Made by a program: the position numbers and the translations under genes | Shown: positions 1-64,000 of the stretch, one piece after another | Layout: every line of letters starts with the position of its first letter | Position numbering within the stretch: the stretch's first letter is position 1 | From: Flavipsychrobacter stenotrophus | GTDB lineage: Bacteria > Bacteroidota > Bacteroidia > Chitinophagales > Chitinophagaceae | DNA length: 64,000 bases | Assembly (NCBI RefSeq): GCF_002954265.1 | Contig: NZ_PPSL01000001.1 | Location: 248,001 to 312,000, forward strand | Reading direction: 5' to 3' | The notes under the pieces: model-generated | Told to the model about the DNA's origin: nothing | What the model saw: the letters and a program-made list of their open reading frames with translations, nothing else | Databases searched by the model: none

Positions 1-2
1 TA

Positions 3-293
3 TTGGCAACAATAGCCAATGAGCCCGAAAGCCGCAGAGAGTGGATGTTGCACAGATTTTCGTGGAATGCTTCAACCCATACCCGCAATGCCAATTACCA
101 GGTTTGGACACACGAAAATCATGCGGTACACGTTTATTCAAATGATTTTTTTACCAATAAGCTGCAATACATACATAACAATCCCGTTAGAGCAGGGTGG
201 GTTAGCTACGCCGAAGAATATATCTACAGCAGTGCAAAAGCACTATTGCAGAATCTGCCGGGACAAATACCGCTTACACAATGGGGCTTTTAG
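3..293 (+). CDS. REP-associated tyrosine transposase (RAYT, IS200-like Y1 family), C-terminal part
   Basis: This is the C-terminal 96 residues of a RAYT/Y1-type transposase; the gene enters from the left edge, so the catalytic HUH and Tyr motifs lie outside the window. The visible part carries the signature QYIHNNPVRAG followed by an (E)DYIYSSA-like segment (here EEYIYSSA), which is characteristic of the C-terminus of this family. RAYTs are single-strand DNA transposases, usually single copy, thought to mobilise REP palindromes. Consistent with this, two REP-type hairpin elements begin 25 bp after the stop codon. Whether the gene is intact upstream cannot be judged here. Confidence 0.8.
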   Translation: MATIANEPESRREWMLHRFSWNASTHTRNANYQVWTHENHAVHVYSNDFFTNKLQYIHNNPVRAGWVSYAEEYIYSSAKALLQNLPGQIPLTQWGF

Positions 294-317
294 GATACGG
301 CTGTTGGGCATGTTTAC

Positions 318-372
318 GGGAATCGGGAGATTCCCTACCGGTCGAGCGAAGTCAATAGACTTCGCTCAGCAC
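318..372 (+). repeat. REP element 1 (two adjacent hairpins)
   Basis: Hairpin one is GGGAATC - loop GGGA - GATTCCC (318-335). Hairpin two is GAGCGAAGTC - loop AATA - GACTTCGCTC (344-367), followed by the tail AGCAC. The element sits just downstream of the RAYT fragment, as expected for the cognate REP of that transposase. The GGGA-loop hairpin and the second hairpin ending in CAGCA recur near 24 kb. Confidence 0.8.
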
Positions 373-405
373 AGTTTTTTGTAACTTGGAAGACTACGGC
401 GAACA

Positions 406-462
406 GGGGATTCCCTACCGGTCGAACGAAGTCAATAGACTTCGCTCAGCACGGGGACTGGG
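406..462 (+). repeat. REP element 2 (degenerate copy of REP 1)
   Basis: A second copy of the preceding element: GATTCCCTACCGGTCGA, then GAACGAAGTC - AATA - GACTTCGCTC, then AGCAC. The first hairpin has lost its loop and the second has one mismatch. The two copies are in the same orientation about 88 bp apart. Confidence 0.75.
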
Positions 463-463
463 A

Positions 464-577
464 GCAGTTTTAATAAAGAACTTTGTCCAAATAATCGATG
501 AAAATCAAATAGAGCCTCAGGGCTATATAATTGGAGCCGAAATTTATTATGATAAAGGCTATGTTCAGAAAAAATAA
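464..577 (+). pseudogene. Possible C-terminal remnant of a gene cut by REP element 2
   Basis: After the REP copy an open frame continues to a stop at 577, giving a protein-like segment ending ...GAEIYYDKGYVQKK. The following gene starts only 3 bp later, a spacing typical of an operon. The simplest reading is that this is the tail of an upstream operon partner whose front was replaced by the RAYT/REP insertion. The family is not recognised and the segment is short, so the call is tentative; it could also be a chance open frame. Confidence 0.3.
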
Positions 578-580
578 AAT

Positions 581-1084
581 ATGAAAAAAAGTGCAATTGC
601 TTTCCTCCTATTTTCAGCATCATATTGCTCAGGGCAAAAGTTAATTCCTTTTTATGATAGTGTAAATAAACTCCATATTTCCTTTCCTGAAAACTGGTCA
701 GCAGGTTACAGAGCTACAGGATATGAGGGTATCTCTTTTGTTAAAGATCCAATTAATTTACATGGAGAAAAAAATATAATTGAAAAAATTGAGGTTGTAA
801 GAGATAAAGAAACCAGTATAGCTATGCTTTCAGAATTGAGTTTAGTAAATATGTACTATCCCAATTCACTAATACAATTTAATAAAAATCGTTTAAAATA
901 TGTTGTTGATAATTTTCAGCAATCTATATTGCATGGAACATCCACTCTCAATTTAGTTCGTTTTCAGTTTTATTTTTGCCATAATACCGATGTTTTTCTT
1001 TTGTCTGGCACATGTCAGGCGAAAGAATTTGACAGATATCACAAACTTTACACAGATGTAGTAATGTCAATTTATTTTGACTAA
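581..1084 (+). CDS. Hypothetical secreted protein, 167 aa
   Basis: The protein begins with a clear Sec signal peptide (MKKSAIAFLLFSASYCSGQ) and has no further membrane segment, so it is probably periplasmic or a lipoprotein-like exported protein; the Cys at about residue 16 is not in a convincing lipobox. Near residues 32-40 it has ISFPENW, a motif often seen in proteins that evaluate a reaction of the PsbP/DUF1795 type, but this is not enough to assign a family. The gene is AT-rich compared with its neighbours and lies between REP elements and a non-coding repeat region, which suggests accessory DNA. I do not recognise a function. Confidence 0.6.
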   Translation: MKKSAIAFLLFSASYCSGQKLIPFYDSVNKLHISFPENWSAGYRATGYEGISFVKDPINLHGEKNIIEKIEVVRDKETSIAMLSELSLVNMYYPNSLIQFNKNRLKYVVDNFQQSILHGTSTLNLVRFQFYFCHNTDVFLLSGTCQAKEFDRYHKLYTDVVMSIYFD

Positions 1085-2212
1085 CTGTTTATTTTCAAAA
1101 CTGTCCATTATGACCAACCCAAGCTCTCCGTAGTCTTTTCACAAAACAAAAAAGGGTCGCTAAACGAAGTCTATTCACGGAGTTCATCCCGATTATTTCG
1201 GGGTTTGTCCGGCACGGAATCTCCCGATTACCGTAAACAGACAAGATATAACTCGAATTATAAACCTAACTACATTTAGACTACTGCCGGTCAAAAGATA
1301 TCCACATTTTGTTAATACACTTCACCGGTAAACACCAATGCAGTAACTTGCACCCAAAATTATATATTACCATTTCCTAAATCCATACCATCAACATTAG
1401 CCACCACTCTGCCGCCATACACCCAATCCATGCCCCATTACAATTTCATTTCCATTGGGTATCCACCCGGGAGACAAACAACATCAGCAGAACCTAGCTA
1501 TGGCGAAAAATAGCCTGTCCCGCCCTTCAAGCGGTGGTTCAGACAAACCCAATCGGGCATGATCGGGCATAATCCAAAACCACAAACCAATGAAAATCAA
1601 CAAACTACACCATACTAATGCCCGATTACAATTTCATTTTCATCGGGCATTTCCCCCAAACTATCTATTAAAGGAAGATAACGCATCGGGAATCACAGCC
1701 TTCAGTTGATCAGCGTAATCAGGCCTGTCCCGCCCTTCAAGCGCGAGTTCGGACAATCCGATCGGGCATGATCGGGCATAACCCAAAACCACAAACCAAT
1801 GAAAATCAACAAACTACACCACACTAATGCCCGATTACAATTTCATTTTCATCGGGCATTTCCCCCAAACTATCTTTTAAAAGAAGATAACGCATCGGGA
1901 ATCACAGCCTTCAGTTGATCAGCATAATCAAGCCTGTCCCGCCCTTCAAGCTGGAGTTCAGGCAAACTAATCAGCCCGGCTGGCCGCAGTCTGCAGGTAA
2001 AAGCTCTACGCTAAGCAAAATATATAGAATGGATAGTATTAAATGATTTTCATGTTACCTGTTGTTGTTTGATCCCGATCTGTAGTAATGAGATTTGCCC
2101 GATCACTAAATGAGGCAATTACTGTCAAAAACAACCAATTCTCCCCTAATATTGTTAACTTAGTATCAATTGTGAGTGTTTTACCCAACCTTTCTGAGGG
2201 TGAGACGGTCTT
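1085..2212. other. Gene-free accessory region (about 1.1 kb)
   Basis: No open frame with protein character is present on either strand. The region holds a CCCGA-TTATT-TCGGG hairpin near 1192-1203, a reverse-oriented GGGA-loop REP half near 1228-1245, and the 210-bp tandem repeat listed separately. Nothing is recognised between about 1980 and 2200 apart from the promoter of the following sigma factor gene. Confidence 0.6.
1400..1960. repeat. 210-bp tandem direct repeat containing ATCGGGCAT inverted repeats
   Basis: A unit starting with CCTGTCCCGCCCTTCAAG recurs at 1514, 1724 and 1933, a period of 209-210 bp. The two complete units are nearly identical. Each contains ATCGGGCATGATCGGGCAT and then ATGCCCGAT...ATCGGGCAT, which can fold as a hairpin around an AT-rich loop. 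A degenerate half-unit with the same TTACAATTTCATTT core lies upstream at about 1433-1463, so at least one older duplication is visible. No coding potential is seen in the unit. Confidence 0.85.
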
Positions 2213-2220
2213 TATCTTTG
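2213..2220 (+). promoter_or_regulatory. Bacteroidota-type -7 box (TATCTTTG) for the sigma/anti-sigma operon
   Basis: TATCTTTG matches the TAnnTTTG -7 consensus and lies 23 bp before the proposed TTG start of the ECF sigma gene. The -33 element is weak (TTTCTG region). The short leader is typical of this phylum. Confidence 0.5.
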
Positions 2221-2243
2221 TAAATATTTAATAACCACTATAC

Positions 2244-2819
2244 TTGTCTATAGCTTTGGCATATACCGCAACAAGTCAGGTAAGTGAGCTTGAACAACTC
2301 ATTCAGGGGTGTATTCGCAATGAGCGAAGCTCCCAGGAGAAGTTATATCGTTTATTTTACCCCAAAATGATGGCAATGGTACGCCGTTATATAGACCATG
2401 ATGAGCAGGCCGAAGAGGTAATGAACAATGGTTATTTACGTGCGTTTCAAAAATTAAGTCAATATAATTTTCAAGGTTCTTTCGAAGGCTGGTTGCGTAA
2501 AATAATATTTCATGCGGTATCAGACTATGTAAAGCAGAATGCCCGTTATTCTGAAAAAGTAGTACTGGTAGAGAAAGATGAGCTGGTGCATAAGGATCAC
2601 GCCGACAAGCTATACTACGATCAGTTAGTGAAATTGGTGCAGGCATTACCCGATGCTACCCGAACGGTCTTTAACATGTATGTAATGGAGGGTTTTACGC
2701 ACAAGGAGATCGGGAATATGTTGGGGATAAGCGAAGGAACATCAAAGTGGCATCTGTCTGAAGGTAGGCGGCAACTGAAGGAAAAAATTGAAAAATTAGA
2801 ACTGCATTTAAAAGCTTAA
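2244..2819 (+). CDS. RNA polymerase ECF-type sigma-70 factor
   Basis: This 191-residue protein has both ECF domains. Region 2 spans about residues 28-95, with the helix DEQAEEVMNNGYLRAFQKL and the WLRKI segment that contacts the -10 DNA. Region 4 spans about 125-185, with FTHKEIGNMLGISEGTSKW as the helix-turn-helix. It would redirect RNA polymerase to a small regulon when released by its anti-sigma partner. The start is TTG; an ATG start would remove part of region 2. The next gene starts 13 bp after the stop and encodes a membrane protein with a short cytoplasmic N-terminus, the expected position of an anti-sigma factor. Family assignment is secure; the regulon is unknown. Confidence 0.9.
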   Translation: MSIALAYTATSQVSELEQLIQGCIRNERSSQEKLYRLFYPKMMAMVRRYIDHDEQAEEVMNNGYLRAFQKLSQYNFQGSFEGWLRKIIFHAVSDYVKQNARYSEKVVLVEKDELVHKDHADKLYYDQLVKLVQALPDATRTVFNMYVMEGFTHKEIGNMLGISEGTSKWHLSEGRRQLKEKIEKLELHLKA

Positions 2820-2832
2820 AAAATTTATCCAT

Positions 2833-5037
2833 ATGGATAACAACTTTGTAAATATTGATGATCTTGTCAGACAGCGCTTAGGCGGTGGGCAGGAGCCGGA
2901 GCGATCCGGTGCCTGGTCTCGCATGGAGCAGTTGCTGGATAAAGAAGATCGCCGTAAGCCTGTAGGTCTTTACTGGAAGCGTGCCATGAGTTATTGTGGT
3001 GTGGCTATGTTACTGGCAGCGGTAAGTGTTGGGGGGTACGAGGTAACCACGGCATTCAGAAATCCGGGTAGTGCGGTGGCAGGTGCGGCTGAGGGCAATG
3101 CTATTGCCGCAGGTGCAGTGGCTAAGAGCTCAGTACCGGCAACAAATAATATTGCTACCAACGCCGCTGACAACAGCCACAATACTGTTGCAGAACATAC
3201 AGGTCATAAGGCGGGAACAGCTACCGGTAATCACCATGTAGCATCATCGGGCATTGCTGCTACCACTGAGCATGGTGCGGTCAATAACGATATGTTAGCC
3301 CATATGCATAGCAATGATCATTTTGCTTCTTCGGGTACATCATCTGTTCCACATAGTGGCCAGCACCACAAAACTTCGGGTTCGGCTCATATTGACGGTG
3401 GTAAGTTGGCTGGGAATACATCCGGTGCCACTTCTACTGCAAATAATTCACCTAAAAAATCTGATAATCAATTAGTTAATGCAAATTCTACTGTTGCAAA
3501 GAGCAACAGTCCTGCTATTGCTACTGCAATGGATAATGCTGTAGCATCTGTAGCTACAGATAATAGCCCTATAAAGGCCATCCCTAAAAATGACCACATG
3601 ATCGATCATGGTCATGGTACTGCATATGTGAGCAGTCTGAATAAAATACCCCTGAGTGCGGCTACCAATAAGCCTGCTACTATTGTTCCGGTAAAGCCCG
3701 CTGCGGTAACCCCTGTGGTAGCAAACAACACTACTACAGCTCCGTCAGTGGCACGTGCGCCAATGGTAGTAAAGCCTATTCCGGGCAAGAGAGTAATATC
3801 TCGTGTTGTTGTGCAGAAGACAAGAGTTAATGGTGCATCTGAAGGCAGAATTGAAACCCGCCTCGACACTATCTCTATCAACCGCATAACCATGGAGCTG
3901 ACCAAGGCAAAAGAGCCTGCTGTTACAGCAAGTGTTGCAACAACGGGTAAGGGCTCAGCCGATCAGGCAAATAATAATAATAACAATAACACTGTTGCCA
4001 ATAAGACTGCGGGCAGCAAGACTACAGGTAATAAGACTACCGGTAATAAGTCTGGTAATGGGCAATCAGTTAATACCTATGCTGCGCAAAATAATAGCAC
4101 TGCCGGTGTAGCTGCAAATACTACAAATAACAAACAGACCGGCAATGCAGGTTCAAATGCTGCGGGAAATAGTGTTGATAATCAGGTAAATACAGCTGTT
4201 CTTGCTGCTTCTGCAAATGGAGATATTAAGGCACCTTCAGACATCACACCTAATGCGGCTTTGTCTACACCTACAGCGCCACCGCCTGTAGAAAACAAAC
4301 CTGCTGTTGCTAAGAAGAAACACGGATCGAACATAGCCGAGAGCCTCAGCAACATGTTCAATGAAGTGAAGTACAAGTTGGGCGGTGCTCAATTTGCTCC
4401 GGGGCTTACAGCCGGTATCAATGGCACTTTCTTTGGTCCTAACAGCTTCAAGGGCTTCCAGTTTGGTTTTACCGGCTCATTCGAGTTGGATGACAAATGG
4501 AGCTTTATGGGTGAACTGAAGTACTTCCACCGCATGAATAACGACTACTCAATGGATGTTACTTACAACAAGTATCGCCCTATAAGTTCAGGTGGTTATT
4601 ATAAAGATTCTACGCTGGTAAGCTATGGTTTCTCTACATTGCACAGCTTTGAATTACCAATTACAATGAGGTACACAGCAGCTAAGTTCAGCTTCTTCCT
4701 TGGTGGTAACTTCCTGTATACATTGTCAGTAAACACCGGCGGTGCAGAGCAATTGGTAGATCCTACTACGTTACCTGTTGTAGCTACAAACACTGCTAAC
4801 ACCACACCTTCTATCAAGGAAAGTGACTTCGGTGCCCGCTTTGGAGTTGGGTACACATGCGGTATGGCTTATAGGGTATCTCCTAACGTAATGCTCGATT
4901 TCCGCAATGTGCAGACAGTGTGGGATAATGCTAAAGTTGGCGGATCGCAATCAGTATCCAGTCAGCTGTACAAGAGTCCATCACTACAATTCTCCCTATT
5001 CTACCGCTTAGGCGCAGGCAAGAGAGCAGAAGATTAA
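2833..5037 (+). CDS. Inner membrane-anchored protein with long His/Asn-rich linker and C-terminal outer membrane beta-barrel; candidate anti-sigma factor
   Basis: The 734-residue protein has four parts. Residues 1-48 are a short cytoplasmic region of the size of an anti-sigma peptide. Residues about 51-71 form one hydrophobic helix. Residues about 75-505 are a low-complexity linker rich in Asn, Thr, Ala and Ser, with many His between about 115 and 275 and a run of seven Asn near residue 385. Residues about 515-734 look like an outer membrane beta-barrel of the OMP_b-brl type, with alternating aromatic strands such as FKGFQFGFTGSF. It follows the ECF sigma gene by 13 bp, so a role in controlling that sigma factor is a reasonable inference. 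Taken literally, the chain would cross both membranes. It could instead be an ordinary porin-family protein with an uncleaved signal anchor. Confidence 0.7.
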   Translation: MDNNFVNIDDLVRQRLGGGQEPERSGAWSRMEQLLDKEDRRKPVGLYWKRAMSYCGVAMLLAAVSVGGYEVTTAFRNPGSAVAGAAEGNAIAAGAVAKSSVPATNNIATNAADNSHNTVAEHTGHKAGTATGNHHVASSGIAATTEHGAVNNDMLAHMHSNDHFASSGTSSVPHSGQHHKTSGSAHIDGGKLAGNTSGATSTANNSPKKSDNQLVNANSTVAKSNSPAIATAMDNAVASVATDNSPIKAIPKNDHMIDHGHGTAYVSSLNKIPLSAATNKPATIVPVKPAAVTPVVANNTTTAPSVARAPMVVKPIPGKRVISRVVVQKTRVNGASEGRIETRLDTISINRITMELTKAKEPAVTASVATTGKGSADQANNNNNNNTVANKTAGSKTTGNKTTGNKSGNGQSVNTYAAQNNSTAGVAANTTNNKQTGNAGSNAAGNSVDNQVNTAVLAASANGDIKAPSDITPNAALSTPTAPPPVENKPAVAKKKHGSNIAESLSNMFNEVKYKLGGAQFAPGLTAGINGTFFGPNSFKGFQFGFTGSFELDDKWSFMGELKYFHRMNNDYSMDVTYNKYRPISSGGYYKDSTLVSYGFSTLHSFELPITMRYTAAKFSFFLGGNFLYTLSVNTGGAEQLVDPTTLPVVATNTANTTPSIKESDFGARFGVGYTCGMAYRVSPNVMLDFRNVQTVWDNAKVGGSQSVSSQLYKSPSLQFSLFYRLGAGKRAED

Positions 5038-5065
5038 CAGATGATCTGAATGAAATATAAACAAA

Positions 5066-5096
5066 CATCCCGCTTCTTATGGAGCGGGATGTTTTG
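5066..5096 (+). terminator. Rho-independent terminator of the sigma/barrel operon
   Basis: A perfect 9-bp stem CATCCCGCT / AGCGGGATG with an 8-nt loop is followed by TTTTG and then an A-rich stretch. It lies 28 bp after the stop codon of the barrel protein. Confidence 0.8.
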
Positions 5097-5155
5097 TTAA
5101 AAAAAATCAATTCATTTAATTTCCTTTATTTGTAACTTTATCAAAATCTTACACT

Positions 5156-6484
5156 ATGAAAAAGCACACCATACTTGCGGTATTTATGTTGTTTTCCGCA
5201 GCTGCTTTCAGCCAGGCACTTCCATCTTATGTACCAACCGGCAATCTTGAATTGTGGTACTCGTTTAACGGAGGTGCAATTGATGGTAGCGCAAACGCAC
5301 TTAATGGCACAGTAACCGGAGCATCGCCAACCACAGATCGTTTCGGAAGTTCGTTATCAGCCTATTCCTTTAATGGAACGTCAAATTATATAAGCTTGCC
5401 TCCCAGCACATCATTGGATCTAGTAAAAGAGGTGACGATCATGGCGTGGATAAAATGTGACAATTATGGAACAAGCATCAGTCAGATTTTTTGGAGAGGG
5501 AACACCTTAAGTGCCTATGATCCCTACATGCTTTTCATCACCGGCGGAGCTATCAGATTCAGAAGAAATGTGGCCACGGGTACGGCAACATATGATGCAT
5601 CTATTCCCGTATCAATAGTTGATACATCAAAATATCACATGATTGTAGGTACGTTTAGTATTCTCGATGATTCCATGAAAATATACTACGACGGAAAACG
5701 ATATGCCGCAGTGTATGCTCCTACGCCAATTGCTTATTCTACTACTGGTTTTTGGAATATGATCGGTGCGGTTGACTACGGTACCTGGCAGTTTTATAAA
5801 GGAAAGATAGATGATGTGGGTGCTTGGAATAGAAGATTGTCTGATTGCGAGATAAGTAAGTTATACTACGCAAATAATAGCCTGATTATGGGTAATCCTT
5901 CCAGTACGTATGTTGCTTCCGGAGGAACAGCGACATTTAGTATCGCAGATTCGGGAGGTATTGCAACTTATCAATGGCAGGTGAATGCTGGTGCAGGTTT
6001 TACGGATGTTATTAGCAGTGGTTCATATTCAGGATCAAATACAATGACATTGACAATAAACCCCGTAACAGCTGCAATGAACGTGAATTCTTATCGCTGT
6101 ATTCGTGATGCAGGTGCTTGTATAGATACTTCAGTTTTTGCAGTATTGACAACCGATACGACGAGTACACCAGACACGACCACCACAACTGATACGACAT
6201 TGTCTGTTAGCACTCAAGGTAATAGTGATGATCTTATGATTGTCCCTAATCCAGGGAATGGGTCTTTTCGCTTTTCTGGAATGTTAAGTAATGGTCTGAC
6301 AGAAATAGGTAGTATTGAGATTTTAGATTTGCTTGGGCGAAGAGTTTATGAATCTGAAATACATATTGATAATGGAACGATAACAGGCGCCATCAACCTG
6401 AATGGTACGTTGAATCAAGGTTCTTACATTGTTGTCATACATTCCCCGCATACTTATAAAACATACAAACTTGTGGTTTGTTGA
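5156..6484 (+). CDS. Secreted LamG-domain protein with T9SS type A sorting domain
   Basis: The N-terminus is a Sec signal peptide ending FSQA. Residues about 30-235 match a concanavalin-like LamG/laminin-G-3 fold (LELWYSFNGG, FNGTSNYISLP, VTIMAWIKC, KIDDVGAWNRRLSDCEI). Residues about 240-325 look like an Ig-like repeat, followed by a Thr/Asp-rich linker (DTTTTTDTT). Residues about 360-442 are a type A T9SS C-terminal domain: MIVPNPGNGSFRF, then IEILDLLGRRVYE and a terminal TYKLVV strand. The protein should be exported by Sec, moved across the outer membrane by T9SS and anchored or released after cleavage of its tail. LamG domains usually bind carbohydrate, but the ligand is not evident. The gene is monocistronic. 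Confidence 0.88.
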   Translation: MKKHTILAVFMLFSAAAFSQALPSYVPTGNLELWYSFNGGAIDGSANALNGTVTGASPTTDRFGSSLSAYSFNGTSNYISLPPSTSLDLVKEVTIMAWIKCDNYGTSISQIFWRGNTLSAYDPYMLFITGGAIRFRRNVATGTATYDASIPVSIVDTSKYHMIVGTFSILDDSMKIYYDGKRYAAVYAPTPIAYSTTGFWNMIGAVDYGTWQFYKGKIDDVGAWNRRLSDCEISKLYYANNSLIMGNPSSTYVASGGTATFSIADSGGIATYQWQVNAGAGFTDVISSGSYSGSNTMTLTINPVTAAMNVNSYRCIRDAGACIDTSVFAVLTTDTTSTPDTTTTTDTTLSVSTQGNSDDLMIVPNPGNGSFRFSGMLSNGLTEIGSIEILDLLGRRVYESEIHIDNGTITGAINLNGTLNQGSYIVVIHSPHTYKTYKLVVC

Positions 6485-6533
6485 CCAAATTGTCTTGTCA
6501 AATAGTAATGAGCAAGGATTGTTGAGCGTATCC

Positions 6534-7580
6534 CTAATTGCCGGTATTTGATGATTGCTTGTTGTGTGAAACCGCAATATTCCATTGCTTAACCACCTTT
6601 TCGCTGACAAGGTTCATATCCAGGTCATTCATGCACTTAAAGTGCTTTTTGGGGCACTTATTGTAGCCAATTTTGCTGCACGGATGGCAGCCCAATGATT
6701 TGTTCTCAATGATCACCGACTGCGGCGCTATTCTATCTTTCAGGTTATTAAAGCCATAGTAAGGGAACATGCCCATCTCGGGAGATGTATTGCCCCAAAG
6801 GGAAATTATTGGCTTCTGATAGGCCGCAGCAATATGCATAAGGCCGGTATCATTGCTCACTATCACCAGTGCGTGCTTTACCAGCTCCGCCGATTCATTC
6901 AGGTTGAATTTGCCGCATGAGTTGTAGATCTTAATAAGGTCTTGTTCGGCTATTAGCTGCCCTTCTTCTCTGTCTTCAGGTCCGCCCAGAAGTATAACAG
7001 GGTAGGGGACCGTAGCGCAGAATTTCTTCCATTGTTCTACAGGCAATTTCTTGGTGTTAAATGAGCCACCTATTACGCAACCTACATATCCGCCCCAGTG
7101 GCCCATAGGTATATCGTCGTTACTCAGTTTTGCACTTTCAGGAGTGAAGTGATCCAGGCCTTTGCCATCATTGTGTACCTTTATCTCGGCAGCCGGTTCA
7201 AAATAGCGCTCCACGATGCTCTTGTCGGGCATCATGTCTAATTTGAAATTGGTGAGTAACCACTTTTGTATATTGAGTTTGGGATACGCATCAGATGGTA
7301 CATCCAGTGCTCTTTTTACCTTTGTTGTTCGCAGGTTCTTGTGCAGGTCTATGACAAAATCAAAGTCCTCGGTTTTCAGTTCTTCAATGGCAGCATTCAG
7401 GTCATCGCTGAAAAGATGGATCTTATCTATGTATGGATTATGCGCCAGTATTGGTTGGAAAGCAGCCTTAGTAAGGTAATGCACCTTTACTTCAGGGTGC
7501 TGTTGCTTAAGGCATCGTACAACGGGGGTTGTCAATACAATATCGCCAATAGAGGAAAAACGGATAATGAGGACCTTCAT
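6534..7580 (-). CDS. Glycosyltransferase family 9 (LPS heptosyltransferase-like)
   Basis: The 348-residue protein has the GT-B layout of family 9: it starts MKVLIIRFSSIGDIVLTTPVV, the classical N-terminal motif of ADP-heptose:LPS heptosyltransferases, and carries the nucleotide-sugar motif VSNDTGLMHIAAAYQKP near residues 240-256. These enzymes add heptose or a related sugar to the lipid A core on the cytoplasmic face of the inner membrane. The actual donor cannot be told from sequence. It is the last of four minus-strand genes (GT-C enzyme, RsmF-like methyltransferase, LysM protein, this one) with gaps of 49-63 bp. A second envelope glycosyltransferase in the same set fits a surface glycan role. 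Confidence 0.87.
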   Translation of the reverse strand: MKVLIIRFSSIGDIVLTTPVVRCLKQQHPEVKVHYLTKAAFQPILAHNPYIDKIHLFSDDLNAAIEELKTEDFDFVIDLHKNLRTTKVKRALDVPSDAYPKLNIQKWLLTNFKLDMMPDKSIVERYFEPAAEIKVHNDGKGLDHFTPESAKLSNDDIPMGHWGGYVGCVIGGSFNTKKLPVEQWKKFCATVPYPVILLGGPEDREEGQLIAEQDLIKIYNSCGKFNLNESAELVKHALVIVSNDTGLMHIAAAYQKPIISLWGNTSPEMGMFPYYGFNNLKDRIAPQSVIIENKSLGCHPCSKIGYNKCPKKHFKCMNDLDMNLVSEKVVKQWNIAVSHNKQSSNTGN

Positions 7581-7640
7581 TAATAAATCCTGGAGTTAAG
7601 ATGCAAATCTGGAAACCGCCATATCGCGGGTTCAGCAATA

Positions 7641-8501
7641 TTAGTTAGGAAAATAAGTGAGCTCGCACCATGCCCTATCTTCTGTAATGCCTAGTGCTTC
7701 TTTTGCTGCATTGCTTATTCCTATTACGGCATTAGCATACTGTTTGGTATCGGGAACAGGTCCCAGTACTTTGGCATAAATGGTCTTACCTGTACCAGGG
7801 TTGGTTACCTTTATTACAGCACCTCTTGGAGTGGTATTGTGAAAGGCAAAGTATATTTTGTTGCTGCCGGCTTTTTCGAAAAATACGGCTGTACCTTTTT
7901 CATTCAATACATTGGTGCCATTTCTGGTCTGCACATTGTAAATACTGTCCAATTCTCCAAATGCATGGCGACCTGTATCATTATTCACTACTCTTCCTTT
8001 TCTAGAGGGATACGCTATGCCATCTGCCATTGTTATGCTGTCGCGTTGCACAATCTTTAACCAGCCAATAAAAACCGACTGGCCTTGTTTCAGTGTGTTG
8101 CCCCGCATATTGTTCCATAGCACTATATCTTGTTTTTTTACACCTGCGTACATACTTACCAGGGCCAGATCATCTTTTTCTCCTACGCGGAAATAAAGCT
8201 CCTGTTTGTTCTCAATTCCAGATCGTTCTTTGGTAGCTGTAAAATTTTCAGGTGATACAGGTATGTACAGCGTGGTACCTACAGGCAATTTCTTTCTGCC
8301 GTCAACCATGCTGAGGCTTTCTATCTTTTCCTGCGATGCATAATAGCGGTTAGCTATCATTGCTACACTTTCTCCCGCTTTCAGCCGGTAAGTGATAACA
8401 AGACCAGCACCTTTCCTTCCCGCAATAATGCTGTCAGTAACTTGTGCATATGATTGTACACCAATCAACGAGCATATTAATAAAATTAAATATTTCAACA
8501 T
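7641..8501 (-). CDS. Secreted LysM-repeat protein with RlpA-like C-terminal domain
   Basis: The start is placed at the ATG at 8501, which gives a proper signal peptide (MLKYLILLICSLIGVQSYAQ); a longer frame to 8531 would put charged residues in front of it. Two LysM modules follow: YRLKAGESVAMIANRYY at about residue 39 and YFRVGEKDDLALVSMYAGV at about 100, each with the downstream P-G-L-Y-IP type end. The last 100 residues (GTAVFFEKAG to the end) resemble a double-psi beta-barrel of the RlpA/LytM-associated type common in Bacteroidota. LysM modules bind N-acetylglucosamine in peptidoglycan, so the protein is likely periplasmic and cell-wall associated. Catalytic activity is not evident. Confidence 0.75.
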   Translation of the reverse strand: MLKYLILLICSLIGVQSYAQVTDSIIAGRKGAGLVITYRLKAGESVAMIANRYYASQEKIESLSMVDGRKKLPVGTTLYIPVSPENFTATKERSGIENKQELYFRVGEKDDLALVSMYAGVKKQDIVLWNNMRGNTLKQGQSVFIGWLKIVQRDSITMADGIAYPSRKGRVVNNDTGRHAFGELDSIYNVQTRNGTNVLNEKGTAVFFEKAGSNKIYFAFHNTTPRGAVIKVTNPGTGKTIYAKVLGPVPDTKQYANAVIGISNAAKEALGITEDRAWCELTYFPN

Positions 8502-8564
8502 ATAGATGGCAAATTTACGAGTAAAATACAAAATCCATGCCCTTTTTGCATACAGGCTACTATA

Positions 8565-9923
8565 TTAAGTTTCCGGTATCTCCATTCTTATACGCCAATT
8601 CTTTGGCAGGTGGTTGTTGGCGCGGTTCTGCAACGATTTTATCCAGCCCAATCCCAGGTTGTTAAATTTAATTATCTGCCAACCCCGGGCAGCGCTGTCG
8701 AGGTTCATGTCTTCCCTTTTCAGGAATTTCAAAGCTTGTTCACGGGTTACGTCAATTGCGGGTAATGACAGGTTTGCATCAATGCTCAGTGCTACATCGT
8801 GCGCAGGTATCCAGTCTTTGGCAGATGGTGCACCTAAAGGCAGTCCTGCCCTGCGGAAGTAAAACAATTTCTGTAATAGCTGCCAGTCGGCTTCGTGTGC
8901 GGCGGCAATAGCATTATAGCTTTCTTTGTCCGGTTGTATATATTGCAGGTTATCGTTTGCAAGCAGGTGTCCTGCCTGCTGTTTGATCTTACTCATATCT
9001 GCGGCCTTCGCACGTCGCAGAAAAAGGGTTGACGCACTTTCTTTCTTCCGAATTGCGGATATGAAAAAGCCTTCGCCCTTCGCCTTGCCCGGAAAAAAGC
9101 GGTAGCCATGCATTTTATGCTTAGGTGATCGCGTTTCCACAATGCCCCATTCATCTCTAATGCTTACGGGCACAGTTTCTGTTTTATATTCATTGGCTAT
9201 CCAGTCCAGTATATCTTCATCTTCCTGGGGAGAGAAAGAGCAGGTTGCATAAATGATAAGACCATTCTCTTTAAGTGCGGGCCATACATCGGCCAATATA
9301 CGCTGCTGACGGGCGCTACACAGGTCTACATTAGCTTCTGTCCAGTCGCGCAAGGCGTTCTGGTCTTTTCTGAACAGGCCCGAGCCACTGCAGGGGGCAT
9401 CAATAACTATTACATCAAAGTAGCCGCCTAGCTTTGTAAAATCTCTGGGGTCGTTGCATGTCACCCAGTTATTGGTGTACCCCCAGCGTACAATGTTTTC
9501 CTCGAGTATAGTTGCTCTCGCCCGGATCACTTCATTAGATATAAGCAGGCTGTCGTTGGTAAGTAGAGAGGCAATCAAGGTTGATTTGCCACCCGGCGCA
9601 GCGCATAGATCAAGTACCCGCAGGCCTTCAGTTTGTGGCACCGTACTGTTCCACACATGTTCCAGAAACATCGACGACGCTTCCTGCACATAATAGGCTC
9701 CTCCATGAAAGGCCGGATCTAATGTAAATACCGGCCGCTGAGCAAGGTATATACCTCCGTTACTCCATGGTATAGCATCTCCCGAAATATCGGTTCCTGA
9801 CCTTTTAATCGGATGTAATCTTACCGATGTGGTAACAGGTTCGTCATGAGCCTTCTGAAAAGAGGATTCATCGAAGCCTTGTACCTTACGTAAATCTATG
9901 AGTAGCGGATCTGGTAAATTCAA
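8565..9923 (-). CDS. RsmF-like rRNA (cytosine-C5)-methyltransferase, NOL1/NOP2/Sun family
   Basis: The 452-residue protein has the SAM-binding motif LDLCAAPGGKSTLI near residue 105, the catalytic motif IDAPCSGSG near residue 178 and the second Cys motif ATCSFSPQEDE near 225, so both cysteines of the m5C mechanism are present. After the Rossmann domain (about 1-290) a C-terminal region of about 160 residues resembles the RNA-binding extension of RsmF (YebU), which methylates 16S rRNA C1407 in E. coli. The target base here is an inference. It lies between the LysM gene and the GT-C gene on the minus strand. Confidence 0.87.
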   Translation of the reverse strand: MNLPDPLLIDLRKVQGFDESSFQKAHDEPVTTSVRLHPIKRSGTDISGDAIPWSNGGIYLAQRPVFTLDPAFHGGAYYVQEASSMFLEHVWNSTVPQTEGLRVLDLCAAPGGKSTLIASLLTNDSLLISNEVIRARATILEENIVRWGYTNNWVTCNDPRDFTKLGGYFDVIVIDAPCSGSGLFRKDQNALRDWTEANVDLCSARQQRILADVWPALKENGLIIYATCSFSPQEDEDILDWIANEYKTETVPVSIRDEWGIVETRSPKHKMHGYRFFPGKAKGEGFFISAIRKKESASTLFLRRAKAADMSKIKQQAGHLLANDNLQYIQPDKESYNAIAAAHEADWQLLQKLFYFRRAGLPLGAPSAKDWIPAHDVALSIDANLSLPAIDVTREQALKFLKREDMNLDSAARGWQIIKFNNLGLGWIKSLQNRANNHLPKNWRIRMEIPET

Positions 9924-9972
9924 TATCGTTAATTAAAACCCGAAATTAATAAATCGGACAACAAACACTCTG

Positions 9973-12081
9973 TTATTGTGGTTTGGGAGGGCTCTGTCTT
10001 TGTGCTGCCAATACTTGCCTCATTATGTCTTTTGCAGCACTTTCTTTAGGCATTACCGACATTGCTTTGTTCAGTTGTTCAATACTCACTTTCCACTGAG
10101 CCTTATTGGCATAAGCTATGCCAAGTGCGCAATAAGAGTTGTAGTCCAGTAGTGGGGAAAGATGATATTCCAGACACTTATTAGCCAATTTTATTGCCTC
10201 GTCATTCTGGTTCAGCGACCCCTTGGCTACAGCCATGTAAGCATAAAGGCCCACATTGTCATCCTTGGTTGTTTTTATATAAGCGGTATATAGCGAATCG
10301 GCTGCTTTATGTTGCGCCACCTTTAGTGCAAGCGCAGCCTTCCAGTCCAGGCGGGCTGTGTCTTTCAATATTACTGTTACAGGTACATCATCAATATTCT
10401 CTGAATACACATACGGCGGAGGGAAGTAGTTTTCGAGGTAGTCGGGTTTTACAAATAGTGAATTGAATACTCCATATGTCCAGTAGTTGGAATTACGCAT
10501 GGTATAGCCCGACTGTACTACTTTTATTTTGGCTTTCGGATAATGCCTGTTGATATAGTATTTTACAAAGGCACTGGCATTTGTAGCTATTGACACGGTG
10601 TCTTTAGACTGCTCAATAGGTTCATTTACCATCATTTTGTCTACTGCTTTGCGCATAGTTATTTCCCAATAATCATTATCGTATGCGTAGAAGGCTTTGT
10701 TGAAACTGCCTACAAATTCATTGAAGTAGGTGTATTCGTATGGGTGGTTCTTTATACACCAGACTATTGGCTTAAACATGCCCACTATACAGAGTGCAAC
10801 AAATGCTATCTGAAAGGCAGGTTTTTTAAGAAATTTCGATATTTCGCTCAGGCCAATGCCAGCAATTAAGCAAATGCCCGGGTAGATGAACAGAAAGTGT
10901 CTCCAGCCAGAGTAGAGCGCAGCATGACTGGCAATAGCATATATAACAGGGAAGAATGTGGCAACTAACAGCAATAAACCAACTTTCCAGTCATACTCTC
11001 TCATTCTCTTTAGAAAGAGTGCGGCGCCAACAAGTAAACTCAGTAATATAAATATTGGAATGGTGACCAGCATAAACTTAGGAATATAACCAATAGGTAC
11101 ATGAAGCGAATTGATAGCATTGCCTTCAAAATTGATATTCACTTTCATAGGGAATTTACTGGATATACCCAGTGCGTTGAAAAAGTTTTTGACCGGATTC
11201 ATCAGCAGGTAGGGCCATGTAAGCACTACCAGCAGGAAGCCACCACCACCTATAGTGACGTATTTGATTAGTACATTTTTACTGTTTTTCAGTGTGTTGC
11301 TCAACAGTTCTTTATTGACCAGCAGGTATAAAACGGTAAACAGGCCCAGGTATGCGATCAGCAGTACACCCACAATACGGGTGTTGGTAGCAAACGCAAA
11401 TGATACTGTAAGCCCTAGTGTGGTTTTCCAGGTCGGATTAGGTAGTTGCTCCAGGAACTCAATCATGAAGTATATAGCTGCGATATACCCGGCACAGAAG
11501 GGTATGTCTTTGGTGTTGAAGAGAATGTGCCCGAAGAAGGATGGTGTGAGGAAGAGCAACCAGGAGGTGAAGATCGCAGCCCTCCATCCTGCTATTTTTT
11601 TAGCTGTTAGTCCTGCAAATAGAATGGCAAGGATACCAAATATCTGGTTAATGAAGTGGCGGGAATCAAATTCGTGCATGCCTTTATCCATGCCGGTTAT
11701 TTTGTTTGTTCCTACGGCAATGATCTCAAAAGCACTTCCGTAAAACTTTAAAAGGGAATCTACTTCTGCTCCTTCCTTTTTAGTGCCCATAAAGCTCTTA
11801 TCCTTACCTCCCGTCATGTAGTAAGCATAGTTGGCCTTGCCATAATTGTTCATGTCCATTTCATCGCAATGGAAACCGATATTGAAGCCGCTTATCCATA
11901 CCGTCAACAACATGCCGACAATAGAAAAAAGAAATATACTTTTCAGGGTATTATCAGAGATCAATGTTTTCCGTGATTCTGGTTGAGCTGCAAATACAGA
12001 GGTCTGATCCCTGGCGGGAGCATTTTTTTCCTGTGTGTCTTTAGGGTTGTGGGTGGGGCCTTGTGGTTGTTTTTTTTTCAT
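9973..12081 (-). CDS. GT-C type membrane glycosyltransferase (GT39/ArnT-like) with C-terminal TPR region
   Basis: The 702-residue protein has a polar N-terminus of about 45 residues, then roughly ten hydrophobic segments between about 47 and 440, and a soluble C-terminal part. The first periplasmic loop contains FHCDEMD, an acidic motif at the position of the catalytic Asp in GT-C enzymes. The segment HILFNTKDIPF near residue 185 is a motif I associate with bacterial members of the dolichyl-phosphate-mannose mannosyltransferase-like family. Residues about 600-690 look like two tetratricopeptide repeats (ALGIAYANKAQWKVSIEQL). Such enzymes transfer sugars from polyprenyl-phosphate donors on the periplasmic side. 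Acceptor unknown. It heads the four-gene minus-strand set that continues to 6534. Confidence 0.75.
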   Translation of the reverse strand: MKKKQPQGPTHNPKDTQEKNAPARDQTSVFAAQPESRKTLISDNTLKSIFLFSIVGMLLTVWISGFNIGFHCDEMDMNNYGKANYAYYMTGGKDKSFMGTKKEGAEVDSLLKFYGSAFEIIAVGTNKITGMDKGMHEFDSRHFINQIFGILAILFAGLTAKKIAGWRAAIFTSWLLFLTPSFFGHILFNTKDIPFCAGYIAAIYFMIEFLEQLPNPTWKTTLGLTVSFAFATNTRIVGVLLIAYLGLFTVLYLLVNKELLSNTLKNSKNVLIKYVTIGGGGFLLVVLTWPYLLMNPVKNFFNALGISSKFPMKVNINFEGNAINSLHVPIGYIPKFMLVTIPIFILLSLLVGAALFLKRMREYDWKVGLLLLVATFFPVIYAIASHAALYSGWRHFLFIYPGICLIAGIGLSEISKFLKKPAFQIAFVALCIVGMFKPIVWCIKNHPYEYTYFNEFVGSFNKAFYAYDNDYWEITMRKAVDKMMVNEPIEQSKDTVSIATNASAFVKYYINRHYPKAKIKVVQSGYTMRNSNYWTYGVFNSLFVKPDYLENYFPPPYVYSENIDDVPVTVILKDTARLDWKAALALKVAQHKAADSLYTAYIKTTKDDNVGLYAYMAVAKGSLNQNDEAIKLANKCLEYHLSPLLDYNSYCALGIAYANKAQWKVSIEQLNKAMSVMPKESAAKDIMRQVLAAQRQSPPKPQ

Positions 12082-12271
12082 AACGGGATATAAAAAGCTA
12101 CTTATTTACATGGGTGATATTAACGCAAGGCAATTATAATTCAATTGTGCTGACTATGCAAATATCGGCGGTTTATTTGTTCATTATTATGCCGGGTGTC
12201 TGCGTTGAGCAGTTGTTTGTAAGTAAGACGCATCTTTCACCGCAGGTGTTAGGGTCTTAGAAAGAAACAGG

Positions 12272-12306
12272 CAAAAAAATACCCTGCACTCTCAGAGCGC
12301 AGGGTA
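12272..12306 (-). terminator. Rho-independent terminator of the pyrophosphatase gene
   Basis: On the minus strand the stem TACCCTGC / GCAGGGTA (12280-12306) with an 11-nt loop is followed by TTTTTTT (12273-12279). It begins 22 bp after the hppA stop. Confidence 0.8.
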
Positions 12307-12327
12307 CACTATAGTTATTAATTTCAA

Positions 12328-14565
12328 TTAGTTAATAGTAAACACCTTTGTGGCCTTAGGCGCAGTAATAGTACCTGCAACACGTACTTCTTTCTTTACA
12401 GGTGCTGCCGCATGTGCCGCTTTCCCAGCATGTAAAACAGAAATGGTTGGCGCTATAACCAAAGCCACAATAGACATCAGCTTAATAAGGATGTTCATAG
12501 ATGGTCCTGATGTATCCTTGAAAGGATCGCCCACTGTATCGCCTGTTACTGATGCTTTATGTGGTTCAGATTTCTTGTAGAATATTTCTCCATTGATCTC
12601 AACACCTTTCTCGAATGATTTCTTGGCGTTATCCCATGCACCACCGGCGTTGTTCTGGAACATACCCATCAACACACCGCTTACTGTAGCACCTGCAAGG
12701 AAACCACCCAATACTTCAGGGCCTAAGATAAAGCCCATCAGCAATGGAGAAATAATAGCAATAGCACCCGGCAACATCATTTTCTTCAGAGATGCTGTAG
12801 TAGATATAGCTACGCACTTGTCGTACTCAGGTTTGCCTGTACCTTCCATAATACCCGGTATTTCGCGGAACTGACGACGAACCTCTTCTACCATGCTCAT
12901 TGCAGCTTCACCAACTGCACGGATAGCCAGAGAAGAGAAGATAAACGGTATCATAGCACCCACAAACAAACCAGCCAATACATCGGCATGGTAGATATTG
13001 ATAGCATCGTTCAATGCAAAACCATTCTTTTCAACAACACCTACATAGGCAGCAAACAAAGCCAATGATGTCAATGCAGCAGAAGCGATAGCAAATCCTT
13101 TACCTGTAGCAGCGGTAGTATTACCTACAGCATCAAGTACGTCTGTCTTTTCGCGAACTTCTTTTGGTAATTCACTCATTTCAGCGATACCGCCCGCGTT
13201 ATCCGCAATTGGTCCGAATGCATCAATAGCCAGCTGCATAGCAGTTGTCGCCATCATACCCGCAGCAGCAATAGCCACTCCATAAAGGCCTGCGCAATAA
13301 TGCGCGCCGTAGATACCACCGGCAAGAACCAATATAGGTAAGAAAGTACTTTCCATACCTACAGCCAGACCGCCAATTATATTAGTAGCACCACCTGTAG
13401 CCGACTGGCGGATAATGCTCAATACAGGGCGTTTGCCCATAGCAGTATAATACTCAGTGATCATACTCATCAATGTACCTACTGCAAGGCCCACAAGTAT
13501 TGCCGCATATACTCCGTTGCGTGTAAACTCATGTCCACGCAGAGACATAGTTTCAGGAAGAATACCATTCACCAGAAAGTAACATGCAATAGCCGTGAGT
13601 ACAATTGAACCATAGTTACCCATGTTTAAAGCTCTCTGAACAGCACTTGTACTGATGCCTGCGCTGTCAGATACACGTACAAACAGGGTAGCGATCATAG
13701 AAAGTACAATACCCACACCAGCTATAAGCATTGGCAATAATACCGGAGCCAATCCACCAAACATATCACCGGCGGCTGAAGATGTTTCTCTGCCTAGAAC
13801 CATTGTAGCCAATACAGTAGCTACATAAGAACCGAAAAGGTCAGCACCCATACCTGCCACGTCACCTACATTATCACCCACGTTATCGGCAATTGTAGCC
13901 GGGTTGCGCGGGTCATCTTCAGGTATACCTGCTTCTACCTTTCCTACAAGGTCAGCGCCTACGTCGGCAGCCTTAGTATAGATACCGCCACCTACACGGG
14001 CAAACAATGCAATACTTTCGGCACCCAGTGAAAACCCGGTCAATACTTCTATCACGCGCTCCATTTCTGCGCTGTCTACGGCTGCAGTTGGGGCGAAATA
14101 CATTTTAAGGATGATAAACAGACCACCAAGACCTAATACCGCAAGGCCGGCAACACCCAGGCCCATTACAGAACCGCCGCCAAATGATACAGCAAGTGCC
14201 TTACTGAGGCTTGTACGTGCTGCATGAGCGGTACGTACGTTTGCTTTGGTGGCTATACGCATACCTATAAAACCCGCAAGTGCGCTAAAGAATGCACCTA
14301 CTATAAATGCAACTGCAATCAATGGACTTGAATGTTCACTGCTATTACCCATAAATGCAAGTAGAATAGCGGCTATTACGACAAAGTAGCTCATTATTTT
14401 GTATTCAGCTTTCAGAAAAGCCATTGCACCTTCGGCAATATAAGTGGCTATTTCTGTCATTCGGGCATTGCCTGCTTCTTGCTTAGTTACCCAGGCTCCC
14501 TTAATAAAAGTGTACAACAATGCCAGGATACCAAATCCCGGTACGAGGTAAAATAATGGCGTCAT
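12328..14565 (-). CDS. hppA: Membrane-bound, K+-dependent type ion-pumping pyrophosphatase
   Basis: The enzyme hydrolyses cytoplasmic pyrophosphate and pumps Na+ or H+ across the inner membrane. The start is set at the ATG at 14565 ([12 protein letters not shown]), because the 30 residues before it are not family-like; this gives 745 residues and about 16 membrane segments. The hallmark pyrophosphate site [23 protein letters not shown] is intact. The segment [10 protein letters not shown] has Ala where K+-independent enzymes have Lys, so K+ dependence is expected. Na+ versus H+ specificity cannot be decided from this. A 35-residue Ala/Lys-rich cytoplasmic tail after the last helix is an unusual extension. 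The gene is monocistronic, with its own promoter and terminator. Confidence 0.95.
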
Positions 14566-14597
14566 ATTGAAAATCTTGTTAAAAAAATGTGAAGTGA

Positions 14598-14605
14598 CAA
14601 ATATA
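14598..14605 (-). promoter_or_regulatory. -7 box (TATATTTG) of the pyrophosphatase gene
   Basis: On the minus strand TATATTTG fits TAnnTTTG and lies 32 bp before the chosen ATG. This supports the internal start at 14565 over an upstream one, because the longer frame would begin before the promoter. Confidence 0.5.
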
Positions 14606-14780
14606 GCGGTTTGATTTGAAAAAAAAATAGCACTGTTATAAAACAATGTTACCAATGTTAATAATGTATGTAAAACCTGTAAATCAATGGATACCGGGAG
14701 TTTAATAGGAATCGGGTGTATAACTCCGCATAAAAGTTATGGCTCGATTGAGTATCTTGCCGGCAATTACAGAGAGCTTT

Positions 14781-15419
14781 ATGTCGTTTAAGAAGTGGCG
14801 GAATATTTTAATTGTCTTTTTACTACTGGTGCTGGCGTTAGTTGGCATAGTTAATTATATGGTTGTAAATGATACAAAAGATCAGATTTACCGCGATGTT
14901 AATGCCATACCTAAAAACAAAGTGGGTCTGCTATTAGGTACTGCCAAGTATATGGATAAGGCGAAGAACATCATTAATCCTTACTACCAGTACCGTATTG
15001 ATGCTGCTGTGGCATTATACATGGCTGGTAAAATAGATTATGTGATCGTAAGTGGTGATAACAGCACTCAATACTACAATGAGCCATTATTGATGAAGAG
15101 AGATCTGATTTCAAAAGGTGTGCCAGAGGGTCGTATTTTCTTCGATAATGCAGGGTTTAGAACATTAGATAGTATACTCAGGTGCAGAGATATCTTTGGG
15201 CAAACCAAATTCACAGTAATATCTCAGGCTTTTCATAATGAGCGGGCCATTTACATAGCCAACCGGAAAAATGTTACCACAGTTGGCTTTTGTGCCGCTG
15301 ATGGGGACGCCTATATATCAGAGTTTATCCGCGAAAAAATGGCACGCGTAAAAATGATGATAGACTTGTTGCTCAATAAGCAGGCTAAATATTATGGCGA
15401 TAAAGTAGAGATCAAATAA
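14781..15419 (+). CDS. SanA/YdcF-like DUF218 membrane protein
   Basis: With the ATG at 14781 the protein starts MSFKKWRNILIVFLLL, a single N-terminal anchor, followed by a DUF218 domain of about 180 residues facing the periplasm. Family signs are VGLLLGTAKYM near residue 50, YVIVSGDN near 92 and FTVISQAFHNERAIYIA near 148. E. coli SanA is linked to the envelope permeability barrier (vancomycin exclusion). The biochemical activity of the family is not established. The gene converges with the nucleotidyltransferase gene 4 bp downstream. A longer frame from 14739 adds 14 residues that do not look like a signal. Confidence 0.8.
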   Translation: MSFKKWRNILIVFLLLVLALVGIVNYMVVNDTKDQIYRDVNAIPKNKVGLLLGTAKYMDKAKNIINPYYQYRIDAAVALYMAGKIDYVIVSGDNSTQYYNEPLLMKRDLISKGVPEGRIFFDNAGFRTLDSILRCRDIFGQTKFTVISQAFHNERAIYIANRKNVTTVGFCAADGDAYISEFIREKMARVKMMIDLLLNKQAKYYGDKVEIK

Positions 15420-15423
15420 CCCG

Positions 15424-16140
15424 CTATTTAAACAGTTGTTCTGCTTTGGCAATGCTTTCTGGTTTGCCAACATCAATGAAGGTGTCTCCGGTATGGTCAA
15501 ATCCTTTTACCACATGCTGTTTTGCCACATGTAGGTAGAGGTCTATGAGTGAAAATTTGCCATCATAAGGAGCATCCTGCCATATGGAGGGGGAAACAAC
15601 TTGTATACCACTAAACGCATATGGGGAAGTATGATCTAAAGGCCGAGCTACTTTTTGCTCATGGGTAGCATTATTCTGCCAGCCGCATAATGTCATATCA
15701 GCATCAAACAGCAGCTGACGCGACGAATCCCGCTGCATAACAGCTAGTGTTGCCAATGTAGTATGATTATTGTGCGCCGCTATCATTTTTGTAAGGTCTA
15801 AATTAGTCAGTACGTCTACATTCATCACTATGAATGGGTCATCTCCTGTAAAGAAACCGGAAGCCTTTTTCAACCCTCCGCCTGTCTCCAGTACTTCTGC
15901 TTTTTCATCAGAAATAGTGATATTGCTGCCAAAACCATTGCGTTTTACCACTATCTCTTCTATCATTTCTGCAAAATGATGCACGTTGATAATTACATCT
16001 GTTATGCCGAATCGCTGCAAATAATTGATATTGAGTTCCAATAGGGTTTTGTTGCCGACCATAGCAAGTGCTTTTGGCGCATTATTGGTAAATGGTTTTA
16101 ATCTTGTGCCCAACCCGGCGGCAAACAGCATGGCTTTCAT
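15424..16140 (-). CDS. Nucleotidyltransferase (NDP-sugar pyrophosphorylase family, MurU-like)
   Basis: The 238-residue protein opens with MKAMLFAAGLGTRLKPFT and continues with APKALAMVG, the G-x-G-T-R-x(2)-P-x-T and P-K motifs of the nucleotidyltransferase fold that bind NTP. The metal-binding Asp is in IVMNVDVLTN near residue 105. The size and the GGLKKA segment resemble MurU (N-acetylmuramate-1-phosphate uridylyltransferase of peptidoglycan recycling), and mannose-1-phosphate guanylyltransferases are close alternatives. The kinase that usually pairs with MurU is not next to it, so the substrate stays open. Confidence 0.8.
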   Translation of the reverse strand: MKAMLFAAGLGTRLKPFTNNAPKALAMVGNKTLLELNINYLQRFGITDVIINVHHFAEMIEEIVVKRNGFGSNITISDEKAEVLETGGGLKKASGFFTGDDPFIVMNVDVLTNLDLTKMIAAHNNHTTLATLAVMQRDSSRQLLFDADMTLCGWQNNATHEQKVARPLDHTSPYAFSGIQVVSPSIWQDAPYDGKFSLIDLYLHVAKQHVVKGFDHTGDTFIDVGKPESIAKAEQLFK

Positions 16141-16222
16141 GATGTAAAATTATGGATATCAGTACAAAATCATTTATGGATTTGTTTTTTATATACTTTA
16201 GCAAAAAATATACCCAACCTCA

Positions 16223-16672
16223 ATGCCCAGGAAAACGAAATCAAGGAGCACTTTTGATAAGTTGCTTGCTTTCAAAATAGTCGACCCCACTATCCAGACA
16301 CTTCTGCTAATGTACTATTTCTATGTACTTGACGAGGGGGGGAATTCATTTAGAACAGTATTCTTTGCTTTATTGGCTACACAGGTGGTAAGCCTTGTTG
16401 TAAATTGCTTTCTTGAATTCTATAAAAAGAGAAAATTAGAGCGGTTGTTTTTTGCTGTAGTCCTGGCTATATGGTCGCTCATTTACTACTACGTGAGTAC
16501 ACAAGTAAAAGAGGTTGCTGTAACCGACTTTGACCTACAGATGTTTGCTAAAACCGGCATACATGATTTTTATGTGATGCTCGCAGGCTTGATTGTGTCT
16601 GCATGGTATTTCTCTATCTGCTTCAGAGAAGTGGCCAGCGTATCTAAAAAAAAGCAACGAAATGGCGGATAA
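16223..16672 (+). CDS. Hypothetical membrane protein, 149 aa
   Basis: A basic N-terminus (PRKTKSRS) is followed by four hydrophobic segments, at about 24-36, 43-62, 73-92 and 112-132, and the protein ends in a basic tail (SKKKQRNGG). This topology puts both ends in the cytoplasm. No family motif is recognised. It is a single gene between the nucleotidyltransferase and the DedA gene, 104 bp upstream of the latter. Confidence 0.65.
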   Translation: MPRKTKSRSTFDKLLAFKIVDPTIQTLLLMYYFYVLDEGGNSFRTVFFALLATQVVSLVVNCFLEFYKKRKLERLFFAVVLAIWSLIYYYVSTQVKEVAVTDFDLQMFAKTGIHDFYVMLAGLIVSAWYFSICFREVASVSKKKQRNGG

Positions 16673-16776
16673 CCTGTGCGTCATTTTCTTTTAAATCGGT
16701 TAATTCTCCATCCTGCGCAAACTCTGTTTCCGGTTGTTCGGCTTTTTTTTATATTTTCACGGCAACTTAAAAGAAT

Positions 16777-17427
16777 ATGCATCAACTAATTGAAATTTAT
16801 AGAGAACTGATTAAGCCTGAGTGGATAATGGCACACGGTGGCTTATATGTGGTCATGTTTATTATTTTCGCTGAAACAGGTCTTTTTGTTGGCTTTTTCC
16901 TTCCAGGAGATTCATTGTTATTTGTTACCGGTGTGATCATAGCCAATTCATTAACTAAGTTTGGCAATGTATACGTGGATCTCCTTTACTGGATAAGTTT
17001 AATAACATTTGCAGGGGTTATTGGTAACATAATAGGGTATTGGTATGGCAGCAAATTTGGCCATATACTTATGAAATGGCCGGATAGTATGCTCTTTAAG
17101 AAAAAGTACATTCATCAGGCTCATGATTTTTACGAGAAGAAGGGCGGCATGGCCATATTTTTCGCACGCTTTTTACCTATCGTTCGCACGTTTGCACCCA
17201 TTGTAGGTGGCATGGTAGATATGAACTACAAAAAATTCGTTTACTATAACATTCTTGGCTGTCTGGCCTGGGTTATAAGCATGATAATGGCTGGTTTTCT
17301 TCTGGGCAATATTACATGGGTACAAAAGAATCTGGAAGTTATCGTTATTGGTCTGGTAATAGTAACAACCGGCCCTGTTTTATTTAAGATGTTCTTTGGC
17401 AAAAAGAAGGCCACTACAGAAGCATAA
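16777..17427 (+). CDS. DedA-family membrane protein (VTT domain)
   Basis: The 216-residue protein has the DedA landmarks: the ETGLFVGFFLPGDSLLFVTG segment near residues 30-50 with its acidic residue, GNIIGYWYGSKFG near 85, and FFARFLPIVRTFAPIVGG near 127-145 with the conserved Arg pair. DedA proteins are scramblase/flippase-like inner membrane proteins; some recycle undecaprenyl phosphate or phosphatidylethanolamine. Which lipid this one moves is unknown. The MFS gene follows 24 bp later on the same strand and could be co-transcribed. Confidence 0.9.
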   Translation: MHQLIEIYRELIKPEWIMAHGGLYVVMFIIFAETGLFVGFFLPGDSLLFVTGVIIANSLTKFGNVYVDLLYWISLITFAGVIGNIIGYWYGSKFGHILMKWPDSMLFKKKYIHQAHDFYEKKGGMAIFFARFLPIVRTFAPIVGGMVDMNYKKFVYYNILGCLAWVISMIMAGFLLGNITWVQKNLEVIVIGLVIVTTGPVLFKMFFGKKKATTEA

Positions 17428-17451
17428 AAACCACAAACTCCTACACACCAC

Positions 17452-18681
17452 ATGAATCAAAGCAAGTCTATCGGTTTACTGAGCATACCCGTTTTGGTGG
17501 CGGCATTAGGTTATTTTGTCGATATCTATGACCTCCTTTTGTTTGGTATGGTGCGTAATACCAGCTTGCTGAGCCTTGGGCTTACAGGTGATAAGGCTAT
17601 TAATACAGGTCTGGAAATAATGAGTGTGCAGATGTATGGCCTTTTGATAGGTGGTATATTTTGGGGTATTTTAGGTAACAAGAAGGGTAGGTTAAGTGTG
17701 TTGTTCGGATCTATTCTTCTATATTCAGCGGCTAACATAGCTAATGGTTTTGTGCACACTATACAACAATACCAACTCTGCAGGTTTATCGCGGGCATTG
17801 GTCTGGCGGGTGAGTTGGGTGCGGGTATTACATTGGTAAGTGAACTTATATCTAAGGAAAAAAGGGGTATTGCTACATCACTGGTAGCGGGTATAGGACT
17901 TACAGGCGCAGTGGCTGCTTATTTTATATCTCAATTATTCGACTGGAGAGTTTGTTTCTACATTGGCGGTGGACTGGGGCTGGCGTTGCTGGCATTACGC
18001 GTTAGTGTATTTGAATCGGGTATGTATACGCAGGTGCAAAAGAGCAATGTAAGGAAAGGAGATTTCTTCATGTTCTTTACAAAGAAAAAACGGGCTAAAA
18101 AGTATATCCTTAGTGTGCTTATCGGCTTACCTACCTGGTATGTAATAGGGCTGTTGATACAGGTTTCAGATAAGTTTGGTAAAGAATTCAATCTCAGTGA
18201 AGCTGTCATTCCGGGCAGGGCTGTAATGTATGCATATGTGGCTATATCCATTGCCGATGTGTTGATAGGGTTGGTGAGTCATGTATTAAAGAGCAGGAAG
18301 AAGGCCTTGTATATATTTTACGCCATTACCATTGCAAGTATTGTTTTGTACTTCCGTCAGCAGAATGGAACTGCCGGCAATATGTACATGATTTGCGCCC
18401 TTATGGGCTTTGGTACGGGTTTCTGGGCATTGTTTGTGACCATGGCCGCCGAGCATTTTGGTACCAACCTGCGGGCTACAGCAGCTACTACAGTACCCAA
18501 TATGGTGCGTGGTTCATTGCCCATAATGGTATTTCTGTTTACCGCATTGCAAAAAAGGTGGGGATTCAGTTTTATAGATGCCGGCGCTATAACAGGTGTT
18601 ATTGTTATGACCATCAGTACTATAGCTGTGTTTATGACAGAAGAGACCTTTGGTAAGGATCTCGATTTTACTGAAAGTTGA
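17452..18681 (+). CDS. Major facilitator superfamily transporter
   Basis: The protein has 409 residues and 12 predicted helices. The loop 2-3 motif is present as GILGNKKGRLSVLFGS near residue 69, and helix 4 carries RFIAGIGLAGELGAGITLVSELISKEKRG, typical of the metabolite:H+ symporter/sugar porter-like branch. Helix 1 has an acidic DIYDLLLFG segment. The substrate cannot be assigned. It lies downstream of dedA and 32 bp before the DUF2851 gene on the same strand. Confidence 0.85.
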   Translation: MNQSKSIGLLSIPVLVAALGYFVDIYDLLLFGMVRNTSLLSLGLTGDKAINTGLEIMSVQMYGLLIGGIFWGILGNKKGRLSVLFGSILLYSAANIANGFVHTIQQYQLCRFIAGIGLAGELGAGITLVSELISKEKRGIATSLVAGIGLTGAVAAYFISQLFDWRVCFYIGGGLGLALLALRVSVFESGMYTQVQKSNVRKGDFFMFFTKKKRAKKYILSVLIGLPTWYVIGLLIQVSDKFGKEFNLSEAVIPGRAVMYAYVAISIADVLIGLVSHVLKSRKKALYIFYAITIASIVLYFRQQNGTAGNMYMICALMGFGTGFWALFVTMAAEHFGTNLRATAATTVPNMVRGSLPIMVFLFTALQKRWGFSFIDAGAITGVIVMTISTIAVFMTEETFGKDLDFTES

Positions 18682-18713
18682 TCCATTTCTTATTGCCCTG
18701 AAAACCTTGACAC

Positions 18714-19985
18714 ATGACAGAAGCTTTATTTCAGTTCATCTGGCAACACTCCCTGTACCAGGTTACAGATCTGACCACCACAGATGGTGAAGCACTCACC
18801 ATCATTCATCCCGGTAAACTAAACAAAGATGCGGGTCCCGATTTTCTGGAGGCACGTATAAAAATAGGTAAGACCATTCTTGTTGGCAATGTAGAACTGC
18901 ACCTTAAAAGCAGTGACTGGCTGAAGCACGGCCATCAGCATAATGCTGCTTATCATAACCTGGCACTGCATGTGGTGTACGACAATGATGTGGATGGAGT
19001 GGCAGTTAATACTCCTGTACTGGTACTTGAAGGTAAGATTCCCGGCTATGTGATGCGCCACTATGAAGGCTTGATGAACATACGCAATAAGCTACCCTGT
19101 GCCGGACAACATGATAAAGTTCGATCTATAACCAAAGAAGGATGGTTGACCAGGCTGCTGGCGGAGCGCTGGGAGCAGAAGCTTGGCGACTGGAATGTGA
19201 TGCTGGAAAACTCTGCTGAAGACTGGCGTAACCTGCTTTACTGGCGGATGGCTGCTAACTTTGGTTTTAAGACCAATGCAACTCCCTTCCTGCTATTGGC
19301 TCAGTCCATACCCTTAAATGTATTGGGCAGGCACAGGGAAAATCTGCAACAGATAGAGGCTTTGTTATTCGGTCAGGCGGGTATGCTTAATGCCGCGTTT
19401 ATGGACGACTATCCTGAAAAACTACAGGACGAGTATAACTACCTGAGAAAGAAGTATAAGTTATCACCAATATCTGCTCACCTCTGGAAATTCCTGCGGA
19501 TGCGGCCTGCCAATTTCCCAACAGTAAGGATAGCGCAGTTTGCCATGTTGATACATAAGTCGGAACACTTGTTTTCTCAGATCATAGAAACGCATTCAAT
19601 AAAAGAAGTGGAACCATTGCTGGATGTAACTGCCAGTGATTATTGGAGTGATCACTTCAGGTTTGATGAAGTACACACCGGCCCGGGCACCAAAACATTG
19701 GGCAAGTCATCTGTCCAGAATATCATCATCAACACTATAGCACCTATACAGTTCTTGTATGCATCGAGGCAGGGTGCAGAGTCGCTGAGAGAGCGGGCGC
19801 TGAACCTGCTGGAAGCTGTGCCTGCCGAAAAGAACAACATAACTACACTGTGGGCCGAAAATGGCTGGGAAGCGGAAAATGCAGCGCAAAGCCAGGCACT
19901 GATACAATTGTACAATAATTACTGCACCAACCGCCGGTGCCTGGAATGTACTGTGGGCCTGAACATTATCAGGCAGGCCACGTAA
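18714..19985 (+). CDS. DUF2851 family protein
   Basis: The 423-residue soluble protein matches the DUF2851 family known from Bacteroidota: it starts MTEALFQFIWQHSLY and contains LTIIHPGKLNKDAGPDFLEARI and VGNVELHLKSSDWLKHGH, the conserved N-terminal core with repeated acidic and His residues that recalls a nuclease-like fold. The C-terminus has a Cys pair in CTNRRCLECTVG. No function is established. Its last 17 bp overlap the 3' end of the convergent osmC-like gene. Confidence 0.85.
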   Translation: MTEALFQFIWQHSLYQVTDLTTTDGEALTIIHPGKLNKDAGPDFLEARIKIGKTILVGNVELHLKSSDWLKHGHQHNAAYHNLALHVVYDNDVDGVAVNTPVLVLEGKIPGYVMRHYEGLMNIRNKLPCAGQHDKVRSITKEGWLTRLLAERWEQKLGDWNVMLENSAEDWRNLLYWRMAANFGFKTNATPFLLLAQSIPLNVLGRHRENLQQIEALLFGQAGMLNAAFMDDYPEKLQDEYNYLRKKYKLSPISAHLWKFLRMRPANFPTVRIAQFAMLIHKSEHLFSQIIETHSIKEVEPLLDVTASDYWSDHFRFDEVHTGPGTKTLGKSSVQNIIINTIAPIQFLYASRQGAESLRERALNLLEAVPAEKNNITTLWAENGWEAENAAQSQALIQLYNNYCTNRRCLECTVGLNIIRQAT

Positions 19986-20379
19986 TGTTCAATGTCTTTT
20001 TGCAGTCGGGGTGCAGGCTTTCCATTATAGGACAGTTGATGGCAGCTGTTTCCAGAATCTTCTTTTCCTTGTCGGTAAATGGTTTGCTTTGAGGGAAACG
20101 CATGTCTATCTTCACTTCACCTACCTTCCTTGGGTTGGCTACCATTATCTTTTCCACGTCACATTCCATACCGTCGATATTGATATTGTGGGTAAGACAC
20201 GCAATGCCCATAGTGGTTACCATGCACGATGCCAGTGCTGTAGCCAGGAGATCGGTAGGGGAGAAGCGCTCACCTTTGCCGTGGTTATCTACCGGTGCAT
20301 CGGTTTCAATGGTGCTGCCTGAACGTAAATGGGTACAGGTAGTGCGGAGGTCGCCGGTGTATGTTACTTTAGATGTCAT
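19969..20379 (-). CDS. OsmC family peroxide-reducing protein
   Basis: The 136-residue protein has the OsmC fold markers: GERFSPTDLLATALASCMVTT near residues 38-58, with the first conserved Cys, and an INCPIMESLHPDC segment at 112-124 with the second. The two cysteines reduce organic or fatty acid hydroperoxides in the family. It could instead be the YhfA-like subgroup. The gene runs against DUF2851 with a 17-bp overlap of the 3' ends, so any link between them is likely antisense only. Confidence 0.88.
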   Translation of the reverse strand: MTSKVTYTGDLRTTCTHLRSGSTIETDAPVDNHGKGERFSPTDLLATALASCMVTTMGIACLTHNINIDGMECDVEKIMVANPRKVGEVKIDMRFPQSKPFTDKEKKILETAAINCPIMESLHPDCKKTLNITWPA

Positions 20380-20490
20380 GGCCTGATTCTTTTTTGTTAA
20401 AATTACTGATACATTGTTGATTCAAAGATAAAGTTGTAATTTAGTTTAATTAATAATGTTCGGTAGAAATTCAGATTATTATCTATTTAT

Positions 20491-21312
20491 ATGAACAAGG
20501 TACTTGGGGCATTTATTGGTTTACTAAGCTTGAGTAGCGTAAGCTATGCCCAGCAAGTTGTGTTTTCATCTGATTCTACTAAAAAAATAGAGCAGCCTGA
20601 ACCACCAAAGGCAAAGCCAAGACCCATAAAGTTGCCTAAGCCAATTCGTAATGAATTGAGTTTCGGGCTGCGGGTGAATACCAATGGCTGGAGTGTATAC
20701 ACCGACTATGGTAGGGCTAAGACCAATGATATGAAGCGGGTAGATATGTTTCATAATGTGCTCTATTTGCAAACCGAATTCACGGAAAAGAAAGACCCTA
20801 AGGAAGAAAAAGTAAAGAGCCAGACCATCAGCAACAGGAGCTCCAGCACTTACATATATGGTAAGGTAAATAATTTTTACGCGCTGAAGATTGGCCTGGG
20901 TTATCGTAAGTTGATAGCAGGTAAGCCTGATCCGGGGTGTGTAGCTATTCACTGGGCCACAACGGGTGGTTTTGCGTTAGGATTGCTGAAGCCCTACTAT
21001 ATCACTCTTGTTGGCGGATCGCAAAGTATTAAGTACACGGATATCAACCAGTCTGATTTCCTTGATGAGCGCATTATACAGGGCAACTCCGGCTTTAGTA
21101 AGGGTATGAATGAAATTCAGTTTGTACCGGGTGGTCACCTTAAATCGGCGCTGCATTTTGATTTCTCCGCTAACAGGAAGAATGTGATTGGTGTAGAAGC
21201 CGGTGTCAATGCAGAATTTTACTCTACACCTGTAATGCTAATGGCTAACCAAAAGCCGACATCTGCATTTTACGATCTCTTTGTCTCTTTCCAGTTTGGT
21301 CGTCGTTGGTAG
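20491..21312 (+). CDS. Exported outer membrane-like protein, 273 aa
   Basis: A signal peptide (MNKVLGAFIGLLSLSSVSYAQQ) is followed by a Pro/Lys-rich stretch and then alternating strands such as NELSFGLRVNTNGWSVYTDYG, with a C-terminal strand YDLFVSFQFGRRW that ends in an aromatic-rich barrel signature. It is most likely an outer membrane beta-barrel; no named family is recognised. The next small secreted protein gene starts 50 bp downstream. Confidence 0.7.
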   Translation: MNKVLGAFIGLLSLSSVSYAQQVVFSSDSTKKIEQPEPPKAKPRPIKLPKPIRNELSFGLRVNTNGWSVYTDYGRAKTNDMKRVDMFHNVLYLQTEFTEKKDPKEEKVKSQTISNRSSSTYIYGKVNNFYALKIGLGYRKLIAGKPDPGCVAIHWATTGGFALGLLKPYYITLVGGSQSIKYTDINQSDFLDERIIQGNSGFSKGMNEIQFVPGGHLKSALHFDFSANRKNVIGVEAGVNAEFYSTPVMLMANQKPTSAFYDLFVSFQFGRRW

Positions 21313-21362
21313 GTGCCTGGAGCGATAATTGAAACCTAATAAGGGTAGCCAAATCGTGTACT

Positions 21363-21605
21363 ATGAAATCTATTCTCAATATCTGTATCATTTGCATGCT
21401 GATCGTTTTGTCTTTTACCGCTATGGGCTACAAGCCTATAATGGGAGGTAATATGGATAGAACCACCCGCAAAAAGAAAAAGAAGGCGGAGATGGTTATT
21501 GTCACTGTTATTGATACTGTTACCGGCGAAATAATATCTACCAAGGAAATAACGGATAGTGAATACAGGGCAAGATATAAGTCGGAGTGGGTGGACCCTA
21601 AATGA
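21363..21605 (+). CDS. Small secreted protein, 80 aa
   Basis: A hydrophobic N-terminus (ICIICMLIVLSFTAMG) is followed by a lysine run (RKKKKKAE) and a short acidic domain, VVTVIDTVTGEIISTKEITDSEYRA. It could be membrane tethered or cleaved. There is no family match. The start ATG at 21363 is 50 bp after the barrel gene, so co-transcription is possible. Confidence 0.5.
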   Translation: MKSILNICIICMLIVLSFTAMGYKPIMGGNMDRTTRKKKKKAEMVIVTVIDTVTGEIISTKEITDSEYRARYKSEWVDPK

Positions 21606-21638
21606 TTATTTTTCGCAAGCGAGACGCTGCATGTTGTG

Positions 21639-21661
21639 GGTCGAAGCGGGACGCTTCGACC
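21639..21661 (+). terminator. Perfect 9-bp hairpin, possible terminator
   Basis: GGTCGAAGC - loop GGGAC - GCTTCGACC lies 33 bp after the stop of the 80-residue protein. It is followed by AGTGTTGGGTTTTC, a weak T-tract, so it may be either a terminator or a dispersed palindrome like those near 22.8 and 24.3 kb. Confidence 0.45.
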
Positions 21662-21772
21662 AGTGTTGGGTTTTCTACTCTATACTTTCTATTTAATATA
21701 GATTTTCTCTTTCCCGGTTTGCCCATTTAATTATACTTTTTATGCCCATTTTGGCCTAATTTGCACCCTGAT

Positions 21773-22705
21773 ATGCAAGAATTGCCGATAATCAGTTCAG
21801 TAGATGTGAAAGCTGACACGCGTGTTAAGAAGCCGGACTGGCTTCGCGTAAAATTGCCGATAGGTGAGAACTACCGCCATGTACGTGGCCTGGTAGATAC
21901 ACACAAACTACATACTATATGTGAGAGTGGCAATTGCCCTAATATGGGTGAGTGCTGGGGAGAGGGTACTGCTACCTTTATGATACTGGGTAACATCTGT
22001 ACACGTTCATGCGGTTTCTGTGCGGTGGCTACCGGCCGGCCTGAGCCTGTAGATTGGGATGAGCCGCAGCGTGTGGCAGAGGCCATTCACCTGATGAAGG
22101 TAAAGCATGCTGTGCTTACTTCTGTAGACAGAGACGAACTGAAAGATGGTGGTTCTATCATCTGGGCCAATACTATTAAAGCTGTTCGTGCACTGAATCC
22201 TGAAACTACACTGGAAACACTGATCCCTGATTTCAGAGGTGACTGGGACAACCTGCAGCGCATCATTGATGTAGCACCGGAAGTTGTATCTCATAACCTG
22301 GAGACGGTAGAAAGGCTCACTAAGAAGGTGAGGATACAGGCTAAGTATCACCGCAGCCTTGAAGCGCTTCGTCGCCTTAAAGATGGCGGTATGCGTACCA
22401 AAAGCGGCATAATGCTGGGCCTTGGTGAGGAGAAGCATGAGGTATTGCAATCGTTGCAGGATCTTGCTGATAACGGCATTGATGTAGTAACGCTTGGTCA
22501 ATACCTGCAGCCTACACAAAAGCACCTGCCTGTAGTTCGTTTTGTACACCCCGATGAGTTTGCAGAGTACCGCGAAGGAGGGTATAACATGGGTATTGAT
22601 TATGTAGAGAGCGGTCCGTTGGTTCGTTCTTCTTATCATAGTGAGAGGCATGTTATAAAGGGTGAGGGTAGAAGGAAATGGGAAGAAAGTAAGATGACTG
22701 TGTAA
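21773..22705 (+). CDS. lipA: Lipoyl synthase (radical SAM)
   Basis: LipA inserts two sulfur atoms at C6 and C8 of octanoylated E2/GcvH proteins to make the lipoyl cofactor. With the ATG at 21773 (310 residues) the auxiliary cluster motif is C50-x4-C55-x5-C61 and the radical SAM motif is C76-x3-C80-x2-C83 (ICTRSCGFC). The C-terminal RSSYHSE, which supplies the serine ligand of the auxiliary cluster, is present. A TTG at 21761 is a possible longer start, but ATG is preferred. The gene is monocistronic with its own terminator; lipB is not nearby. Confidence 0.96.
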
Positions 22706-22726
22706 TGTTATTTTGATTTTATAGTG

Positions 22727-22758
22727 AAGGTCGGGGCTAGGGTTCCGACCTTTTCTTT
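22727..22758 (+). terminator. Rho-independent terminator of lipA
   Basis: AAGGTCGG / CCGACCTT with a 10-nt loop, followed by TTCTTTTT. It begins 22 bp downstream of the lipA stop. Confidence 0.8.
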
Positions 22759-22800
22759 TTGCATTTTTCGATGACCGTGCTATTCTGTCCGGCCGCTGTG

Positions 22801-22822
22801 GAGACGCAAAATTTTGCGTCTC
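22801..22822. repeat. Perfect 22-bp palindrome (GAGACGC family)
   Basis: GAGACGCAAAA meets its exact reverse complement with no loop. A related palindrome with arms GAGACGCA and loop ATTA occurs at 24277-24296. Both are flanked by GTGG and TACG, so they belong to one family. Confidence 0.8.
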
Positions 22823-22852
22823 TACGAACTCCAAAAAATGTGGTTATATGAA

Positions 22853-22941
22853 AAGTGGCAGTTTTTTGATGGGATTTTTGCTGTACTGCTGTGTGGGTAA
22901 GGGTTTTAGGCTTTTTGACAAACTGCCACAAACTGCCACTT
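22853..22941. repeat. 12-bp inverted repeat with extra CTGCCAC copies
   Basis: AAGTGGCAGTTT at 22853-22864 is the exact reverse complement of the sequence at 22930-22941. Two more CTGCCAC(A) copies follow or precede on the right side. No gene lies between. The right arm repeats the unit in tandem, so the inverted pairing may be part of a larger degenerate palindrome. Confidence 0.55.
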
Positions 22942-22973
22942 TCTGCCACATGTTGCTACTTTTTTCTTCGTTT

Positions 22974-23011
22974 GCCTCGTCCCGAAATTGGTGCCTCGTC
23001 CCTAAATAGGT
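22974..23011. repeat. Tandem 19-bp imperfect repeat at the left end of the IS remnant
   Basis: GCCTCGTCCCGAAATTGGT (22974-22992) is followed directly by GCCTCGTCCCTAAATAGGT (22993-23011), with 3 differences in 19. The second copy runs into the 44-bp direct repeat. Confidence 0.7.
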
Positions 23012-24000
23012 TTACATGTTTGTTAGATAATCCCTGTATTTATTTACTGCCATTTTGTTAGTCCCGTTTTTTATTTACAGGTTTAGGATGTTCAGGTGCG
23101 GTTCGATTACACTGTAAAATTAGCTATTATGTCATAACCAACCTCCTTTTCCATTTAGCGGTTAATAATCGTTCTTTTTGATGAGCTTGGTCGGGAGTTA
23201 GATAATCACAGCTTGCATGAGGTCGTAGCTGGTTATAAATAGCTATTGCATTATCTACCTCCTCTTTTGCTTGTTCGATATCTTTAAAGTCCCGGTCTAT
23301 TGCAAACTCACATTTCAATATCCCATTTACTCTTTCCGCAATCGCATTTTCATAAGGGTCTCCTTTTTCTGTCATGCTTATACTGATACCTATATCCGCT
23401 AATGCGGACGTATAATCAGCACAACAGTACTGTAAACCTCTATCCGAATGATGGATCAGGGCGGCCTTGATCGTGTAGTTCAGGCTATTCAATGCCATTT
23501 TTAATGCATTTAACGGCCCTTCTTTTTTCAACGTAGGATAGAGGCAATAACCCACTATTCTACGGGAGTACGCGTCTGTTACCAGGCTCAGATAGCAGAA
23601 CCCTTCTGATAGACTCAGGTAGGTGATATCGCTTACCCATAGGTGGTTGGGACGTAGTACCCGCAGCTCCCGGATCAGGTTAGGGTACCGCCTGAACGGA
23701 TGATTTGAATCTGTGGTGTTAATGCGTTTACGTTTGCGACGTCTGACCAACAGTCCATAATCTGCTAATAGATCAAAGAGCTTATTTCTTCCAATACTGA
23801 TGTTATGCTTTTCCAATGTCTCAGTAAGCATGTAATGCAGCTTGCGGGTACCAATGCGGGGCATTTGCTCCCGTATTTCCTTGACTCTTTTGAGAATAAT
23901 GGCATTGTCCAGATCGCTTTGACTACCATGCCATTGTTGTACATACCAGGCTTTCTTCGTCCCTAAGTAGGTTTACATGTTGGTTAGATAATCCCGGTAT
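22996..24000 (-). mobile_element. IS3-type element remnant bounded by 44-bp direct repeats
   Basis: A 44-bp sequence starting TCGTCCCTAA and ending CCCTGTAT or CCCGGTAT occurs at 22996-23039 and at 23957-24000 in the same orientation, with three mismatches. Between them is only an IS3-family orfB-like transposase. No orfA is found and no terminal inverted repeats were recognised. IS3 elements normally have inverted, not direct, ends. The unit is therefore likely a rearranged remnant rather than an intact insertion sequence. Confidence 0.6.
23127..23864 (-). CDS. IS3-family transposase OrfB (DDE/integrase domain), N-terminally incomplete
   Basis: The protein has an HTH_21-like start (MPRIGTRKLHYML) and an rve integrase domain with the three catalytic residues: Asp in SDITYL, Asp in HHSDRG and Glu in AIAERVNGILK, spaced as in IS3. 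The C-terminus ends YNQLRPHASCDYLTPDQA, as in family members. Sequence homologous to the normal OrfB N-terminus continues in frame upstream (LDNAIILKRVKEIREQ) to an in-frame stop at about 23973-23975 with no ATG. OrfB is usually made by frameshifting from orfA, which is missing here. The DDE domain looks intact, but expression as an active enzyme is doubtful. Confidence 0.85.
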   Translation of the reverse strand: MPRIGTRKLHYMLTETLEKHNISIGRNKLFDLLADYGLLVRRRKRKRINTTDSNHPFRRYPNLIRELRVLRPNHLWVSDITYLSLSEGFCYLSLVTDAYSRRIVGYCLYPTLKKEGPLNALKMALNSLNYTIKAALIHHSDRGLQYCCADYTSALADIGISISMTEKGDPYENAIAERVNGILKCEFAIDRDFKDIEQAKEEVDNAIAIYNQLRPHASCDYLTPDQAHQKERLLTAKWKRRLVMT

Positions 24001-24019
24001 ATGCGGTTTTCTTAGATAA

Positions 24020-24420
24020 CGGGAATCGGGAGATTGCCGCTTAAAATAAGAGGGGAGTTGTTGCTTGGTGCTCTCAAAGAGAACCGGCCCGGTGAGCCGG
24101 TCGGGAGACCGGCAACCGCGCGAGCGTCGTCAGAGACTAACGCTCAGCACATGTGAGCTGTGTTGTTAGCGCATCTCAAAGAGAGCTTCCCCGAAGGTTG
24201 TTGGTCTTTTGACCAACAACCTTCGGGGAAGGAACTGCGACAGAGACTACGCCCAGCATCAGGCCAAGCAGCTGTGGAGACGCAATTATGCGTCTCTACG
24301 TTGATGTGTTTTGGTGTGTATGGACTATGTTGTTAGCTTGTCTCAAAGAGAACCGGCCCGATGAGCCGGTCGGGAGACCGGCAACCGCCAGGACGTAGTC
24401 AGAGACTACGCCCAGCATTC
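24020..24420. repeat. Cluster of modular REP-like hairpin units with exchanged cores
   Basis: Three units share flanks CTCAAAGAGA on the left and (G/A)CAGAGACTACGCCCAGCA or a close variant on the right: about 24071-24149, 24173-24260 and 24340-24420. Units one and three have the core GCCGGTC - GGGA - GACCGGC. Unit two has a perfect 21-bp stem (24186-24206 with 24211-24231) and loop TTTT instead. A separate GGGAATC-GGGA-GATTgCC half-element lies at 24021-24038. The GGGA loop and the second hairpin with its CAGCA tail link the cluster to the REP elements beside the RAYT gene at the left end of the window. Nothing protein-like is seen between 23865 and 24440 apart from the transposase leader. 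Confidence 0.75.
24277..24296. repeat. GAGACGCA palindrome with ATTA loop
   Basis: Arms GAGACGCA and TGCGTCTC enclose ATTA. It is the second copy of the palindrome at 22801-22822 and lies between two modular hairpin units. Confidence 0.75.
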
Positions 24421-24440
24421 GATTTGAAGGAATTTCACAA

Positions 24441-24893
24441 CTATTCTGCCAGAGTCCAGGTGGTGGTTTTACCGAACATGGAGAAGCCAACGTAGCCGCG
24501 GACGAGTAGTTTATTGCCTTTGTAGGTGAGGTTGCAGTCGTAGGTTTTACCGTTTTCGGGGTCGTAGACGGTGCCGCCTTCGTAGGTGACTTTACCTACT
24601 TTTTTGAAGTTGCGGAGTATAAGTAAGCCAATAATCGGGTCGTTCCTTTGTTCGGGGTGGGGGCTATAGCCGTTGATCTTCGGGCGGCCATCGGCCATCA
24701 GCGGATATTTAAGCCAAACCACCTTGCCAAAAAACTTGCCGTCTGTGCCCTTATATACCTGTATTTTGGCCGTTAATCGTTCGTTGTACCATGTACGTTC
24801 TATCTGATCGGCAGCCTGCGCAGTGGCGGTTATTTTAGCAACTAATGAAAGAAGAAAGAAGGAGAGGAAGATAAGGGTCTGCTTAACGGGCAT
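24441..24893 (-). CDS. DUF2147 secreted protein
   Basis: A signal peptide (KQTLIFLSFFLLSLVAKITATAQA) precedes a 120-residue domain with the DUF2147 pattern: TAKIQVYKGTDGKFFGKVVWL near residue 40, GLLILRNFKKVG near 88 and the closing TYDCNLTYKGNKLLVRGYVGFSMFGKTTTW. This lipocalin-like family is exported, and its function is not established. The gene ends next to the hairpin cluster. It is on the same strand as the head-GIN lipoprotein gene, 55 bp downstream of it. Confidence 0.88.
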   Translation of the reverse strand: MPVKQTLIFLSFFLLSLVAKITATAQAADQIERTWYNERLTAKIQVYKGTDGKFFGKVVWLKYPLMADGRPKINGYSPHPEQRNDPIIGLLILRNFKKVGKVTYEGGTVYDPENGKTYDCNLTYKGNKLLVRGYVGFSMFGKTTTWTLAE

Positions 24894-24948
24894 GATTCAT
24901 AACGTTTGATTATAAAAATACCGATTATTTTCCAATAACGTAGTAAAG

Positions 24949-25686
24949 CTAGTTAACGTCTCTTACTGTGCCGGCACCCGATATGTCTTTATTTACAGTA
25001 GGGTGGCCTTTATATTTTATCTTGCCAGCACCGCTTATATTGACGTTCAATGTTTTGAGGGCGGTAACATCGGCCTTCGCAGCGCCTGATACAGAGGTAG
25101 TTACCTCGGTAGCCTGCAGCTGGAATGCTGCTATCTTGCCCGCTCCGTTTACCTCGTAACTGGCTCGTTGTGCTGTGCCGCCGTTTACCGCTATGTTGGC
25201 TGCACCTGATACTGAGGTAGAAAAGTCTGTAACATTTAGGCTATCTATAACTAATTTACCACTGCCCGATATCTCTACTGACAGTTTTTCTCCGGTAACA
25301 GCACCATGAATATCGGCATCGGTAGATCCGCTCATGCCTAAGGCAGATAAAGACGGTACTATCAATTCTGCTGTAGTTCCTGAGTGGCTATCGAACGACC
25401 ATGAATCTTCAAGGTCGGTATAGATACGAAGCGTATTGCTGTCGTTGGCGGTTTTGATGTGTTTGAGAATGTTCTCATAGCCGTGCAGCACAAGGGTAGG
25501 CTGAACACCCGGTTTTATTGTGATGTTTGCTTTAATGTCGGCGGAAAGGTCCAGCTCAGTAAATGCAGTAATGGTGCGTGTTGAAGAGATCTTATTGCCG
25601 GTTCCACGCAATCTTTTGCCATGGCAAGAGGCGATCAATACGGCAATTCCGGTGAGAGCGGCGAGAAAGTAAACGTGTTTTTTCAT
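24949..25686 (-). CDS. DUF2807 (head-GIN domain) lipoprotein
   Basis: The N-terminus MKKHVYFLAALTGIAVLIASC is a lipoprotein signal with a plausible lipobox Cys. Residues about 35-245 form the head-GIN beta-helix-like domain, with repeats of SGSG, SGAA, NGAG and SGAG along the turns, as in other DUF2807 proteins of Bacteroidota. They are surface or periplasmic proteins of unknown function, often described as putative adhesins. It is followed by the DUF2147 gene on the same strand. Confidence 0.88.
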   Translation of the reverse strand: MKKHVYFLAALTGIAVLIASCHGKRLRGTGNKISSTRTITAFTELDLSADIKANITIKPGVQPTLVLHGYENILKHIKTANDSNTLRIYTDLEDSWSFDSHSGTTAELIVPSLSALGMSGSTDADIHGAVTGEKLSVEISGSGKLVIDSLNVTDFSTSVSGAANIAVNGGTAQRASYEVNGAGKIAAFQLQATEVTTSVSGAAKADVTALKTLNVNISGAGKIKYKGHPTVNKDISGAGTVRDVN

Positions 25687-25757
25687 GACTACCTATTTAA
25701 AGTGCTGCTAAAGTAATAAACAGGGCTACAGGTAGGTTACTGAAATCGGTGAATACC

Positions 25758-25970
25758 CTATAAACTGCGGTTAGACCTCCACCAAAGATAGGCGAGCGTC
25801 CCCATGATGCCCAACGGGAGGAAGGCGAGGTATACGATACCACCATTTAGTCCCTTGGCGCTTTTGTCATCAAGGCCCTGCGCAGTTTTAGTACATACCG
25901 AGCATCCCTGTGCTTGTACAGCAGTTACAGATGCGGTCATTAAGAATAAAGCAAGCAAATACTTTTTCAT
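25758..25970 (-). CDS. Small CxxC membrane protein near the oxidase genes, 70 aa
   Basis: A signal peptide (LLALFLMTASVTAVQAQ) precedes GCSVCTKTAQG, with a CxxC pair, and a single C-terminal membrane helix (GGIVYLAFLPLGIMGTLAYLWW). The short mature part would lie in the periplasm. It sits after the cytochrome oxidase genes on the same strand, but 335 bp of repeat DNA separates it from the DUF420 gene. A role in copper or heme handling would fit the CxxC motif and location, but this is only inference. Confidence 0.55.
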   Translation of the reverse strand: MKKYLLALFLMTASVTAVQAQGCSVCTKTAQGLDDKSAKGLNGGIVYLAFLPLGIMGTLAYLWWRSNRSL

Positions 25971-26039
25971 AATTGCAAAGTTAGGGGTTTTGTGTGATGT
26001 TCAGGTTTATGCAGTGACCGAAGTGTTTTGAATCCCACC

Positions 26040-26250
26040 TCTTGTTTTCTTTTCTTTGTGCTGCCGTCCCGCATGAAGGGCGGGATAGACGCCGAAAAGA
26101 AACAAAAGAAAGCGGCACTTTTGCGAATCGCTCCGCGCGCAAAAGGAGCTAAGCTGCGTGTTATTGCAGCTGGCCCGACCCGACCGCTCCTCGCAAGCTC
26201 GGCCAACGCTTCTTTCGCCAAAATACGCTATTCATACGTACTATCCAGGT
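26040..26250. repeat. Intergenic repeat with large inverted arms and GC-rich tail
   Basis: A TTTTCTTTTCTTTGTGC arm, an inner TCCCGC - ATGAAG - GCGGGA hairpin, and the imperfect complementary arm GCCGAAAAGAAACAAAAG form a cruciform-capable unit at about 26042-26110. A GC-rich stretch follows up to about 26225. Open frames exist on both strands through it but have biased composition (runs of Ala, Lys, Arg), so they are not called as genes. Such AAAGAAAC-rich units look like a dispersed repeat. Confidence 0.55.
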
Positions 26251-26305
26251 AATTTGGTAGTGAGTAACGTTTAGAAAACGTAGGACGAAACTTAACAAAT
26301 CAAAA

Positions 26306-26860
26306 CTAAAGTGCAGGCACGTAATACGGATGAATGAAGTAGTACACCAATACACCGGTGATGCTTACATACAACCACAGTGGCCAGGTATACTTTGCCA
26401 GCTTTTTATGTTTTTCATATTCGCCGGTCAGTGACCTGTAGGCGGTGAACAATGCGAATGGCAGTATGATAGTTGCCAGAGGGATATGAGTGATCAGGAT
26501 GAAGATGTATGCGTAGTACTTACCATCGTGCGGACCGCCATACTTAGTTTCTCCGGCCAGCAGGTGGTGGCCAACGTAAGACAGCAGGAACAATGAAGAC
26601 AAAATAATAGCCAGCAGCATAATGTTCTTATGAGCGGTATACTGTTTGTTCTTTACAGTGATCAGACCCAATATCAACAATACGGTAACGGTAGAGTTGA
26701 TCAGCGCATTGACCAAGGCAAACAGGTGAATATTAAAACCGAGGTCAAGGTCGAGTTTGTATTTTGATGTAATGGCCACCAATGCAAACACAGCAATAGA
26801 TGCGGTCCAGATAATGATCTGTGCTTTTTTGTCGTCTTTTTTTAAAACAGGGGTAAGCAT
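26306..26860 (-). CDS. DUF420 membrane protein (oxidase-associated, CtaM-like)
   Basis: The 184-residue protein has five or six hydrophobic helices. Family residues include the His-rich loop SYVGHHLLAGETKYGG near 95-110 and the ILITHIPLATIILPFALFTAYRSL helix near 120-145. DUF420 proteins are regularly encoded with caa3-type cytochrome oxidases, and the related CtaM is needed for oxidase maturation in Gram-positives. It is the last gene of the oxidase set, 121 bp after the SCO gene. Confidence 0.85.
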   Translation of the reverse strand: MLTPVLKKDDKKAQIIIWTASIAVFALVAITSKYKLDLDLGFNIHLFALVNALINSTVTVLLILGLITVKNKQYTAHKNIMLLAIILSSLFLLSYVGHHLLAGETKYGGPHDGKYYAYIFILITHIPLATIILPFALFTAYRSLTGEYEKHKKLAKYTWPLWLYVSITGVLVYYFIHPYYVPAL

Positions 26861-26981
26861 ATTAAACTAAGTTAAAAGTGAAAAGTTAAAACATAAAAGT
26901 ACCTGAGCCGATGTATATACGATAAAAGTGCTCACTGCTCAATTGCTTTTAACTTTACGCTTGCTTGTATTGGAATATTTT

Positions 26982-27701
26982 TTATTTTTTCTTCTTTCTA
27001 TCTTTTTCAAGTGTTAGTAGTACTATGTCGTCGGCACATTTGGTAACAGCGGTATCGTTAAGCCCATCATAGTAACCTCTTACGTAGCGGTTCTTATCAA
27101 GTAATATGAGCTTATCAGAATGAATGAAATCTTCTGCGCCACCATCGCCGGGACCTGTAGCAATACCCAGTTCTTTACGGGCGAATTCATAAATGGTCTT
27201 TTTATCACCCGTCAGGAACCACCAATGATCGGGGTTGGCATCATACCTGTCGGCATAGGCTCGTAGTACCTGGAAAGAGTCGTGCTCCGGCATTACAGTT
27301 ATAGAAATGAACTGTATATCATTGCTGAGATTAGTTTCTTTCTTAGGATCTTTTTTAAAGCCCATCTGCAGGGTACGCATGCTTTTGGACAACTTAGGGC
27401 AGGTAGCGCTGCACTCGGCGAAGAAGAAATTGATGACCACCATCTTCCCTTCCAAATCTTTATTCAGCGATACTTTTTCGCCTACCTGGTTGGTAAGTAC
27501 AAGGTCACCCACCTGGTGGTAAACAGTATCTAGTTTAGGCGGATCTCCGGCCAGTGTGTCTACCTTCTCTATAATGTAGTGTTTTGGCATCTTTATCTTG
27601 CCCTTAGAGAGTTTGCTCACTATAAGGTATAAAGAAAGCGGTAGCAAAAACGCTACCGCTATACCAATAAAGAATTTATTATTTGATCTTTTCTGAGTCA
27701 T
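26982..27701 (-). CDS. SCO1/SenC family copper chaperone
   Basis: SCO proteins deliver copper to the CuA centre of cytochrome oxidase subunit II. The 239-residue protein has one N-terminal membrane anchor (GIAVAFLLPLSLYLIVSKL), then a thioredoxin-like domain with the copper-binding CSATC motif near residue 94 and the metal-ligand His in EDFIHSDKLILL near 195. The start codon overlaps the subunit IV gene's stop by 1 bp, which supports translational coupling. The CuA subunit itself is not encoded in the window. Confidence 0.92.
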   Translation of the reverse strand: MTQKRSNNKFFIGIAVAFLLPLSLYLIVSKLSKGKIKMPKHYIIEKVDTLAGDPPKLDTVYHQVGDLVLTNQVGEKVSLNKDLEGKMVVINFFFAECSATCPKLSKSMRTLQMGFKKDPKKETNLSNDIQFISITVMPEHDSFQVLRAYADRYDANPDHWWFLTGDKKTIYEFARKELGIATGPGDGGAEDFIHSDKLILLDKNRYVRGYYDGLNDTAVTKCADDIVLLTLEKDRKKKK

Positions 27702-28144
27702 TATTTTGCTATCTGTTCAGTACCATGGTCACGTGCTTTGCTTGTGTCGTTCATGTGCAACCAGAAACTGCCATCGGCAAGGAATGCTATGATGAACCAT
27801 ACGAACAAAACGAGTGGTATCAATACCGTGACCATGAAGTTTTTCTTTTCATCGCCAAGGTGCATGAATACGTAAACAATAAAGCCCGCCTTAACCAATG
27901 TAAGACTCAGGTATACAAATGCAAGGATCTCCCGAGATACGCTGTGGCTTAACTGCATACCAATGAAAACTTCAACAATGGTGATGGCCAGCAAAACCCA
28001 GAAAACTTTCCATATCTTTTTTATCTGCGTTTTACTTTCTGTAGATTCTACATCAGAATGATGAGACATTACACCAGAGTAGAGCTTAGACTGGTCTCCC
28101 TCATAAAGTGCTTGTATGTTATCGTTATTAGCGTGTGATGACAT
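27701..28144 (-). CDS. Cytochrome c oxidase subunit IV family protein
   Basis: The 147-residue protein has a polar N-terminus and three helices starting at IWKVFWVLLAITIVEVFIGMQL. The segment LTLVKAGFIVYVFMHLGDEKK is the typical prokaryotic subunit IV motif, also seen in CyoD. It assists assembly of the oxidase core. It lies 35 bp after subunit III and overlaps the SCO gene by 1 bp. Confidence 0.85.
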   Translation of the reverse strand: MSSHANNDNIQALYEGDQSKLYSGVMSHHSDVESTESKTQIKKIWKVFWVLLAITIVEVFIGMQLSHSVSREILAFVYLSLTLVKAGFIVYVFMHLGDEKKNFMVTVLIPLVLFVWFIIAFLADGSFWLHMNDTSKARDHGTEQIAK

Positions 28145-28179
28145 TGTATAATTTTTTTAGGTTTTGAGTCAGTAAGAGA

Positions 28180-28941
28180 TTAAAGAAGGTAGAAGCAAGT
28201 GAATACGAATACCCAAACCAGATCTACAAAGTGCCAGTAAAGACCGATCTTTTCTACCATCTCGTAGTGACCGCGACGCTCATAAGTGCCGTTTACTGTA
28301 TTAACCAACATGAGTATGTTGAAGATAACACCGCTGGTTACGTGACCACCATGAAAACCTGTGATAGTAAAGAAATAGTTGAAGAAGTTGTGTGTAGACT
28401 GCATAGCTACCAATGGCTGTGTATGCAGCATATTGGCAACTTCCTTGTTCTCCATATTAAAGAACTGCTGGTATTCGTGTACTGGTGTGTTCACATTTGT
28501 AAATGTGCCCCATAGACCGCCGCACTCACCTGCAAGGTGTGTCCACTCCCAAGCCTGGCAACCCAGGAACGCAATACCACCGATAATGGTCCATAACAAC
28601 CATGTAGCCACGCTTTTCTTGTCGCCATAGTGACCGGCATGTACTGCCAGTACCATAGTTACAGAACTCATGATGAGTATGAAAGTCATCAGACTCACGA
28701 ATACCAACGGGAGGTTGTGCCCTTCGAGGAAGGGGAACGACTTGAATACAGTGTTTGCATCAGGCCATACGGCACTGAAGAAACGGGTAGTACCATACGA
28801 GATAAGGAAGGCTCCGAAAGTGAGGGCATCCGATAAGAGGAAGAACCACATCATCATTTTTCCGTAGCTGACGTTGAAAGGAGAACGACCTCCTCCCCAT
28901 AAATTTGGCTCCTGTGCTGTAGTAGCTGTAGCTTGCGACAT
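28180..28941 (-). CDS. Cytochrome c oxidase subunit III
   Basis: A 253-residue, 6-7 helix protein of the CtaE/CoxC family. Typical motifs are WFFLLSDALTFGAFLISYG in the first helix, GCQAWEWTHL, the FNYFFTITGFHGGHVTSGV helix and the closing YWHFVDLVWVFVFTCFYL. Subunit III stabilises proton uptake in the heme-copper core. A second, shorter subunit III homologue lies just upstream, an arrangement that is usual in this phylum. Confidence 0.9.
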   Translation of the reverse strand: MSQATATTAQEPNLWGGGRSPFNVSYGKMMMWFFLLSDALTFGAFLISYGTTRFFSAVWPDANTVFKSFPFLEGHNLPLVFVSLMTFILIMSSVTMVLAVHAGHYGDKKSVATWLLWTIIGGIAFLGCQAWEWTHLAGECGGLWGTFTNVNTPVHEYQQFFNMENKEVANMLHTQPLVAMQSTHNFFNYFFTITGFHGGHVTSGVIFNILMLVNTVNGTYERRGHYEMVEKIGLYWHFVDLVWVFVFTCFYLL

Positions 28942-28995
28942 AGACTTGTTTTATTATTTCAGTGTGTGAATTTGAGTGCGAAAATGCAAACAATT

Positions 28996-29616
28996 TTATT
29001 GATTTACCAGAAAGAATACAAATAAATATATCCATAATGCGTCAACGAAGTGCCAGTAACCACCGACGATCTCCAAACCTGTTGAATTATAGACCTTAAT
29101 TTGTGTTCTGAAAGAGCGTAAAAATGTGATGGCCAGCGCTACAATTCCACCTAAAATGTGGGCAATGTGCAGACCTGCAATGATGAACAAAAATGATTCA
29201 CTAGGGTTGCCATCTACGCGAACCGGCATTATTTCGTTGAGTGTTTGTCCGTTGATCCTCATGGGCTGGCCGAGGTGGTACAACTGGTAAAAGCCTAAAC
29301 ATTGCAATGCGCAGAATAAACAGCCCAATACCAAAGTGGTCAATAGGAGTGTTCTATAACGCGACATCTGCCTGTTTTTGAAGGCTTTAGTCCCCAGGAA
29401 AATGGTAATGCTGCTGAGGAAAATTACGATAGTTGAATACCAGAACACGGAAGGAAGCGTGAAATAACGCCAGTTTCCCTGAGATTCGCGTACCATATAG
29501 CCGCTGGTGAGCCCGGCAAACATCATGCTGATGCTACCCATGGCTACCCACAATGCGAATTTATGCGGATGTATCTTTCTGCCCTCGGTCTTGTTACTCT
29601 TTAAAATACCTTCCAT
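28996..29616 (-). CDS. Second cytochrome c oxidase subunit III-like protein
   Basis: The 206-residue protein has five helices. It shares the subunit III hallmarks GLHIAHILGGIVAL near residue 155 and GGYWHFVDALWIYLFVFF at the C-terminus, while its N-terminal helices are shorter and different (MGSISMMFAGLTSGYMVRE). It is encoded between heme O synthase (24 bp gap) and the longer subunit III. It may act as a distinct subunit rather than a spare copy. Confidence 0.88.
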   Translation of the reverse strand: MEGILKSNKTEGRKIHPHKFALWVAMGSISMMFAGLTSGYMVRESQGNWRYFTLPSVFWYSTIVIFLSSITIFLGTKAFKNRQMSRYRTLLLTTLVLGCLFCALQCLGFYQLYHLGQPMRINGQTLNEIMPVRVDGNPSESFLFIIAGLHIAHILGGIVALAITFLRSFRTQIKVYNSTGLEIVGGYWHFVDALWIYLFVFFLVNQ

Positions 29617-29640
29617 AACGCTGTTCTTTTCACTAAAATA

Positions 29641-30576
29641 TTATATCACATGTTTGTCGGCCAGTAAGGCTATCAGTATAACCGGTAGATATATGAACGA
29701 TGCAAACATTACTCTTCTTGCTGACTTATGATCATTGGCCCTGAAAAACATAACAGATGCTACAAAGAACATAATACCACATGCCATACACACGTACATG
29801 CCAATATTGTCTGTAAGTCCTATCATTCTGGGCACTACTGATAAAGGGATGAGCACCAGGCTATAGAACATACATTGCAAACCTGTAAAACGTGTTTCTT
29901 TTTCACGTGTAGGGAGCATTTTCATGCCTGCGCGGCTGTAATCGTCGAACGCTACATAGGCGATAGCCCAGAAATGCGGGAACTGCCAGAAAAACTGGAA
30001 TAAGAATAAAACCCAGCCGCCTAAGCCAAGCACGCCGGTAAGTGTGCCAGTAGCAGCCACCCAGCCTATAAGGGGTGGTAATGCACCCGGTATAGCGCCT
30101 ATAAGCACGGCAACCGGATGTATTTTCTTCATTGGTGTGTAGGCGAACGCGTACAGCAATAAAGAGAAGAAGCTAAGCCCTGCAGCAAGAATATTGAAGT
30201 AGTAACCCAGCAAAATTGCACCACCAAGACCTGTAACCGCGGCAAATACCCAGGCTTCGGGTTGGTCCATGCGGCCCTCCGGCATAGGGCGGTTTTTGGT
30301 ACGGTTCATTAGCTTGTCGCTATCGCGCTCCAGGATCTGGTTAATGGTATTAGCGCCACCGGTAACCATCATGCCCCCGATAAACAGGGTAATAGCGTTC
30401 TGCCACATGGTCATATCACTCCATGAAAAAGTAATGTTGGGAGCCATTAGATAGCCTATAACGCTGCTGAATACCACCATGCCACTGAGATTTGGCTTCA
30501 GTAGTTGGCTGTAGTCCTTAGCACGGCCTGCTGCCGTTATATGCCACTTTGCTTTGATAGACTGTTCTCGCAACAT
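29641..30576 (-). CDS. ctaB: Heme O synthase (protoheme IX farnesyltransferase)
   Basis: The enzyme adds a farnesyl group to heme B to make heme O for the oxidase. The 311-residue protein has about nine helices and the UbiA-family Asp-rich site in ANTINQILERDSDKLMNRTKNRPMPEG near residue 80, where the conserved N-x3-D-x2-D-type pattern is partly altered but the R-T-x-x-R-P segment is intact. A second acidic site, YVAFDDYSRAGMKM, is near 200. It is the first of five or six minus-strand oxidase genes. Heme A synthase and subunits I/II are not present here. Confidence 0.92.
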   Translation of the reverse strand: MLREQSIKAKWHITAAGRAKDYSQLLKPNLSGMVVFSSVIGYLMAPNITFSWSDMTMWQNAITLFIGGMMVTGGANTINQILERDSDKLMNRTKNRPMPEGRMDQPEAWVFAAVTGLGGAILLGYYFNILAAGLSFFSLLLYAFAYTPMKKIHPVAVLIGAIPGALPPLIGWVAATGTLTGVLGLGGWVLFLFQFFWQFPHFWAIAYVAFDDYSRAGMKMLPTREKETRFTGLQCMFYSLVLIPLSVVPRMIGLTDNIGMYVCMACGIMFFVASVMFFRANDHKSARRVMFASFIYLPVILIALLADKHVI

Positions 30577-30613
30577 TAATTACCTGGGGAAATATCTTTT
30601 TGATTACAGGTCG

Positions 30614-30621
30614 CAAAACTA
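30614..30621 (-). promoter_or_regulatory. -7 box (TAGTTTTG) ahead of ctaB
   Basis: On the minus strand TAGTTTTG fits TAnnTTTG and lies 37 bp before the ctaB ATG. It implies that the oxidase tail genes have their own promoter. The -33 element is weak. Confidence 0.45.
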
Positions 30622-30694
30622 CGACATTTTATGATTTCATTAAGGAGTAATAAAAATTTCTAAAACAAGTATTTGATTTGGCTATATTGCCCAC

Positions 30695-32011
30695 CTAAAT
30701 AGATTCGTTTTTGCTGAATCGCTCAATAGCTAATGCAGCCTGATAGTAAGACTTTTCATAGACGATCGACTCTATGAACTGATAGTCTTTAATGCACTTA
30801 TGAGTGTCTTCCTGATTACCGTAAAACAAGTGAACACGATTGATCTTCGGCAGGATATCTACCGTCCATTCGTCACCTCTGGCTAAACTTACTTTCTTTA
30901 TTTCCTTATTTAAGGTGTTTGACGCGTGTTTATATCCGATCATTTCACTCGCAGCTTTTGCTACTTCTGTCCTTGTTGTTGCTCTGCTCTTTTTAATAGC
31001 AGAGACAAGATCTTGCGGTGTAGTGTAATTTGTAACTAATGGTGATGTGAACTTCCAGTTAGGGAACCCGATATGGTCTTTTACCACAACTACCGGAGTA
31101 CCAGCCATCATACTTTCAAAATTAGCTTTATTAGCTCCTTCGCGCCTTGAGGCCAGCACATGACAGTAAGAAGCATTTAGGATCTCATTTATTTGAGTTT
31201 GTTTAATTTCTATAAAAATATCAGCTTTATCAAACAAGCCATACTTTTTTAGCAGTGCTTCCATCCATTCTCTTTTGTACCCCACATGACTGGAGGCCGC
31301 AATAGCAAACCTCAGATCACCAATCCAGTATTTGCTTAAAGCAGCCAATAAGAAGGGATATCGCTTTACGGGTATGAAATTAGAAATGATACAAAAATCA
31401 TATTTCTTCTCAATAGATTCGTCCGGATAAAAATTTTCTATATTTACCCAGTCGCCCGCGGTAAGTGGAACCGGTTTGAAACCATGGGCAATATGAATGT
31501 TCTTCTCCCTGATACTTAATGATTGCACGAAAATCTCTGACTTTAATGGCAGAAAAGCACTATACATTTGGTACGGGCTTTCGGCACTAGGCTCTATCAC
31601 CAAGTGGTATTTTTCCTGTAGTTTATCCATATCAAACAAAAAAGGTAGGGCGTTTATTATCTCGGTATATTTTACCATAATAATGCCTTTTTCTTTAACT
31701 GATATCCATGGTTTAATGCAAAGGATATTTGCTCTCAGAAATTTTTTCCCTGATTCGTTATTAAAGCGTTTGATCACATCTTTTCGAAAAGGTTCCGCCA
31801 GGCTGCAATCTTCGGGGGTATATTTGTTTTTTAAATTTCGGTAGAGTATGCGGCTAACAATGCCCGAAATGTGAGATTCAAGGTGTTCTGTGTTTGCTGC
31901 AAATCCAAAACAGGTAGCATAGTTTTTCCTGAAGTAATTTTTTACAAAGTGTAACGTAAAATAAACAGTTATAAGGTCTCGCTTAAATTTTATTAGTTGA
32001 GGATTAGTCAT
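30695..32011 (-). CDS. GT4-type glycosyltransferase
   Basis: The start is set at the ATG at 32011 (MTNPQLIKFKRDL), because the preceding residues are not protein-like; this gives 438 residues. The C-terminal half matches a GT-B glycosyl transferase 1 domain: FCIISNFIPVKRYPFLLAAL, then ASYCHVLASRREGANKANFESMMAGTPVVVV, which holds the E-x7-E-like donor-site motif. The N-terminal half is divergent. It would transfer a sugar to a cell-surface acceptor. It stands alone between the oxidase genes and a pair of secreted proteins. A surface glycan role is likely; donor and acceptor are unknown. Confidence 0.78.
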   Translation of the reverse strand: MTNPQLIKFKRDLITVYFTLHFVKNYFRKNYATCFGFAANTEHLESHISGIVSRILYRNLKNKYTPEDCSLAEPFRKDVIKRFNNESGKKFLRANILCIKPWISVKEKGIIMVKYTEIINALPFLFDMDKLQEKYHLVIEPSAESPYQMYSAFLPLKSEIFVQSLSIREKNIHIAHGFKPVPLTAGDWVNIENFYPDESIEKKYDFCIISNFIPVKRYPFLLAALSKYWIGDLRFAIAASSHVGYKREWMEALLKKYGLFDKADIFIEIKQTQINEILNASYCHVLASRREGANKANFESMMAGTPVVVVKDHIGFPNWKFTSPLVTNYTTPQDLVSAIKKSRATTRTEVAKAASEMIGYKHASNTLNKEIKKVSLARGDEWTVDILPKINRVHLFYGNQEDTHKCIKDYQFIESIVYEKSYYQAALAIERFSKNESI

Positions 32012-32253
32012 AATCAATAGTATCGAATTAAAGCTGTTGGGTAAAACTACCACTTTTTATTATTTCAGTTGGTGGTATACCATGGTGATTCCATTAATTA
32101 TCCACATACGAGCAAAACTATTGTGTGGGAACAATGGGATAATGTGCTAATGTTGGAATATTTATATTGTTTTGGGATTTTGTGTACTGTTTGACAGTCC
32201 CGGTTTTACTCGTTATTAAATTGCTTTGGCACTATTTTCCTGAACAACGTTTT

Positions 32254-33375
32254 ATGAAGACACTTTTCCTTTCGTTTTTCCTATTGCCCGCCTTCTGTAA
32301 TGTTCGTGCCGATGATTACCTTATGAAGGGCAACATTGGGAAGTACCCTGTGGTTTTTGATCTGTTTATGAGTGGCAACCAGATAGAGGCGACCTATTTC
32401 TACACTTCTACCTGCATAGACATAGTACTGAAGGGAGAACGCACAGACAATGGGGTAGTGCTCTACGCCTGCCACTATAACGGGAACATAGAGGATACTA
32501 CAGAGACGTGGCAACTCACGGAAAATGCCAACAAAAGCTGGACGGGTAAATGGATAGGTAAGAGAGGTAAAGCGTATGATGTGGTGTTGGCGCCGATAGA
32601 TGTTAATACTATCAGACATCCATATGCTCAATTGCCAATTGTAAAAGAATTTAAAGAAGGAGATGCCTATAATTACGTAAGATCTTCAATGCTGCAGGTT
32701 GTTAAGGATACTGCTATAGCCCAATACGGTAAATACTCATTGAGAGACTACCATTTGAAGAATGCAAGGATAGAGATGTTTGAAATAGTGGGGGGCATGG
32801 ATAAGACGCTTGCAGCTAAGATAAACAGCCGCTTGCTGAACAAGTTTGTAGAACATGCGTGGAATTACTATGGTTGTACCGGCAATGATACTCCTGCTTA
32901 CAATTATACGATCTATCCACCATACATCACCGACAATATATTGAGTGTTAACATCACTGCTGATTATTATTGTAATCAGGCTGCGCACCCCGACTTTACA
33001 CAGGATCCGGTAACAATAGACATGAAAACGGGCAATGAACTGGTTCTGGAAGATATTCTCAGTCTCACTGCTACAGTGGTGTCGGTTGACCATGAGGGGA
33101 AGTGGAGCGACTACAGGGCTGAAATTTACGGACCAAGGCTTTTGGCGTTAATGCAGAAGTTACATCCTCATCAAATGTCTCTCATAAATGAATGTGGCTA
33201 TGGTACAGTCGATCCGTGGAGGTATCCGACCTGGTACGTAACTGAAAAGGGACTTTATATATCACCTTCTTTTCCGCATGTGATGAGCAATTGCTTGCTT
33301 CCTGATTGGTCTTACATATCATTTGAAGAGCTCAAAAAACATAAGAATCCTAAAAAGCATATAACACTACCTTAA
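32254..33375 (+). CDS. Secreted hypothetical protein, paralogue A of a tandem pair
   Basis: The start at 32254 gives a clean signal peptide (MKTLFLSFFLLPAFCNVRA); earlier in-frame starts give none. The 373-residue protein begins DDYLMKGNIGKYPVVFDLFMSG after cleavage and has conserved blocks TYFYTSTCIDI, NKSWTGKWIGKRGK, VLAPIDVNTIRHPYA and NILSVNITADYYC. The C-terminal part (EDILSLTATVV onward) resembles the DUF3298/RsiV-like fold often found after DUF4163, which is only suggestive. Its neighbour 5 bp downstream is a clear paralogue, so this is a recent tandem duplication. Function unknown. Confidence 0.7.
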   Translation: MKTLFLSFFLLPAFCNVRADDYLMKGNIGKYPVVFDLFMSGNQIEATYFYTSTCIDIVLKGERTDNGVVLYACHYNGNIEDTTETWQLTENANKSWTGKWIGKRGKAYDVVLAPIDVNTIRHPYAQLPIVKEFKEGDAYNYVRSSMLQVVKDTAIAQYGKYSLRDYHLKNARIEMFEIVGGMDKTLAAKINSRLLNKFVEHAWNYYGCTGNDTPAYNYTIYPPYITDNILSVNITADYYCNQAAHPDFTQDPVTIDMKTGNELVLEDILSLTATVVSVDHEGKWSDYRAEIYGPRLLALMQKLHPHQMSLINECGYGTVDPWRYPTWYVTEKGLYISPSFPHVMSNCLLPDWSYISFEELKKHKNPKKHITLP

Positions 33376-33380
33376 GTATC

Positions 33381-34514
33381 ATGAAGCAATTATTTTTATT
33401 ATCTGTTGCCGTTTTGACGATCAATACTGTAAAAGCACAGGACTATTTGCTTAAAGGCACATTGGGCAGATCCACCGTAGTAGTAGACCTTATTGTGTCT
33501 GGTGGTGACGCGGAGGTCACCTATTTTTATTCCACCACGTGCACTGATATTACGCTCAGGGGATTAAAGACCAGTGGTGGTATAGCAGTGTATGCAACAC
33601 ACCGCAGTTTTTTAGTAGGCAAAAACTACGATACGTCTGAAAGTATAATACTGAAGCAAAACCCAGACAAAAGCTGGACTGGCACCTGGGCAGATAAAAA
33701 GGGCAAAAAGCAGCCTATGTTATTGGCCCCCTTAGATGTAGCGACCATAAAACATCCATTTGCCGACCTGCCAGTAGTGAGGCAATTTAAAGCGACAGAA
33801 CCCTACGAATTTGTAAGGTCATATATGCTGCCTGTAGACAGGGATGCCAACCCAACCAATAAAGGGAAACTCAAGTTCAAATACATAAAGCTTAGAGGCA
33901 CGTCGGTGAAGTTATTGTTCCTGACAGAGGGCTTGGAGAGTGCTATGATGGCTAAGGTCAATAATATGATGATCAATAAGTTTATAGAGTTTGCCTGTAG
34001 TTATTGTTCCTGTGCAGCCAACATAGGTGCACCCTCTTATGAGTACAATATAGAAAATCTCTACCTCTCCGAGAATATACTGAGTGTATACGTCACCTTC
34101 CAATATTTCTGCAAGGGAGAGCCACATGCCGATGGGGGAGAGGAGCCTATTAATATAGACCTGAAAACAGGAGAAGAGCTGGAGTTGGAAGACCTGTTAT
34201 ATCTGAGTAAAGTGGCAGTGCCTGAGCCTGGCTCTGCTAAGTGGTTTGCTTACAGGGAGAAGGTTTATGCCCCGCAACTGGTAGCACTGCTACAGGGCCT
34301 ACACCCTAAACAAATGGCTTACAAGGAAGACTGCAACTACAACGGTGTGAAGCTATGGGTAAACCCTGAATGGTATATCAACGATAAGGGACTTTACATA
34401 TCGCCGGTATTCCCGCGCGAAATAGCGCCGTGCCGTAACCCTGAATGGTCGTTTGTTCCTTTTAAAGTAGTGAATGAGCGTAAGAACCCCGGGAAGAAAA
34501 TAGTATTGCCGTAA
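33381..34514 (+). CDS. Secreted hypothetical protein, paralogue B of a tandem pair
   Basis: The 377-residue protein has a signal peptide ending VKAQ and aligns with the preceding one over its whole length: DYLLKGTLGRSTVVVDLIVSG, TYFYSTTCTDITLRG, DKSWTGTWADKKGK, LLAPLDVATIKHPFADLPVV, ENILSVYVTFQYFC and GLYISPVFP. Both keep the Cys in TYFY(S/T)(S/T)TC. It starts 5 bp after the first gene, so the two are co-transcribed. It ends 1 bp from the stop of the convergent Nramp gene. Neither has a known domain that I can name with confidence. Confidence 0.7.
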   Translation: MKQLFLLSVAVLTINTVKAQDYLLKGTLGRSTVVVDLIVSGGDAEVTYFYSTTCTDITLRGLKTSGGIAVYATHRSFLVGKNYDTSESIILKQNPDKSWTGTWADKKGKKQPMLLAPLDVATIKHPFADLPVVRQFKATEPYEFVRSYMLPVDRDANPTNKGKLKFKYIKLRGTSVKLLFLTEGLESAMMAKVNNMMINKFIEFACSYCSCAANIGAPSYEYNIENLYLSENILSVYVTFQYFCKGEPHADGGEEPINIDLKTGEELELEDLLYLSKVAVPEPGSAKWFAYREKVYAPQLVALLQGLHPKQMAYKEDCNYNGVKLWVNPEWYINDKGLYISPVFPREIAPCRNPEWSFVPFKVVNERKNPGKKIVLP

Positions 34515-34515
34515 C

Positions 34516-36396
34516 CTACCGCGCTATAAACACCGGCACATCTATCTTGTGTCTTACTGAATTGATGGTTTCGCCAAACAGCCAGTCTTTAGCTGTTTTA
34601 TGGCCATGGCTACCGACTACTAACAGGTCGCAGTTGTTGTCTTTTACTATGCGGGCTATTTCGGTTATACGGTTTTTAAAGCCCAATACACCGGTGGCAG
34701 TATATCCTTTCGCTTGCAGCAGGGCTACATATTCATCCATAGTAGCCCGGTCTGTCTGGGTCTCGAAGTCTTCTGCTTTATTGCCCATTACCATAGCCGA
34801 TGCGCTTTCAACCACGTGTATCAATACCAGTGAAGTGTTTTCCTTTGCCAGTTTCATTGCATACTGCAATACCTTTCCATCTTTATTACTGAAATCAAGT
34901 GCCAGTGCTACTTTATTGAAAGAGACCTGCTCTACTTCAGCCATTATATCGGCCGGGGTATGCTGGTGAATATCTTTATGGCTAGCTTTTCTTTTCAACA
35001 CAAACGGGTAGAAAATGGTTATTAATAAGACTACTGTAATGAATGTCACCGTGCCAATGATGAGGCCCTGCAACCAAATATTATTGCTATAGGCCAACCA
35101 CTGCTGCACATTCTCGGCAACCAGTTTTATGTTGAGCGATAGAATGATAACAGCTATCAACCATGATACTACTTTGGTTGTCATACTGATAGTAAACACA
35201 CCCATTTTGGCTCTGTCACTTACAAAGTGAATGAGGGGTATTACCGCAAATGCCAATTGCATGCTCAATAGCACCTGGCTGAAGACCAGCATCTCATCGA
35301 GCTTTGAATCTCCCGCGATCAATATAACTATTACCGCCGGCACTATGGCTAGCATACGGGTTATAAGTCGACGCGCTATAGGATTTAAGCGAAGGTGTAG
35401 ATAGCCTTCCATAATTATCTGACCAGCAAGGGTTCCGGTAACTGTAGAGCTTTGTCCTGCTGCTACCAGTGCAACAGCAAAAAGAATAGCAGCCCACTTG
35501 CTGCCCAGCAGCGGTGCCAACAGTTTATGTGCGTCTTGAATGGAGGCAACATTGTGCAAACCGGAGGTGTAGAATACCGTTCCCGCCAATATCAATATTG
35601 CCGCATTGACAAAAAATGCGATGTTGAGGGCGATAGCACTATCCAGAATATTAAAGCGAATAGCCTTCCTGATGGACTTTTCATCGGTGCCGATCTTGCG
35701 GGTCTGCACAAGGGCTGAATGGAGGTAAAGGTTATGCGGCATTACCGTGGCGCCTATGATACCAATGGCAATATAAAGGGCGGCGTTATTGGGTATGTGC
35801 GGTACGAGGCCCAGCGATACTTGTCCCAGATCGGGTTTGGCAAAGAAGATCTCGGTAAGGAAGCAGCCGCCTATTATGGCAATAAGCGCTATAATAAATG
35901 CCTCCATTTTGCGCATGCCCAGCTTTTGCAGGTAAAGCAGCAGAAAAGTATCGAGCAGTGTAATGAGCACGCCACCCAGCATGGGTAGTCCAAACAAGAG
36001 GTTAAGACCTATTGCCATACCGAGTACTTCTGCCAGGTCGCATGCTGCAATGGCAATTTCAGCTAGTCCGTAGAGTACATAGTTGACAAAAGGAGGATAG
36101 AGATCGCGGCTGCACTGCGCCAGGTCGCGGCCCTGCACAATACCAAGTCTGGCACTGAGTGACTGTAGTAAGAATGCCATCAGGTTGCTCATCAGCAATA
36201 CCCACAGCAGGACGTAACCAAACTGGCTGCCACCGGCAATATCTGTAGCCCAGTTGCCGGGGTCCATATAACCTACACTCACCAGGTAGGCGGGGCCAAA
36301 GAATGCAAATATTTTCTTCCACTTATTACCCGATTTCGAAGGATCTACTGATCCGTGTACGTCGTGAAGTGATTTTTCGTTTATATGATCGGTCAT
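34516..36396 (-). CDS. Nramp-family divalent metal transporter fused to a C-terminal universal stress protein domain
   Basis: Residues about 30-470 form an Nramp (MntH-type) transporter with 11 helices: the TM1 metal-site motif DPGNW is at residues 45-49 and the TM6 motif MPHNLYLHS starts at 219, so all classical Mn2+/Fe2+ ligands (Asp, Asn, Met, His) are present. Residues about 486-626 are a UspA domain beginning FNKVALALDFS and ending with GSHGHKTAKDWLFGE...VPVFIAR. This fits the ATP-binding pattern G-x2-G-x9-G, although the usual Ser/Thr after the last Gly is Glu. The fusion would put a nucleotide-binding sensor on the cytoplasmic side of a proton-coupled metal importer. It is convergent with paralogue B, with only 1 bp between stops. 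Confidence 0.92.
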   Translation of the reverse strand: MTDHINEKSLHDVHGSVDPSKSGNKWKKIFAFFGPAYLVSVGYMDPGNWATDIAGGSQFGYVLLWVLLMSNLMAFLLQSLSARLGIVQGRDLAQCSRDLYPPFVNYVLYGLAEIAIAACDLAEVLGMAIGLNLLFGLPMLGGVLITLLDTFLLLYLQKLGMRKMEAFIIALIAIIGGCFLTEIFFAKPDLGQVSLGLVPHIPNNAALYIAIGIIGATVMPHNLYLHSALVQTRKIGTDEKSIRKAIRFNILDSAIALNIAFFVNAAILILAGTVFYTSGLHNVASIQDAHKLLAPLLGSKWAAILFAVALVAAGQSSTVTGTLAGQIIMEGYLHLRLNPIARRLITRMLAIVPAVIVILIAGDSKLDEMLVFSQVLLSMQLAFAVIPLIHFVSDRAKMGVFTISMTTKVVSWLIAVIILSLNIKLVAENVQQWLAYSNNIWLQGLIIGTVTFITVVLLITIFYPFVLKRKASHKDIHQHTPADIMAEVEQVSFNKVALALDFSNKDGKVLQYAMKLAKENTSLVLIHVVESASAMVMGNKAEDFETQTDRATMDEYVALLQAKGYTATGVLGFKNRITEIARIVKDNNCDLLVVGSHGHKTAKDWLFGETINSVRHKIDVPVFIAR

Positions 36397-36588
36397 TAAA
36401 AAACACTGTTTGATGGCTATTTGTCCGGTTTGGCTTTCAGTAAGCAGTACCGTTAATAATAGCGTTGCAAATGTACGAAATAAAATTAGGCAAGACTAAT
36501 TATATGGCTTTGGTCATTCCTATTTCTATTCAAAAGAGGATAATTTATTATTTCATTCACATTATGACCGTAACAACAAAAGGTTTTA

Positions 36589-36596
36589 TAAATTTG
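36589..36596 (+). promoter_or_regulatory. -7 box (TAAATTTG) of the phosphoglucomutase gene
   Basis: TAAATTTG fits TAnnTTTG and lies 26 bp before the ATG at 36623. The -33 region is weak (TTATG). Confidence 0.5.
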
Positions 36597-36622
36597 CCGC
36601 ACATTAGAAACGAATCATACAC

Positions 36623-38026
36623 ATGGTAACTGATAAAATCAAATTTGGTACTGACGGGTGGAGAGCTATTATAGCACAGGATTTCACCGTTTACAATGTT
36701 GCAAGAGTAGCTAAGGGTCAGGCTGACTGGTTGCTGAAAGACCATAAGAATCCGACTGTTGTTGTAGGGCACGATTGCCGTTTTGCAGGTGAATTGTTTG
36801 CGGAAACTGCTGCAAGAGTGTTGTGTGCCAATGGTGTAAAGGTGTTGTTGTCTAAAGGCTTTATCAGCACACCAATGATATCTTTGGGTGTATTGAAGCT
36901 GAATGCACAGCAGGGTGTGGTGATCACAGCATCACACAATCCTCCATCATACAATGGTTATAAGCTTAAGGGAGCACACGGTGGCCCGTCAAGCCCTAAG
37001 GATATTGCTGCTGTTGAAGCATTGATACCTGAAGAAGTGACCATCCCTACAGAATCAATAGAATACTACAAAGAGAAGGGTTTGTTGGAATACATCAACC
37101 TGGAAGATATGTATGTTGACTACATCAAAACCAAGTTTGATTTTGACGCGTTGAACAAGTCTCCGTTCAAAATGGCCTATGATGCTATGTTTGGTGCAGG
37201 GCAGAATGTTATTAAGCGCCTGTTGCCCAATGCGGTATTGTTCCATTGCGACAACAACCCGGGTTTCCACGGCCAGGCGCCTGAGCCATTGGATAAGAAC
37301 CTGCAGGAAATGGCAAAAGCTATCGCTTCAACTCCTGAGTTGAAAGTAGGTCTTGCTACCGATGGTGATGCTGATCGTATTGGTTTGTATGACGAAGACG
37401 GTAAGTTTGTTGATGCACATAACATCATCTTGTTGCTCATTCACTACCTGTTCAAGTACAAGAAAATGACCGGTAAGGTAGCTATCGCTTTCTCTGTAAC
37501 AGACAGGGTAAAGAAGATGTGCGAACATTACAATATACCAGTAGAGGTTACGGCTATCGGCTTTAAGTACATCAGCGAAATAATGGTGAACGAAGACGTA
37601 TTGGTTGGTGGTGAAGAGAGTGGTGGTATTGCTGTCAAGGGGCATATCCCTGAGCGCGATGGTATCTATGATGGATTGGTTTTGTATGAATTCATGACAG
37701 AGACCGGCAAGACATTGAAGGAACTTTGTGAAGAAGTTTATGCAATAGTTGGGCACTTCGTTTACGAGCGCAACGACCTGCATGTAGAGAACAGCAAGAA
37801 GGAAGCTATAATAGCAAAGGCGCAGGCCAATGGTTATGCTAAATTCGGCAAGTACACTTTCAACCGCATTGAGACGATAGATGGTGTTAAATACCACCTT
37901 GATAACGGCGGCTGGATGATGCTGCGCGCATCGGGTACAGAACCTGTATTGCGTATCTATGCAGAAGGTAACAGCAAAGAAGAAACACTGGACATACTGG
38001 AAGAAGTGAAGAAGGAAATTCTTTAA
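36623..38026 (+). CDS. Phosphoglucomutase/phosphomannomutase family protein
   Basis: The 467-residue enzyme interconverts hexose 1- and 6-phosphates by a phosphoserine. The active-site Ser motif is TASHNPPSYNGYK near residue 107. The Mg2+ loop is TDGDADRIGL near 247. The sugar-binding loop GGEESGG is near 331 and the phosphate-binding loop RASGTEPVLRIYAE is near 440, so all four domains are complete. Glucose, mannose and glucosamine forms cannot be separated from sequence alone. It is monocistronic with its own terminator. Confidence 0.93.
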   Translation: MVTDKIKFGTDGWRAIIAQDFTVYNVARVAKGQADWLLKDHKNPTVVVGHDCRFAGELFAETAARVLCANGVKVLLSKGFISTPMISLGVLKLNAQQGVVITASHNPPSYNGYKLKGAHGGPSSPKDIAAVEALIPEEVTIPTESIEYYKEKGLLEYINLEDMYVDYIKTKFDFDALNKSPFKMAYDAMFGAGQNVIKRLLPNAVLFHCDNNPGFHGQAPEPLDKNLQEMAKAIASTPELKVGLATDGDADRIGLYDEDGKFVDAHNIILLLIHYLFKYKKMTGKVAIAFSVTDRVKKMCEHYNIPVEVTAIGFKYISEIMVNEDVLVGGEESGGIAVKGHIPERDGIYDGLVLYEFMTETGKTLKELCEEVYAIVGHFVYERNDLHVENSKKEAIIAKAQANGYAKFGKYTFNRIETIDGVKYHLDNGGWMMLRASGTEPVLRIYAEGNSKEETLDILEEVKKEIL

Positions 38027-38092
38027 AAGTGAAAACTAAAAACTGAAAAGTAAAAAGTGTAAGTTACTGATCAGGGTTTAAATATTTATTAG

Positions 38093-38130
38093 TGCGCCTT
38101 GCCTGTTTGGTAAGGCGCATTTTATTTTAT
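38093..38130 (+). terminator. Rho-independent terminator after phosphoglucomutase
   Basis: TGCGCCTT / AAGGCGCA with an 11-nt loop that can pair further, followed by TTTTATTTTA. It starts about 67 bp after the stop. Confidence 0.75.
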
Positions 38131-38189
38131 GAGAATATTTGCAATAAAGAGATCGACCGCACTGCTATGACACCCACTTTCGCTTATCT

Positions 38190-38855
38190 TTGAAACACAA
38201 CACATTCGTCGACAAATACAATCTCCCAATCGTGGTATTTACGCTTATTATTATAGTTACAACCGTATTAGTGTCATTGGCTGCATTCAATGATGCTAAT
38301 CTGCGCAGCAGGCTTATACTCTATCCGCGTATCATGAACGGCCCGTCAGAGTATTACAGGTTACTGACTTCCGGCTTTATTCATGCCGACTGGAACCACC
38401 TTATCTTTAACATGATCACCATGTTCTTCTTTGGCAGAATAGTTGAAGAAAGCATTCTAGGCGATTTTTATGGCCGCGCCGGCGGGCTTATTTACCTTAT
38501 TCTATATATGTCGGGTATTGTTATGTCTTCGGTACCTAGTGTTATCAAACACCGGAATGATAGTACATATGCTGCGCTGGGTGCATCGGGTGGTGTATCG
38601 TCAATTCTTTTCTTTGTTATCTATTTCTTTCCATGGTCCAAGATCAGTATGTACTTTATTCCTATCGGTATACCAGCTATAATATACGGAGTACTATACA
38701 CACTTTACTCTCTGTATATGTCTAAGCGTGGAAACGACAATATAGGTCATGATGCTCACCTTGGTGGTGCATTATATGGTTTTGTATTCGCGTTGATCGT
38801 TGATCCTACACACGGACAAATGTTCCTGTACCAGATACTGCACCCCGTTTTTTAA
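38190..38855 (+). CDS. Rhomboid family intramembrane serine protease
   Basis: The 221-residue protein has six helices. The catalytic Ser is in AALGASGGVSSILF near residue 133 and the catalytic His is in GHDAHLGGALYG near 189; the oxyanion region is in the WNHLIFNMITMFFFG helix near 70. Rhomboids cut transmembrane proteins. The start is uncertain: TTG at 38190 is used because no in-frame ATG lies before residue 49, but a TATCTTTG -7-like box at 38185-38192 overlaps it. A later GTG (VVFTLIII) is an alternative. Confidence 0.88.
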   Translation: MKHNTFVDKYNLPIVVFTLIIIVTTVLVSLAAFNDANLRSRLILYPRIMNGPSEYYRLLTSGFIHADWNHLIFNMITMFFFGRIVEESILGDFYGRAGGLIYLILYMSGIVMSSVPSVIKHRNDSTYAALGASGGVSSILFFVIYFFPWSKISMYFIPIGIPAIIYGVLYTLYSLYMSKRGNDNIGHDAHLGGALYGFVFALIVDPTHGQMFLYQILHPVF

Positions 38856-38860
38856 TAAAT

Positions 38861-40198
38861 CTAACGTGTTGTTTTGGTTACCACAAGTACCTGTTCGGTA
38901 GATTCCTTTACCTTGAAGCGTTCGTCAAGGCGCATGCCTGTAAGCCATATTATGCGCTTATTGCACTCCAGTACCCACACATGTTCCTTTTCGTGAATCG
39001 GCATCTTGGCTTCTATCAGTAGCTTGCTTACCTTTTTCTTTTTCATGCTCATACCCAGCGGGTACATATAGTCACCGATCTTCCACTTGCGGAGTATCAT
39101 TGGAAATTCCACCTTATTAAGGTCTATCAATGCGGTGTGTGCATCTTTGTCCAGCTGCTTAGGTTTGTCTTCAATAGCAAATGAAAAATGGTCCTTACCT
39201 GTATCAATATTGCATGGCGCGGCCTCCACCAGTATCATGTCGGTAGTTAAAGTAGGCAGGGTAGTGATGATCAGGAAGTCACGGTTCTTTATTACCCTGT
39301 GGCTGGTCGAGTTAACATAGTGACCGCTTTCTGAATCCAATAAACCAAATACATGTGGCACCTGTGCAGAATTGAATCCATAAGGATGGATCAACTCATA
39401 GACGATAGTGGCCAGCGGCTGTTTGTGGCGCAACTTCAATATAGGAATGTAGAGGTCCTGTCCTCTAAGTTCTATCAGGTTCTTTTTTTCTGCTTCAAGT
39501 GCTTTACGGTAGAGTAGTTCCGCTTCTCCAAACCTTTCTATGCTTTCGTTTACACTTGCTATTGCATTGGGGAAGCTTTCCAGCACCACGGGAAGGATAT
39601 TTAATCTTACAGCGTTGCGCAGGTAGTCGTCACTGGCGTTAGATGCATCTTCCCTGTAGCGGATCTCGTTCTGTTCGGCATAGGCTAGTATTGCGGCTTT
39701 GTTGGTAAACAGTAGTGGCCGAATGATATCATTCTGTTCCGGCAAAATGCCATGAATCCCTGCTATACCGGTACCTTTGAACAGGTTAATGAGTAGGGTC
39801 TCTACATTGTCATTGCCATGATGCGCAGTAGCTATTTTGCTGTATTTGTGTTCCTTTCTTAATTGTTCAAACCATTCGTAGCGCAGTATGCGCGCAGTTT
39901 CCTGGGTTCCTTTTTTCCACTCTTCCGAGTGTTTCTTTGTTTCAAAGCGAATGTTGTGAAAGGGGATAGTATTTACTGCGCACCAGTCCCTCACTAATTG
40001 TTCATCACCATCGGCCTCTTCACCCCTTAGTTGAAAATTACAATGTGCTACTCCAAATGCAATGTTGTTCTTCAGAAACAGTTCAGCCATTACCATAGAG
40101 TCAATGCCACCACTTACAGTGAGCAAAACACTCTCGGTAGCACCGCAAAATTTCCTGGCCGCCCAGTTATACCTGAATTGTGCTAATAGATCCATCAT
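38861..40198 (-). CDS. tilS: tRNA(Ile)-lysidine synthetase
   Basis: TilS converts C34 to lysidine in the tRNA-Ile that reads AUA. The PP-loop motif is VLLTVSGGIDSMVMAELFL near residue 25. The TilS-specific NxxR-like region RYREDASNASDDYLRNAVRLNILP is near 190, and a C-terminal substrate-binding domain continues to residue 445 (FKVKESTEQVLVV). The start is set at the ATG at 40198 (MMDLLAQF); the 14 residues before it are less likely. It is convergent with the rhomboid gene. Confidence 0.93.
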   Translation of the reverse strand: MMDLLAQFRYNWAARKFCGATESVLLTVSGGIDSMVMAELFLKNNIAFGVAHCNFQLRGEEADGDEQLVRDWCAVNTIPFHNIRFETKKHSEEWKKGTQETARILRYEWFEQLRKEHKYSKIATAHHGNDNVETLLINLFKGTGIAGIHGILPEQNDIIRPLLFTNKAAILAYAEQNEIRYREDASNASDDYLRNAVRLNILPVVLESFPNAIASVNESIERFGEAELLYRKALEAEKKNLIELRGQDLYIPILKLRHKQPLATIVYELIHPYGFNSAQVPHVFGLLDSESGHYVNSTSHRVIKNRDFLIITTLPTLTTDMILVEAAPCNIDTGKDHFSFAIEDKPKQLDKDAHTALIDLNKVEFPMILRKWKIGDYMYPLGMSMKKKKVSKLLIEAKMPIHEKEHVWVLECNKRIIWLTGMRLDERFKVKESTEQVLVVTKTTR

Positions 40199-40261
40199 TT
40201 TAATTGAAATGTTTGTATAAAAGGAGTCTACAGCAAACACTTTTTACTTTTAATTTTTAAG

Positions 40262-40576
40262 TTAATACACCAGGTCCTCGTGTGCATTCTGCAACTCGCT
40301 GTAGCTATGCATGTCTTTTGCTGCTTTTGCCTGTATCATTCCTTTCTCATAAATGCTTACTGCTTCATCTCGCTGACCAATTCGCTCCAGCAGTTTACCA
40401 AGATGGTAATAAGTAGCCACATAGCCTTCGTTATGTTCCAGGTTCTTCAGGAAGTACTTTTGTGCTTCGGCTTCATTACCTTCTTTCACATACTCCAGCG
40501 CAAGTGCATGATTCAAAAAATTATCATCAGGTGTTTCTTTCAGAAAGGCCAGGATCTTCTCTATCCGTTGGTTCAT
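40262..40576 (-). CDS. Small tetratricopeptide repeat protein, 104 aa
   Basis: Two and a half TPR units are visible: DDNFLNHALALEYVKEGNEAEAQKYF near residue 18, EGYVATYYHLGKLLERIGQRDEAVSIYEKGM near 51, and a partial end. It is a small cytoplasmic scaffold-like protein. It lies upstream of tilS on the same strand (63 bp gap), so the two may be co-transcribed. No partner is evident. Confidence 0.7.
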   Translation of the reverse strand: MNQRIEKILAFLKETPDDNFLNHALALEYVKEGNEAEAQKYFLKNLEHNEGYVATYYHLGKLLERIGQRDEAVSIYEKGMIQAKAAKDMHSYSELQNAHEDLVY

Positions 40577-40661
40577 ATACTATATCGAAATTGGACTGTT
40601 ATTGGCTGCAAATATACCGTATTTGCAGTGCCCCCATTAGTGGATCAACAAAGTATGCCAC

Positions 40662-40691
40662 AAAAAAACGGGCTGTATCCCTACAGCCCGT
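40662..40691 (-). terminator. Rho-independent terminator of the PNGase F-like gene
   Basis: On the minus strand a perfect 10-bp stem ACGGGCTGTA / TACAGCCCGT with a 4-nt loop is followed by TTTTTTT. It lies 26 bp after the stop of the T9SS protein. Confidence 0.85.
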
Positions 40692-40717
40692 CCACTTAAA
40701 CACTCATTCTCCTTATC

Positions 40718-42673
40718 TTATTTTGCAATGATTATTCTTGTCTGTAGTTTGTTGCTGCCATCAGCGTTGTCAATGAACTGTACAGTATAAACACCATTTT
40801 CAAGTGAAGATGTGTTGATCAGCTTGCTGGACTCCATGCAATTTTCAGTGATCACTACTCTGCCCAGTACATCCAGTATTCTCAATGTTCCATTCACATG
40901 GTCTATACCAGAAAGGTCTATATTCAACTGGTCTTGCGCAGGGTTAGGATAAGCATCTATAGCCATTGCCTTGGTGCCTAATTCATTTACACCTGCGGCC
41001 CATGGTGTAGCATAAAAATACTTAGTGAATCCGCAACCAAAATCATGAGCGTATGTACCGCCTGTAGTGTAGCCTGCCATAGGTATTATTGTTCCGGTCA
41101 GTTTTCTAATGAGAAATGTACCCGATGTTACACCCGATGGGTTGGCCCACCAATGCAATCCATTGCAACCAGCATCTGTTAACTCCAGCCTGTAGCAACC
41201 CGATGTGAGCGTAACTGTATCATTGTAAATAGTAGATACAAGTGCATTGGTGCGCTGTGCTACCACATTATTGCTCATATCATAGATCTTCCAGCTGGTT
41301 TCGCTTGCAGTACCAGATGTGGCCTCATTGTTGGTGGCCAATCCTAGTCTTATGGTCAATGGCCATAGAGAAGCATTTACGTACTGGCTGGTCATGGTAT
41401 TATTGGTAGCGTCTTCATCAGCAGCTCCGTTTACGCTTGCTATAGATGCGCTGAAGGTACGAGTGCCCGTTACGCCTGCTTCATCATTAAGCAGATACAT
41501 TTCCGGTAAGGTCACATCAGCTTCTTCCATTGAAGCGATAGAACCTGTCCAGTTATAAGATTGCATTGTACCGCCGGCTAGTCCGTAGCTAATGGTCATA
41601 GTAGTTATGGCAGCAGAACCGCTGTTACGCACATGTATAGTTGGTTTACCACAAATGGTGTTCTCGCGGAAGTAGTTCTCGTTATTGGACGGTGAGATGA
41701 TATCTTCCAGCGATGCATCAACTGTTCTGTTCATAGGGCCATAATAGATCATGTGCGCTTCTGTAGTATAACTCGGAGATCCACCCGCTGCGGTGTAGGC
41801 GTCAAAGTCAAGGCTGGTGTTGAAGGTACTGCCTGCGGTGATGCCCGGTAATACATTGTGGTGTGAATAAACAATAGCGCCCGGGCACCAGTTGCCTCTA
41901 TCATATACCCATGTGCCCGACTGCGGGAACAGTTCGTTACTGCCGCAATTATCTCTCCAGATAGTTTTAGTAACTGCCGCGCTGCCATTCAACATTACAC
42001 GGTAGTTTTTGGTGCAAAACTCACTACAACCTGTGTTATCAGATCCGTGGCCAGTAACGGTAAATTTCAGTTCAGCTGATTGTGTGCCGTTTGGTGCAGT
42101 TTCAGTAATAGCAGGAAAATGTGTATTGATATCCGGTGAGCCTCCGTAGCCGAAGCTACCATACCACAGGCGCTTTACACCAGTTACATTGCGCTCTGGT
42201 GTGCCCTCTATAAAAGCAAATTTTATATCTCCGGTGAATCCGCCTGAATACCCTGAAAATAGTATCCGCATAATAGCCGGACCTGTCAGTTTAGAAGCAT
42301 AAGGTGTTACATCATAAAAATAGCGCTGCTTCCAGGTAAGTGGCGTGCGTGGTGCTCCTGAGTTGGCATAAGGCGTGATCAACCTGCCCAATTCAAAAGT
42401 ATCAGTAGGTGTCATTAAAAAGTTCTGCACTGTATAATCCCAGTCGCCGCAATAAGTAGGAGAACCCGGACAAGCATACTTACCAAGCGTAAATATCATT
42501 AATACCTTACGGTAACTTGTTCCCGATGTAGGGAAGCTTATAGATGTATCGTAGTTGTTGTAATAAGAGAGTTGTACATTATTAGCTTGTACCCATGTTG
42601 TATCTCCCGGTGCTGCTTTCACACTTCCGGCTGCCAAAAAACATCCTAAAAGAATAAGTAATACTTTTTTCAT
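40718..42673 (-). CDS. PNGase F-like secreted protein with T9SS sorting domain
   Basis: With the ATG at 42673 the protein has 651 residues and a signal peptide ending SVKA. Residues about 25-320 follow the two-domain layout of peptide-N-glycosidase F (PNGase F): GDWD at 76-79, then LGRLITPYA, a DVT turn near 121, GHGSDNTGCSEFC ending at 220, and DRGNWCPG. D79 and E218 align with catalytic D60 and E206 of the flavobacterial enzyme. The position of PNGase F E118 appears to be Ser140. A beta-rich middle part (320-560) is followed by a T9SS type A tail (AYPNPAQDQLNID, LRILDVLGRVV). PNGase F removes N-glycans from glycoproteins; activity of this divergent member is uncertain. Confidence 0.75.
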   Translation of the reverse strand: MKKVLLILLGCFLAAGSVKAAPGDTTWVQANNVQLSYYNNYDTSISFPTSGTSYRKVLMIFTLGKYACPGSPTYCGDWDYTVQNFLMTPTDTFELGRLITPYANSGAPRTPLTWKQRYFYDVTPYASKLTGPAIMRILFSGYSGGFTGDIKFAFIEGTPERNVTGVKRLWYGSFGYGGSPDINTHFPAITETAPNGTQSAELKFTVTGHGSDNTGCSEFCTKNYRVMLNGSAAVTKTIWRDNCGSNELFPQSGTWVYDRGNWCPGAIVYSHHNVLPGITAGSTFNTSLDFDAYTAAGGSPSYTTEAHMIYYGPMNRTVDASLEDIISPSNNENYFRENTICGKPTIHVRNSGSAAITTMTISYGLAGGTMQSYNWTGSIASMEEADVTLPEMYLLNDEAGVTGTRTFSASIASVNGAADEDATNNTMTSQYVNASLWPLTIRLGLATNNEATSGTASETSWKIYDMSNNVVAQRTNALVSTIYNDTVTLTSGCYRLELTDAGCNGLHWWANPSGVTSGTFLIRKLTGTIIPMAGYTTGGTYAHDFGCGFTKYFYATPWAAGVNELGTKAMAIDAYPNPAQDQLNIDLSGIDHVNGTLRILDVLGRVVITENCMESSKLINTSSLENGVYTVQFIDNADGSNKLQTRIIIAK

Positions 42674-42870
42674 TTCAATTATTTGATTCAAAATTAATGA
42701 TTAAATAGCGTGGCAATTGCCGACTTTGTTCTAAATCTGACCCTCTTAGAATTAATACTACAAATTATACCAGTTCTTGTTTTGAAACAAAAAATACTTT
42801 GATATTTTGGCTAATATTTATTTCTATCAAGTATTTCAGTTACTTATGAATGTTCAATAATATTATTCGT

Positions 42871-44514
42871 TCAATCTGCCTTCTTTACGACTTTTCGTGA
42901 CTTTAATTGCAGACAGTTGTTGTTGTACAGTAGAATGTTGTAAACGCCGTCTGGTAAATTGCTCATGCTGATCTGATGTATTTCATTGGCGCGATCTACG
43001 ATCTTTCCGGCGGCATCAACTATCACCATATTTACTACAAACGGCGCTTTTATGAGCAGAGTGGCTGTAGATGGGTCTGCGTTTATCTGTACCTGGCTGT
43101 TCAGGTTTTTAATGCTGTCTGCCTGTGTGTTACTGATGAAGAAATCGGGAGAGGTTGCCTGCCGGTCTTTTTTGTCTGTTACAGTTACCGCAAATGTGCC
43201 TCCACTTTCAGGAGTAAATACAGAATCTGTAGCTCCAGGTATGGAAGCCCCATTTAGCAACCACTGGTATGTCTTGTAATGCCCTGTAGATAACGTAAGG
43301 CAATTTCTGGTTATGGCCGGGGAGGGCCCTCCGGCTTTTACCCTTACACTATCGGTATATTCGTATCCGTTAGCAGTAACTGTGCAATAATAATTAGTGT
43401 TCTGTTTCGGAGCTACGTGTATAGAATAGGTGGTATCTCCCGTCGACCATCTCACTTTTACGCTTTGCTTACCCATCCAGTTCAGGCGGGTGTTACAGTC
43501 GAGGGCAAAATTGTAACTATGGTCTTTAGCAAAGCTCTTAATGCCGGATACCTTAATTGTACCTATCGTTCTTTTAGCGGTAAACAGGTATATGTTATTG
43601 TAAAAGTCTGTGGCTGCAAAAAGGTCATTGTCCAGTTGTATGCCGCCATACCCGGGAGTAGAGAATAGTAATTCCTCTTCGTTCTTCCGCTTGCGGTATA
43701 GTTTATTATCAAAATACAGGCCACGGCGATAGATCACATAGTCGTCGTGAAAGTCGGTGAGTGTGCAGTATTTATAGTTTTTGTCGTGGTGTATAGAGTT
43801 GGTAACTTCCTGGCGGCCGGCCAGCGAGTTTTGTATAAATATATCTGTAGGCAGGGCATCAAAAAAATTGGCAAAATGCGAATAGGCAAAGTCATAACTG
43901 CCCGGTGCATACCTGCAATTTTTACTCCATAGTTGCCAGTCGTTAGTAAGATTTGTTACAAATTTAGAATCTATGTTATACTCAAAAACGTCTCCGTCTC
44001 TGGTTAGACTGGGGTATTGGTCATTGCCGTATGAATAGAGAATGCGCTTTTTGTCTTTACTCCAGTCCAGGTCATACACCGCGTTTTTGTTGAATTGTGG
44101 CACGATGAAAACGATCTGTTCATTGTTGCCTTTTATGTTATTCCTGCACACCCAGGCAGTATCAAGCGTGCTGTAATACATAGCGCCTTCCCTTTGCATT
44201 CTGTACCGCACATACAACATTTCCTTTCTGTCGGCCGATACTACAACATTCATACGGTTATAACCGTCTGCAAACACCTGCTCGTACTTTCCCGAGCGGC
44301 TGTTACGAGCCCAGATTGTCCATCGGTTTGATTTCGGGTCGCGGGCCGAAAAAATAAAATTACTGTAGGCTTTGGTGGAGTCAATAGAAAATGTAAGGTT
44401 ACTACCTGCGGCAACTACGGTGTCATGTTGGAGTATCTCATAAGCACCTTGTGCCCTGGCAAAGGAAGGCACAAGCCACAAAAGAAGAATAAGGAGGAAT
44501 TTTTGTACACGCAT
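42871..44514 (-). CDS. Secreted beta-propeller-like protein with T9SS-type tail
   Basis: The 547-residue protein has a signal peptide ending FARAQ. Residues about 40-330 contain repeats like SKDKKRILYSYGNDQYPSLTRDGDVFEYN, which resemble the WD40-like/TolB propeller of periplasmic proteins. Residues about 335-465 look like two Ig/PKD-like modules (WSTGDTTYSIHVAPKQNTNYYCTV, SGGTFAVTVTD). The last 75 residues (INADPSTATLLIKAP, MVIVDAAGKIVDR, LPDGVYNILLYNN) look like a T9SS type A sorting domain. The ligand is unknown. It shares orientation with the PNGase F-like gene 197 bp downstream but need not be in one operon. Confidence 0.7.
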   Translation of the reverse strand: MRVQKFLLILLLWLVPSFARAQGAYEILQHDTVVAAGSNLTFSIDSTKAYSNFIFSARDPKSNRWTIWARNSRSGKYEQVFADGYNRMNVVVSADRKEMLYVRYRMQREGAMYYSTLDTAWVCRNNIKGNNEQIVFIVPQFNKNAVYDLDWSKDKKRILYSYGNDQYPSLTRDGDVFEYNIDSKFVTNLTNDWQLWSKNCRYAPGSYDFAYSHFANFFDALPTDIFIQNSLAGRQEVTNSIHHDKNYKYCTLTDFHDDYVIYRRGLYFDNKLYRKRKNEEELLFSTPGYGGIQLDNDLFAATDFYNNIYLFTAKRTIGTIKVSGIKSFAKDHSYNFALDCNTRLNWMGKQSVKVRWSTGDTTYSIHVAPKQNTNYYCTVTANGYEYTDSVRVKAGGPSPAITRNCLTLSTGHYKTYQWLLNGASIPGATDSVFTPESGGTFAVTVTDKKDRQATSPDFFISNTQADSIKNLNSQVQINADPSTATLLIKAPFVVNMVIVDAAGKIVDRANEIHQISMSNLPDGVYNILLYNNNCLQLKSRKVVKKAD

Positions 44515-44681
44515 TGGTTGCTATAAGGAGCAAATTAAGGTATAATTCAATCTTCTCTAAAAAAACATTGGCGGGCAAAATACAAAGCGCACCTATATCC
44601 GTATATAAAGACTTTTGTGCGAAGATGCTACCCAAAGTATAAAAATGATGTAATTTGCACGTTCTAACAATTGTTGAGTTC

Positions 44682-45260
44682 ATGATTTTACCTGTTGTGG
44701 CTTTTGGCCATCCGGTTTTGCGAAAAGTTTGTGATGACATTACTCCAGACTATCCGGGCCTTACTAAGTTGATCGCCGATATGTGGGATACTGTTTATAA
44801 CAGTAATGGTGTAGGCATTGCAGCCCCCCAGATAAACAAGCCTATTCGCTTGTTTGTAATTGACACAGTGCAGGTTGTAGATGATTTTGATGACGATGAT
44901 CGTAAACGCTATCCTAACGAGAAGGCAATAAAGCAGGTCTTTATCAATGCACACATCATCGAAGAAACGGGCGATACCTGGGCGTATAATGAAGGTTGCC
45001 TGAGCATTCCGCATGTAAGAGAAGATATTCACAGACAGGCAAAAGTGCATCTTCGTTACCTTGATGAAAACTTTGTAGCGCATGAAGGGCATTTCCATGG
45101 CATCACAGCCAGGGTTATTCAGCATGAATATGATCACATAGAGGGCAAGCTTTTTATCGACTACATTTCAGGATTGAAGAAAAGGCTGATGAAGAAGAAA
45201 CTGGATGACATTTCTTCGGGAAAAGTAAAAGTGGACTACCGCATGATCTTTCCAAAATAA
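44682..45260 (+). CDS. def: Peptide deformylase
   Basis: Def removes the formyl group from new polypeptides. With the ATG at 44682 (MILPVVAFGHPVLRK) the protein has 192 residues and all three family motifs: GVGIAAPQ at 43-50, EGCLSIP near 107 with the metal-ligand Cys, and HEYDH near 148 with the two metal-ligand His and the catalytic Glu. The frame also allows a TTG-like start 27 bp earlier, which adds no motif. The next gene, an ECF sigma factor, starts 31 bp downstream. Confidence 0.94.
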   Translation: MILPVVAFGHPVLRKVCDDITPDYPGLTKLIADMWDTVYNSNGVGIAAPQINKPIRLFVIDTVQVVDDFDDDDRKRYPNEKAIKQVFINAHIIEETGDTWAYNEGCLSIPHVREDIHRQAKVHLRYLDENFVAHEGHFHGITARVIQHEYDHIEGKLFIDYISGLKKRLMKKKLDDISSGKVKVDYRMIFPK

Positions 45261-45290
45261 AGTGGATATTTGGACAACTAATTCTAAACA

Positions 45291-45842
45291 TTGGCACCAA
45301 TAGCTGTTACATATAGTGAAGAGGAACTGATTCTGCTGCTCAAACAGCAGAGCAGGGATGCTTTTAACTATTTGTACAAAAATTATTCGGCTGTATTGTT
45401 TGGTGTGATCAACAAAGTGGTATTTGATGAGGAAACTGCCAGCGATGTATTGCAGGAAGCCTTTGTGAAGATCTGGAACAACATTGATCGGTACGATAGT
45501 AAGAAAGGAAGAATATATACCTGGATGATCAACATTGCCCGAAACGCCGCAATTGACAAATTGCGATCAAAAGGCGAGATCATGAAGTCAAAAATCCAAA
45601 CAGGTGAAGACATCGTAAATGATGTAACGAAAGGGCAGAAGACGGAGCAGTCGACAGATACTATAGGATTGCGAAAAATGGTTTCCGAACTTCGCCCAGA
45701 GTATGAGGTAATTGTGAGTATGGCCTATTTTAAAGGATTTACCCTGGATGAAATATCAAAAACACTCAATATCCCGTTAGGTACTGTAAAAACGCGAATG
45801 CGAAGCGCCATGCAGCAATTGAGGAATGAATTTAATAATTAA
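45291..45842 (+). CDS. RNA polymerase ECF-type sigma factor
   Basis: The 183-residue protein has region 2 at about residues 22-90 (DEETASDVLQEAFVKIWNNIDRYDSKKGRIYTWMINIARN) and region 4 at about 120-180 (LRPEYEVIVSMAYFKGFTLDEISKTLNIPLGTVKTRMRSAMQQLR). The start codon is TTG at 45291. The partner anti-sigma gene starts 30 bp after it. This pairing with an RskA-type protein is the SigK/RskA-like arrangement. It is the second of three sigma genes in the window and is not a close copy of the first. Confidence 0.92.
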   Translation: MAPIAVTYSEEELILLLKQQSRDAFNYLYKNYSAVLFGVINKVVFDEETASDVLQEAFVKIWNNIDRYDSKKGRIYTWMINIARNAAIDKLRSKGEIMKSKIQTGEDIVNDVTKGQKTEQSTDTIGLRKMVSELRPEYEVIVSMAYFKGFTLDEISKTLNIPLGTVKTRMRSAMQQLRNEFNN

Positions 45843-45871
45843 TATAATACATACGTAGCAATATAAACAAG

Positions 45872-46729
45872 GTGACAACGAAAGAATACATAGAATCCGG
45901 CAACTTAGAAGCCTTTGTACTGGGCGCTCTTACTCCACAGGAGGAAGCGCAGGTGCTTGCTGATATAGCCGAGAATCCGGAACTAGCTAAGGAAGTAGCA
46001 GCCATTGAAGAGGCACTGCTTAACTATGCTATCGCTGGCTCTATGACTCCGCCCGAAGACCTTAAAGAGAAAATATGGGACTCGCTGCAGCCTGTTGAAA
46101 AAGTAAATCGAAATAACATATCATTCCAGGCTACACCAAATGCCGGTGCACCTGATCCTTCGGTAAATAGAACCATACCATTGGGTGCACCTCTACGCAA
46201 TACACAATGGCGCTATGCGGCAATATGGGTAGCATTGGTGGGTAGCGTGGCAATGAATGGTATATTCTGGGTACAGAACAGCAAGCAAAAGCAACAGTTT
46301 GAAACACAGGCCGTGGCCCTTAATTCTATTGTTGAGGAGCAGAAGGCGCTGGCTCAAACGGTAGTAAAATACAAGCAGAATGCAGACATGATGGCCGATA
46401 CCGCTATGCAGACCATTGTAATGCACACGATAGTAAAAGGCCATCCTATGGCGGCAACCGTATACTGGAAGAAGGAAAAGGGCGAAGCCTATGTAATGAT
46501 AGAAGGCCTGCCTAAACCACCAAAGGGTATGCAGTACCAGCTATGGGTAATGCAGGAAGGTAAGCCGGTGGGTATTGGTATGATGCCTGTAGAAATGGCC
46601 GGAACCGCCAGCATTCAAAAGATAGATAGGCCGGTAATGTCGGGCGATGCATTTGCCATATCATTAGAAAAAGAAGGCGGCAGCCTAACCCCAACAGCAG
46701 AGAATATCTATGTAATGAGTAAGTCTTAA
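45872..46729 (+). CDS. RskA-type anti-sigma factor
   Basis: The 285-residue protein starts with GTG and has an N-terminal cytoplasmic anti-sigma region (residues about 1-95, IESGNLEAFVLGALTPQEEAQVLADIAENPELA), a single helix (about 111-130, YAAIWVALVGSVAMNGIFW), a coiled-coil stretch and a periplasmic domain of the RskA type ending VMIEGLPKPPKGMQYQLWVMQEGKPVGIG. It should hold the preceding sigma factor at the membrane until released. The topology is the usual single-pass one, unlike the barrel-bearing partner of the sigma factor at 2.2 kb. Confidence 0.9.
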   Translation: MTTKEYIESGNLEAFVLGALTPQEEAQVLADIAENPELAKEVAAIEEALLNYAIAGSMTPPEDLKEKIWDSLQPVEKVNRNNISFQATPNAGAPDPSVNRTIPLGAPLRNTQWRYAAIWVALVGSVAMNGIFWVQNSKQKQQFETQAVALNSIVEEQKALAQTVVKYKQNADMMADTAMQTIVMHTIVKGHPMAATVYWKKEKGEAYVMIEGLPKPPKGMQYQLWVMQEGKPVGIGMMPVEMAGTASIQKIDRPVMSGDAFAISLEKEGGSLTPTAENIYVMSKS

Positions 46730-46757
46730 AATAAAAAGTAAAAACATGAAATAAAAA

Positions 46758-46789
46758 ATGCCGGACATCTTATAGTGTCCGGCATTTTT
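46758..46789 (+). terminator. Rho-independent terminator after the anti-sigma gene
   Basis: A perfect 10-bp stem ATGCCGGACA / TGTCCGGCAT with an 8-nt loop is followed by TTTT. An A-run before the left arm could let it act on the opposite strand too. Confidence 0.85.
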
Positions 46790-46876
46790 ACTTCTTATGA
46801 TCATCACTTTTCCGCGATCGTATCGCAGATGCAAGAGCGTTTAGTTTGTAACGCCCGAAAAATGATAATTAATTAT

Positions 46877-47854
46877 CTACTTGCTCTTAAAAAAGTCAAC
46901 CGTTATTTTTAAACCGTCCAGGAACTCGGTAGTAGGGTGGTAGCCTAATAACGTCTGTGCTCTTGATATATTGGCAAGGCTATCATGAATATCACCTGCA
47001 CGTGGCTCTCTGTATGTTGCCTCGTGAGTAGCACCCAGCATATCTCTGATAGATTCGTATAGGAAGTTTACCGAGAAGTTGAAGCCTACAGCAATATTAT
47101 ATGCCTTACCAAATGCTTCCGGATTTTCGCATAGCATGCCTTTAATGTTGGCCTGCACTGCATTTGCTACGTATGTAAAGTCACGCGTCTGTATGCCATC
47201 ACCATTTATGTAAACGGGTGTCTTGGCCATAATGCCGCTTACGAATAAAGGTATTACTGCTGCGTAAGGTCCGTTAGGGTCTTGCCTTGGTCCGAATATA
47301 TTGAAGTACCTAAGGCCAACAACATTCATGTTGTAAAGCTTATGAAATACATTGGCATATAACTCATTGGTCATCTTGGTAACCGCATAAGGCGATAGTA
47401 GATTGCCGGTTCTGTCTTCACGCTTAGGCAGGTTAGGCTCATCGCCATAAACAGACGATGAAGATGCATACACAAAAGCCTTTACGCCCGCGTTCTTAGC
47501 CGCAGTGATCATGTTTACAAAGCCACCTACATTCACATCGTTACTGGTAACCGGGTCTTTCACCGAACGGGGCACAGAGCCTAGTGCTGCCTGGTGCGTA
47601 ACATAGTCAATACCCTCACATGCCTTGTCACATGTTGTGGCATCCCGTATATCGCCCTCCATAAATTCGTATTGAGGATAGCTTTGAAACAGATTGACAT
47701 TATCGATAGAGCCTGTTGCCAGGTTGTCCAGCACTCTTACTTTACCTGCGCCATTGGTGAGTAAATACTCAACAATATGCGAACCGATAAAGCCGGCACC
47801 GCCGGTTACCAGAAAGCTAAAACCTGAAATATCCTTATTATGAAAAACACTCAT
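46877..47854 (-). CDS. NAD-dependent epimerase (UDP-GlcNAc/UDP-glucose C4-epimerase, WbpP/TviC-like)
   Basis: The 325-residue SDR protein has the NAD(P) motif VTGGAGFIGSHI at about 15-26, the catalytic YAVTK motif near 157 and ASSSSVYGD near 131. The HQAALGSVPRSVKDP segment resembles UDP-hexose 4-epimerases such as WbpP and TviC, which make UDP-galactose or UDP-GalNAc/GalNAcA precursors of O-antigen. The precise sugar is not determined. It ends next to the sigma terminator, and its start is close to the bTHX terminator. Confidence 0.88.
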   Translation of the reverse strand: MSVFHNKDISGFSFLVTGGAGFIGSHIVEYLLTNGAGKVRVLDNLATGSIDNVNLFQSYPQYEFMEGDIRDATTCDKACEGIDYVTHQAALGSVPRSVKDPVTSNDVNVGGFVNMITAAKNAGVKAFVYASSSSVYGDEPNLPKREDRTGNLLSPYAVTKMTNELYANVFHKLYNMNVVGLRYFNIFGPRQDPNGPYAAVIPLFVSGIMAKTPVYINGDGIQTRDFTYVANAVQANIKGMLCENPEAFGKAYNIAVGFNFSVNFLYESIRDMLGATHEATYREPRAGDIHDSLANISRAQTLLGYHPTTEFLDGLKITVDFFKSK

Positions 47855-47872
47855 TATGCAAAAATTTAAGTC

Positions 47873-47906
47873 AAAAAAAGACCGTACATTTTACAAAGTA
47901 CGGCCT
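47873..47906 (-). terminator. Rho-independent terminator of the bTHX gene
   Basis: On the minus strand GGCCGTAC pairs with GTACGGTC (one G-U pair) around a 10-nt loop, followed by a 7-T run. It directly abuts the stop codon assigned to the small ribosomal gene, which is unusually tight. Confidence 0.7.
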
Positions 47907-48047
47907 CAAATTACATTTCGAATGTTTTTAGTTTTTTGCTGCAACCGGTGCTGCTGTTGCTACTTTCTTAGCACGAGCAAGACGTGATTTGCCAAAGCTA
48001 CCTATTGCTATTTTACCTTTTTTAGTACGTTTATCGCCTCTTCCCAT
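47907..48047 (-). CDS. 30S ribosomal protein bTHX (Thx)
   Basis: A short gene. The protein begins MGRGDKRTKKGKIAIGSFGK and continues SRLARAKKV with an Ala/Lys tail. The MG(R/K)GD(K)-x-T-(K/R)-x-GK pattern and the later SFGK-SR block match the Bacteroidota form of Thx, which sits in a pocket of the 30S head. Following the coordinates as given, the frame closes at TGA 47907-47909 (46 residues). The poly-T stretch near 47933 makes the exact end somewhat uncertain; a one-base difference there would end the protein after about 39 residues. It has its own promoter and terminator. Confidence 0.8.
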
Positions 48048-48071
48048 TGTAAAGTTTGTTTTTTTATGTTG

Positions 48072-48079
48072 CAAATGTA
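48072..48079 (-). promoter_or_regulatory. -7 box (TACATTTG) of the bTHX gene
   Basis: TACATTTG on the minus strand fits TAnnTTTG and lies 24 bp before the start codon. The T-run of the ndk terminator directly abuts this box on its upstream side, so termination and initiation signals are packed together. Confidence 0.55.
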
Positions 48080-48112
48080 AAAAAAAGCGGGCAACTTATA
48101 CAATTTCCCGCT
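48080..48112 (-). terminator. Rho-independent terminator of ndk
   Basis: On the minus strand AGCGGG pairs with CCCGCT around a 15-nt loop, with a T-run after it (48080-48086). It lies 27 bp past the ndk stop. Confidence 0.7.
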
Positions 48113-48139
48113 ATTTAATTTATTATGTCACTCAAAAAA

Positions 48140-48556
48140 TTAGAATTGCTCCAGTCCGCTGAAGTAGAAAGAACCTTCTATCAGAGCGTTCTCATCGCTA
48201 TCAGAACCGTGAACTGCATTCTCACCTATTGATGTAGCGTATTTTTTACGGATAGTACCTTCTTCAGCCTGTGCAGGGTTGGTAGCGCCTATCAACTTAC
48301 GGAAATCAGCTACTGCATTTTCCTTTTCAAGGATAGCAGCTACTATTGGACCGCTGCTCATGAACTGAGTCAATTCGCCATAGAATGGACGGCCAGCGTG
48401 AACTTCATAGAATTTTTCAGCCTGCTTAGTGGTGATGTGCAGATATTTCATTGCTACGATCTTGAAACCACCATCAGTTATCATTTGCAAGATGTTACCT
48501 ATATTACCTGCCTTCACAGCGTCAGGCTTGATCATGGTAAACGTACGATTGGACAT
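48140..48556 (-). CDS. ndk: Nucleoside diphosphate kinase
   Basis: The enzyme balances NTP pools through a phosphohistidine. The 138-residue protein has [10 protein letters not shown] at its start, and the active-site His116 lies in [14 protein letters not shown], the family signature. Length matches family norms. It is a single gene with a TACCTTTG promoter box upstream and a terminator downstream. Confidence 0.96.
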
Positions 48557-48578
48557 ATTATTCTTTGATTTTGTGCGG

Positions 48579-48586
48579 CAAAGGTA
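48579..48586 (-). promoter_or_regulatory. -7 box (TACCTTTG) of ndk
   Basis: TACCTTTG on the minus strand, 22 bp before the ATG. The same octamer is used before tRNA-Gly and the NrnA-like gene. Confidence 0.6.
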
Positions 48587-48775
48587 TTTAAAAATAAAAA
48601 AGTAAAAGTTAAAATGTTGGAAATCTAATTGTCATTCTTACAAGGGCAACTAAAGCACATCGGGGCCATCACAGCAGCCGGTTTCAATTTGCATTATTAG
48701 CCAGTTGATTTTTTAAACATCATGGTGAATATTCACATTTCGTATATTATCTTTAAAGCAAAAAGCCAATATTGC

Positions 48776-49459
48776 ATGAAAAAATTGCTGCTGATTGCTC
48801 CCTTCGCTTTGCTATTCTTCTACTCCTGCAAAAAAGGACCGGCCGATACCATAAGAGCTACCGCACCTTATCAATTGAATAATCTGCACGACTACCTTGT
48901 TACCAACGATGCGGTCAATACCACCGATGTTGCCTTTACCCTTGGCGATGCAGACGAAGGGGATATCACGGTGGTTCCGGTAAATTTACCTGCCGGGGTT
49001 ACCATAACGCCGACATCTATAACTGTACAAACAACAGACTCTTTCCGGTTTACAGTGACATCTACATTACCGGTATCAGGCAGCTATCCTATCAAATTAC
49101 GTTGCTCAGCTTTATATCGCAAAGACCAAACTTTTACGTTTAACCTGGTGTCCGGTACAGATTTAGGTATACCACTTGTTGGTGCCTGGACCTGCCATGA
49201 TTCCAGCTCTAATGCATTTCTCACAGGTACTTATTCAGCAACCATAACCCGTGCAGGCCCCAATCAGGTAAATGTAAACCGCTCCGGCCGCACCATACAC
49301 TGCCATCTTAATGGTTTAACAGGTACAGTTATTACAGATGCGATCACCGCAGCTTACTCATATACCGCAGGAACAGGCACATTCTCCAACAGCCAAATTA
49401 TATTGGATTATATGACTTACCCGAATTACACCCGTATCAGAAGTACGCTGACCAGGTAG
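48776..49459 (+). CDS. Hypothetical lipoprotein, 227 aa
   Basis: The start is set at the ATG at 48776, giving the lipoprotein signal MKKLLLIAPFALLFFYSC, with Cys18 as the lipid-attachment residue. The mature part is beta-rich with LPAGVTITPTSITVQTTDSFRFTVT, resembling a bacterial Ig-like module, followed by a second domain with TYSATITRAGPNQVNVNRSGR. No named family is evident. It is monocistronic and lies opposite the toxin gene. Confidence 0.65.
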   Translation: MKKLLLIAPFALLFFYSCKKGPADTIRATAPYQLNNLHDYLVTNDAVNTTDVAFTLGDADEGDITVVPVNLPAGVTITPTSITVQTTDSFRFTVTSTLPVSGSYPIKLRCSALYRKDQTFTFNLVSGTDLGIPLVGAWTCHDSSSNAFLTGTYSATITRAGPNQVNVNRSGRTIHCHLNGLTGTVITDAITAAYSYTAGTGTFSNSQIILDYMTYPNYTRIRSTLTR

Positions 49460-49521
49460 AGATGTGATATTATGAAGGTTTGCACAAATTGCCGGGATAG
49501 GAAGAATTGCTTTTCCGGTTC

Positions 49522-50328
49522 CTACTTTACACCACCCACCTTCTTAGAATAATATTCCCTGAACCAGTTGGGTACGTCATTCTTATTAATAGTATCCCAC
49601 GCTTTTTTATTGCCATTCTTTTTGAAATGAGCGAACAACTTTGCCTCACTGCCATTAATTGAGTTATCCCAGAAGAACGCCTGATAAGCAATCTGCGATG
49701 CATCGAATAAAAGGTCGAGTGAGCGATAGTATCGGCTTTCTATCTTGTCAGGCGGCACATCATGTCCACCTTTTGCTTTACGCGCCAGCACACGAAATTT
49801 ATTGATCTTCGGCGATCTGGTAGAAACAAAATAGAGATAGACTTTGTAGCCGGCTTCTACGGCCTGCCGCATAATATCCAGCTTTGACGGGTGGGAGAAC
49901 ACAGTTTCGAACGAGAATTTGCGTTGCTCTTTCAGTAATTTCTTACGGAGAAAATCGGCAATGATCTGTGCAAGCCGCTCATCGGTTTTGAAGTTCTTCA
50001 GCTTTAATTCATTGTTCCTTATATAAAAAGCCTGGGCAAACATCTGCTCATTAAAGGGTTTGCCAATAAGGCCCGATGAGCGTGCGGTTTCGGTAAATTC
50101 TTTCTTATCGGTAGTGATCTCGTAGTCTGAGAAGGTAAAGGTGTTATTGCGCAATTGCCGCGCTATGTCATCGGCATTGATGTAGATGCCAAAATCTATT
50201 GGTTTGCCATTTACTTTAGAATTTCTGACGAACTGTATTACGGTACTTTTACCCGATCCGTTGGGGCCGGCAAATACTCTGAGTCGAAGATTGGGAGGAT
50301 GCCCGATATTAGTCGAGGGCGAGATCAT
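49522..50328 (-). CDS. Zeta toxin-like P-loop kinase
   Basis: With the ATG at 50328 (MISPSTNIG) the protein has 268 residues. The Walker A motif FAGPNGSGKST lies near residues 19-29. Further family marks are YINADDIARQL near 48, a conserved FSFETVFSHPSKLDIM segment near 125, and a C-terminal Lys/Arg-rich region. This matches the zeta-toxin/predicted ABC-type ATPase family. Classical zeta toxins phosphorylate UDP-sugars and block wall synthesis; this lineage has not been shown to do so. The small partner gene overlaps its 5' end by 20 bp, a layout typical of a toxin-antitoxin pair. Confidence 0.8.
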   Translation of the reverse strand: MISPSTNIGHPPNLRLRVFAGPNGSGKSTVIQFVRNSKVNGKPIDFGIYINADDIARQLRNNTFTFSDYEITTDKKEFTETARSSGLIGKPFNEQMFAQAFYIRNNELKLKNFKTDERLAQIIADFLRKKLLKEQRKFSFETVFSHPSKLDIMRQAVEAGYKVYLYFVSTRSPKINKFRVLARKAKGGHDVPPDKIESRYYRSLDLLFDASQIAYQAFFWDNSINGSEAKLFAHFKKNGNKKAWDTINKNDVPNWFREYYSKKVGGVK

Positions 50329-50572
50329 AGTCGGTATTTTCTGGCTCCAGGGGAGATATTTTTTCAGTACGACCATCCGGGAATATCTTCATTACCCATC
50401 CGTCTCTGGCTATCACATTGTAGCCCATCACCTTCATTGTTTCTTCTGCCGCCTTTCTGAAACCCTGTTTAGCCGCACTTATTAATATACGCTTAGTAAG
50501 ATAGGGCTTCTTTTCCTGGTTATCAACTACGTGAAGTTCCTTATTTTCCTTTATGGTCTTTTCCTTTCCCAT
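50309..50572 (-). CDS. Small partner protein of the zeta-like toxin (candidate antitoxin)
   Basis: The 87-residue protein precedes the toxin gene and overlaps its start by 20 bp. It has a basic N-terminal third, then RILISAAKQGFRKAAEETMKVMGYNVIARDGWVMKI near residues 28-63, and an acidic tail. The size, order and overlap fit an antitoxin that is made before the toxin. It is unlike the well-studied epsilon antitoxin. Function is inferred from position only. Confidence 0.65.
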   Translation of the reverse strand: MGKEKTIKENKELHVVDNQEKKPYLTKRILISAAKQGFRKAAEETMKVMGYNVIARDGWVMKIFPDGRTEKISPLEPENTDYDLALD

Positions 50573-50660
50573 GAGTGTGTAAAGTTAAGCATTTTGCCTC
50601 TTTCAAAAGGCACGTGCAGTTTCCCCTTTGGTGTACCTTCTATATCCACTATGTTTTACC

Positions 50661-50668
50661 TACCTTTG
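50661..50668 (+). promoter_or_regulatory. -7 box (TACCTTTG) ahead of the NrnA-like gene
   Basis: TACCTTTG followed by CACTCC is the same box and initial sequence as found before tRNA-Gly at 59416. The ATG at 50753 lies about 85 bp downstream, so the leader is long for this genome. Confidence 0.45.
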
Positions 50669-50752
50669 CACTCCGTAAGAATCTAACATATGAAAAATGT
50701 AGATTTGGCGGTAACAACTTTTTGATTTTAACATTTGACTTTTAACTTAAAC

Positions 50753-51748
50753 ATGCGCTCAATTCAAGACGCTTTCCCTTTACTGCAGTCGCCTAAGAAG
50801 ATATTTATTACTACCCATCATAAGCCGGATGGCGATGCGATAGGTAGTATGTTGGGGCTGTATCATTACCTGGTGAAGAAGGGGCATACTGTTTATGCAG
50901 TATCTCCCTGCGAACTGCCGGAATTCCTTATGTGGATGCCGGGTGTAGATAAGTTGTATAATTATGAGTCTCAAATAAAGGTTTGTCAGCAGTTGTTGAC
51001 AGAAGTAGACCTTATATTCTGCCTCGACTTTAATGACTACAGCCGTACAAAGCACTTGGAAGCGCCTTTGGCTGCCGCTACGCAACCTAAGATATTATTA
51101 GATCACCACCTTATGCCAAAACCCTATTGGGACTACGGCATGAGCATACCAGAGAAAAGTAGTACCTGTGAAATGGTATATGACTTTATCAACCTGTGCA
51201 ACGATAATGATCTTATAGATACCCAAATAGCTGAGTGCCTGTATACCGGTGTTATGACAGATACCGGATCTTTCAGATTCCCCATAACTACAGCCAGTGT
51301 TCACTCTATGATCGCTAACCTAAAGCATCATGGACTGGAGCATTCTAAGATCCACGAGCATATCTACGATTCTTGGAGCGAAAGCCGCATGCGTTTCTTA
51401 GGCTATGTACTAACAGAGAAGATGGAGGTATTTCCTGAGTATAATGCTGCACTCATTACTTTGTCAAGGAAAGACATGGGTATGTTCGACACGCAGAGTG
51501 GAGATACAGAAGGATTGGTCAACTACCCGCTGAGCATTGCCAATATCAGGTTCGCAACATTGATCACCGAGCGGAATGACGAGGTAAAACTATCTTTCCG
51601 CAGCAAAGGAGATTTTGATGTAAGTGCATTTTCAAGAGCACATTTTGAGGGCGGAGGGCATTTTAATGCCTCCGGTGGACGCTCAAAAGCCAGCTTAAAG
51701 GACACAATTGCTAATTTTAAGAAAATTTTGTCGGATATTCACCCCTGA
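50753..51748 (+). CDS. DHH/DHHA1 family phosphoesterase (NrnA-like)
   Basis: The 331-residue protein (ATG at 50753) has the DHH catalytic motifs: THHKPDGDAIGS near 23-34, DLIFCLDFND near 83, LDHHLMPKP near 110, and the DHHA1 motif GGGHFNASGGR near 304. NrnA-type enzymes degrade nanoRNAs and may dephosphorylate pAp. It stands on the same strand as the FKBP genes. Its stop is 97 bp before the first FKBP start. Confidence 0.9.
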   Translation: MRSIQDAFPLLQSPKKIFITTHHKPDGDAIGSMLGLYHYLVKKGHTVYAVSPCELPEFLMWMPGVDKLYNYESQIKVCQQLLTEVDLIFCLDFNDYSRTKHLEAPLAAATQPKILLDHHLMPKPYWDYGMSIPEKSSTCEMVYDFINLCNDNDLIDTQIAECLYTGVMTDTGSFRFPITTASVHSMIANLKHHGLEHSKIHEHIYDSWSESRMRFLGYVLTEKMEVFPEYNAALITLSRKDMGMFDTQSGDTEGLVNYPLSIANIRFATLITERNDEVKLSFRSKGDFDVSAFSRAHFEGGGHFNASGGRSKASLKDTIANFKKILSDIHP

Positions 51749-51845
51749 AAAAATTAAAAAGTTATACTATTTAAGTAAAAAAGCTCAATTTTGCGGGCTG
51801 ATAAATAAAAAATACTCAACAAAAGAAAACAGTAAACAAACAAAC

Positions 51846-52796
51846 ATGATAAAGAGGATATTACCTGTAGCGTTATTAGGCGCGGTTATCTTAGGTGCAG
51901 CTAGCTGCCAGAATGGTTCAAGCTTCAAGAAAGCTAACGGTATCGAGTACATGATCATCAAGGATGCTCCCGGCAAAAATGCTCAGGAAGGCGATATGCT
52001 GGAAATGAACATCGTATGGAAAGTAGGTAAGAACGATGGCAAGTCTAAGGACAGCGTTATCGTTGATACCCGTAAAATGAACAACGGTAAGGCTATCACA
52101 ATGCCTTTGATGTCTGCTAAGTTTGTAGGCGATATGTCAGCTGGTCTGGCTTTGCTTTCTGCAGGTGACAGCGCGGTTATCCGTGTTTCTATCGACTCTT
52201 TGAAGAAGAATCTGAAGGATCAGCCAATGCCTCCTTTTGCTAAGGAAGGTGAATATTTCATCTATGAAGTATCTATGGTATCGGTAAAGAGCAAGGCAGA
52301 AGCAGAAAAGGAAGCTCAGCAGAAAGCTGCTCAGCAGGTGCAGGTAGATGAGAAATTGCTGCAGGAATATTTTGCTAAGAACAACATCAAGGCTGAAAAA
52401 ACTCCATCAGGCGTTTACTACACTATCTCTGCTCCGGGTACAGGCGAGAACATTGCTAAGGGCAAGACCGCTTCTATCATGTACACTGGTAAGTTGCTCG
52501 ATGGTAAGACTTTCGATTCTAACATAGGCAAGGATGCATTGAAAATAAATGTTGGTACAGGTGGTGTTATACCAGGTATGGACGAAGGCCTGCAGATAAT
52601 GAAGAAGGGTACAAAGGGTACTTTGTATATCCCGTCAGCATTGGCCTATGGCGATCATGGCCAGGGTCCTATCCCTAACAATGCGATCCTGATCTTCGAA
52701 ATGGAAGTTAAGGACGTTACTGACGCTAAACCTGAAATGCAGATGGAACAACCAATGCCATCTCAGCCAAAGGAAGCGCCAAAGGCTAAGAAGTAA
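51846..52796 (+). CDS. FKBP-type peptidyl-prolyl isomerase lipoprotein (FKBP array 1)
   Basis: The start at 51846 gives a lipoprotein signal with Cys21 (LGAASC); longer starts add non-signal sequence. Residues about 30-150 form a degenerate FKBP-like domain (KDSVIVDTRKMNNGK, MSAGLALLSAGDSAVIRV), then a Lys/Ala/Gln-rich linker (155-175), then a full FKBP domain (176-292) with KLLDGKTFDSN, GVIPGMDEGL, GDHGQGPIPNNAILIFEMEV. It should act in the periplasm, anchored in the outer membrane, isomerising Xaa-Pro bonds. The tryptophan of the FKBP12 pocket is Met. The Pro-rich tail (KPEMQMEQPMPSQP) is unusual. It is the first of five adjacent paralogues. Confidence 0.9.
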   Translation: MIKRILPVALLGAVILGAASCQNGSSFKKANGIEYMIIKDAPGKNAQEGDMLEMNIVWKVGKNDGKSKDSVIVDTRKMNNGKAITMPLMSAKFVGDMSAGLALLSAGDSAVIRVSIDSLKKNLKDQPMPPFAKEGEYFIYEVSMVSVKSKAEAEKEAQQKAAQQVQVDEKLLQEYFAKNNIKAEKTPSGVYYTISAPGTGENIAKGKTASIMYTGKLLDGKTFDSNIGKDALKINVGTGGVIPGMDEGLQIMKKGTKGTLYIPSALAYGDHGQGPIPNNAILIFEMEVKDVTDAKPEMQMEQPMPSQPKEAPKAKK

Positions 52797-52822
52797 TTAG
52801 TTATCCTTTTTATAATATTAAG

Positions 52823-52873
52823 AACTACACCGGTATTTATATTTTGTAAATGCAGGTGTAGTTTCTTCTTTTA
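52823..52873 (+). terminator. Possible terminator after FKBP 1
   Basis: AACTACACC / GGTGTAGTT enclose a 23-nt AT-rich loop and are followed by TCTTCTTTT. The long loop makes it a weak terminator, and some read-through into FKBP 2 is likely. Confidence 0.5.
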
Positions 52874-52891
52874 GGAACGTTGCTCTTTTTT

Positions 52892-53347
52892 ATGAAAACG
52901 CTATTGACATCTGTTTTCCTGTTATTTTCTGTGTTGGTCTTTGGGCAATCGGCACCATTGGCACAACAAGAGGATAAGGCTTTACAAGACTATTTCACTG
53001 CTAATAACATCAAGGCGAAGCCGCTGGCATCAGGTGTCTATATGGTCGTGCAAAAGCCGGGATCAGGACCGCATATCCATAAACGCCAGGGTGTAACTAT
53101 GTTCTATACCGGCAAGCTGCTAGATGGTACTACCTTCGACGCTAATGTTGGCAAAGAACCGTTAAAAGTTCATGCAGGACTAGGCGAAGTAATAAAGGGC
53201 ATGGATATTGCATTGCTGGAGATGAAGTATGGCTCAAAGGTTACCATCTACATCCCATCCGGGGTGGGGTATGGCGCCAAAGCAGTAGATGGTATTCCTG
53301 CCAACTCCATACTTGTTTTTGAAATTGAAATTATTGGTGTTTTATAA
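52892..53347 (+). CDS. Single-domain FKBP-type isomerase (FKBP array 2)
   Basis: With the ATG at 52892 it has 151 residues: a signal peptide ending VFGQ and one FKBP domain with TGKLLDGTTFDAN, VIKGMDIALLEM and GVGYGAKAVDGIPANSILVFEIEI. It lacks the extra N-terminal domain seen in the other array members. The FTANNIKAKPLASGVYMVVQKPGSG segment before it is the shared family linker. Catalytic pocket residues (Asp, Phe, Tyr) are present, but the Trp is Met. Confidence 0.9.
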   Translation: MKTLLTSVFLLFSVLVFGQSAPLAQQEDKALQDYFTANNIKAKPLASGVYMVVQKPGSGPHIHKRQGVTMFYTGKLLDGTTFDANVGKEPLKVHAGLGEVIKGMDIALLEMKYGSKVTIYIPSGVGYGAKAVDGIPANSILVFEIEIIGVL

Positions 53348-53362
53348 ACCACATCGTAAATT

Positions 53363-54241
53363 ATGACAAAGGCTATTTTTTTATTGGCTTTAGCATTACC
53401 ATGCTCAGGGTTCTGCCAGCAGCAAAATGCCACACAGGCGTTCAGTTATGCCGATGGTATTGAGTTCAAGATGGTTAAAGATGTTCCCGGTAAGAATGCC
53501 GTGGAATCGGATATTCTGGAAATGAACGTCCTGTGGAAGGTCGGCAAAAACGATGGCGTTTCAGAAGACAGCCTTGTATTAGATACCCGTAAAATGAACA
53601 ATGGCAGGCCTATAACTATGCCATTGGTGCCTGCTAAGTTTAGAGGCGATATGTCTACCGGCCTTGCTTTAATGTCAGCAGGAGACAGTGGCGTTATTCG
53701 TGTTTCTGTCGATTCTATGAAGAAGAATCTGAATGGACAGCCAATGCCGCCGTTTGGCAGACCGGGAGAGTACTACATCTATGAAGTATCAATGATATCG
53801 GTTAAGAGTAAGGCTGACGCGGAAAAGGCAGAGCAAAAGAAAGCAGCTCAACAGGCAGAAGAAGATGAAAGGCAATTGAAAGCCTATTTTGCAAGCAAGC
53901 ATATTGTTGCTAAAAAATTACCTTCCGGCGTCTATTATACGATCAAGACACCCGGCACCGGTGCTAACATATCCAAGGGCAAAACTGTATCAATAATATA
54001 TACCGGCAAGACCATGGACGGTAAAACGTTCGACTCTAATGTAGGTAAGGATCTTTTAAAGTTCGAAGTGGGTAAGGCAATGGTCATACCTGGTATGGAT
54101 GAGAGTATGCTGATAATGAAGAAGGGTACTAAAGGCACTTTGTATATTCCCTCAGGGCTCGCATATGGCGATCACGGCAATGGTCCGATAGCACCTAATG
54201 CCATACTCATTTTTGATATGGAAATTAAAGATGTAAAATAA
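53363..54241 (+). CDS. Two-domain FKBP-type isomerase (FKBP array 3)
   Basis: A 292-residue protein with a signal peptide (LALALPCSGFCQQ), then the same N-terminal degenerate FKBP-like domain as array 1 (KDVPGKNAVESDILEMNVLWKVGKNDG) and a full FKBP domain at the C-terminus (TMDGKTFDSN, MVIPGMDESM, AYGDHGNGPIAPNAILIFDMEI). It is the closest relative of array 1 but lacks its lipoprotein Cys and its Pro-rich tail. It starts 15 bp after array 2. Confidence 0.9.
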   Translation: MTKAIFLLALALPCSGFCQQQNATQAFSYADGIEFKMVKDVPGKNAVESDILEMNVLWKVGKNDGVSEDSLVLDTRKMNNGRPITMPLVPAKFRGDMSTGLALMSAGDSGVIRVSVDSMKKNLNGQPMPPFGRPGEYYIYEVSMISVKSKADAEKAEQKKAAQQAEEDERQLKAYFASKHIVAKKLPSGVYYTIKTPGTGANISKGKTVSIIYTGKTMDGKTFDSNVGKDLLKFEVGKAMVIPGMDESMLIMKKGTKGTLYIPSGLAYGDHGNGPIAPNAILIFDMEIKDVK

Positions 54242-54299
54242 TACTTGTGAATGATCTTGGCTTCTTAGCCGTTTAAATGAACTCAGACTGATTATAATT

Positions 54300-55211
54300 A
54301 TGAAGTATACTTTTTTCCTGTTGTTTTGTGCCGCGCCATTTGTAGGGCTATCTCAGCAAAAGGCTGCCAAGCCTGTGGTTAAGCCAATAGCAGCTGCATT
54401 TAAACGTGCCCATGGTATAGAATACAAGATCATTAAAGATGTAGCGGGCCCTGCTGCTAAGTTGGGCGATGTGGTGGAAGCCAACATCATCTGGAAAGTA
54501 GGAAAAGGCAACTCTAAAGACTCTACCATACTCAACAGCAGGATAATGAACGATGGCAAGCCGGTGGTGTTGCCTATTGCCGAAGCTAAATTCTCCGGCG
54601 ATATTGTAGCGGGTTTCACCATGCTTTCAGCCGGCGATAGCGCTATTGTTCGGGTATCGGTAGACACACTAAGAAAGAACTTTGCCGATCAGCCATTGCC
54701 GCCATTTGCTAAAGACGGAGATTATTTCATTTATGAAGTGTCTGTGCTCTCGGTTAGGAACAAAGAGGAAATGGAAAAGGAACAAGCCCTTGCTGCCGGC
54801 CGTCAGGTACTGGCCGATGAATTGCTGATGATGGAGTACTTTACCAAAAACAGGCTACAGCCGGTAAAATCTCCCGTAGGTTTTTATTACACTATTCAAC
54901 AGGAAGGTACGGGAGACCTGATCACTGCGGGAAAGAAAGCATCAGTTAACTATACCGGTAAGCTATTGGATGGTACGGTTTTCGATTCTAATGTAGATCC
55001 TAAGTTTGGGCACGTGTCAATTTTTGATGTGGAAGTGGGTACCAACGCGGTAATTCCCGGTATGGACGAGGGTTTGAAATTAATGAAGAAAGGCACAAAG
55101 GCAACGCTATATGTGCCTTCAGGACTGGCTTACGGTGCGAACTCTCCCTCTGAAGCGGTTCCTGCAAATTCTGTTATGATTTTTGAAATGGAAATAACTG
55201 ACGTGAAATAA
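54300..55211 (+). CDS. Two-domain FKBP-type isomerase (FKBP array 4)
   Basis: The 303-residue protein has a signal peptide (FFLLFCAAPFVGLSQQ), the N-terminal degenerate domain (KDVAGPAAKLGDVVEANIIWKVG) and a C-terminal FKBP domain with LLDGTVFDSNVDPKFG, AVIPGMDEGLKLMKKG and an insertion in the flap (YGANSPSEAVPANSVMIFEMEI). The insertion near VDPKFGHVSIFDVEVG sets it apart from arrays 1 and 3. It starts 58 bp after array 3. Confidence 0.9.
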   Translation: MKYTFFLLFCAAPFVGLSQQKAAKPVVKPIAAAFKRAHGIEYKIIKDVAGPAAKLGDVVEANIIWKVGKGNSKDSTILNSRIMNDGKPVVLPIAEAKFSGDIVAGFTMLSAGDSAIVRVSVDTLRKNFADQPLPPFAKDGDYFIYEVSVLSVRNKEEMEKEQALAAGRQVLADELLMMEYFTKNRLQPVKSPVGFYYTIQQEGTGDLITAGKKASVNYTGKLLDGTVFDSNVDPKFGHVSIFDVEVGTNAVIPGMDEGLKLMKKGTKATLYVPSGLAYGANSPSEAVPANSVMIFEMEITDVK

Positions 55212-55302
55212 TTACTATATTGCACCGTTCTCTGCTTTTTTAGCGGATGTCCCGAGTAATAAATAGCATTTAAACCTAAATAAATTAATACAAATCAGAA
55301 AA

Positions 55303-56637
55303 ATGAAAAAAGTTGCCCTTTTATCTTTAATGCTGGCAGCAGGCACTATCTGTGTTGCGCAGAAAAAAGCTGCTACTGCAAAGCCTACGGCTAAAGTAAC
55401 TAAGAGTTCTAAAGAAGATGTATCTGGTTTTACCAAGCTCCCAAGCGGCTTGCTGTTTAAGGTGGCCAAGCATGGTACAGGTACTGAACACCCGGGTGTA
55501 GGCGATCATCTGGAGATGCATATCCATGTGCATATCAAAGATAGCACTATGTTCGATTCACGTAAAATGAACGCAAGCAAACCAGTTCCTTTCCAGGTGC
55601 AACCACCAAACTTTAAGGGAGACCCTATTGAAGGCTTTATGAAGATGGTGGCTGGTGATAGCGCTATTATGAGGTTGCCGGTAGATTCTTTGCTCAATCA
55701 GAACAAGCAGATGATGCCGGGCATGAAGAAAGGTGATGTATTGGTGTATGAAGTTGTATTGGTATCTGCTGTCAGCGATGTTGACTTCAAGAAGGCAGCA
55801 TCGGCAGCCAACGACAAGCAGAAGGGTATTGATGATGCAGCTATGCAGGCTTATTTTAAGCAGAACAACATTAATGCAAAGAAGACTGCTTCAGGTCTTT
55901 ACTACTCTATAACTAAGGAAGGTACAGGCGAAAACGCAAAACCAGGACAGAGTGTTAGTGTTAACTACACAGGTAAACTGTTGAATGGTAAGGCATTCGA
56001 TTCTAACACCGATCCTGAGTTTCACCACACCGATCCTTTTACTTTGACATTGGGCGCAGGCCAGGTGATCAAGGGTTGGGACGAAGGTCTTGCTTTGTTC
56101 AACAAAGGCGGTAAAGGTGTATTGTATATCCCTTCTGGTTTAGCTTATGGCAGCCAGGACAGGAGCCCAACCATCCCTGCTAATTCAGTATTGGTGTTTG
56201 ATGTAGAGATCACCAACATTGCCAGCCAGGCTGATCTTGATGATAAGCTTATCACTGATTATCTGGCTAAGAACAATATCAAGGCTACTAAAACCGCCTC
56301 TGGTCTGTACTATTCAGTGTCAAAAGAGGGTGGTGCAAAACCAGCTGCAGGCGACAAGGTATCTGTAATGTATACTGGTAAGACATTAGATGGCCGCAAG
56401 TTCGATTCTAACATTGACTCTGCTTTCCACCATACAACACCATTGGAATTCCCTATAGGTCAGGGCCAGGTGATCAAGGGTTGGGATGAAGGTATACCAA
56501 TGTTCGGAAAGGGTGGTAAGGGTACATTGTATATACCGTCAGGCATTGCCTATGGTGCACATAGCCCTACACAGGCTATACCAGCTAATGCGGTATTAGT
56601 ATTCGATGTTGAATTACTGGATTTTAAGAAACCATAA
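55303..56637 (+). CDS. Three-domain FKBP-type isomerase (FKBP array 5)
   Basis: The 444-residue protein has a signal peptide (VALLSLMLAAGTICVAQ), a degenerate N-terminal FKBP-like domain (about 45-150) and two full FKBP domains (about 190-300 and 325-440). Both full domains keep the tryptophan in VIKGWDEG and the flap Tyr in AYG, so they look more canonical than the other members. The second repeat has HTTPLEFPIGQGQVIKGWDEGIPMFGKGGKG. The ATG of the following peptidase overlaps its stop by one base (TAATG), so the two are translationally coupled. Confidence 0.9.
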   Translation: MKKVALLSLMLAAGTICVAQKKAATAKPTAKVTKSSKEDVSGFTKLPSGLLFKVAKHGTGTEHPGVGDHLEMHIHVHIKDSTMFDSRKMNASKPVPFQVQPPNFKGDPIEGFMKMVAGDSAIMRLPVDSLLNQNKQMMPGMKKGDVLVYEVVLVSAVSDVDFKKAASAANDKQKGIDDAAMQAYFKQNNINAKKTASGLYYSITKEGTGENAKPGQSVSVNYTGKLLNGKAFDSNTDPEFHHTDPFTLTLGAGQVIKGWDEGLALFNKGGKGVLYIPSGLAYGSQDRSPTIPANSVLVFDVEITNIASQADLDDKLITDYLAKNNIKATKTASGLYYSVSKEGGAKPAAGDKVSVMYTGKTLDGRKFDSNIDSAFHHTTPLEFPIGQGQVIKGWDEGIPMFGKGGKGTLYIPSGIAYGAHSPTQAIPANAVLVFDVELLDFKKP

Positions 56638-58418
56638 TGAAGAAAGTACTTTTAATAATATTGTCTATGTGGTATTTGCTCTCAGCAAATACCACATTTG
56701 CTTTTGCCCATGCCGATACGCTCCGAGGCAGCAATGGCAGGGGGAGAGATTGGTGGGATGTGAAGAAGTATTGGCTGCAAGTTTCTTTTGATACTGCGCG
56801 GCAGTCAATAAAGGGGTTCAGTGATATAGAGTTTTCTGTTGTGAAGACCGCCAGAGATTCCATGCAAATAGATTTGCAGGACCCAATGGTTGTTGATAGT
56901 GTTATTTTGATAGAGGAGTACACTGATAGTACAAATAGAGACAGAATCGATGCTTTGTTATCAAAACGGCCTGCAAGGCCAGGATTGAAAGTAGATCCTA
57001 TTTACACGACTTATATTCACAGAGATCGGACATTATTATCAGTCAAAAAAGAAAACAATGTATGGTGGGTCATATCCGATTTCTCAAAGCTTAACAAAAA
57101 GGATCCTGATAGTCTACGAAGTAGATCGTTGATGGTTTATTTTCATGGCAGCCCACGTAAGGCTGTGAATCCGCCGTGGGATGGCGGTTTTAGTTGGAAG
57201 CATGATAGTACTGGCAAGCCTTGGATAGCGGTTTCTTGTCAGGGGCTTGGTGCTAGTGTGTGGTGGCCATGTAAAGACGCGCAGTGGGATGAGCCGGATA
57301 ATGGTATGGATATATGCCTGGATGTACCCCGCGGATTAGCCGCAATAAGCAACGGTAGATTTGTAGATACTAGCAAAGCTGACATTCCGGGATATCTTAG
57401 TTGGACCTGGAAGGTGAAGAATCCGATCAACAACTATGATGTGTCTTTTTATATTGGTGATTATGTTCATTGGCACGATACACTTGAAGGGGAAAATACT
57501 GAAGATGGTGAATTGAATCTCGACTTCTGGGTACTTCGTTACAACGAGGACAGAGCAAGAAAACAGTTTGCAGTTGTACCGCAAATGATCCATTGCTTTG
57601 AGTACTGGATGGGTCCTTACCCATTTTATGAAGATGGCTATAAACTGGTAGAGGCACCTTACCTCGGTATGGAGCACCAGAGCGCTGTGGCATATGGCAA
57701 TAAGTATAAGATGGGCTACATGGGCTTCGATCGCACGGGCACTGATATAGGTATGAAATTTGATTATATCATTATCCATGAGAGTGGGCATGAATGGTTT
57801 GGTAATAGTGTTACCGCCAAAGACATGGCCGACAATTGGATACATGAGGGGATAACTACCTATTCAGAATCGCTGTTTGCTGAATGCCTGCTGGGCAAGG
57901 AAAAAGGGCAGGCATACTGCCGGGGTGAATGGCGCAACATAGATAACGATAAGCCGATGATCGGTCCATACGGGGTAAACGAAGAAGGATCTAACGACAT
58001 CTACGACAAGGGTGCAGCGATAATGCATATGATACGTGTGCTGGCCAATGGCGACGACGAGAAATTCAGGCAGATACTACGTGGATTGAGCAAAAATTTT
58101 TACCACCAGACCGTAACAACCCAACAAGTAGAAGCATACATAGCTACCCGAACCGGTCTCGATCTCACGGCCTTCTTTAACCAATACCTTCGGCAGGCCA
58201 ACATTCCAAAACTCGAGTACAAGATCAAACACAAAAAACTTACTTATAAATTTACCGGAGTGGTTTCTGGATTTACTCTGCCCATACCGATAACTGATGG
58301 TAATACAACCATCACCATAAACCCTACAGACAAGTCTCAAACAGTAAAGTGGAAGGGCAAAAATGTAGAGTTCTCTAAGGATTTTTTAATGAATATAAAG
58401 AAGAAGGCTATTAACTAA
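56637..58418 (+). CDS. M1 family metallopeptidase, secreted
   Basis: The 593-residue protein has a signal peptide (LIILSMWYLLSANTTFAFA) and the gluzincin motif: HESGHEW with H381, E382 and H385, and E404 in NWIHEGITTY, with 18 residues between them as in M1. The substrate-site GMEHQ (344-348) takes the place of the GxMEN motif. M1 enzymes remove N-terminal residues from peptides. At 593 residues it lacks the longer C-terminal domain of PepN. Its start codon overlaps the stop of array 5 FKBP, which suggests a joint periplasmic folding/peptide-processing job. Confidence 0.9.
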   Translation: MKKVLLIILSMWYLLSANTTFAFAHADTLRGSNGRGRDWWDVKKYWLQVSFDTARQSIKGFSDIEFSVVKTARDSMQIDLQDPMVVDSVILIEEYTDSTNRDRIDALLSKRPARPGLKVDPIYTTYIHRDRTLLSVKKENNVWWVISDFSKLNKKDPDSLRSRSLMVYFHGSPRKAVNPPWDGGFSWKHDSTGKPWIAVSCQGLGASVWWPCKDAQWDEPDNGMDICLDVPRGLAAISNGRFVDTSKADIPGYLSWTWKVKNPINNYDVSFYIGDYVHWHDTLEGENTEDGELNLDFWVLRYNEDRARKQFAVVPQMIHCFEYWMGPYPFYEDGYKLVEAPYLGMEHQSAVAYGNKYKMGYMGFDRTGTDIGMKFDYIIIHESGHEWFGNSVTAKDMADNWIHEGITTYSESLFAECLLGKEKGQAYCRGEWRNIDNDKPMIGPYGVNEEGSNDIYDKGAAIMHMIRVLANGDDEKFRQILRGLSKNFYHQTVTTQQVEAYIATRTGLDLTAFFNQYLRQANIPKLEYKIKHKKLTYKFTGVVSGFTLPIPITDGNTTITINPTDKSQTVKWKGKNVEFSKDFLMNIKKKAIN

Positions 58419-58449
58419 TTTATTGTTTGAAACAAATAATTGGATCATT

Positions 58450-59331
58450 ATGAAAAGTGTATTTATTTCGGTTATCCTTTGCCTCCTGTCAGTGCCTCTT
58501 TTAGTAAATGCCCAGTCTAAAAAGAGATATTTTTACTATGATACCGTTGATAGACAAACATCTAAAGGTTTGGCCGATTATCAAATAGTCTACACACCAG
58601 ACTCCACAGGTTTGTTCAGTTTTGAAAAACGTAAGATGAGTGACGACAGGCTGTTGATGAATGGGCATTGTGTGAGTCCGGATTCTGAATCGAGAACAGG
58701 TTCTTTCGTGTCTTATCATGAAAATGGCACTCCAAATGAGTATGGCCAGTATCTCAATAACAAAAGAGTGGGCTTATGGAAGACCTACACCGATAGCAGT
58801 AAACTGAAGGAAGAAGGATCATATGTAGAAGGAAAGCAGGAAGGGCTTTGGAAATACTACTATGAAAATAGCAAGCAGCTATGGTACAATGTAGATATGG
58901 TGGCCGATAAAAGAGATGGAACACTAAAAAGTTTCTACCGAAACGGGAAACTCAAGAGAATCGAGCAGCTGGATAAAGGTGTTACCATATCGGGTGAGTG
59001 TTATGATAAAGATGGTAAAGACATAGAGTTTACACCTTTTGAACAAATGCCTTACACCAGTTACAGTATACCACAATTTCTGGCAGCTAATGTTCACTAT
59101 CCACTAAAGGCACTTGATGGTTATGTACAGGGTAGGGTCTTTGCAACTTTTGTAATAGATAAGCAAGGTAATGTGACGAAATTAAAGATCTCGAAATCTT
59201 TGACAAAGGAGTGTGATGCGGAAGTGATGAGGGTTATGCGGCTTATGCCCAAGTGGGTACCTGGGGTTATGGATGATGAGCTGGTAGAGGTGTGGTACAC
59301 ACAGCCCGTAAGATTTAAACTAGAGGATTAA
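58450..59331 (+). CDS. MORN-repeat protein with TonB C-terminal domain
   Basis: The start at 58450 gives a signal peptide ending VNAQ. Residues about 85-190 hold MORN/YwqK-like repeats (GSFVSYHENGTPNEYGQYLNNKRVGLWKTY, EGSYVEGKQEGLWKYYYENSKQ, DGTLKSFYRNGKLKRIEQL). Residues about 200-293 form a TonB-C domain (PLKALDGYVQGRVFATFVIDKQGNVTKLKISKSL, ending PVRFKLED). There is no N-terminal inner membrane anchor beyond the signal, so it may be a periplasmic adaptor rather than a classic TonB. It follows the M1 gene by 31 bp. Confidence 0.85.
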   Translation: MKSVFISVILCLLSVPLLVNAQSKKRYFYYDTVDRQTSKGLADYQIVYTPDSTGLFSFEKRKMSDDRLLMNGHCVSPDSESRTGSFVSYHENGTPNEYGQYLNNKRVGLWKTYTDSSKLKEEGSYVEGKQEGLWKYYYENSKQLWYNVDMVADKRDGTLKSFYRNGKLKRIEQLDKGVTISGECYDKDGKDIEFTPFEQMPYTSYSIPQFLAANVHYPLKALDGYVQGRVFATFVIDKQGNVTKLKISKSLTKECDAEVMRVMRLMPKWVPGVMDDELVEVWYTQPVRFKLED

Positions 59332-59393
59332 ATTGCCAGAGTAAGTGTACAGAAATTCCTCAAAAATATATATCAAATCCGTACGTTAAATAC

Positions 59394-59423
59394 TTGTTTT
59401 GTAAACCTTTATCGTTACCTTTG
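59394..59423 (+). promoter_or_regulatory. Promoter of tRNA-Gly: TTG -33 and TACCTTTG -7
   Basis: TTG at 59394-59396 and TACCTTTG at 59416-59423 are 19 bp apart, a textbook Bacteroidota promoter pair. The -7 end lies 33 bp before the tRNA 5' end. Confidence 0.75.
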
Positions 59424-59456
59424 CACTCCCGAAAGGGGAAATAGTTCTTTAAAGAC

Positions 59457-59532
<76 letters not shown>

Positions 59533-59535
59533 TTC

Positions 59536-59568
59536 ATCCGGATCATGTAAATGATCCGGATTTTTTTT
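59536..59568 (+). terminator. Rho-independent terminator of tRNA-Gly
   Basis: An 11-bp stem ATCCGGATCAT / ATGATCCGGAT with a GTAA loop, followed by a run of seven T. It begins 3 bp after the CCA end. Confidence 0.9.
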
Positions 59569-59589
59569 GCCCTATACTTAGCGTTGCAA

Positions 59590-59862
59590 TCATCCTATCG
59601 TTCTGCGCTGCTTGAACAATATTCTCAATAGTTTTAGGATCAATGCCAGTACTATTGCACCAGCAGTAGCCGTCAATGTCTTATTTACCCATGGGTTTGA
59701 AGTGAGGTTGAACAGATTGCTGAACAACTTATATCCGACAAATCCGCCAACTATACCTATTACAATATCGAGGAGAATACTCCCGCTATAGGAATTGACG
59801 ATTACTCCCGCTACCCAGCCCGCTATTGCACCTATGATGCATATAATTATTATTTCTTCCAT
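59590..59862 (-). CDS. GlsB/YeaQ/YmgE family membrane protein
   Basis: The 90-residue protein has three helices with the family pattern GAIAGWVAGVIVNSYSGSILLDIVIGIVGGFVGYKLF, a Gly-rich transglycosylase-associated domain. Members are small stress-related inner membrane proteins. It is convergent with the tRNA gene, and its start lies 138 bp from the divergent sigma gene. Confidence 0.88.
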   Translation of the reverse strand: MEEIIIICIIGAIAGWVAGVIVNSYSGSILLDIVIGIVGGFVGYKLFSNLFNLTSNPWVNKTLTATAGAIVLALILKLLRILFKQRRTIG

Positions 59863-60000
59863 AAAATGTAATTGATTTTAATTAGTTGGACAAATGACGG
59901 TGTGCAATTTCGTGCCATTGAAATATTAAGTTGTTATAGTACCTCATCTTTAGTTGTTTTTTCTTTGTTAGATTTGAGAACTATTAGCACTTATAAAAAC

Positions 60001-60789
60001 ATGACCACTGAATTATTTAACGAGGAGTTCAAGGCTGTATCTGCCCCTATGAAATCTTACTTATTGCGCATTACGGCAAGTGTGCAGGATGTAGAAGATA
60101 TTGTGCAGGACACTTACATAAAGGGCCTCGAAAAGCTCGGTTCTTTCAGGGGCGAGTCCTCTTTAAAAACATGGCTGTTCACTATTGCTTGTAACCTTGC
60201 CAAAGACAACTTAAGGGCACAAAAGCGCTGGGTAGAGAACGTTACCGATATATGTCGCGAGGAGGCAATGAGCCATCAGGGCTTCTTCAACGAGGCTATG
60301 CAGATAAGGGCTACATCGCCACAAGGTACATTTGAGATAAAGGAGCATATTACATTTTGCTTTACATGCATCTCCAAATCATTACCTCTGGAGCAGCAAT
60401 TATGTTTATTTCTTAAAGAGATTTACGAGTTTAAGGTAAGTGAGATAGAGCGGATACTCGGGGTTACCGAGGCAATGGTCAAATATTATCTCCACACCGG
60501 CAGGGCCAAGATGATAGGCATATTCGATAATCGCTGTGCCATCATAAATAAAGAAGGTGTTTGCCACCAGTGCTCTGAGTTGAATGGCGTATTCAACCCT
60601 AAGCAAAAATTTCAGGAAGAGGTGGTAAAAATAGAAATGGCCCGCGAGGCAGATAAAGGTGATAAGGAGCATTTGTTTGACCTGAGAATGAAGATCATAC
60701 AGAATATCAATCCTTTTGAATCGGGTGCAGCAGAACTTCAATTGCATCATCTTGAGCATAATAGAAATGTAATGGAAAAATATGTGTAA
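60001..60789 (+). CDS. ECF-type sigma factor with long C-terminal extension
   Basis: The start is set at the ATG at 60001 (MTTELFNEEFK). The 262-residue protein has region 2 at about 10-80 (VQDVEDIVQDTYIKGLEKLGSFRGESSLKTWLFTIACNLA) and region 4 at about 118-175 (LPLEQQLCLFLKEIYEFKVSEIERILGVTEAMVKYYL). The extra 85 residues after region 4 contain a CHQC pair and an acidic, His-containing tail, unlike the first two sigma factors in the window. No anti-sigma gene follows; the next gene is an SRPBCC protein 90 bp downstream. Confidence 0.88.
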   Translation: MTTELFNEEFKAVSAPMKSYLLRITASVQDVEDIVQDTYIKGLEKLGSFRGESSLKTWLFTIACNLAKDNLRAQKRWVENVTDICREEAMSHQGFFNEAMQIRATSPQGTFEIKEHITFCFTCISKSLPLEQQLCLFLKEIYEFKVSEIERILGVTEAMVKYYLHTGRAKMIGIFDNRCAIINKEGVCHQCSELNGVFNPKQKFQEEVVKIEMAREADKGDKEHLFDLRMKIIQNINPFESGAAELQLHHLEHNRNVMEKYV

Positions 60790-60879
60790 ATAATTGCCAT
60801 TTCGACTATCGTTTTTTACCTGCCAATCGTCAAAATTTAAAGGGAATAAATAAAACGTTTAGTAGCAATTTTTACGATC

Positions 60880-61359
60880 ATGGCAATAACATCATCACTG
60901 GCACAATACATTAAGGCCACAACAGAGAAGAAGACATTCAGTCGCAGCACAGTAGTAACCGCAATTATCAAGGCAGATCCTGCAATAGTATGGAAGCTGC
61001 TCACCGGTGCTTCAGACTACCCTCGATGGAACTCAACCGTTGTTTCTATAGACGGCAACATAGCGGAAGGGGAGCAAATAAAGTTGATATCTACCCTCGA
61101 CGCTAAGAGGACATTCAAACTAAAGATAAAGGAAATGTACCCGCAAAAGCGGTTGGTATGGGGAGATGGCCAGGGCATAAGGATATATACACTTGTTAAC
61201 AACGGAGATGGCGCACTTACATTTTCAATGAATGAAAAAATAGGAGGTTTCATGTTCCCGCTTTATTCAAAGCACATTCCTCCTTTCGATAGATCTTTTG
61301 AACAATTCACGGCCGATCTTAAGAAAGAAGCAGAGGCAATTCAAAATCTTAAAAAGTAA
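60880..61359 (+). CDS. SRPBCC-fold protein
   Basis: The 159-residue protein has the START/SRPBCC layout: SRSTVVTAIIKADPAIVWKLLTGASDYPRWNSTVVSIDG near 22-60, then a beta-rich middle and a C-terminal amphipathic helix (HIPPFDRSFEQFTADLKKEAEAI). This fold binds lipids or hydrophobic ligands or modifies Hsp90, but no ligand is evident. The gene is encoded after the sigma factor with the C-terminal extension and may be under its control. Confidence 0.82.
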   Translation: MAITSSLAQYIKATTEKKTFSRSTVVTAIIKADPAIVWKLLTGASDYPRWNSTVVSIDGNIAEGEQIKLISTLDAKRTFKLKIKEMYPQKRLVWGDGQGIRIYTLVNNGDGALTFSMNEKIGGFMFPLYSKHIPPFDRSFEQFTADLKKEAEAIQNLKK

Positions 61360-61401
61360 GCAGCATTATTTCATTCACCATAATTATCAAATAGCAACAA
61401 C

Positions 61402-61710
61402 ATGAAAATTGTAAGAGTAACGTACACCACCAATGCAGTTTATTCCGTAACCAACAAGGCCAATATTTCTGCTGTAATGAGTGAACTACAGAAAATGAAT
61501 GTTCCCGGCATCAATTATCACGTGTGTGTTAGCAGTGATGATAAATCATTTACTCACACTGCCTTCTTCAAATCTGATGAGGATGAGTGCATTCTATTGG
61601 AGCTACCTTTGTTTAAGAATTTTCAGCAGCAATTAAAGGCAAGTATGCCGGAGGTCGGACCTAAGCAAGAATTGTTATCTTTGGTAGGTTCATCAAAAGC
61701 AATTTTCTAA
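61402..61710 (+). CDS. Hypothetical protein, 102 aa
   Basis: A small soluble protein with the pattern MKIVRVTYTTNAVYSVTNKANISAVMSELQKMNVPGINYHVCVSSDD. The alternating beta-alpha-beta layout resembles a ferredoxin-like (ABM/Dabb) fold, but no diagnostic motif is present. It lies 42 bp after the SRPBCC gene and 18 bp before the next gene. Confidence 0.6.
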   Translation: MKIVRVTYTTNAVYSVTNKANISAVMSELQKMNVPGINYHVCVSSDDKSFTHTAFFKSDEDECILLELPLFKNFQQQLKASMPEVGPKQELLSLVGSSKAIF

Positions 61711-61728
61711 CTTATATAATATACTTGT

Positions 61729-62136
61729 ATGAAGAACAAAATAGGTACTAAAGAAAACCCAATGCTGTTGCAGACGCCACCGCTCAGCTCCGAATATACT
61801 ATGCATGTAGATGAGAAAGATGGTAAGGAAATTTTGGTATGCACGGTTGGTAAGACAGTATTGCACTACAACATAGACGCCATTAAAGACCTGCACACGA
61901 TGCTTAAAAAGCACGGCGACTGGATGGAACTGGGCAGCGCAGATGAGCAGAAACCTGCTAAAGACGTTACAGTAGAAGCCTGGGGGCGCTCCGAAAGCAA
62001 TCCTGTTGGTGGTTGGTATGGCATGAAGAAAGGACTGCGTGGCCGCTTTGGTATGTATATGCCCCCGCTTATGGAAAAGCTGGGACTTGCAGAAGTGACG
62101 CATGAGGCCAAGGGCAATAAGATGCGGGCAATTTAA
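61729..62136 (+). CDS. Conserved hypothetical protein, 135 aa
   Basis: The protein is soluble with the block LLQTPPLSSEYTMHVDEKDGKEILVCTVGKTVLHY, then LHTMLKKHGDWMELGSADEQKPAKDVTVEAWGRSESNPVGGWYGMKKGLRGRFGMY. The strongly conserved look of HGDWMELGSADEQKP suggests an active or binding site, possibly the DUF6855 family, but this name is recalled, not checked. The stop overlaps the next start by one base (TAATG). Confidence 0.65.
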   Translation: MKNKIGTKENPMLLQTPPLSSEYTMHVDEKDGKEILVCTVGKTVLHYNIDAIKDLHTMLKKHGDWMELGSADEQKPAKDVTVEAWGRSESNPVGGWYGMKKGLRGRFGMYMPPLMEKLGLAEVTHEAKGNKMRAI

Positions 62137-62567
62137 TGGGCTACAACATACATATTACAAGGCAGGAGGGGTGGTATGATGAAGTACCCGAACTGTTCAT
62201 AACCATGGAAGAATGGGTGGCCTATGTTGCGCAGGATAACGATATGCGTCAGGATGACCATGCCTTTGTCAAAACCACATCAGGTGAAAATTTTGGTGTG
62301 ATCAGCGAGGGACTGTCTGTGTGGACTAAATACTCCCGCAACGGTATTGGCGGCGGCCGTGCATGGTTTAGCTACGAGGAGGGGAATATTGATGTGAAGA
62401 ACCCCGACGATGAGATACTCAGTAAGATGTATGAAATAGCGCAGGCACTTGGTGCGCGTTTGATCGGGGATGAAGGGGAAGAATACTACAGGGATAACAG
62501 CACCCGGCGTGTTGTTACAGCGCCTACGCCATCTACTCAACGCAAGTGGTGGCAGTTCTGGAAATGA
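62136..62567 (+). CDS. Conserved hypothetical protein, 143 aa
   Basis: A small soluble protein starting MGYNIHITRQEGWYDE, with an acidic middle (EEGNIDVKNPDDEILSKMYEIAQALGARLIGDEGEEYY) and a basic C-terminus ending KWWQFWK. The GYNIHITR start and the ALGARLIGDEGEEY block are typical of a family seen across Bacteroidota and Proteobacteria, with no assigned function. It overlaps the preceding gene by one base, so both products are likely made together. Confidence 0.65.
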   Translation: MGYNIHITRQEGWYDEVPELFITMEEWVAYVAQDNDMRQDDHAFVKTTSGENFGVISEGLSVWTKYSRNGIGGGRAWFSYEEGNIDVKNPDDEILSKMYEIAQALGARLIGDEGEEYYRDNSTRRVVTAPTPSTQRKWWQFWK

Positions 62568-62632
62568 TATTTGTAACTCTAATAATAAAATCTTAGCAGC
62601 AGACGTTGTATTATTAACTAATACGCACTGCT

Positions 62633-62944
62633 ATGAACAGATCTTCTTTTCTGCTGGTAAATATTACGCGCAGACCGTTTTTTGTAGTCTTTTCTCTCAA
62701 TGTTATTTCTTTCTTTATCGTCATCTTTTTTTCCTCAGGCGCACTAACAGACTATTGGAATATACTCTTGAGCCTTAACTCACTTGCTCTCTACAACCTT
62801 ATTGCAGGCAGCATCTTTATGATCCTCTCCATCCGCCACAGACCAATAGAACGCTATGGGCTGGCGCTAATGGCTGTGTTCGTATTGCTGTTGTTGTATA
62901 GGATAGGGAGCACTGTTGTGTATACGCAGTTTATCAGGCATTAG
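62633..62944 (+). CDS. Small membrane protein, 103 aa
   Basis: Three hydrophobic stretches at about 16-35, 44-66 and 76-96 are separated by short charged turns (RHRPIERYG), and the protein ends in FIRH. It lacks a recognisable family motif. It lies 66 bp after the preceding gene. Confidence 0.5.
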   Translation: MNRSSFLLVNITRRPFFVVFSLNVISFFIVIFFSSGALTDYWNILLSLNSLALYNLIAGSIFMILSIRHRPIERYGLALMAVFVLLLLYRIGSTVVYTQFIRH

Positions 62945-63010
62945 CAGTGTAGAAAAAAGACAGAAACCTATTTATTTTCATAGTAATTTGGTGTTTGAAA
63001 AAGCATCGCT

Positions 63011-63934
63011 ATGAGATTGTTTGATTTTCTATTTGGTAAGAAAGATGGTACATCGTCACCAGAAAAAGTAACAGAGCCAATCGAGCCCATGCAAAAGACG
63101 ACAAAGGATGAAATCGATTACCTGGAAGGTGTTGAAGTAGCACCGGGAATGGTAATGCCAAGGGCTTTTGCCGAACAGTGGGATAAAATTAAAGAGACAA
63201 AAAAACAATGCATTACCATAAAGGCAACTGCAAGCGATGATGTGTTACTTACTCAAAGCAAGTTTGGCCATTATCCTTATCTGCCTGCCGGTTATGAATA
63301 TCCTAAAGATGAAGAGGGGCGCTACATGTATCCACTTGCACAGATCAATTTCAGTGAAGTGCCGCCACTGGCAGGCTATCCATCGTCAGGCTATCTTCAG
63401 TTTTACATATCTGCCTTTGATGACCTGTATGGTATGGACTTTGATGATCTGAGATTGCAGAAAAATTTCAGGGTGCTTTACTTAGAGGATGATGTTATAA
63501 AGGACTCAATGACCGATTTTTCTTTTCTTGAAGAAGCCCTGCATAATGATATGAATCCGGTGTATAAGCCACATGCACTGCGTTTTTCTGCCACTGACGA
63601 GTACGTGGGGTTTGGTGATATCAGGTATGAGAAAAGAGTAGGGGAGTTTGACATAGAAGCAGTTGTCGAGCAGTATCCTGAACTGACCAAGGAATTGGAA
63701 GGGTATATGTGGAGCAACTTTCAACTCTCCGGCCATAAGATAGGCGGCTATGCTTTTTTTACGCAGGGGGATCCACGTAGCGGAGAGACAGAAGACTATC
63801 TGTTGCTATTGCAGATAGACACTGATGAACATATTATGTGGGGTGACTCCGGAGTAGGTAATTTTTTTATACATCCCGATGACCTCGCGAAAAAAGATTT
63901 TTCGAAAGTAATGTACACATGGGATTGTTGTTAG
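63011..63934 (+). CDS. YwqG-like DUF1963 protein
   Basis: The 307-residue protein has the DUF1963 pattern: SKFGHYPYLPAGYEYP near residue 84, LAQINFSEVPPL near 110, GYLQFYIS near 124, and the C-terminal SGHKIGGYAFFTQGDPR and LLLLQIDTDEHIMWGDSGVGNFFIHPDDLAKKDFSKVMYTWDCC. DUF1963 proteins are widespread, and their function is unknown. The N-terminal 50 residues are a polar leader (FGKKDGTSSPEKVTEPIEP). Confidence 0.88.
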   Translation: MRLFDFLFGKKDGTSSPEKVTEPIEPMQKTTKDEIDYLEGVEVAPGMVMPRAFAEQWDKIKETKKQCITIKATASDDVLLTQSKFGHYPYLPAGYEYPKDEEGRYMYPLAQINFSEVPPLAGYPSSGYLQFYISAFDDLYGMDFDDLRLQKNFRVLYLEDDVIKDSMTDFSFLEEALHNDMNPVYKPHALRFSATDEYVGFGDIRYEKRVGEFDIEAVVEQYPELTKELEGYMWSNFQLSGHKIGGYAFFTQGDPRSGETEDYLLLLQIDTDEHIMWGDSGVGNFFIHPDDLAKKDFSKVMYTWDCC

Positions 63935-63940
63935 GTAAAT

Positions 63941-64000
63941 TTAAAACACCACTTCCTGCACCTCTCTTTTATGGATGACTGGTTTTGTTTCCCGTTCATA
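63941..64000 (-). CDS. C-terminal end of a gene running off the right edge (tentative)
   Basis: On the minus strand a frame enters from beyond the window and ends with IHKREVQEVVF and a TAA at 63941-63943, 7 bp from the stop of the DUF1963 gene. Only 19 residues are visible, so the identity cannot be judged and the frame could be chance. Confidence 0.3.
   Translation of the reverse strand, partial: YERETKPVIHKREVQEVVF

Follow-up and report, generated by a model that had tools for sequence, protein, structure and literature searches.

The window, by which we mean the whole stretch of 64,000 nucleotides from Flavipsychrobacter stenotrophus that was analysed, carries near its start a sigma factor gene followed by the gene for a 734-residue protein, both open reading frames and the short gap between them being found where the initial annotation had put them (Table 1). 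The first product is an extracytoplasmic function (ECF) type sigma factor, matching Pfam Sigma70_r2 and r4_2, with TIGR02937 scoring above its cut-off and TIGR02985 below.

Table 1. Features of the operon, with positions in the window, strand and the details or basis of each assignment
Feature	Position	Strand	Details or basis
ECF-type promoter	2183..2211	+	-35 ACCCAACC (2183-2190), -10 GTCT (2208-2211)
ECF sigma factor gene	2244..2819	+	conserved TTG start; Pfam/NCBIfam matches, alignments, sigma tree
Dma-type anti-sigma factor gene	2833..5037	+	734 aa; 13 bp downstream of the sigma ORF
Predicted cytoplasmic anti-sigma domain, residues 1-48	2833..2976	+	W28 and L35 invariant across 19 sequences
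Predicted transmembrane helix, residues 49-75	2977..3057	+	hydropathy; AlphaFold2 model
Disordered linker, residues 76-500, predicted periplasmic	3058..4332	+	pLDDT <50 over most; low block identity
Linker island, predicted beta-hairpin, residues 319-355, contains LDTISI	3787..3897	+	motif, profile, pLDDT about 45-60
Helix 500-516 and outer membrane beta-barrel, residues 501-734	4333..5034	+	OMP_b-brl_2; AlphaFold2 model
Terminator-like inverted repeat and T-rich tract	5066..5098	+	3' of operon; by-eye sequence reading

Architecture of the 734-residue protein

The second product had initially been read as an N-terminus, one helix, a linker and a barrel, and modelling supports this layout as real, with a linker of about 425 residues. 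The full-length sequence gives zero Pfam matches at an E-value of 10, hence none to RskA_C either, and zero NCBIfam matches; the barrel domain alone matches Pfam OMP_b-brl_2 (3.8e-7). Structure prediction gives the C-terminus as a barrel with a pLDDT of about 90 and structural matches to OmpA, NspA, OmpX and OmpW. In the full-length AlphaFold2 model, the helix spans residues 44-75, its hydrophobicity being modest (the best 19-residue window, at 57-75, has a KD of 1.50), and the N-terminus, which carries eight K/R and nine D/E among the 48 residues before the helix, reaches a pLDDT of only 50-66. When the sigma factor and this N-terminus were modelled with AlphaFold2 as a single fused chain, the N-terminus had a pLDDT of 32-42 and there was no usable interface.

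The linker is modelled with a pLDDT below 50 over residues 76-318 and 356-499, and the identity of other linkers to that of the window protein, taken in 20-residue blocks, is 0.06-0.26 outside residues 321-360. Conservation against a relative of the same genus (L094) follows the same division, with 98% identity over residues 1-48, 38% over linker residues 75-316 and 86% over residues 501-734.

Membership and spread of the family

The relatives of the protein were sought with an N-terminal profile, A3, built from the window protein's own family and order with zero Bacteroides rows, which has hits in 87 of the 395 Bacteroidota genomes sampled. Taking the best match from 30 of these 87 genomes, the window locus counted, a sigma-like ORF lies directly before the match in all 30 loci, and in five of them the N-terminus sits on a short, barrel-less protein beside the same type of sigma. 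In a phylogenetic tree, from which the PF08281 matches L049-L052 were omitted, the window sigma clusters with 29 other barrel-linked sigmas, eight with barrel-less partners and two Das2 orthologues, a cluster that excludes 12 other sigmas encoded in the same genome (99/97). Of 29 C-termini of the family, 19 match OMP_b-brl_2 and 19 match OMP_b-brl (E 1e-3). Linker length, estimated by a rough heuristic that returned a value for 20 of 26 proteins and none for six, has a minimum of 114 residues, and the values for L072, L077, L086 and L089 look overestimated.

Such an architecture is already known. The proteins Dma1 and Dma2 of Bacteroides thetaiotaomicron were reportedly studied, together with Das1 and Das2, by Pardue et al. 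in 2024. As described in the cited passages of PMC13088901, each joins an N-terminal anti-sigma domain, by way of a transmembrane helix and a disordered tether, to a C-terminal barrel, adjoins an ECF21 sigma gene, and on its loss leaves that sigma active, the published phenotypes being vesiculation and expression of polysaccharide utilization loci (PULs). The predicted four-part architecture and the adjacent sigma gene are common to the 734-residue protein, and A3 also matches the ORF between the sigma gene and a DUF4943 gene in two genomes, G322 (E 1.3e-5) and G330 (E 4.3e-4); these are Dma2 orthologues, identified independently by their das2-dma2-DUF4943 gene order, and each has an OMP_b-brl match at its C-terminal end (2.4e-5 and 9.1e-7, respectively). 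In a third DUF4943 genome, G192, neither a sigma nor a Dma gene was seen ahead of the DUF4943 gene and A3 has zero matches. There are also differences from Dma2, in that the gene after the 734-residue protein encodes a LamG protein rather than DUF4943, and the linker, about 425 residues here, is roughly 127 residues in the one orthologue for which a rough measure gave a value; the candidate regulon also differs, being type IX secretion here, as opposed to vesiculation and PUL expression. A Phocaeicola anti-sigma factor, belonging to what was later named the EcfO-Reo pair of Phocaeicola and Bacteroides fragilis, is likewise predicted to have one end in the cytoplasm and, at the other, a barrel in the outer membrane, a likeness drawn from description; according to the passages cited, its disruption activates its sigma, the pair is induced by envelope-active toxins, and its regulon, in a further difference, includes NigD lipoproteins (PMC9308784, PMC13114119).

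Because the N-terminal profile, the sigma phylogeny and the predicted architecture agree, membership of the 734-residue protein in this published Dma/Reo anti-sigma type is supported. The earlier suggestion that one chain may span both membranes and be read directly by the sigma gains support by analogy, since the protein matches the published Dma-type family, the design of which now extends from gut Bacteroides to Chitinophagaceae. Several such partners are possible per genome, as a search for similar sigma-adjacent proteins bore out in the same genome: L053 is long, matches A3 and has an OMP_b-brl_2 match (3.2e-6), while L041 is a long sigma partner with an A3 match and a beta-rich-looking C-terminus that hits only DUF2490, below cut-off. 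The layout is thus not unique in its genome. That it is not the default there holds, and the partner of the second sigma in the window (45872-46729) is indeed RskA-type (PF10099, 9.8e-19), yet L053 and L041 share the N-terminal profile. The genome also has barrel-less carriers of the N-terminus, of which L036 was recognised by the profile, L033 and L037 by eye.

A conserved promoter motif and its candidate regulon

The motif CCAAC-N18-GTCT starts 58-62 nt upstream of the sigma start in all 30 loci, the window locus counted, and recurs in seven of nine named loci outside that count, the other two being without the region; all 37 loci with the region present thus have it ahead of the sigma gene. 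The paralogous sigmas L041 and L053 have no strict copy of the motif upstream, and two of 29 phylum loci have a near form. The L033 sigma locus carries a looser version. Apparent autoregulation is the only tie between the sigma and this motif, and similar sites may be recognised by further ECF sigmas. Such a motif makes the regulon of the sigma testable.

Beyond the operon, the motif is found before genes of the PorP/SprF family. In 11 genomes of the genus, ten of 55 motif hits lie upstream of PorP/SprF genes, against none of 14 hits to the reversed pattern, and in ten genomes of other genera the figure is three of 65, where the reversed control gives 28 hits in all; two PF11751 rows below cut-off are excluded from the tally. 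The motif-bearing genes are spread over seven of the 11 genus genomes and two of the ten others, the PorP/SprF-linked motif not being found in the remaining four and eight, and a binomial P for the enrichment is inflated because the genomes behind the ten genus hits are related to one another. Of the six PorP/SprF genes in the genome of the window, one has the motif. In genome G036, that of Taibaiella soli, a culturable relative with the sigma/anti-sigma pair (L120), the motif was seen at the sigma operon but at none of the PorP/SprF genes. A regulon for the window's genome drawn from the motif alone was rejected, the motif having seven hits there against three for the reversed pattern, four of the seven lying within or antisense to ORFs and one without a close downstream ORF.

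The motif before PorP/SprF genes hints that this sigma, if it reads these sites, controls type IX secretion, for which there are partial precedents. According to the cited parts of PMC4800418, the ECF sigma SigP of Porphyromonas gingivalis binds at the promoter of porP and drives the genes of type IX secretion, a link to porP resembling the motif-based candidate link here; SigP differs in acting with the two-component system PorXY and in a proposed motif unlike CCAAC-N18-GTCT, and the term anti-sigma is absent from that paper. In Flavobacterium psychrophilum, the cited sections of PMC9723704 describe the SM6 promoters, which are of ECF type (CGT box) and lie before genes for type IX secretion and, as here, at one sigma/anti-sigma pair. 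If the PorP/SprF link is true, it would join what dual-membrane anti-sigma factors sense with the matching of type IX secretion to outer membrane state, both of which are open questions in Bacteroidota.

Cargo of the secretion system is a further candidate, with eight proteins bearing sorting tails downstream of the motif. This regulon is only suggestive, and was not taken as established, because type A tails are common (109 to at least 150 per genome across the 11 genus genomes) and the motif of some cargo genes lies more than 250 nt away or within a 5' extension of the ORF. Among ten downstream proteins scanned, four are without a sorting tail and are neither PorP nor DUF2911, although one of these, L156, shows a sorting tail when read full-length (as L222). 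DUF2911 genes follow the motif at L148, which was scanned, and by eye at L161 and L167.

The proposed mechanism and its alternatives

The likeliest account is that the protein senses the envelope and sequesters its sigma, which would drive type IX secretion genes as well as its own operon. We infer binding, topology, trigger, release and the reading of the motif by this sigma as follows. Residues 1-48 would hold the sigma factor of the upstream gene at the inner membrane, where the helix would anchor them, with the long linker crossing the periplasm and the barrel sitting in the outer membrane. Failure of barrel assembly, or another envelope disturbance, would lead to loss of the N-terminal hold, and the freed sigma would transcribe its own operon from CCAAC-N18-GTCT together with a regulon that includes outer membrane proteins of type IX secretion from the PorP/SprF family. 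Taken whole, from Dma-type anti-sigma factor through sigma release to this regulon, we consider the explanation probable. A more specific version, less likely than not, would close a feedback loop on type IX secretion, in which the sigma drives PorP/SprF and cargo genes, its partner's own barrel reports on the assembly or function of such barrels, and the linker island serves as a periplasmic contact that assists in relaying the signal.

Regulated proteolysis is the working mode of many membrane anti-sigma factors, and it is possible, if somewhat unlikely, that periplasmic cleavage, constitutive or signalled, separates the barrel from the anti-sigma part here, and that the sigma is freed by regulated proteolysis of the inner membrane piece rather than by a pull or conformational signal along an intact tether. 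The island, partly conserved within an otherwise unconserved linker, might be where a protease or another partner acts. Across the window protein's own family, all 38 linkers contain the short motif DT[ITVLF], which 42% of shuffled linkers also have, and an island profile trained on 14 linkers outscores all the shuffles for 16 of the 24 linkers kept out of training, failing in L099, L120-L124, L127 and L130. An earlier count of 29 of 29 had excluded ten mostly more distant relatives (L095, L098, L107, L120, L121, L123, L124, L127, L129 and L130), removed by a start-motif filter. In a comparison with L097, identity over the island (26%) does not exceed that of the surrounding linker (31-34%). 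The island is therefore not universal; it is conserved among nearer relatives and partly conserved overall. Against a role in cleavage, its beta-hairpin is predicted with low confidence and its distance from both helix and barrel varies greatly among relatives. The island offers a small, mutable element for asking how signals cross the periplasm along a disordered chain.

Some membrane partners activate their ECF sigmas, as in the FecR type, and a FecR-like partner is seemingly present in the same genome (L054, by eye), so the N-terminus, instead of simply inhibiting the sigma, could be required for its activity, as a pro-sigma chaperone or an activator of the FecR kind. We regard this as improbable, given that loss of the anti-sigma factor leaves the sigma active in the cited accounts of Phocaeicola (PMC9308784) and Dma1/Dma2 (PMC13088901). 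Less probable still is a metal-binding sensor in the His-rich part of the linker. The initial annotation had located this stretch at residues 115-275, rightly, as 16 of the 17 linker histidines lie there, but the metal-binding role is not supported, since the stretch is not conserved across the family. The maximum per 160 linker residues is 16 histidines in the window protein and 15 in L094, against 7-11 in the remaining eight of ten sequences compared, and the His share of the whole linker is 0.9-4.2% over 29 sequences; with strong enrichment limited to the closest relatives, a family-wide metal sensor was dropped. Least probable of all, despite the modest hydrophobicity of the helix, is that it is a cleaved signal sequence on a barrel with a long periplasmic tail and a coincidental sigma neighbour, a reading rejected on the conservation of the charged N-terminus, which is among the most conserved parts of the protein, and on its recurrence in barrel-less relatives, while the sigma-like ORF precedes it at every one of the 30 loci.

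An anti-sigma architecture of a known family

The anti-sigma architecture of the 734-residue protein is one already described as a family. Dma proteins, in the extracts of PMC13088901 available (the other papers are likewise cited from extracts), combine an anti-sigma domain, a transmembrane helix, a disordered tether and a C-terminal barrel, adjoin ECF21 sigma factors and are confined to Bacteroidota; a Phocaeicola anti-sigma factor is described in the same way (PMC9308784), and the pair has been named EcfO-Reo (PMC13114119). The initial annotation, which read the locus as a sigma factor paired with a single polypeptide possibly spanning both membranes, was largely right in its interpretation, but the design is not new (PMC13088901, PMC9308784). 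Its underlying observation, of a sigma gene adjoining a gene for a protein with a barrel-like C-terminus, is confirmed by the short gap between the two, by a match of OMP_b-brl_2 to the last 239 residues (3.8e-7) and by the structural model; the full-length protein gave no family match.

Features of the sigma operon and its flanks
Feature	Position	Remarks
Degenerate repeat copy	1418-1462
Direct repeat, 209 nt	1546-1963	just 5' of operon; two copies, 94% identical, holding GCCCGAT...ATCGGGC palindromic units
ECF-type promoter boxes	2183-2190 and 2208-2211
Sigma gene	2244-2819	TTG start; ordinary ECF factor
734-residue protein gene	2833-5037	13 bp beyond sigma gene
Terminator-like hairpin	5066-5098	3' of 734-residue gene; by eye
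LamG-domain protein gene	5156-6484	next gene beyond hairpin; T9SS type A sorting tail

Structure prediction, which the annotation had proposed as a check, yielded an AlphaFold2 model (35 sequences in the input) in which the C-terminus forms a barrel with a pLDDT of about 90, the linker lies mostly below 50, and helices are placed at residues 8-16, 27-41 and 44-75 with values of about 50-66. The best Foldseek matches to the barrel include OmpA, NspA, OmpX and OmpW. Identity to the protein of a same-genus relative, L094, is 98% in the predicted anti-sigma tip (residues 1-48), 92% in residues 49-74 and 86% in the barrel (501-734), whereas residues 75-316, 317-352 and 353-500 reach 38%, 60% and 49%, a pattern that, at the level of sequence, is one of conserved tip and barrel with a diverging tether. 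In the same comparison, pS is 0.30-0.33 in the sigma gene and tip (2244-2976) as against 0.64-0.87 in the linker and barrel, and either recombination or synonymous constraint is a candidate cause of this approximately halved synonymous divergence.

The locus lies in a genome of 5.43 Mb in 21 contigs, and its relatives bear names such as Flavipsychrobacter, Taibaiella and Chitinophagaceae bacterium; the nearest named one is a metagenome-assembled genome labelled Flavipsychrobacter stenotrophus, in which residues 1-381 are 92% identical to the window protein.

Distribution and barrel-less relatives

A profile of about residues 1-80 (A3), trained on 19 sequences drawn from the family and order to which the window belongs, matches at least 87 of 395 Bacteroidota genomes (E 1e-3 per genome, with no more than 14 candidates scored in each). 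Genomic context was inspected for the best match in 30 of these genomes, the window included, and in all 30 a sigma-like ORF lies directly 5' of the match; five of the partners span just 225-263 aa and show no barrel. Each of the families OMP_b-brl_2 and OMP_b-brl is matched (E 1e-3) by 19 of 29 C-termini, a set comprising 24 inspected partners, the window protein, two further partners from its genome (L041 and L053) and two Dma2 orthologues. The extracts of PMC13088901 place a DUF4943 gene beside dma2, and a separate search found DUF4943 in three of the 395 genomes. In two (G322 and G330), the ORF 5' of it comes after a sigma gene, matches A3 and has a C-terminal OMP_b-brl match and, by eye, a hydrophobic helix; in the third (G192), neither sigma nor Dma was seen ahead of DUF4943, and A3 found no match.

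In a tree of 52 sigma factors, 30 with barrel-linked partners, eight with barrel-less partners (labels assigned by length and by eye) and two orthologues of Das2, the Dma2 partner of Bacteroides thetaiotaomicron, group together (99/97), with 12 other sigma factors of the window's genome falling outside; the set was drawn partly via A3, and further sigma factors may belong in the group.

The window's genome has 22 matches to PF08281, 20 of them above the cut-off. The earlier remark that this layout is not the default in the window stands, yet the design is not confined to one locus: A3 matches four partners in the genome. Beside the window protein these are L053, of 944 aa, with a barrel match at 3.2e-6; L041, of 410 aa, whose C-terminus is by eye beta-rich and matches only DUF2490, below that family's cut-off; and L036, of 255 aa, in which no barrel was seen. 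L053 (2414-5248, minus strand, of its locus) is a second long barrel-ended paralogue, with a linker of roughly 600 residues. By eye, the tips of L033 and L037 resemble those of the A3-matched partners. These two, L036 and five proteins from elsewhere (L070, L078, L085, L090 and L092) have a short similar tip and a helix with no barrel seen, and would represent a sister form of this anti-sigma type that lacks the barrel.

Operon promoter and candidate regulon

In ECF promoters, the -35 element is typically of AAC type and the -10 element of GTC type. In all 30 loci counted, the window among them, CCAAC-N18-GTCT, with a spacer of variable sequence, starts 58-62 nt 5' of the TTG that opens the sigma gene; of nine named loci outside this count, seven carry the motif upstream and two have sequences without that region, making 37 of the 37 loci in which the region is present. 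Such conservation is the mark expected of autoregulation; in B. thetaiotaomicron, das2 goes up upon dma2 deletion (PMC13088901).

Across 11 genomes of the genus, ACCCAAC-N18-GTCT has 55 matches against 14 for the backwards pattern. Eight of the 55 are the sigma operon itself, and ten, from seven genomes and including one in the window's own (G000:C21:369265), end 117-221 nt 5' of a same-strand match to PF11751 (PorP/SprF), compared with none of the 14 reversed matches within 400 nt of one. TIGR03519 confirmed three of the motif-preceded proteins. In ten genomes of other genera, CCCAAC-N18-GTCT has 65 matches against 28 reversed; three of the 65 (two in G011, one in G015) end 121-134 nt 5' of a PorP/SprF match. 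Chance would give about 0.012 such pairs in the genus and 0.016 in the other genera. P values for the pairing are too strong because the genomes are related; no pair was found in four of the 11 genus genomes and eight of the ten others.

DUF2911 genes and type IX secretion (T9SS) cargo are also found downstream of the motif, the cargo being suggestive only as regulon members because it is so common. DUF2911-like genes with the same upstream motif occur at three loci in three genus genomes (L148, by scan; L161 and L167, by eye). In P. gingivalis, T9SS genes are known to be under ECF control (PMC4800418), and such control has been inferred in F. psychrophilum (PMC9723704); searches of open-licence PMC papers, judged from listings and extracts, showed no connection of it to a barrel-ended anti-sigma factor. 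As read from sequence, the self-promoter and the PorP/SprF lead are what is new here and, more weakly, an island within the linker.

Proposed signalling and the linker island

Linkers range from about 115 residues, by rough measure, to 750. If each residue adds about 0.35 nm, the shortest of them could already reach across a periplasm of 25 nm. Most likely, the tip would hold the sigma factor and the barrel would be seated in the outer membrane; the hold would be lost upon envelope damage or when the barrel fails to assemble. This most likely trigger is proposed by analogy with the Phocaeicola pair, which envelope-active toxins, among them a BamA inhibitor, are reported to induce (PMC13114119, PMC9308784). 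Sigma factor and tip modelled as a fused chain gave no usable interface.

Within the linker, AlphaFold2 predicts a beta-hairpin at residues 319-355 (pLDDT about 45-60), coinciding with the island, which consists of a K-rich start, a strand-like segment and LDTISI. The position of the island varies, from adjoining the barrel to about 175 residues ahead of it. Blocks 321-340 and 341-360 share 0.15 and 0.36 identity with the window, compared with 0.06-0.26 for the remaining 20-residue linker blocks. The conservation is real, if partial: DT[ITVLF] is present in 38 of 38 linkers as against 42% of shuffled ones, and of 24 held-out linkers, 16 score above every shuffle with a profile trained on 14 islands.
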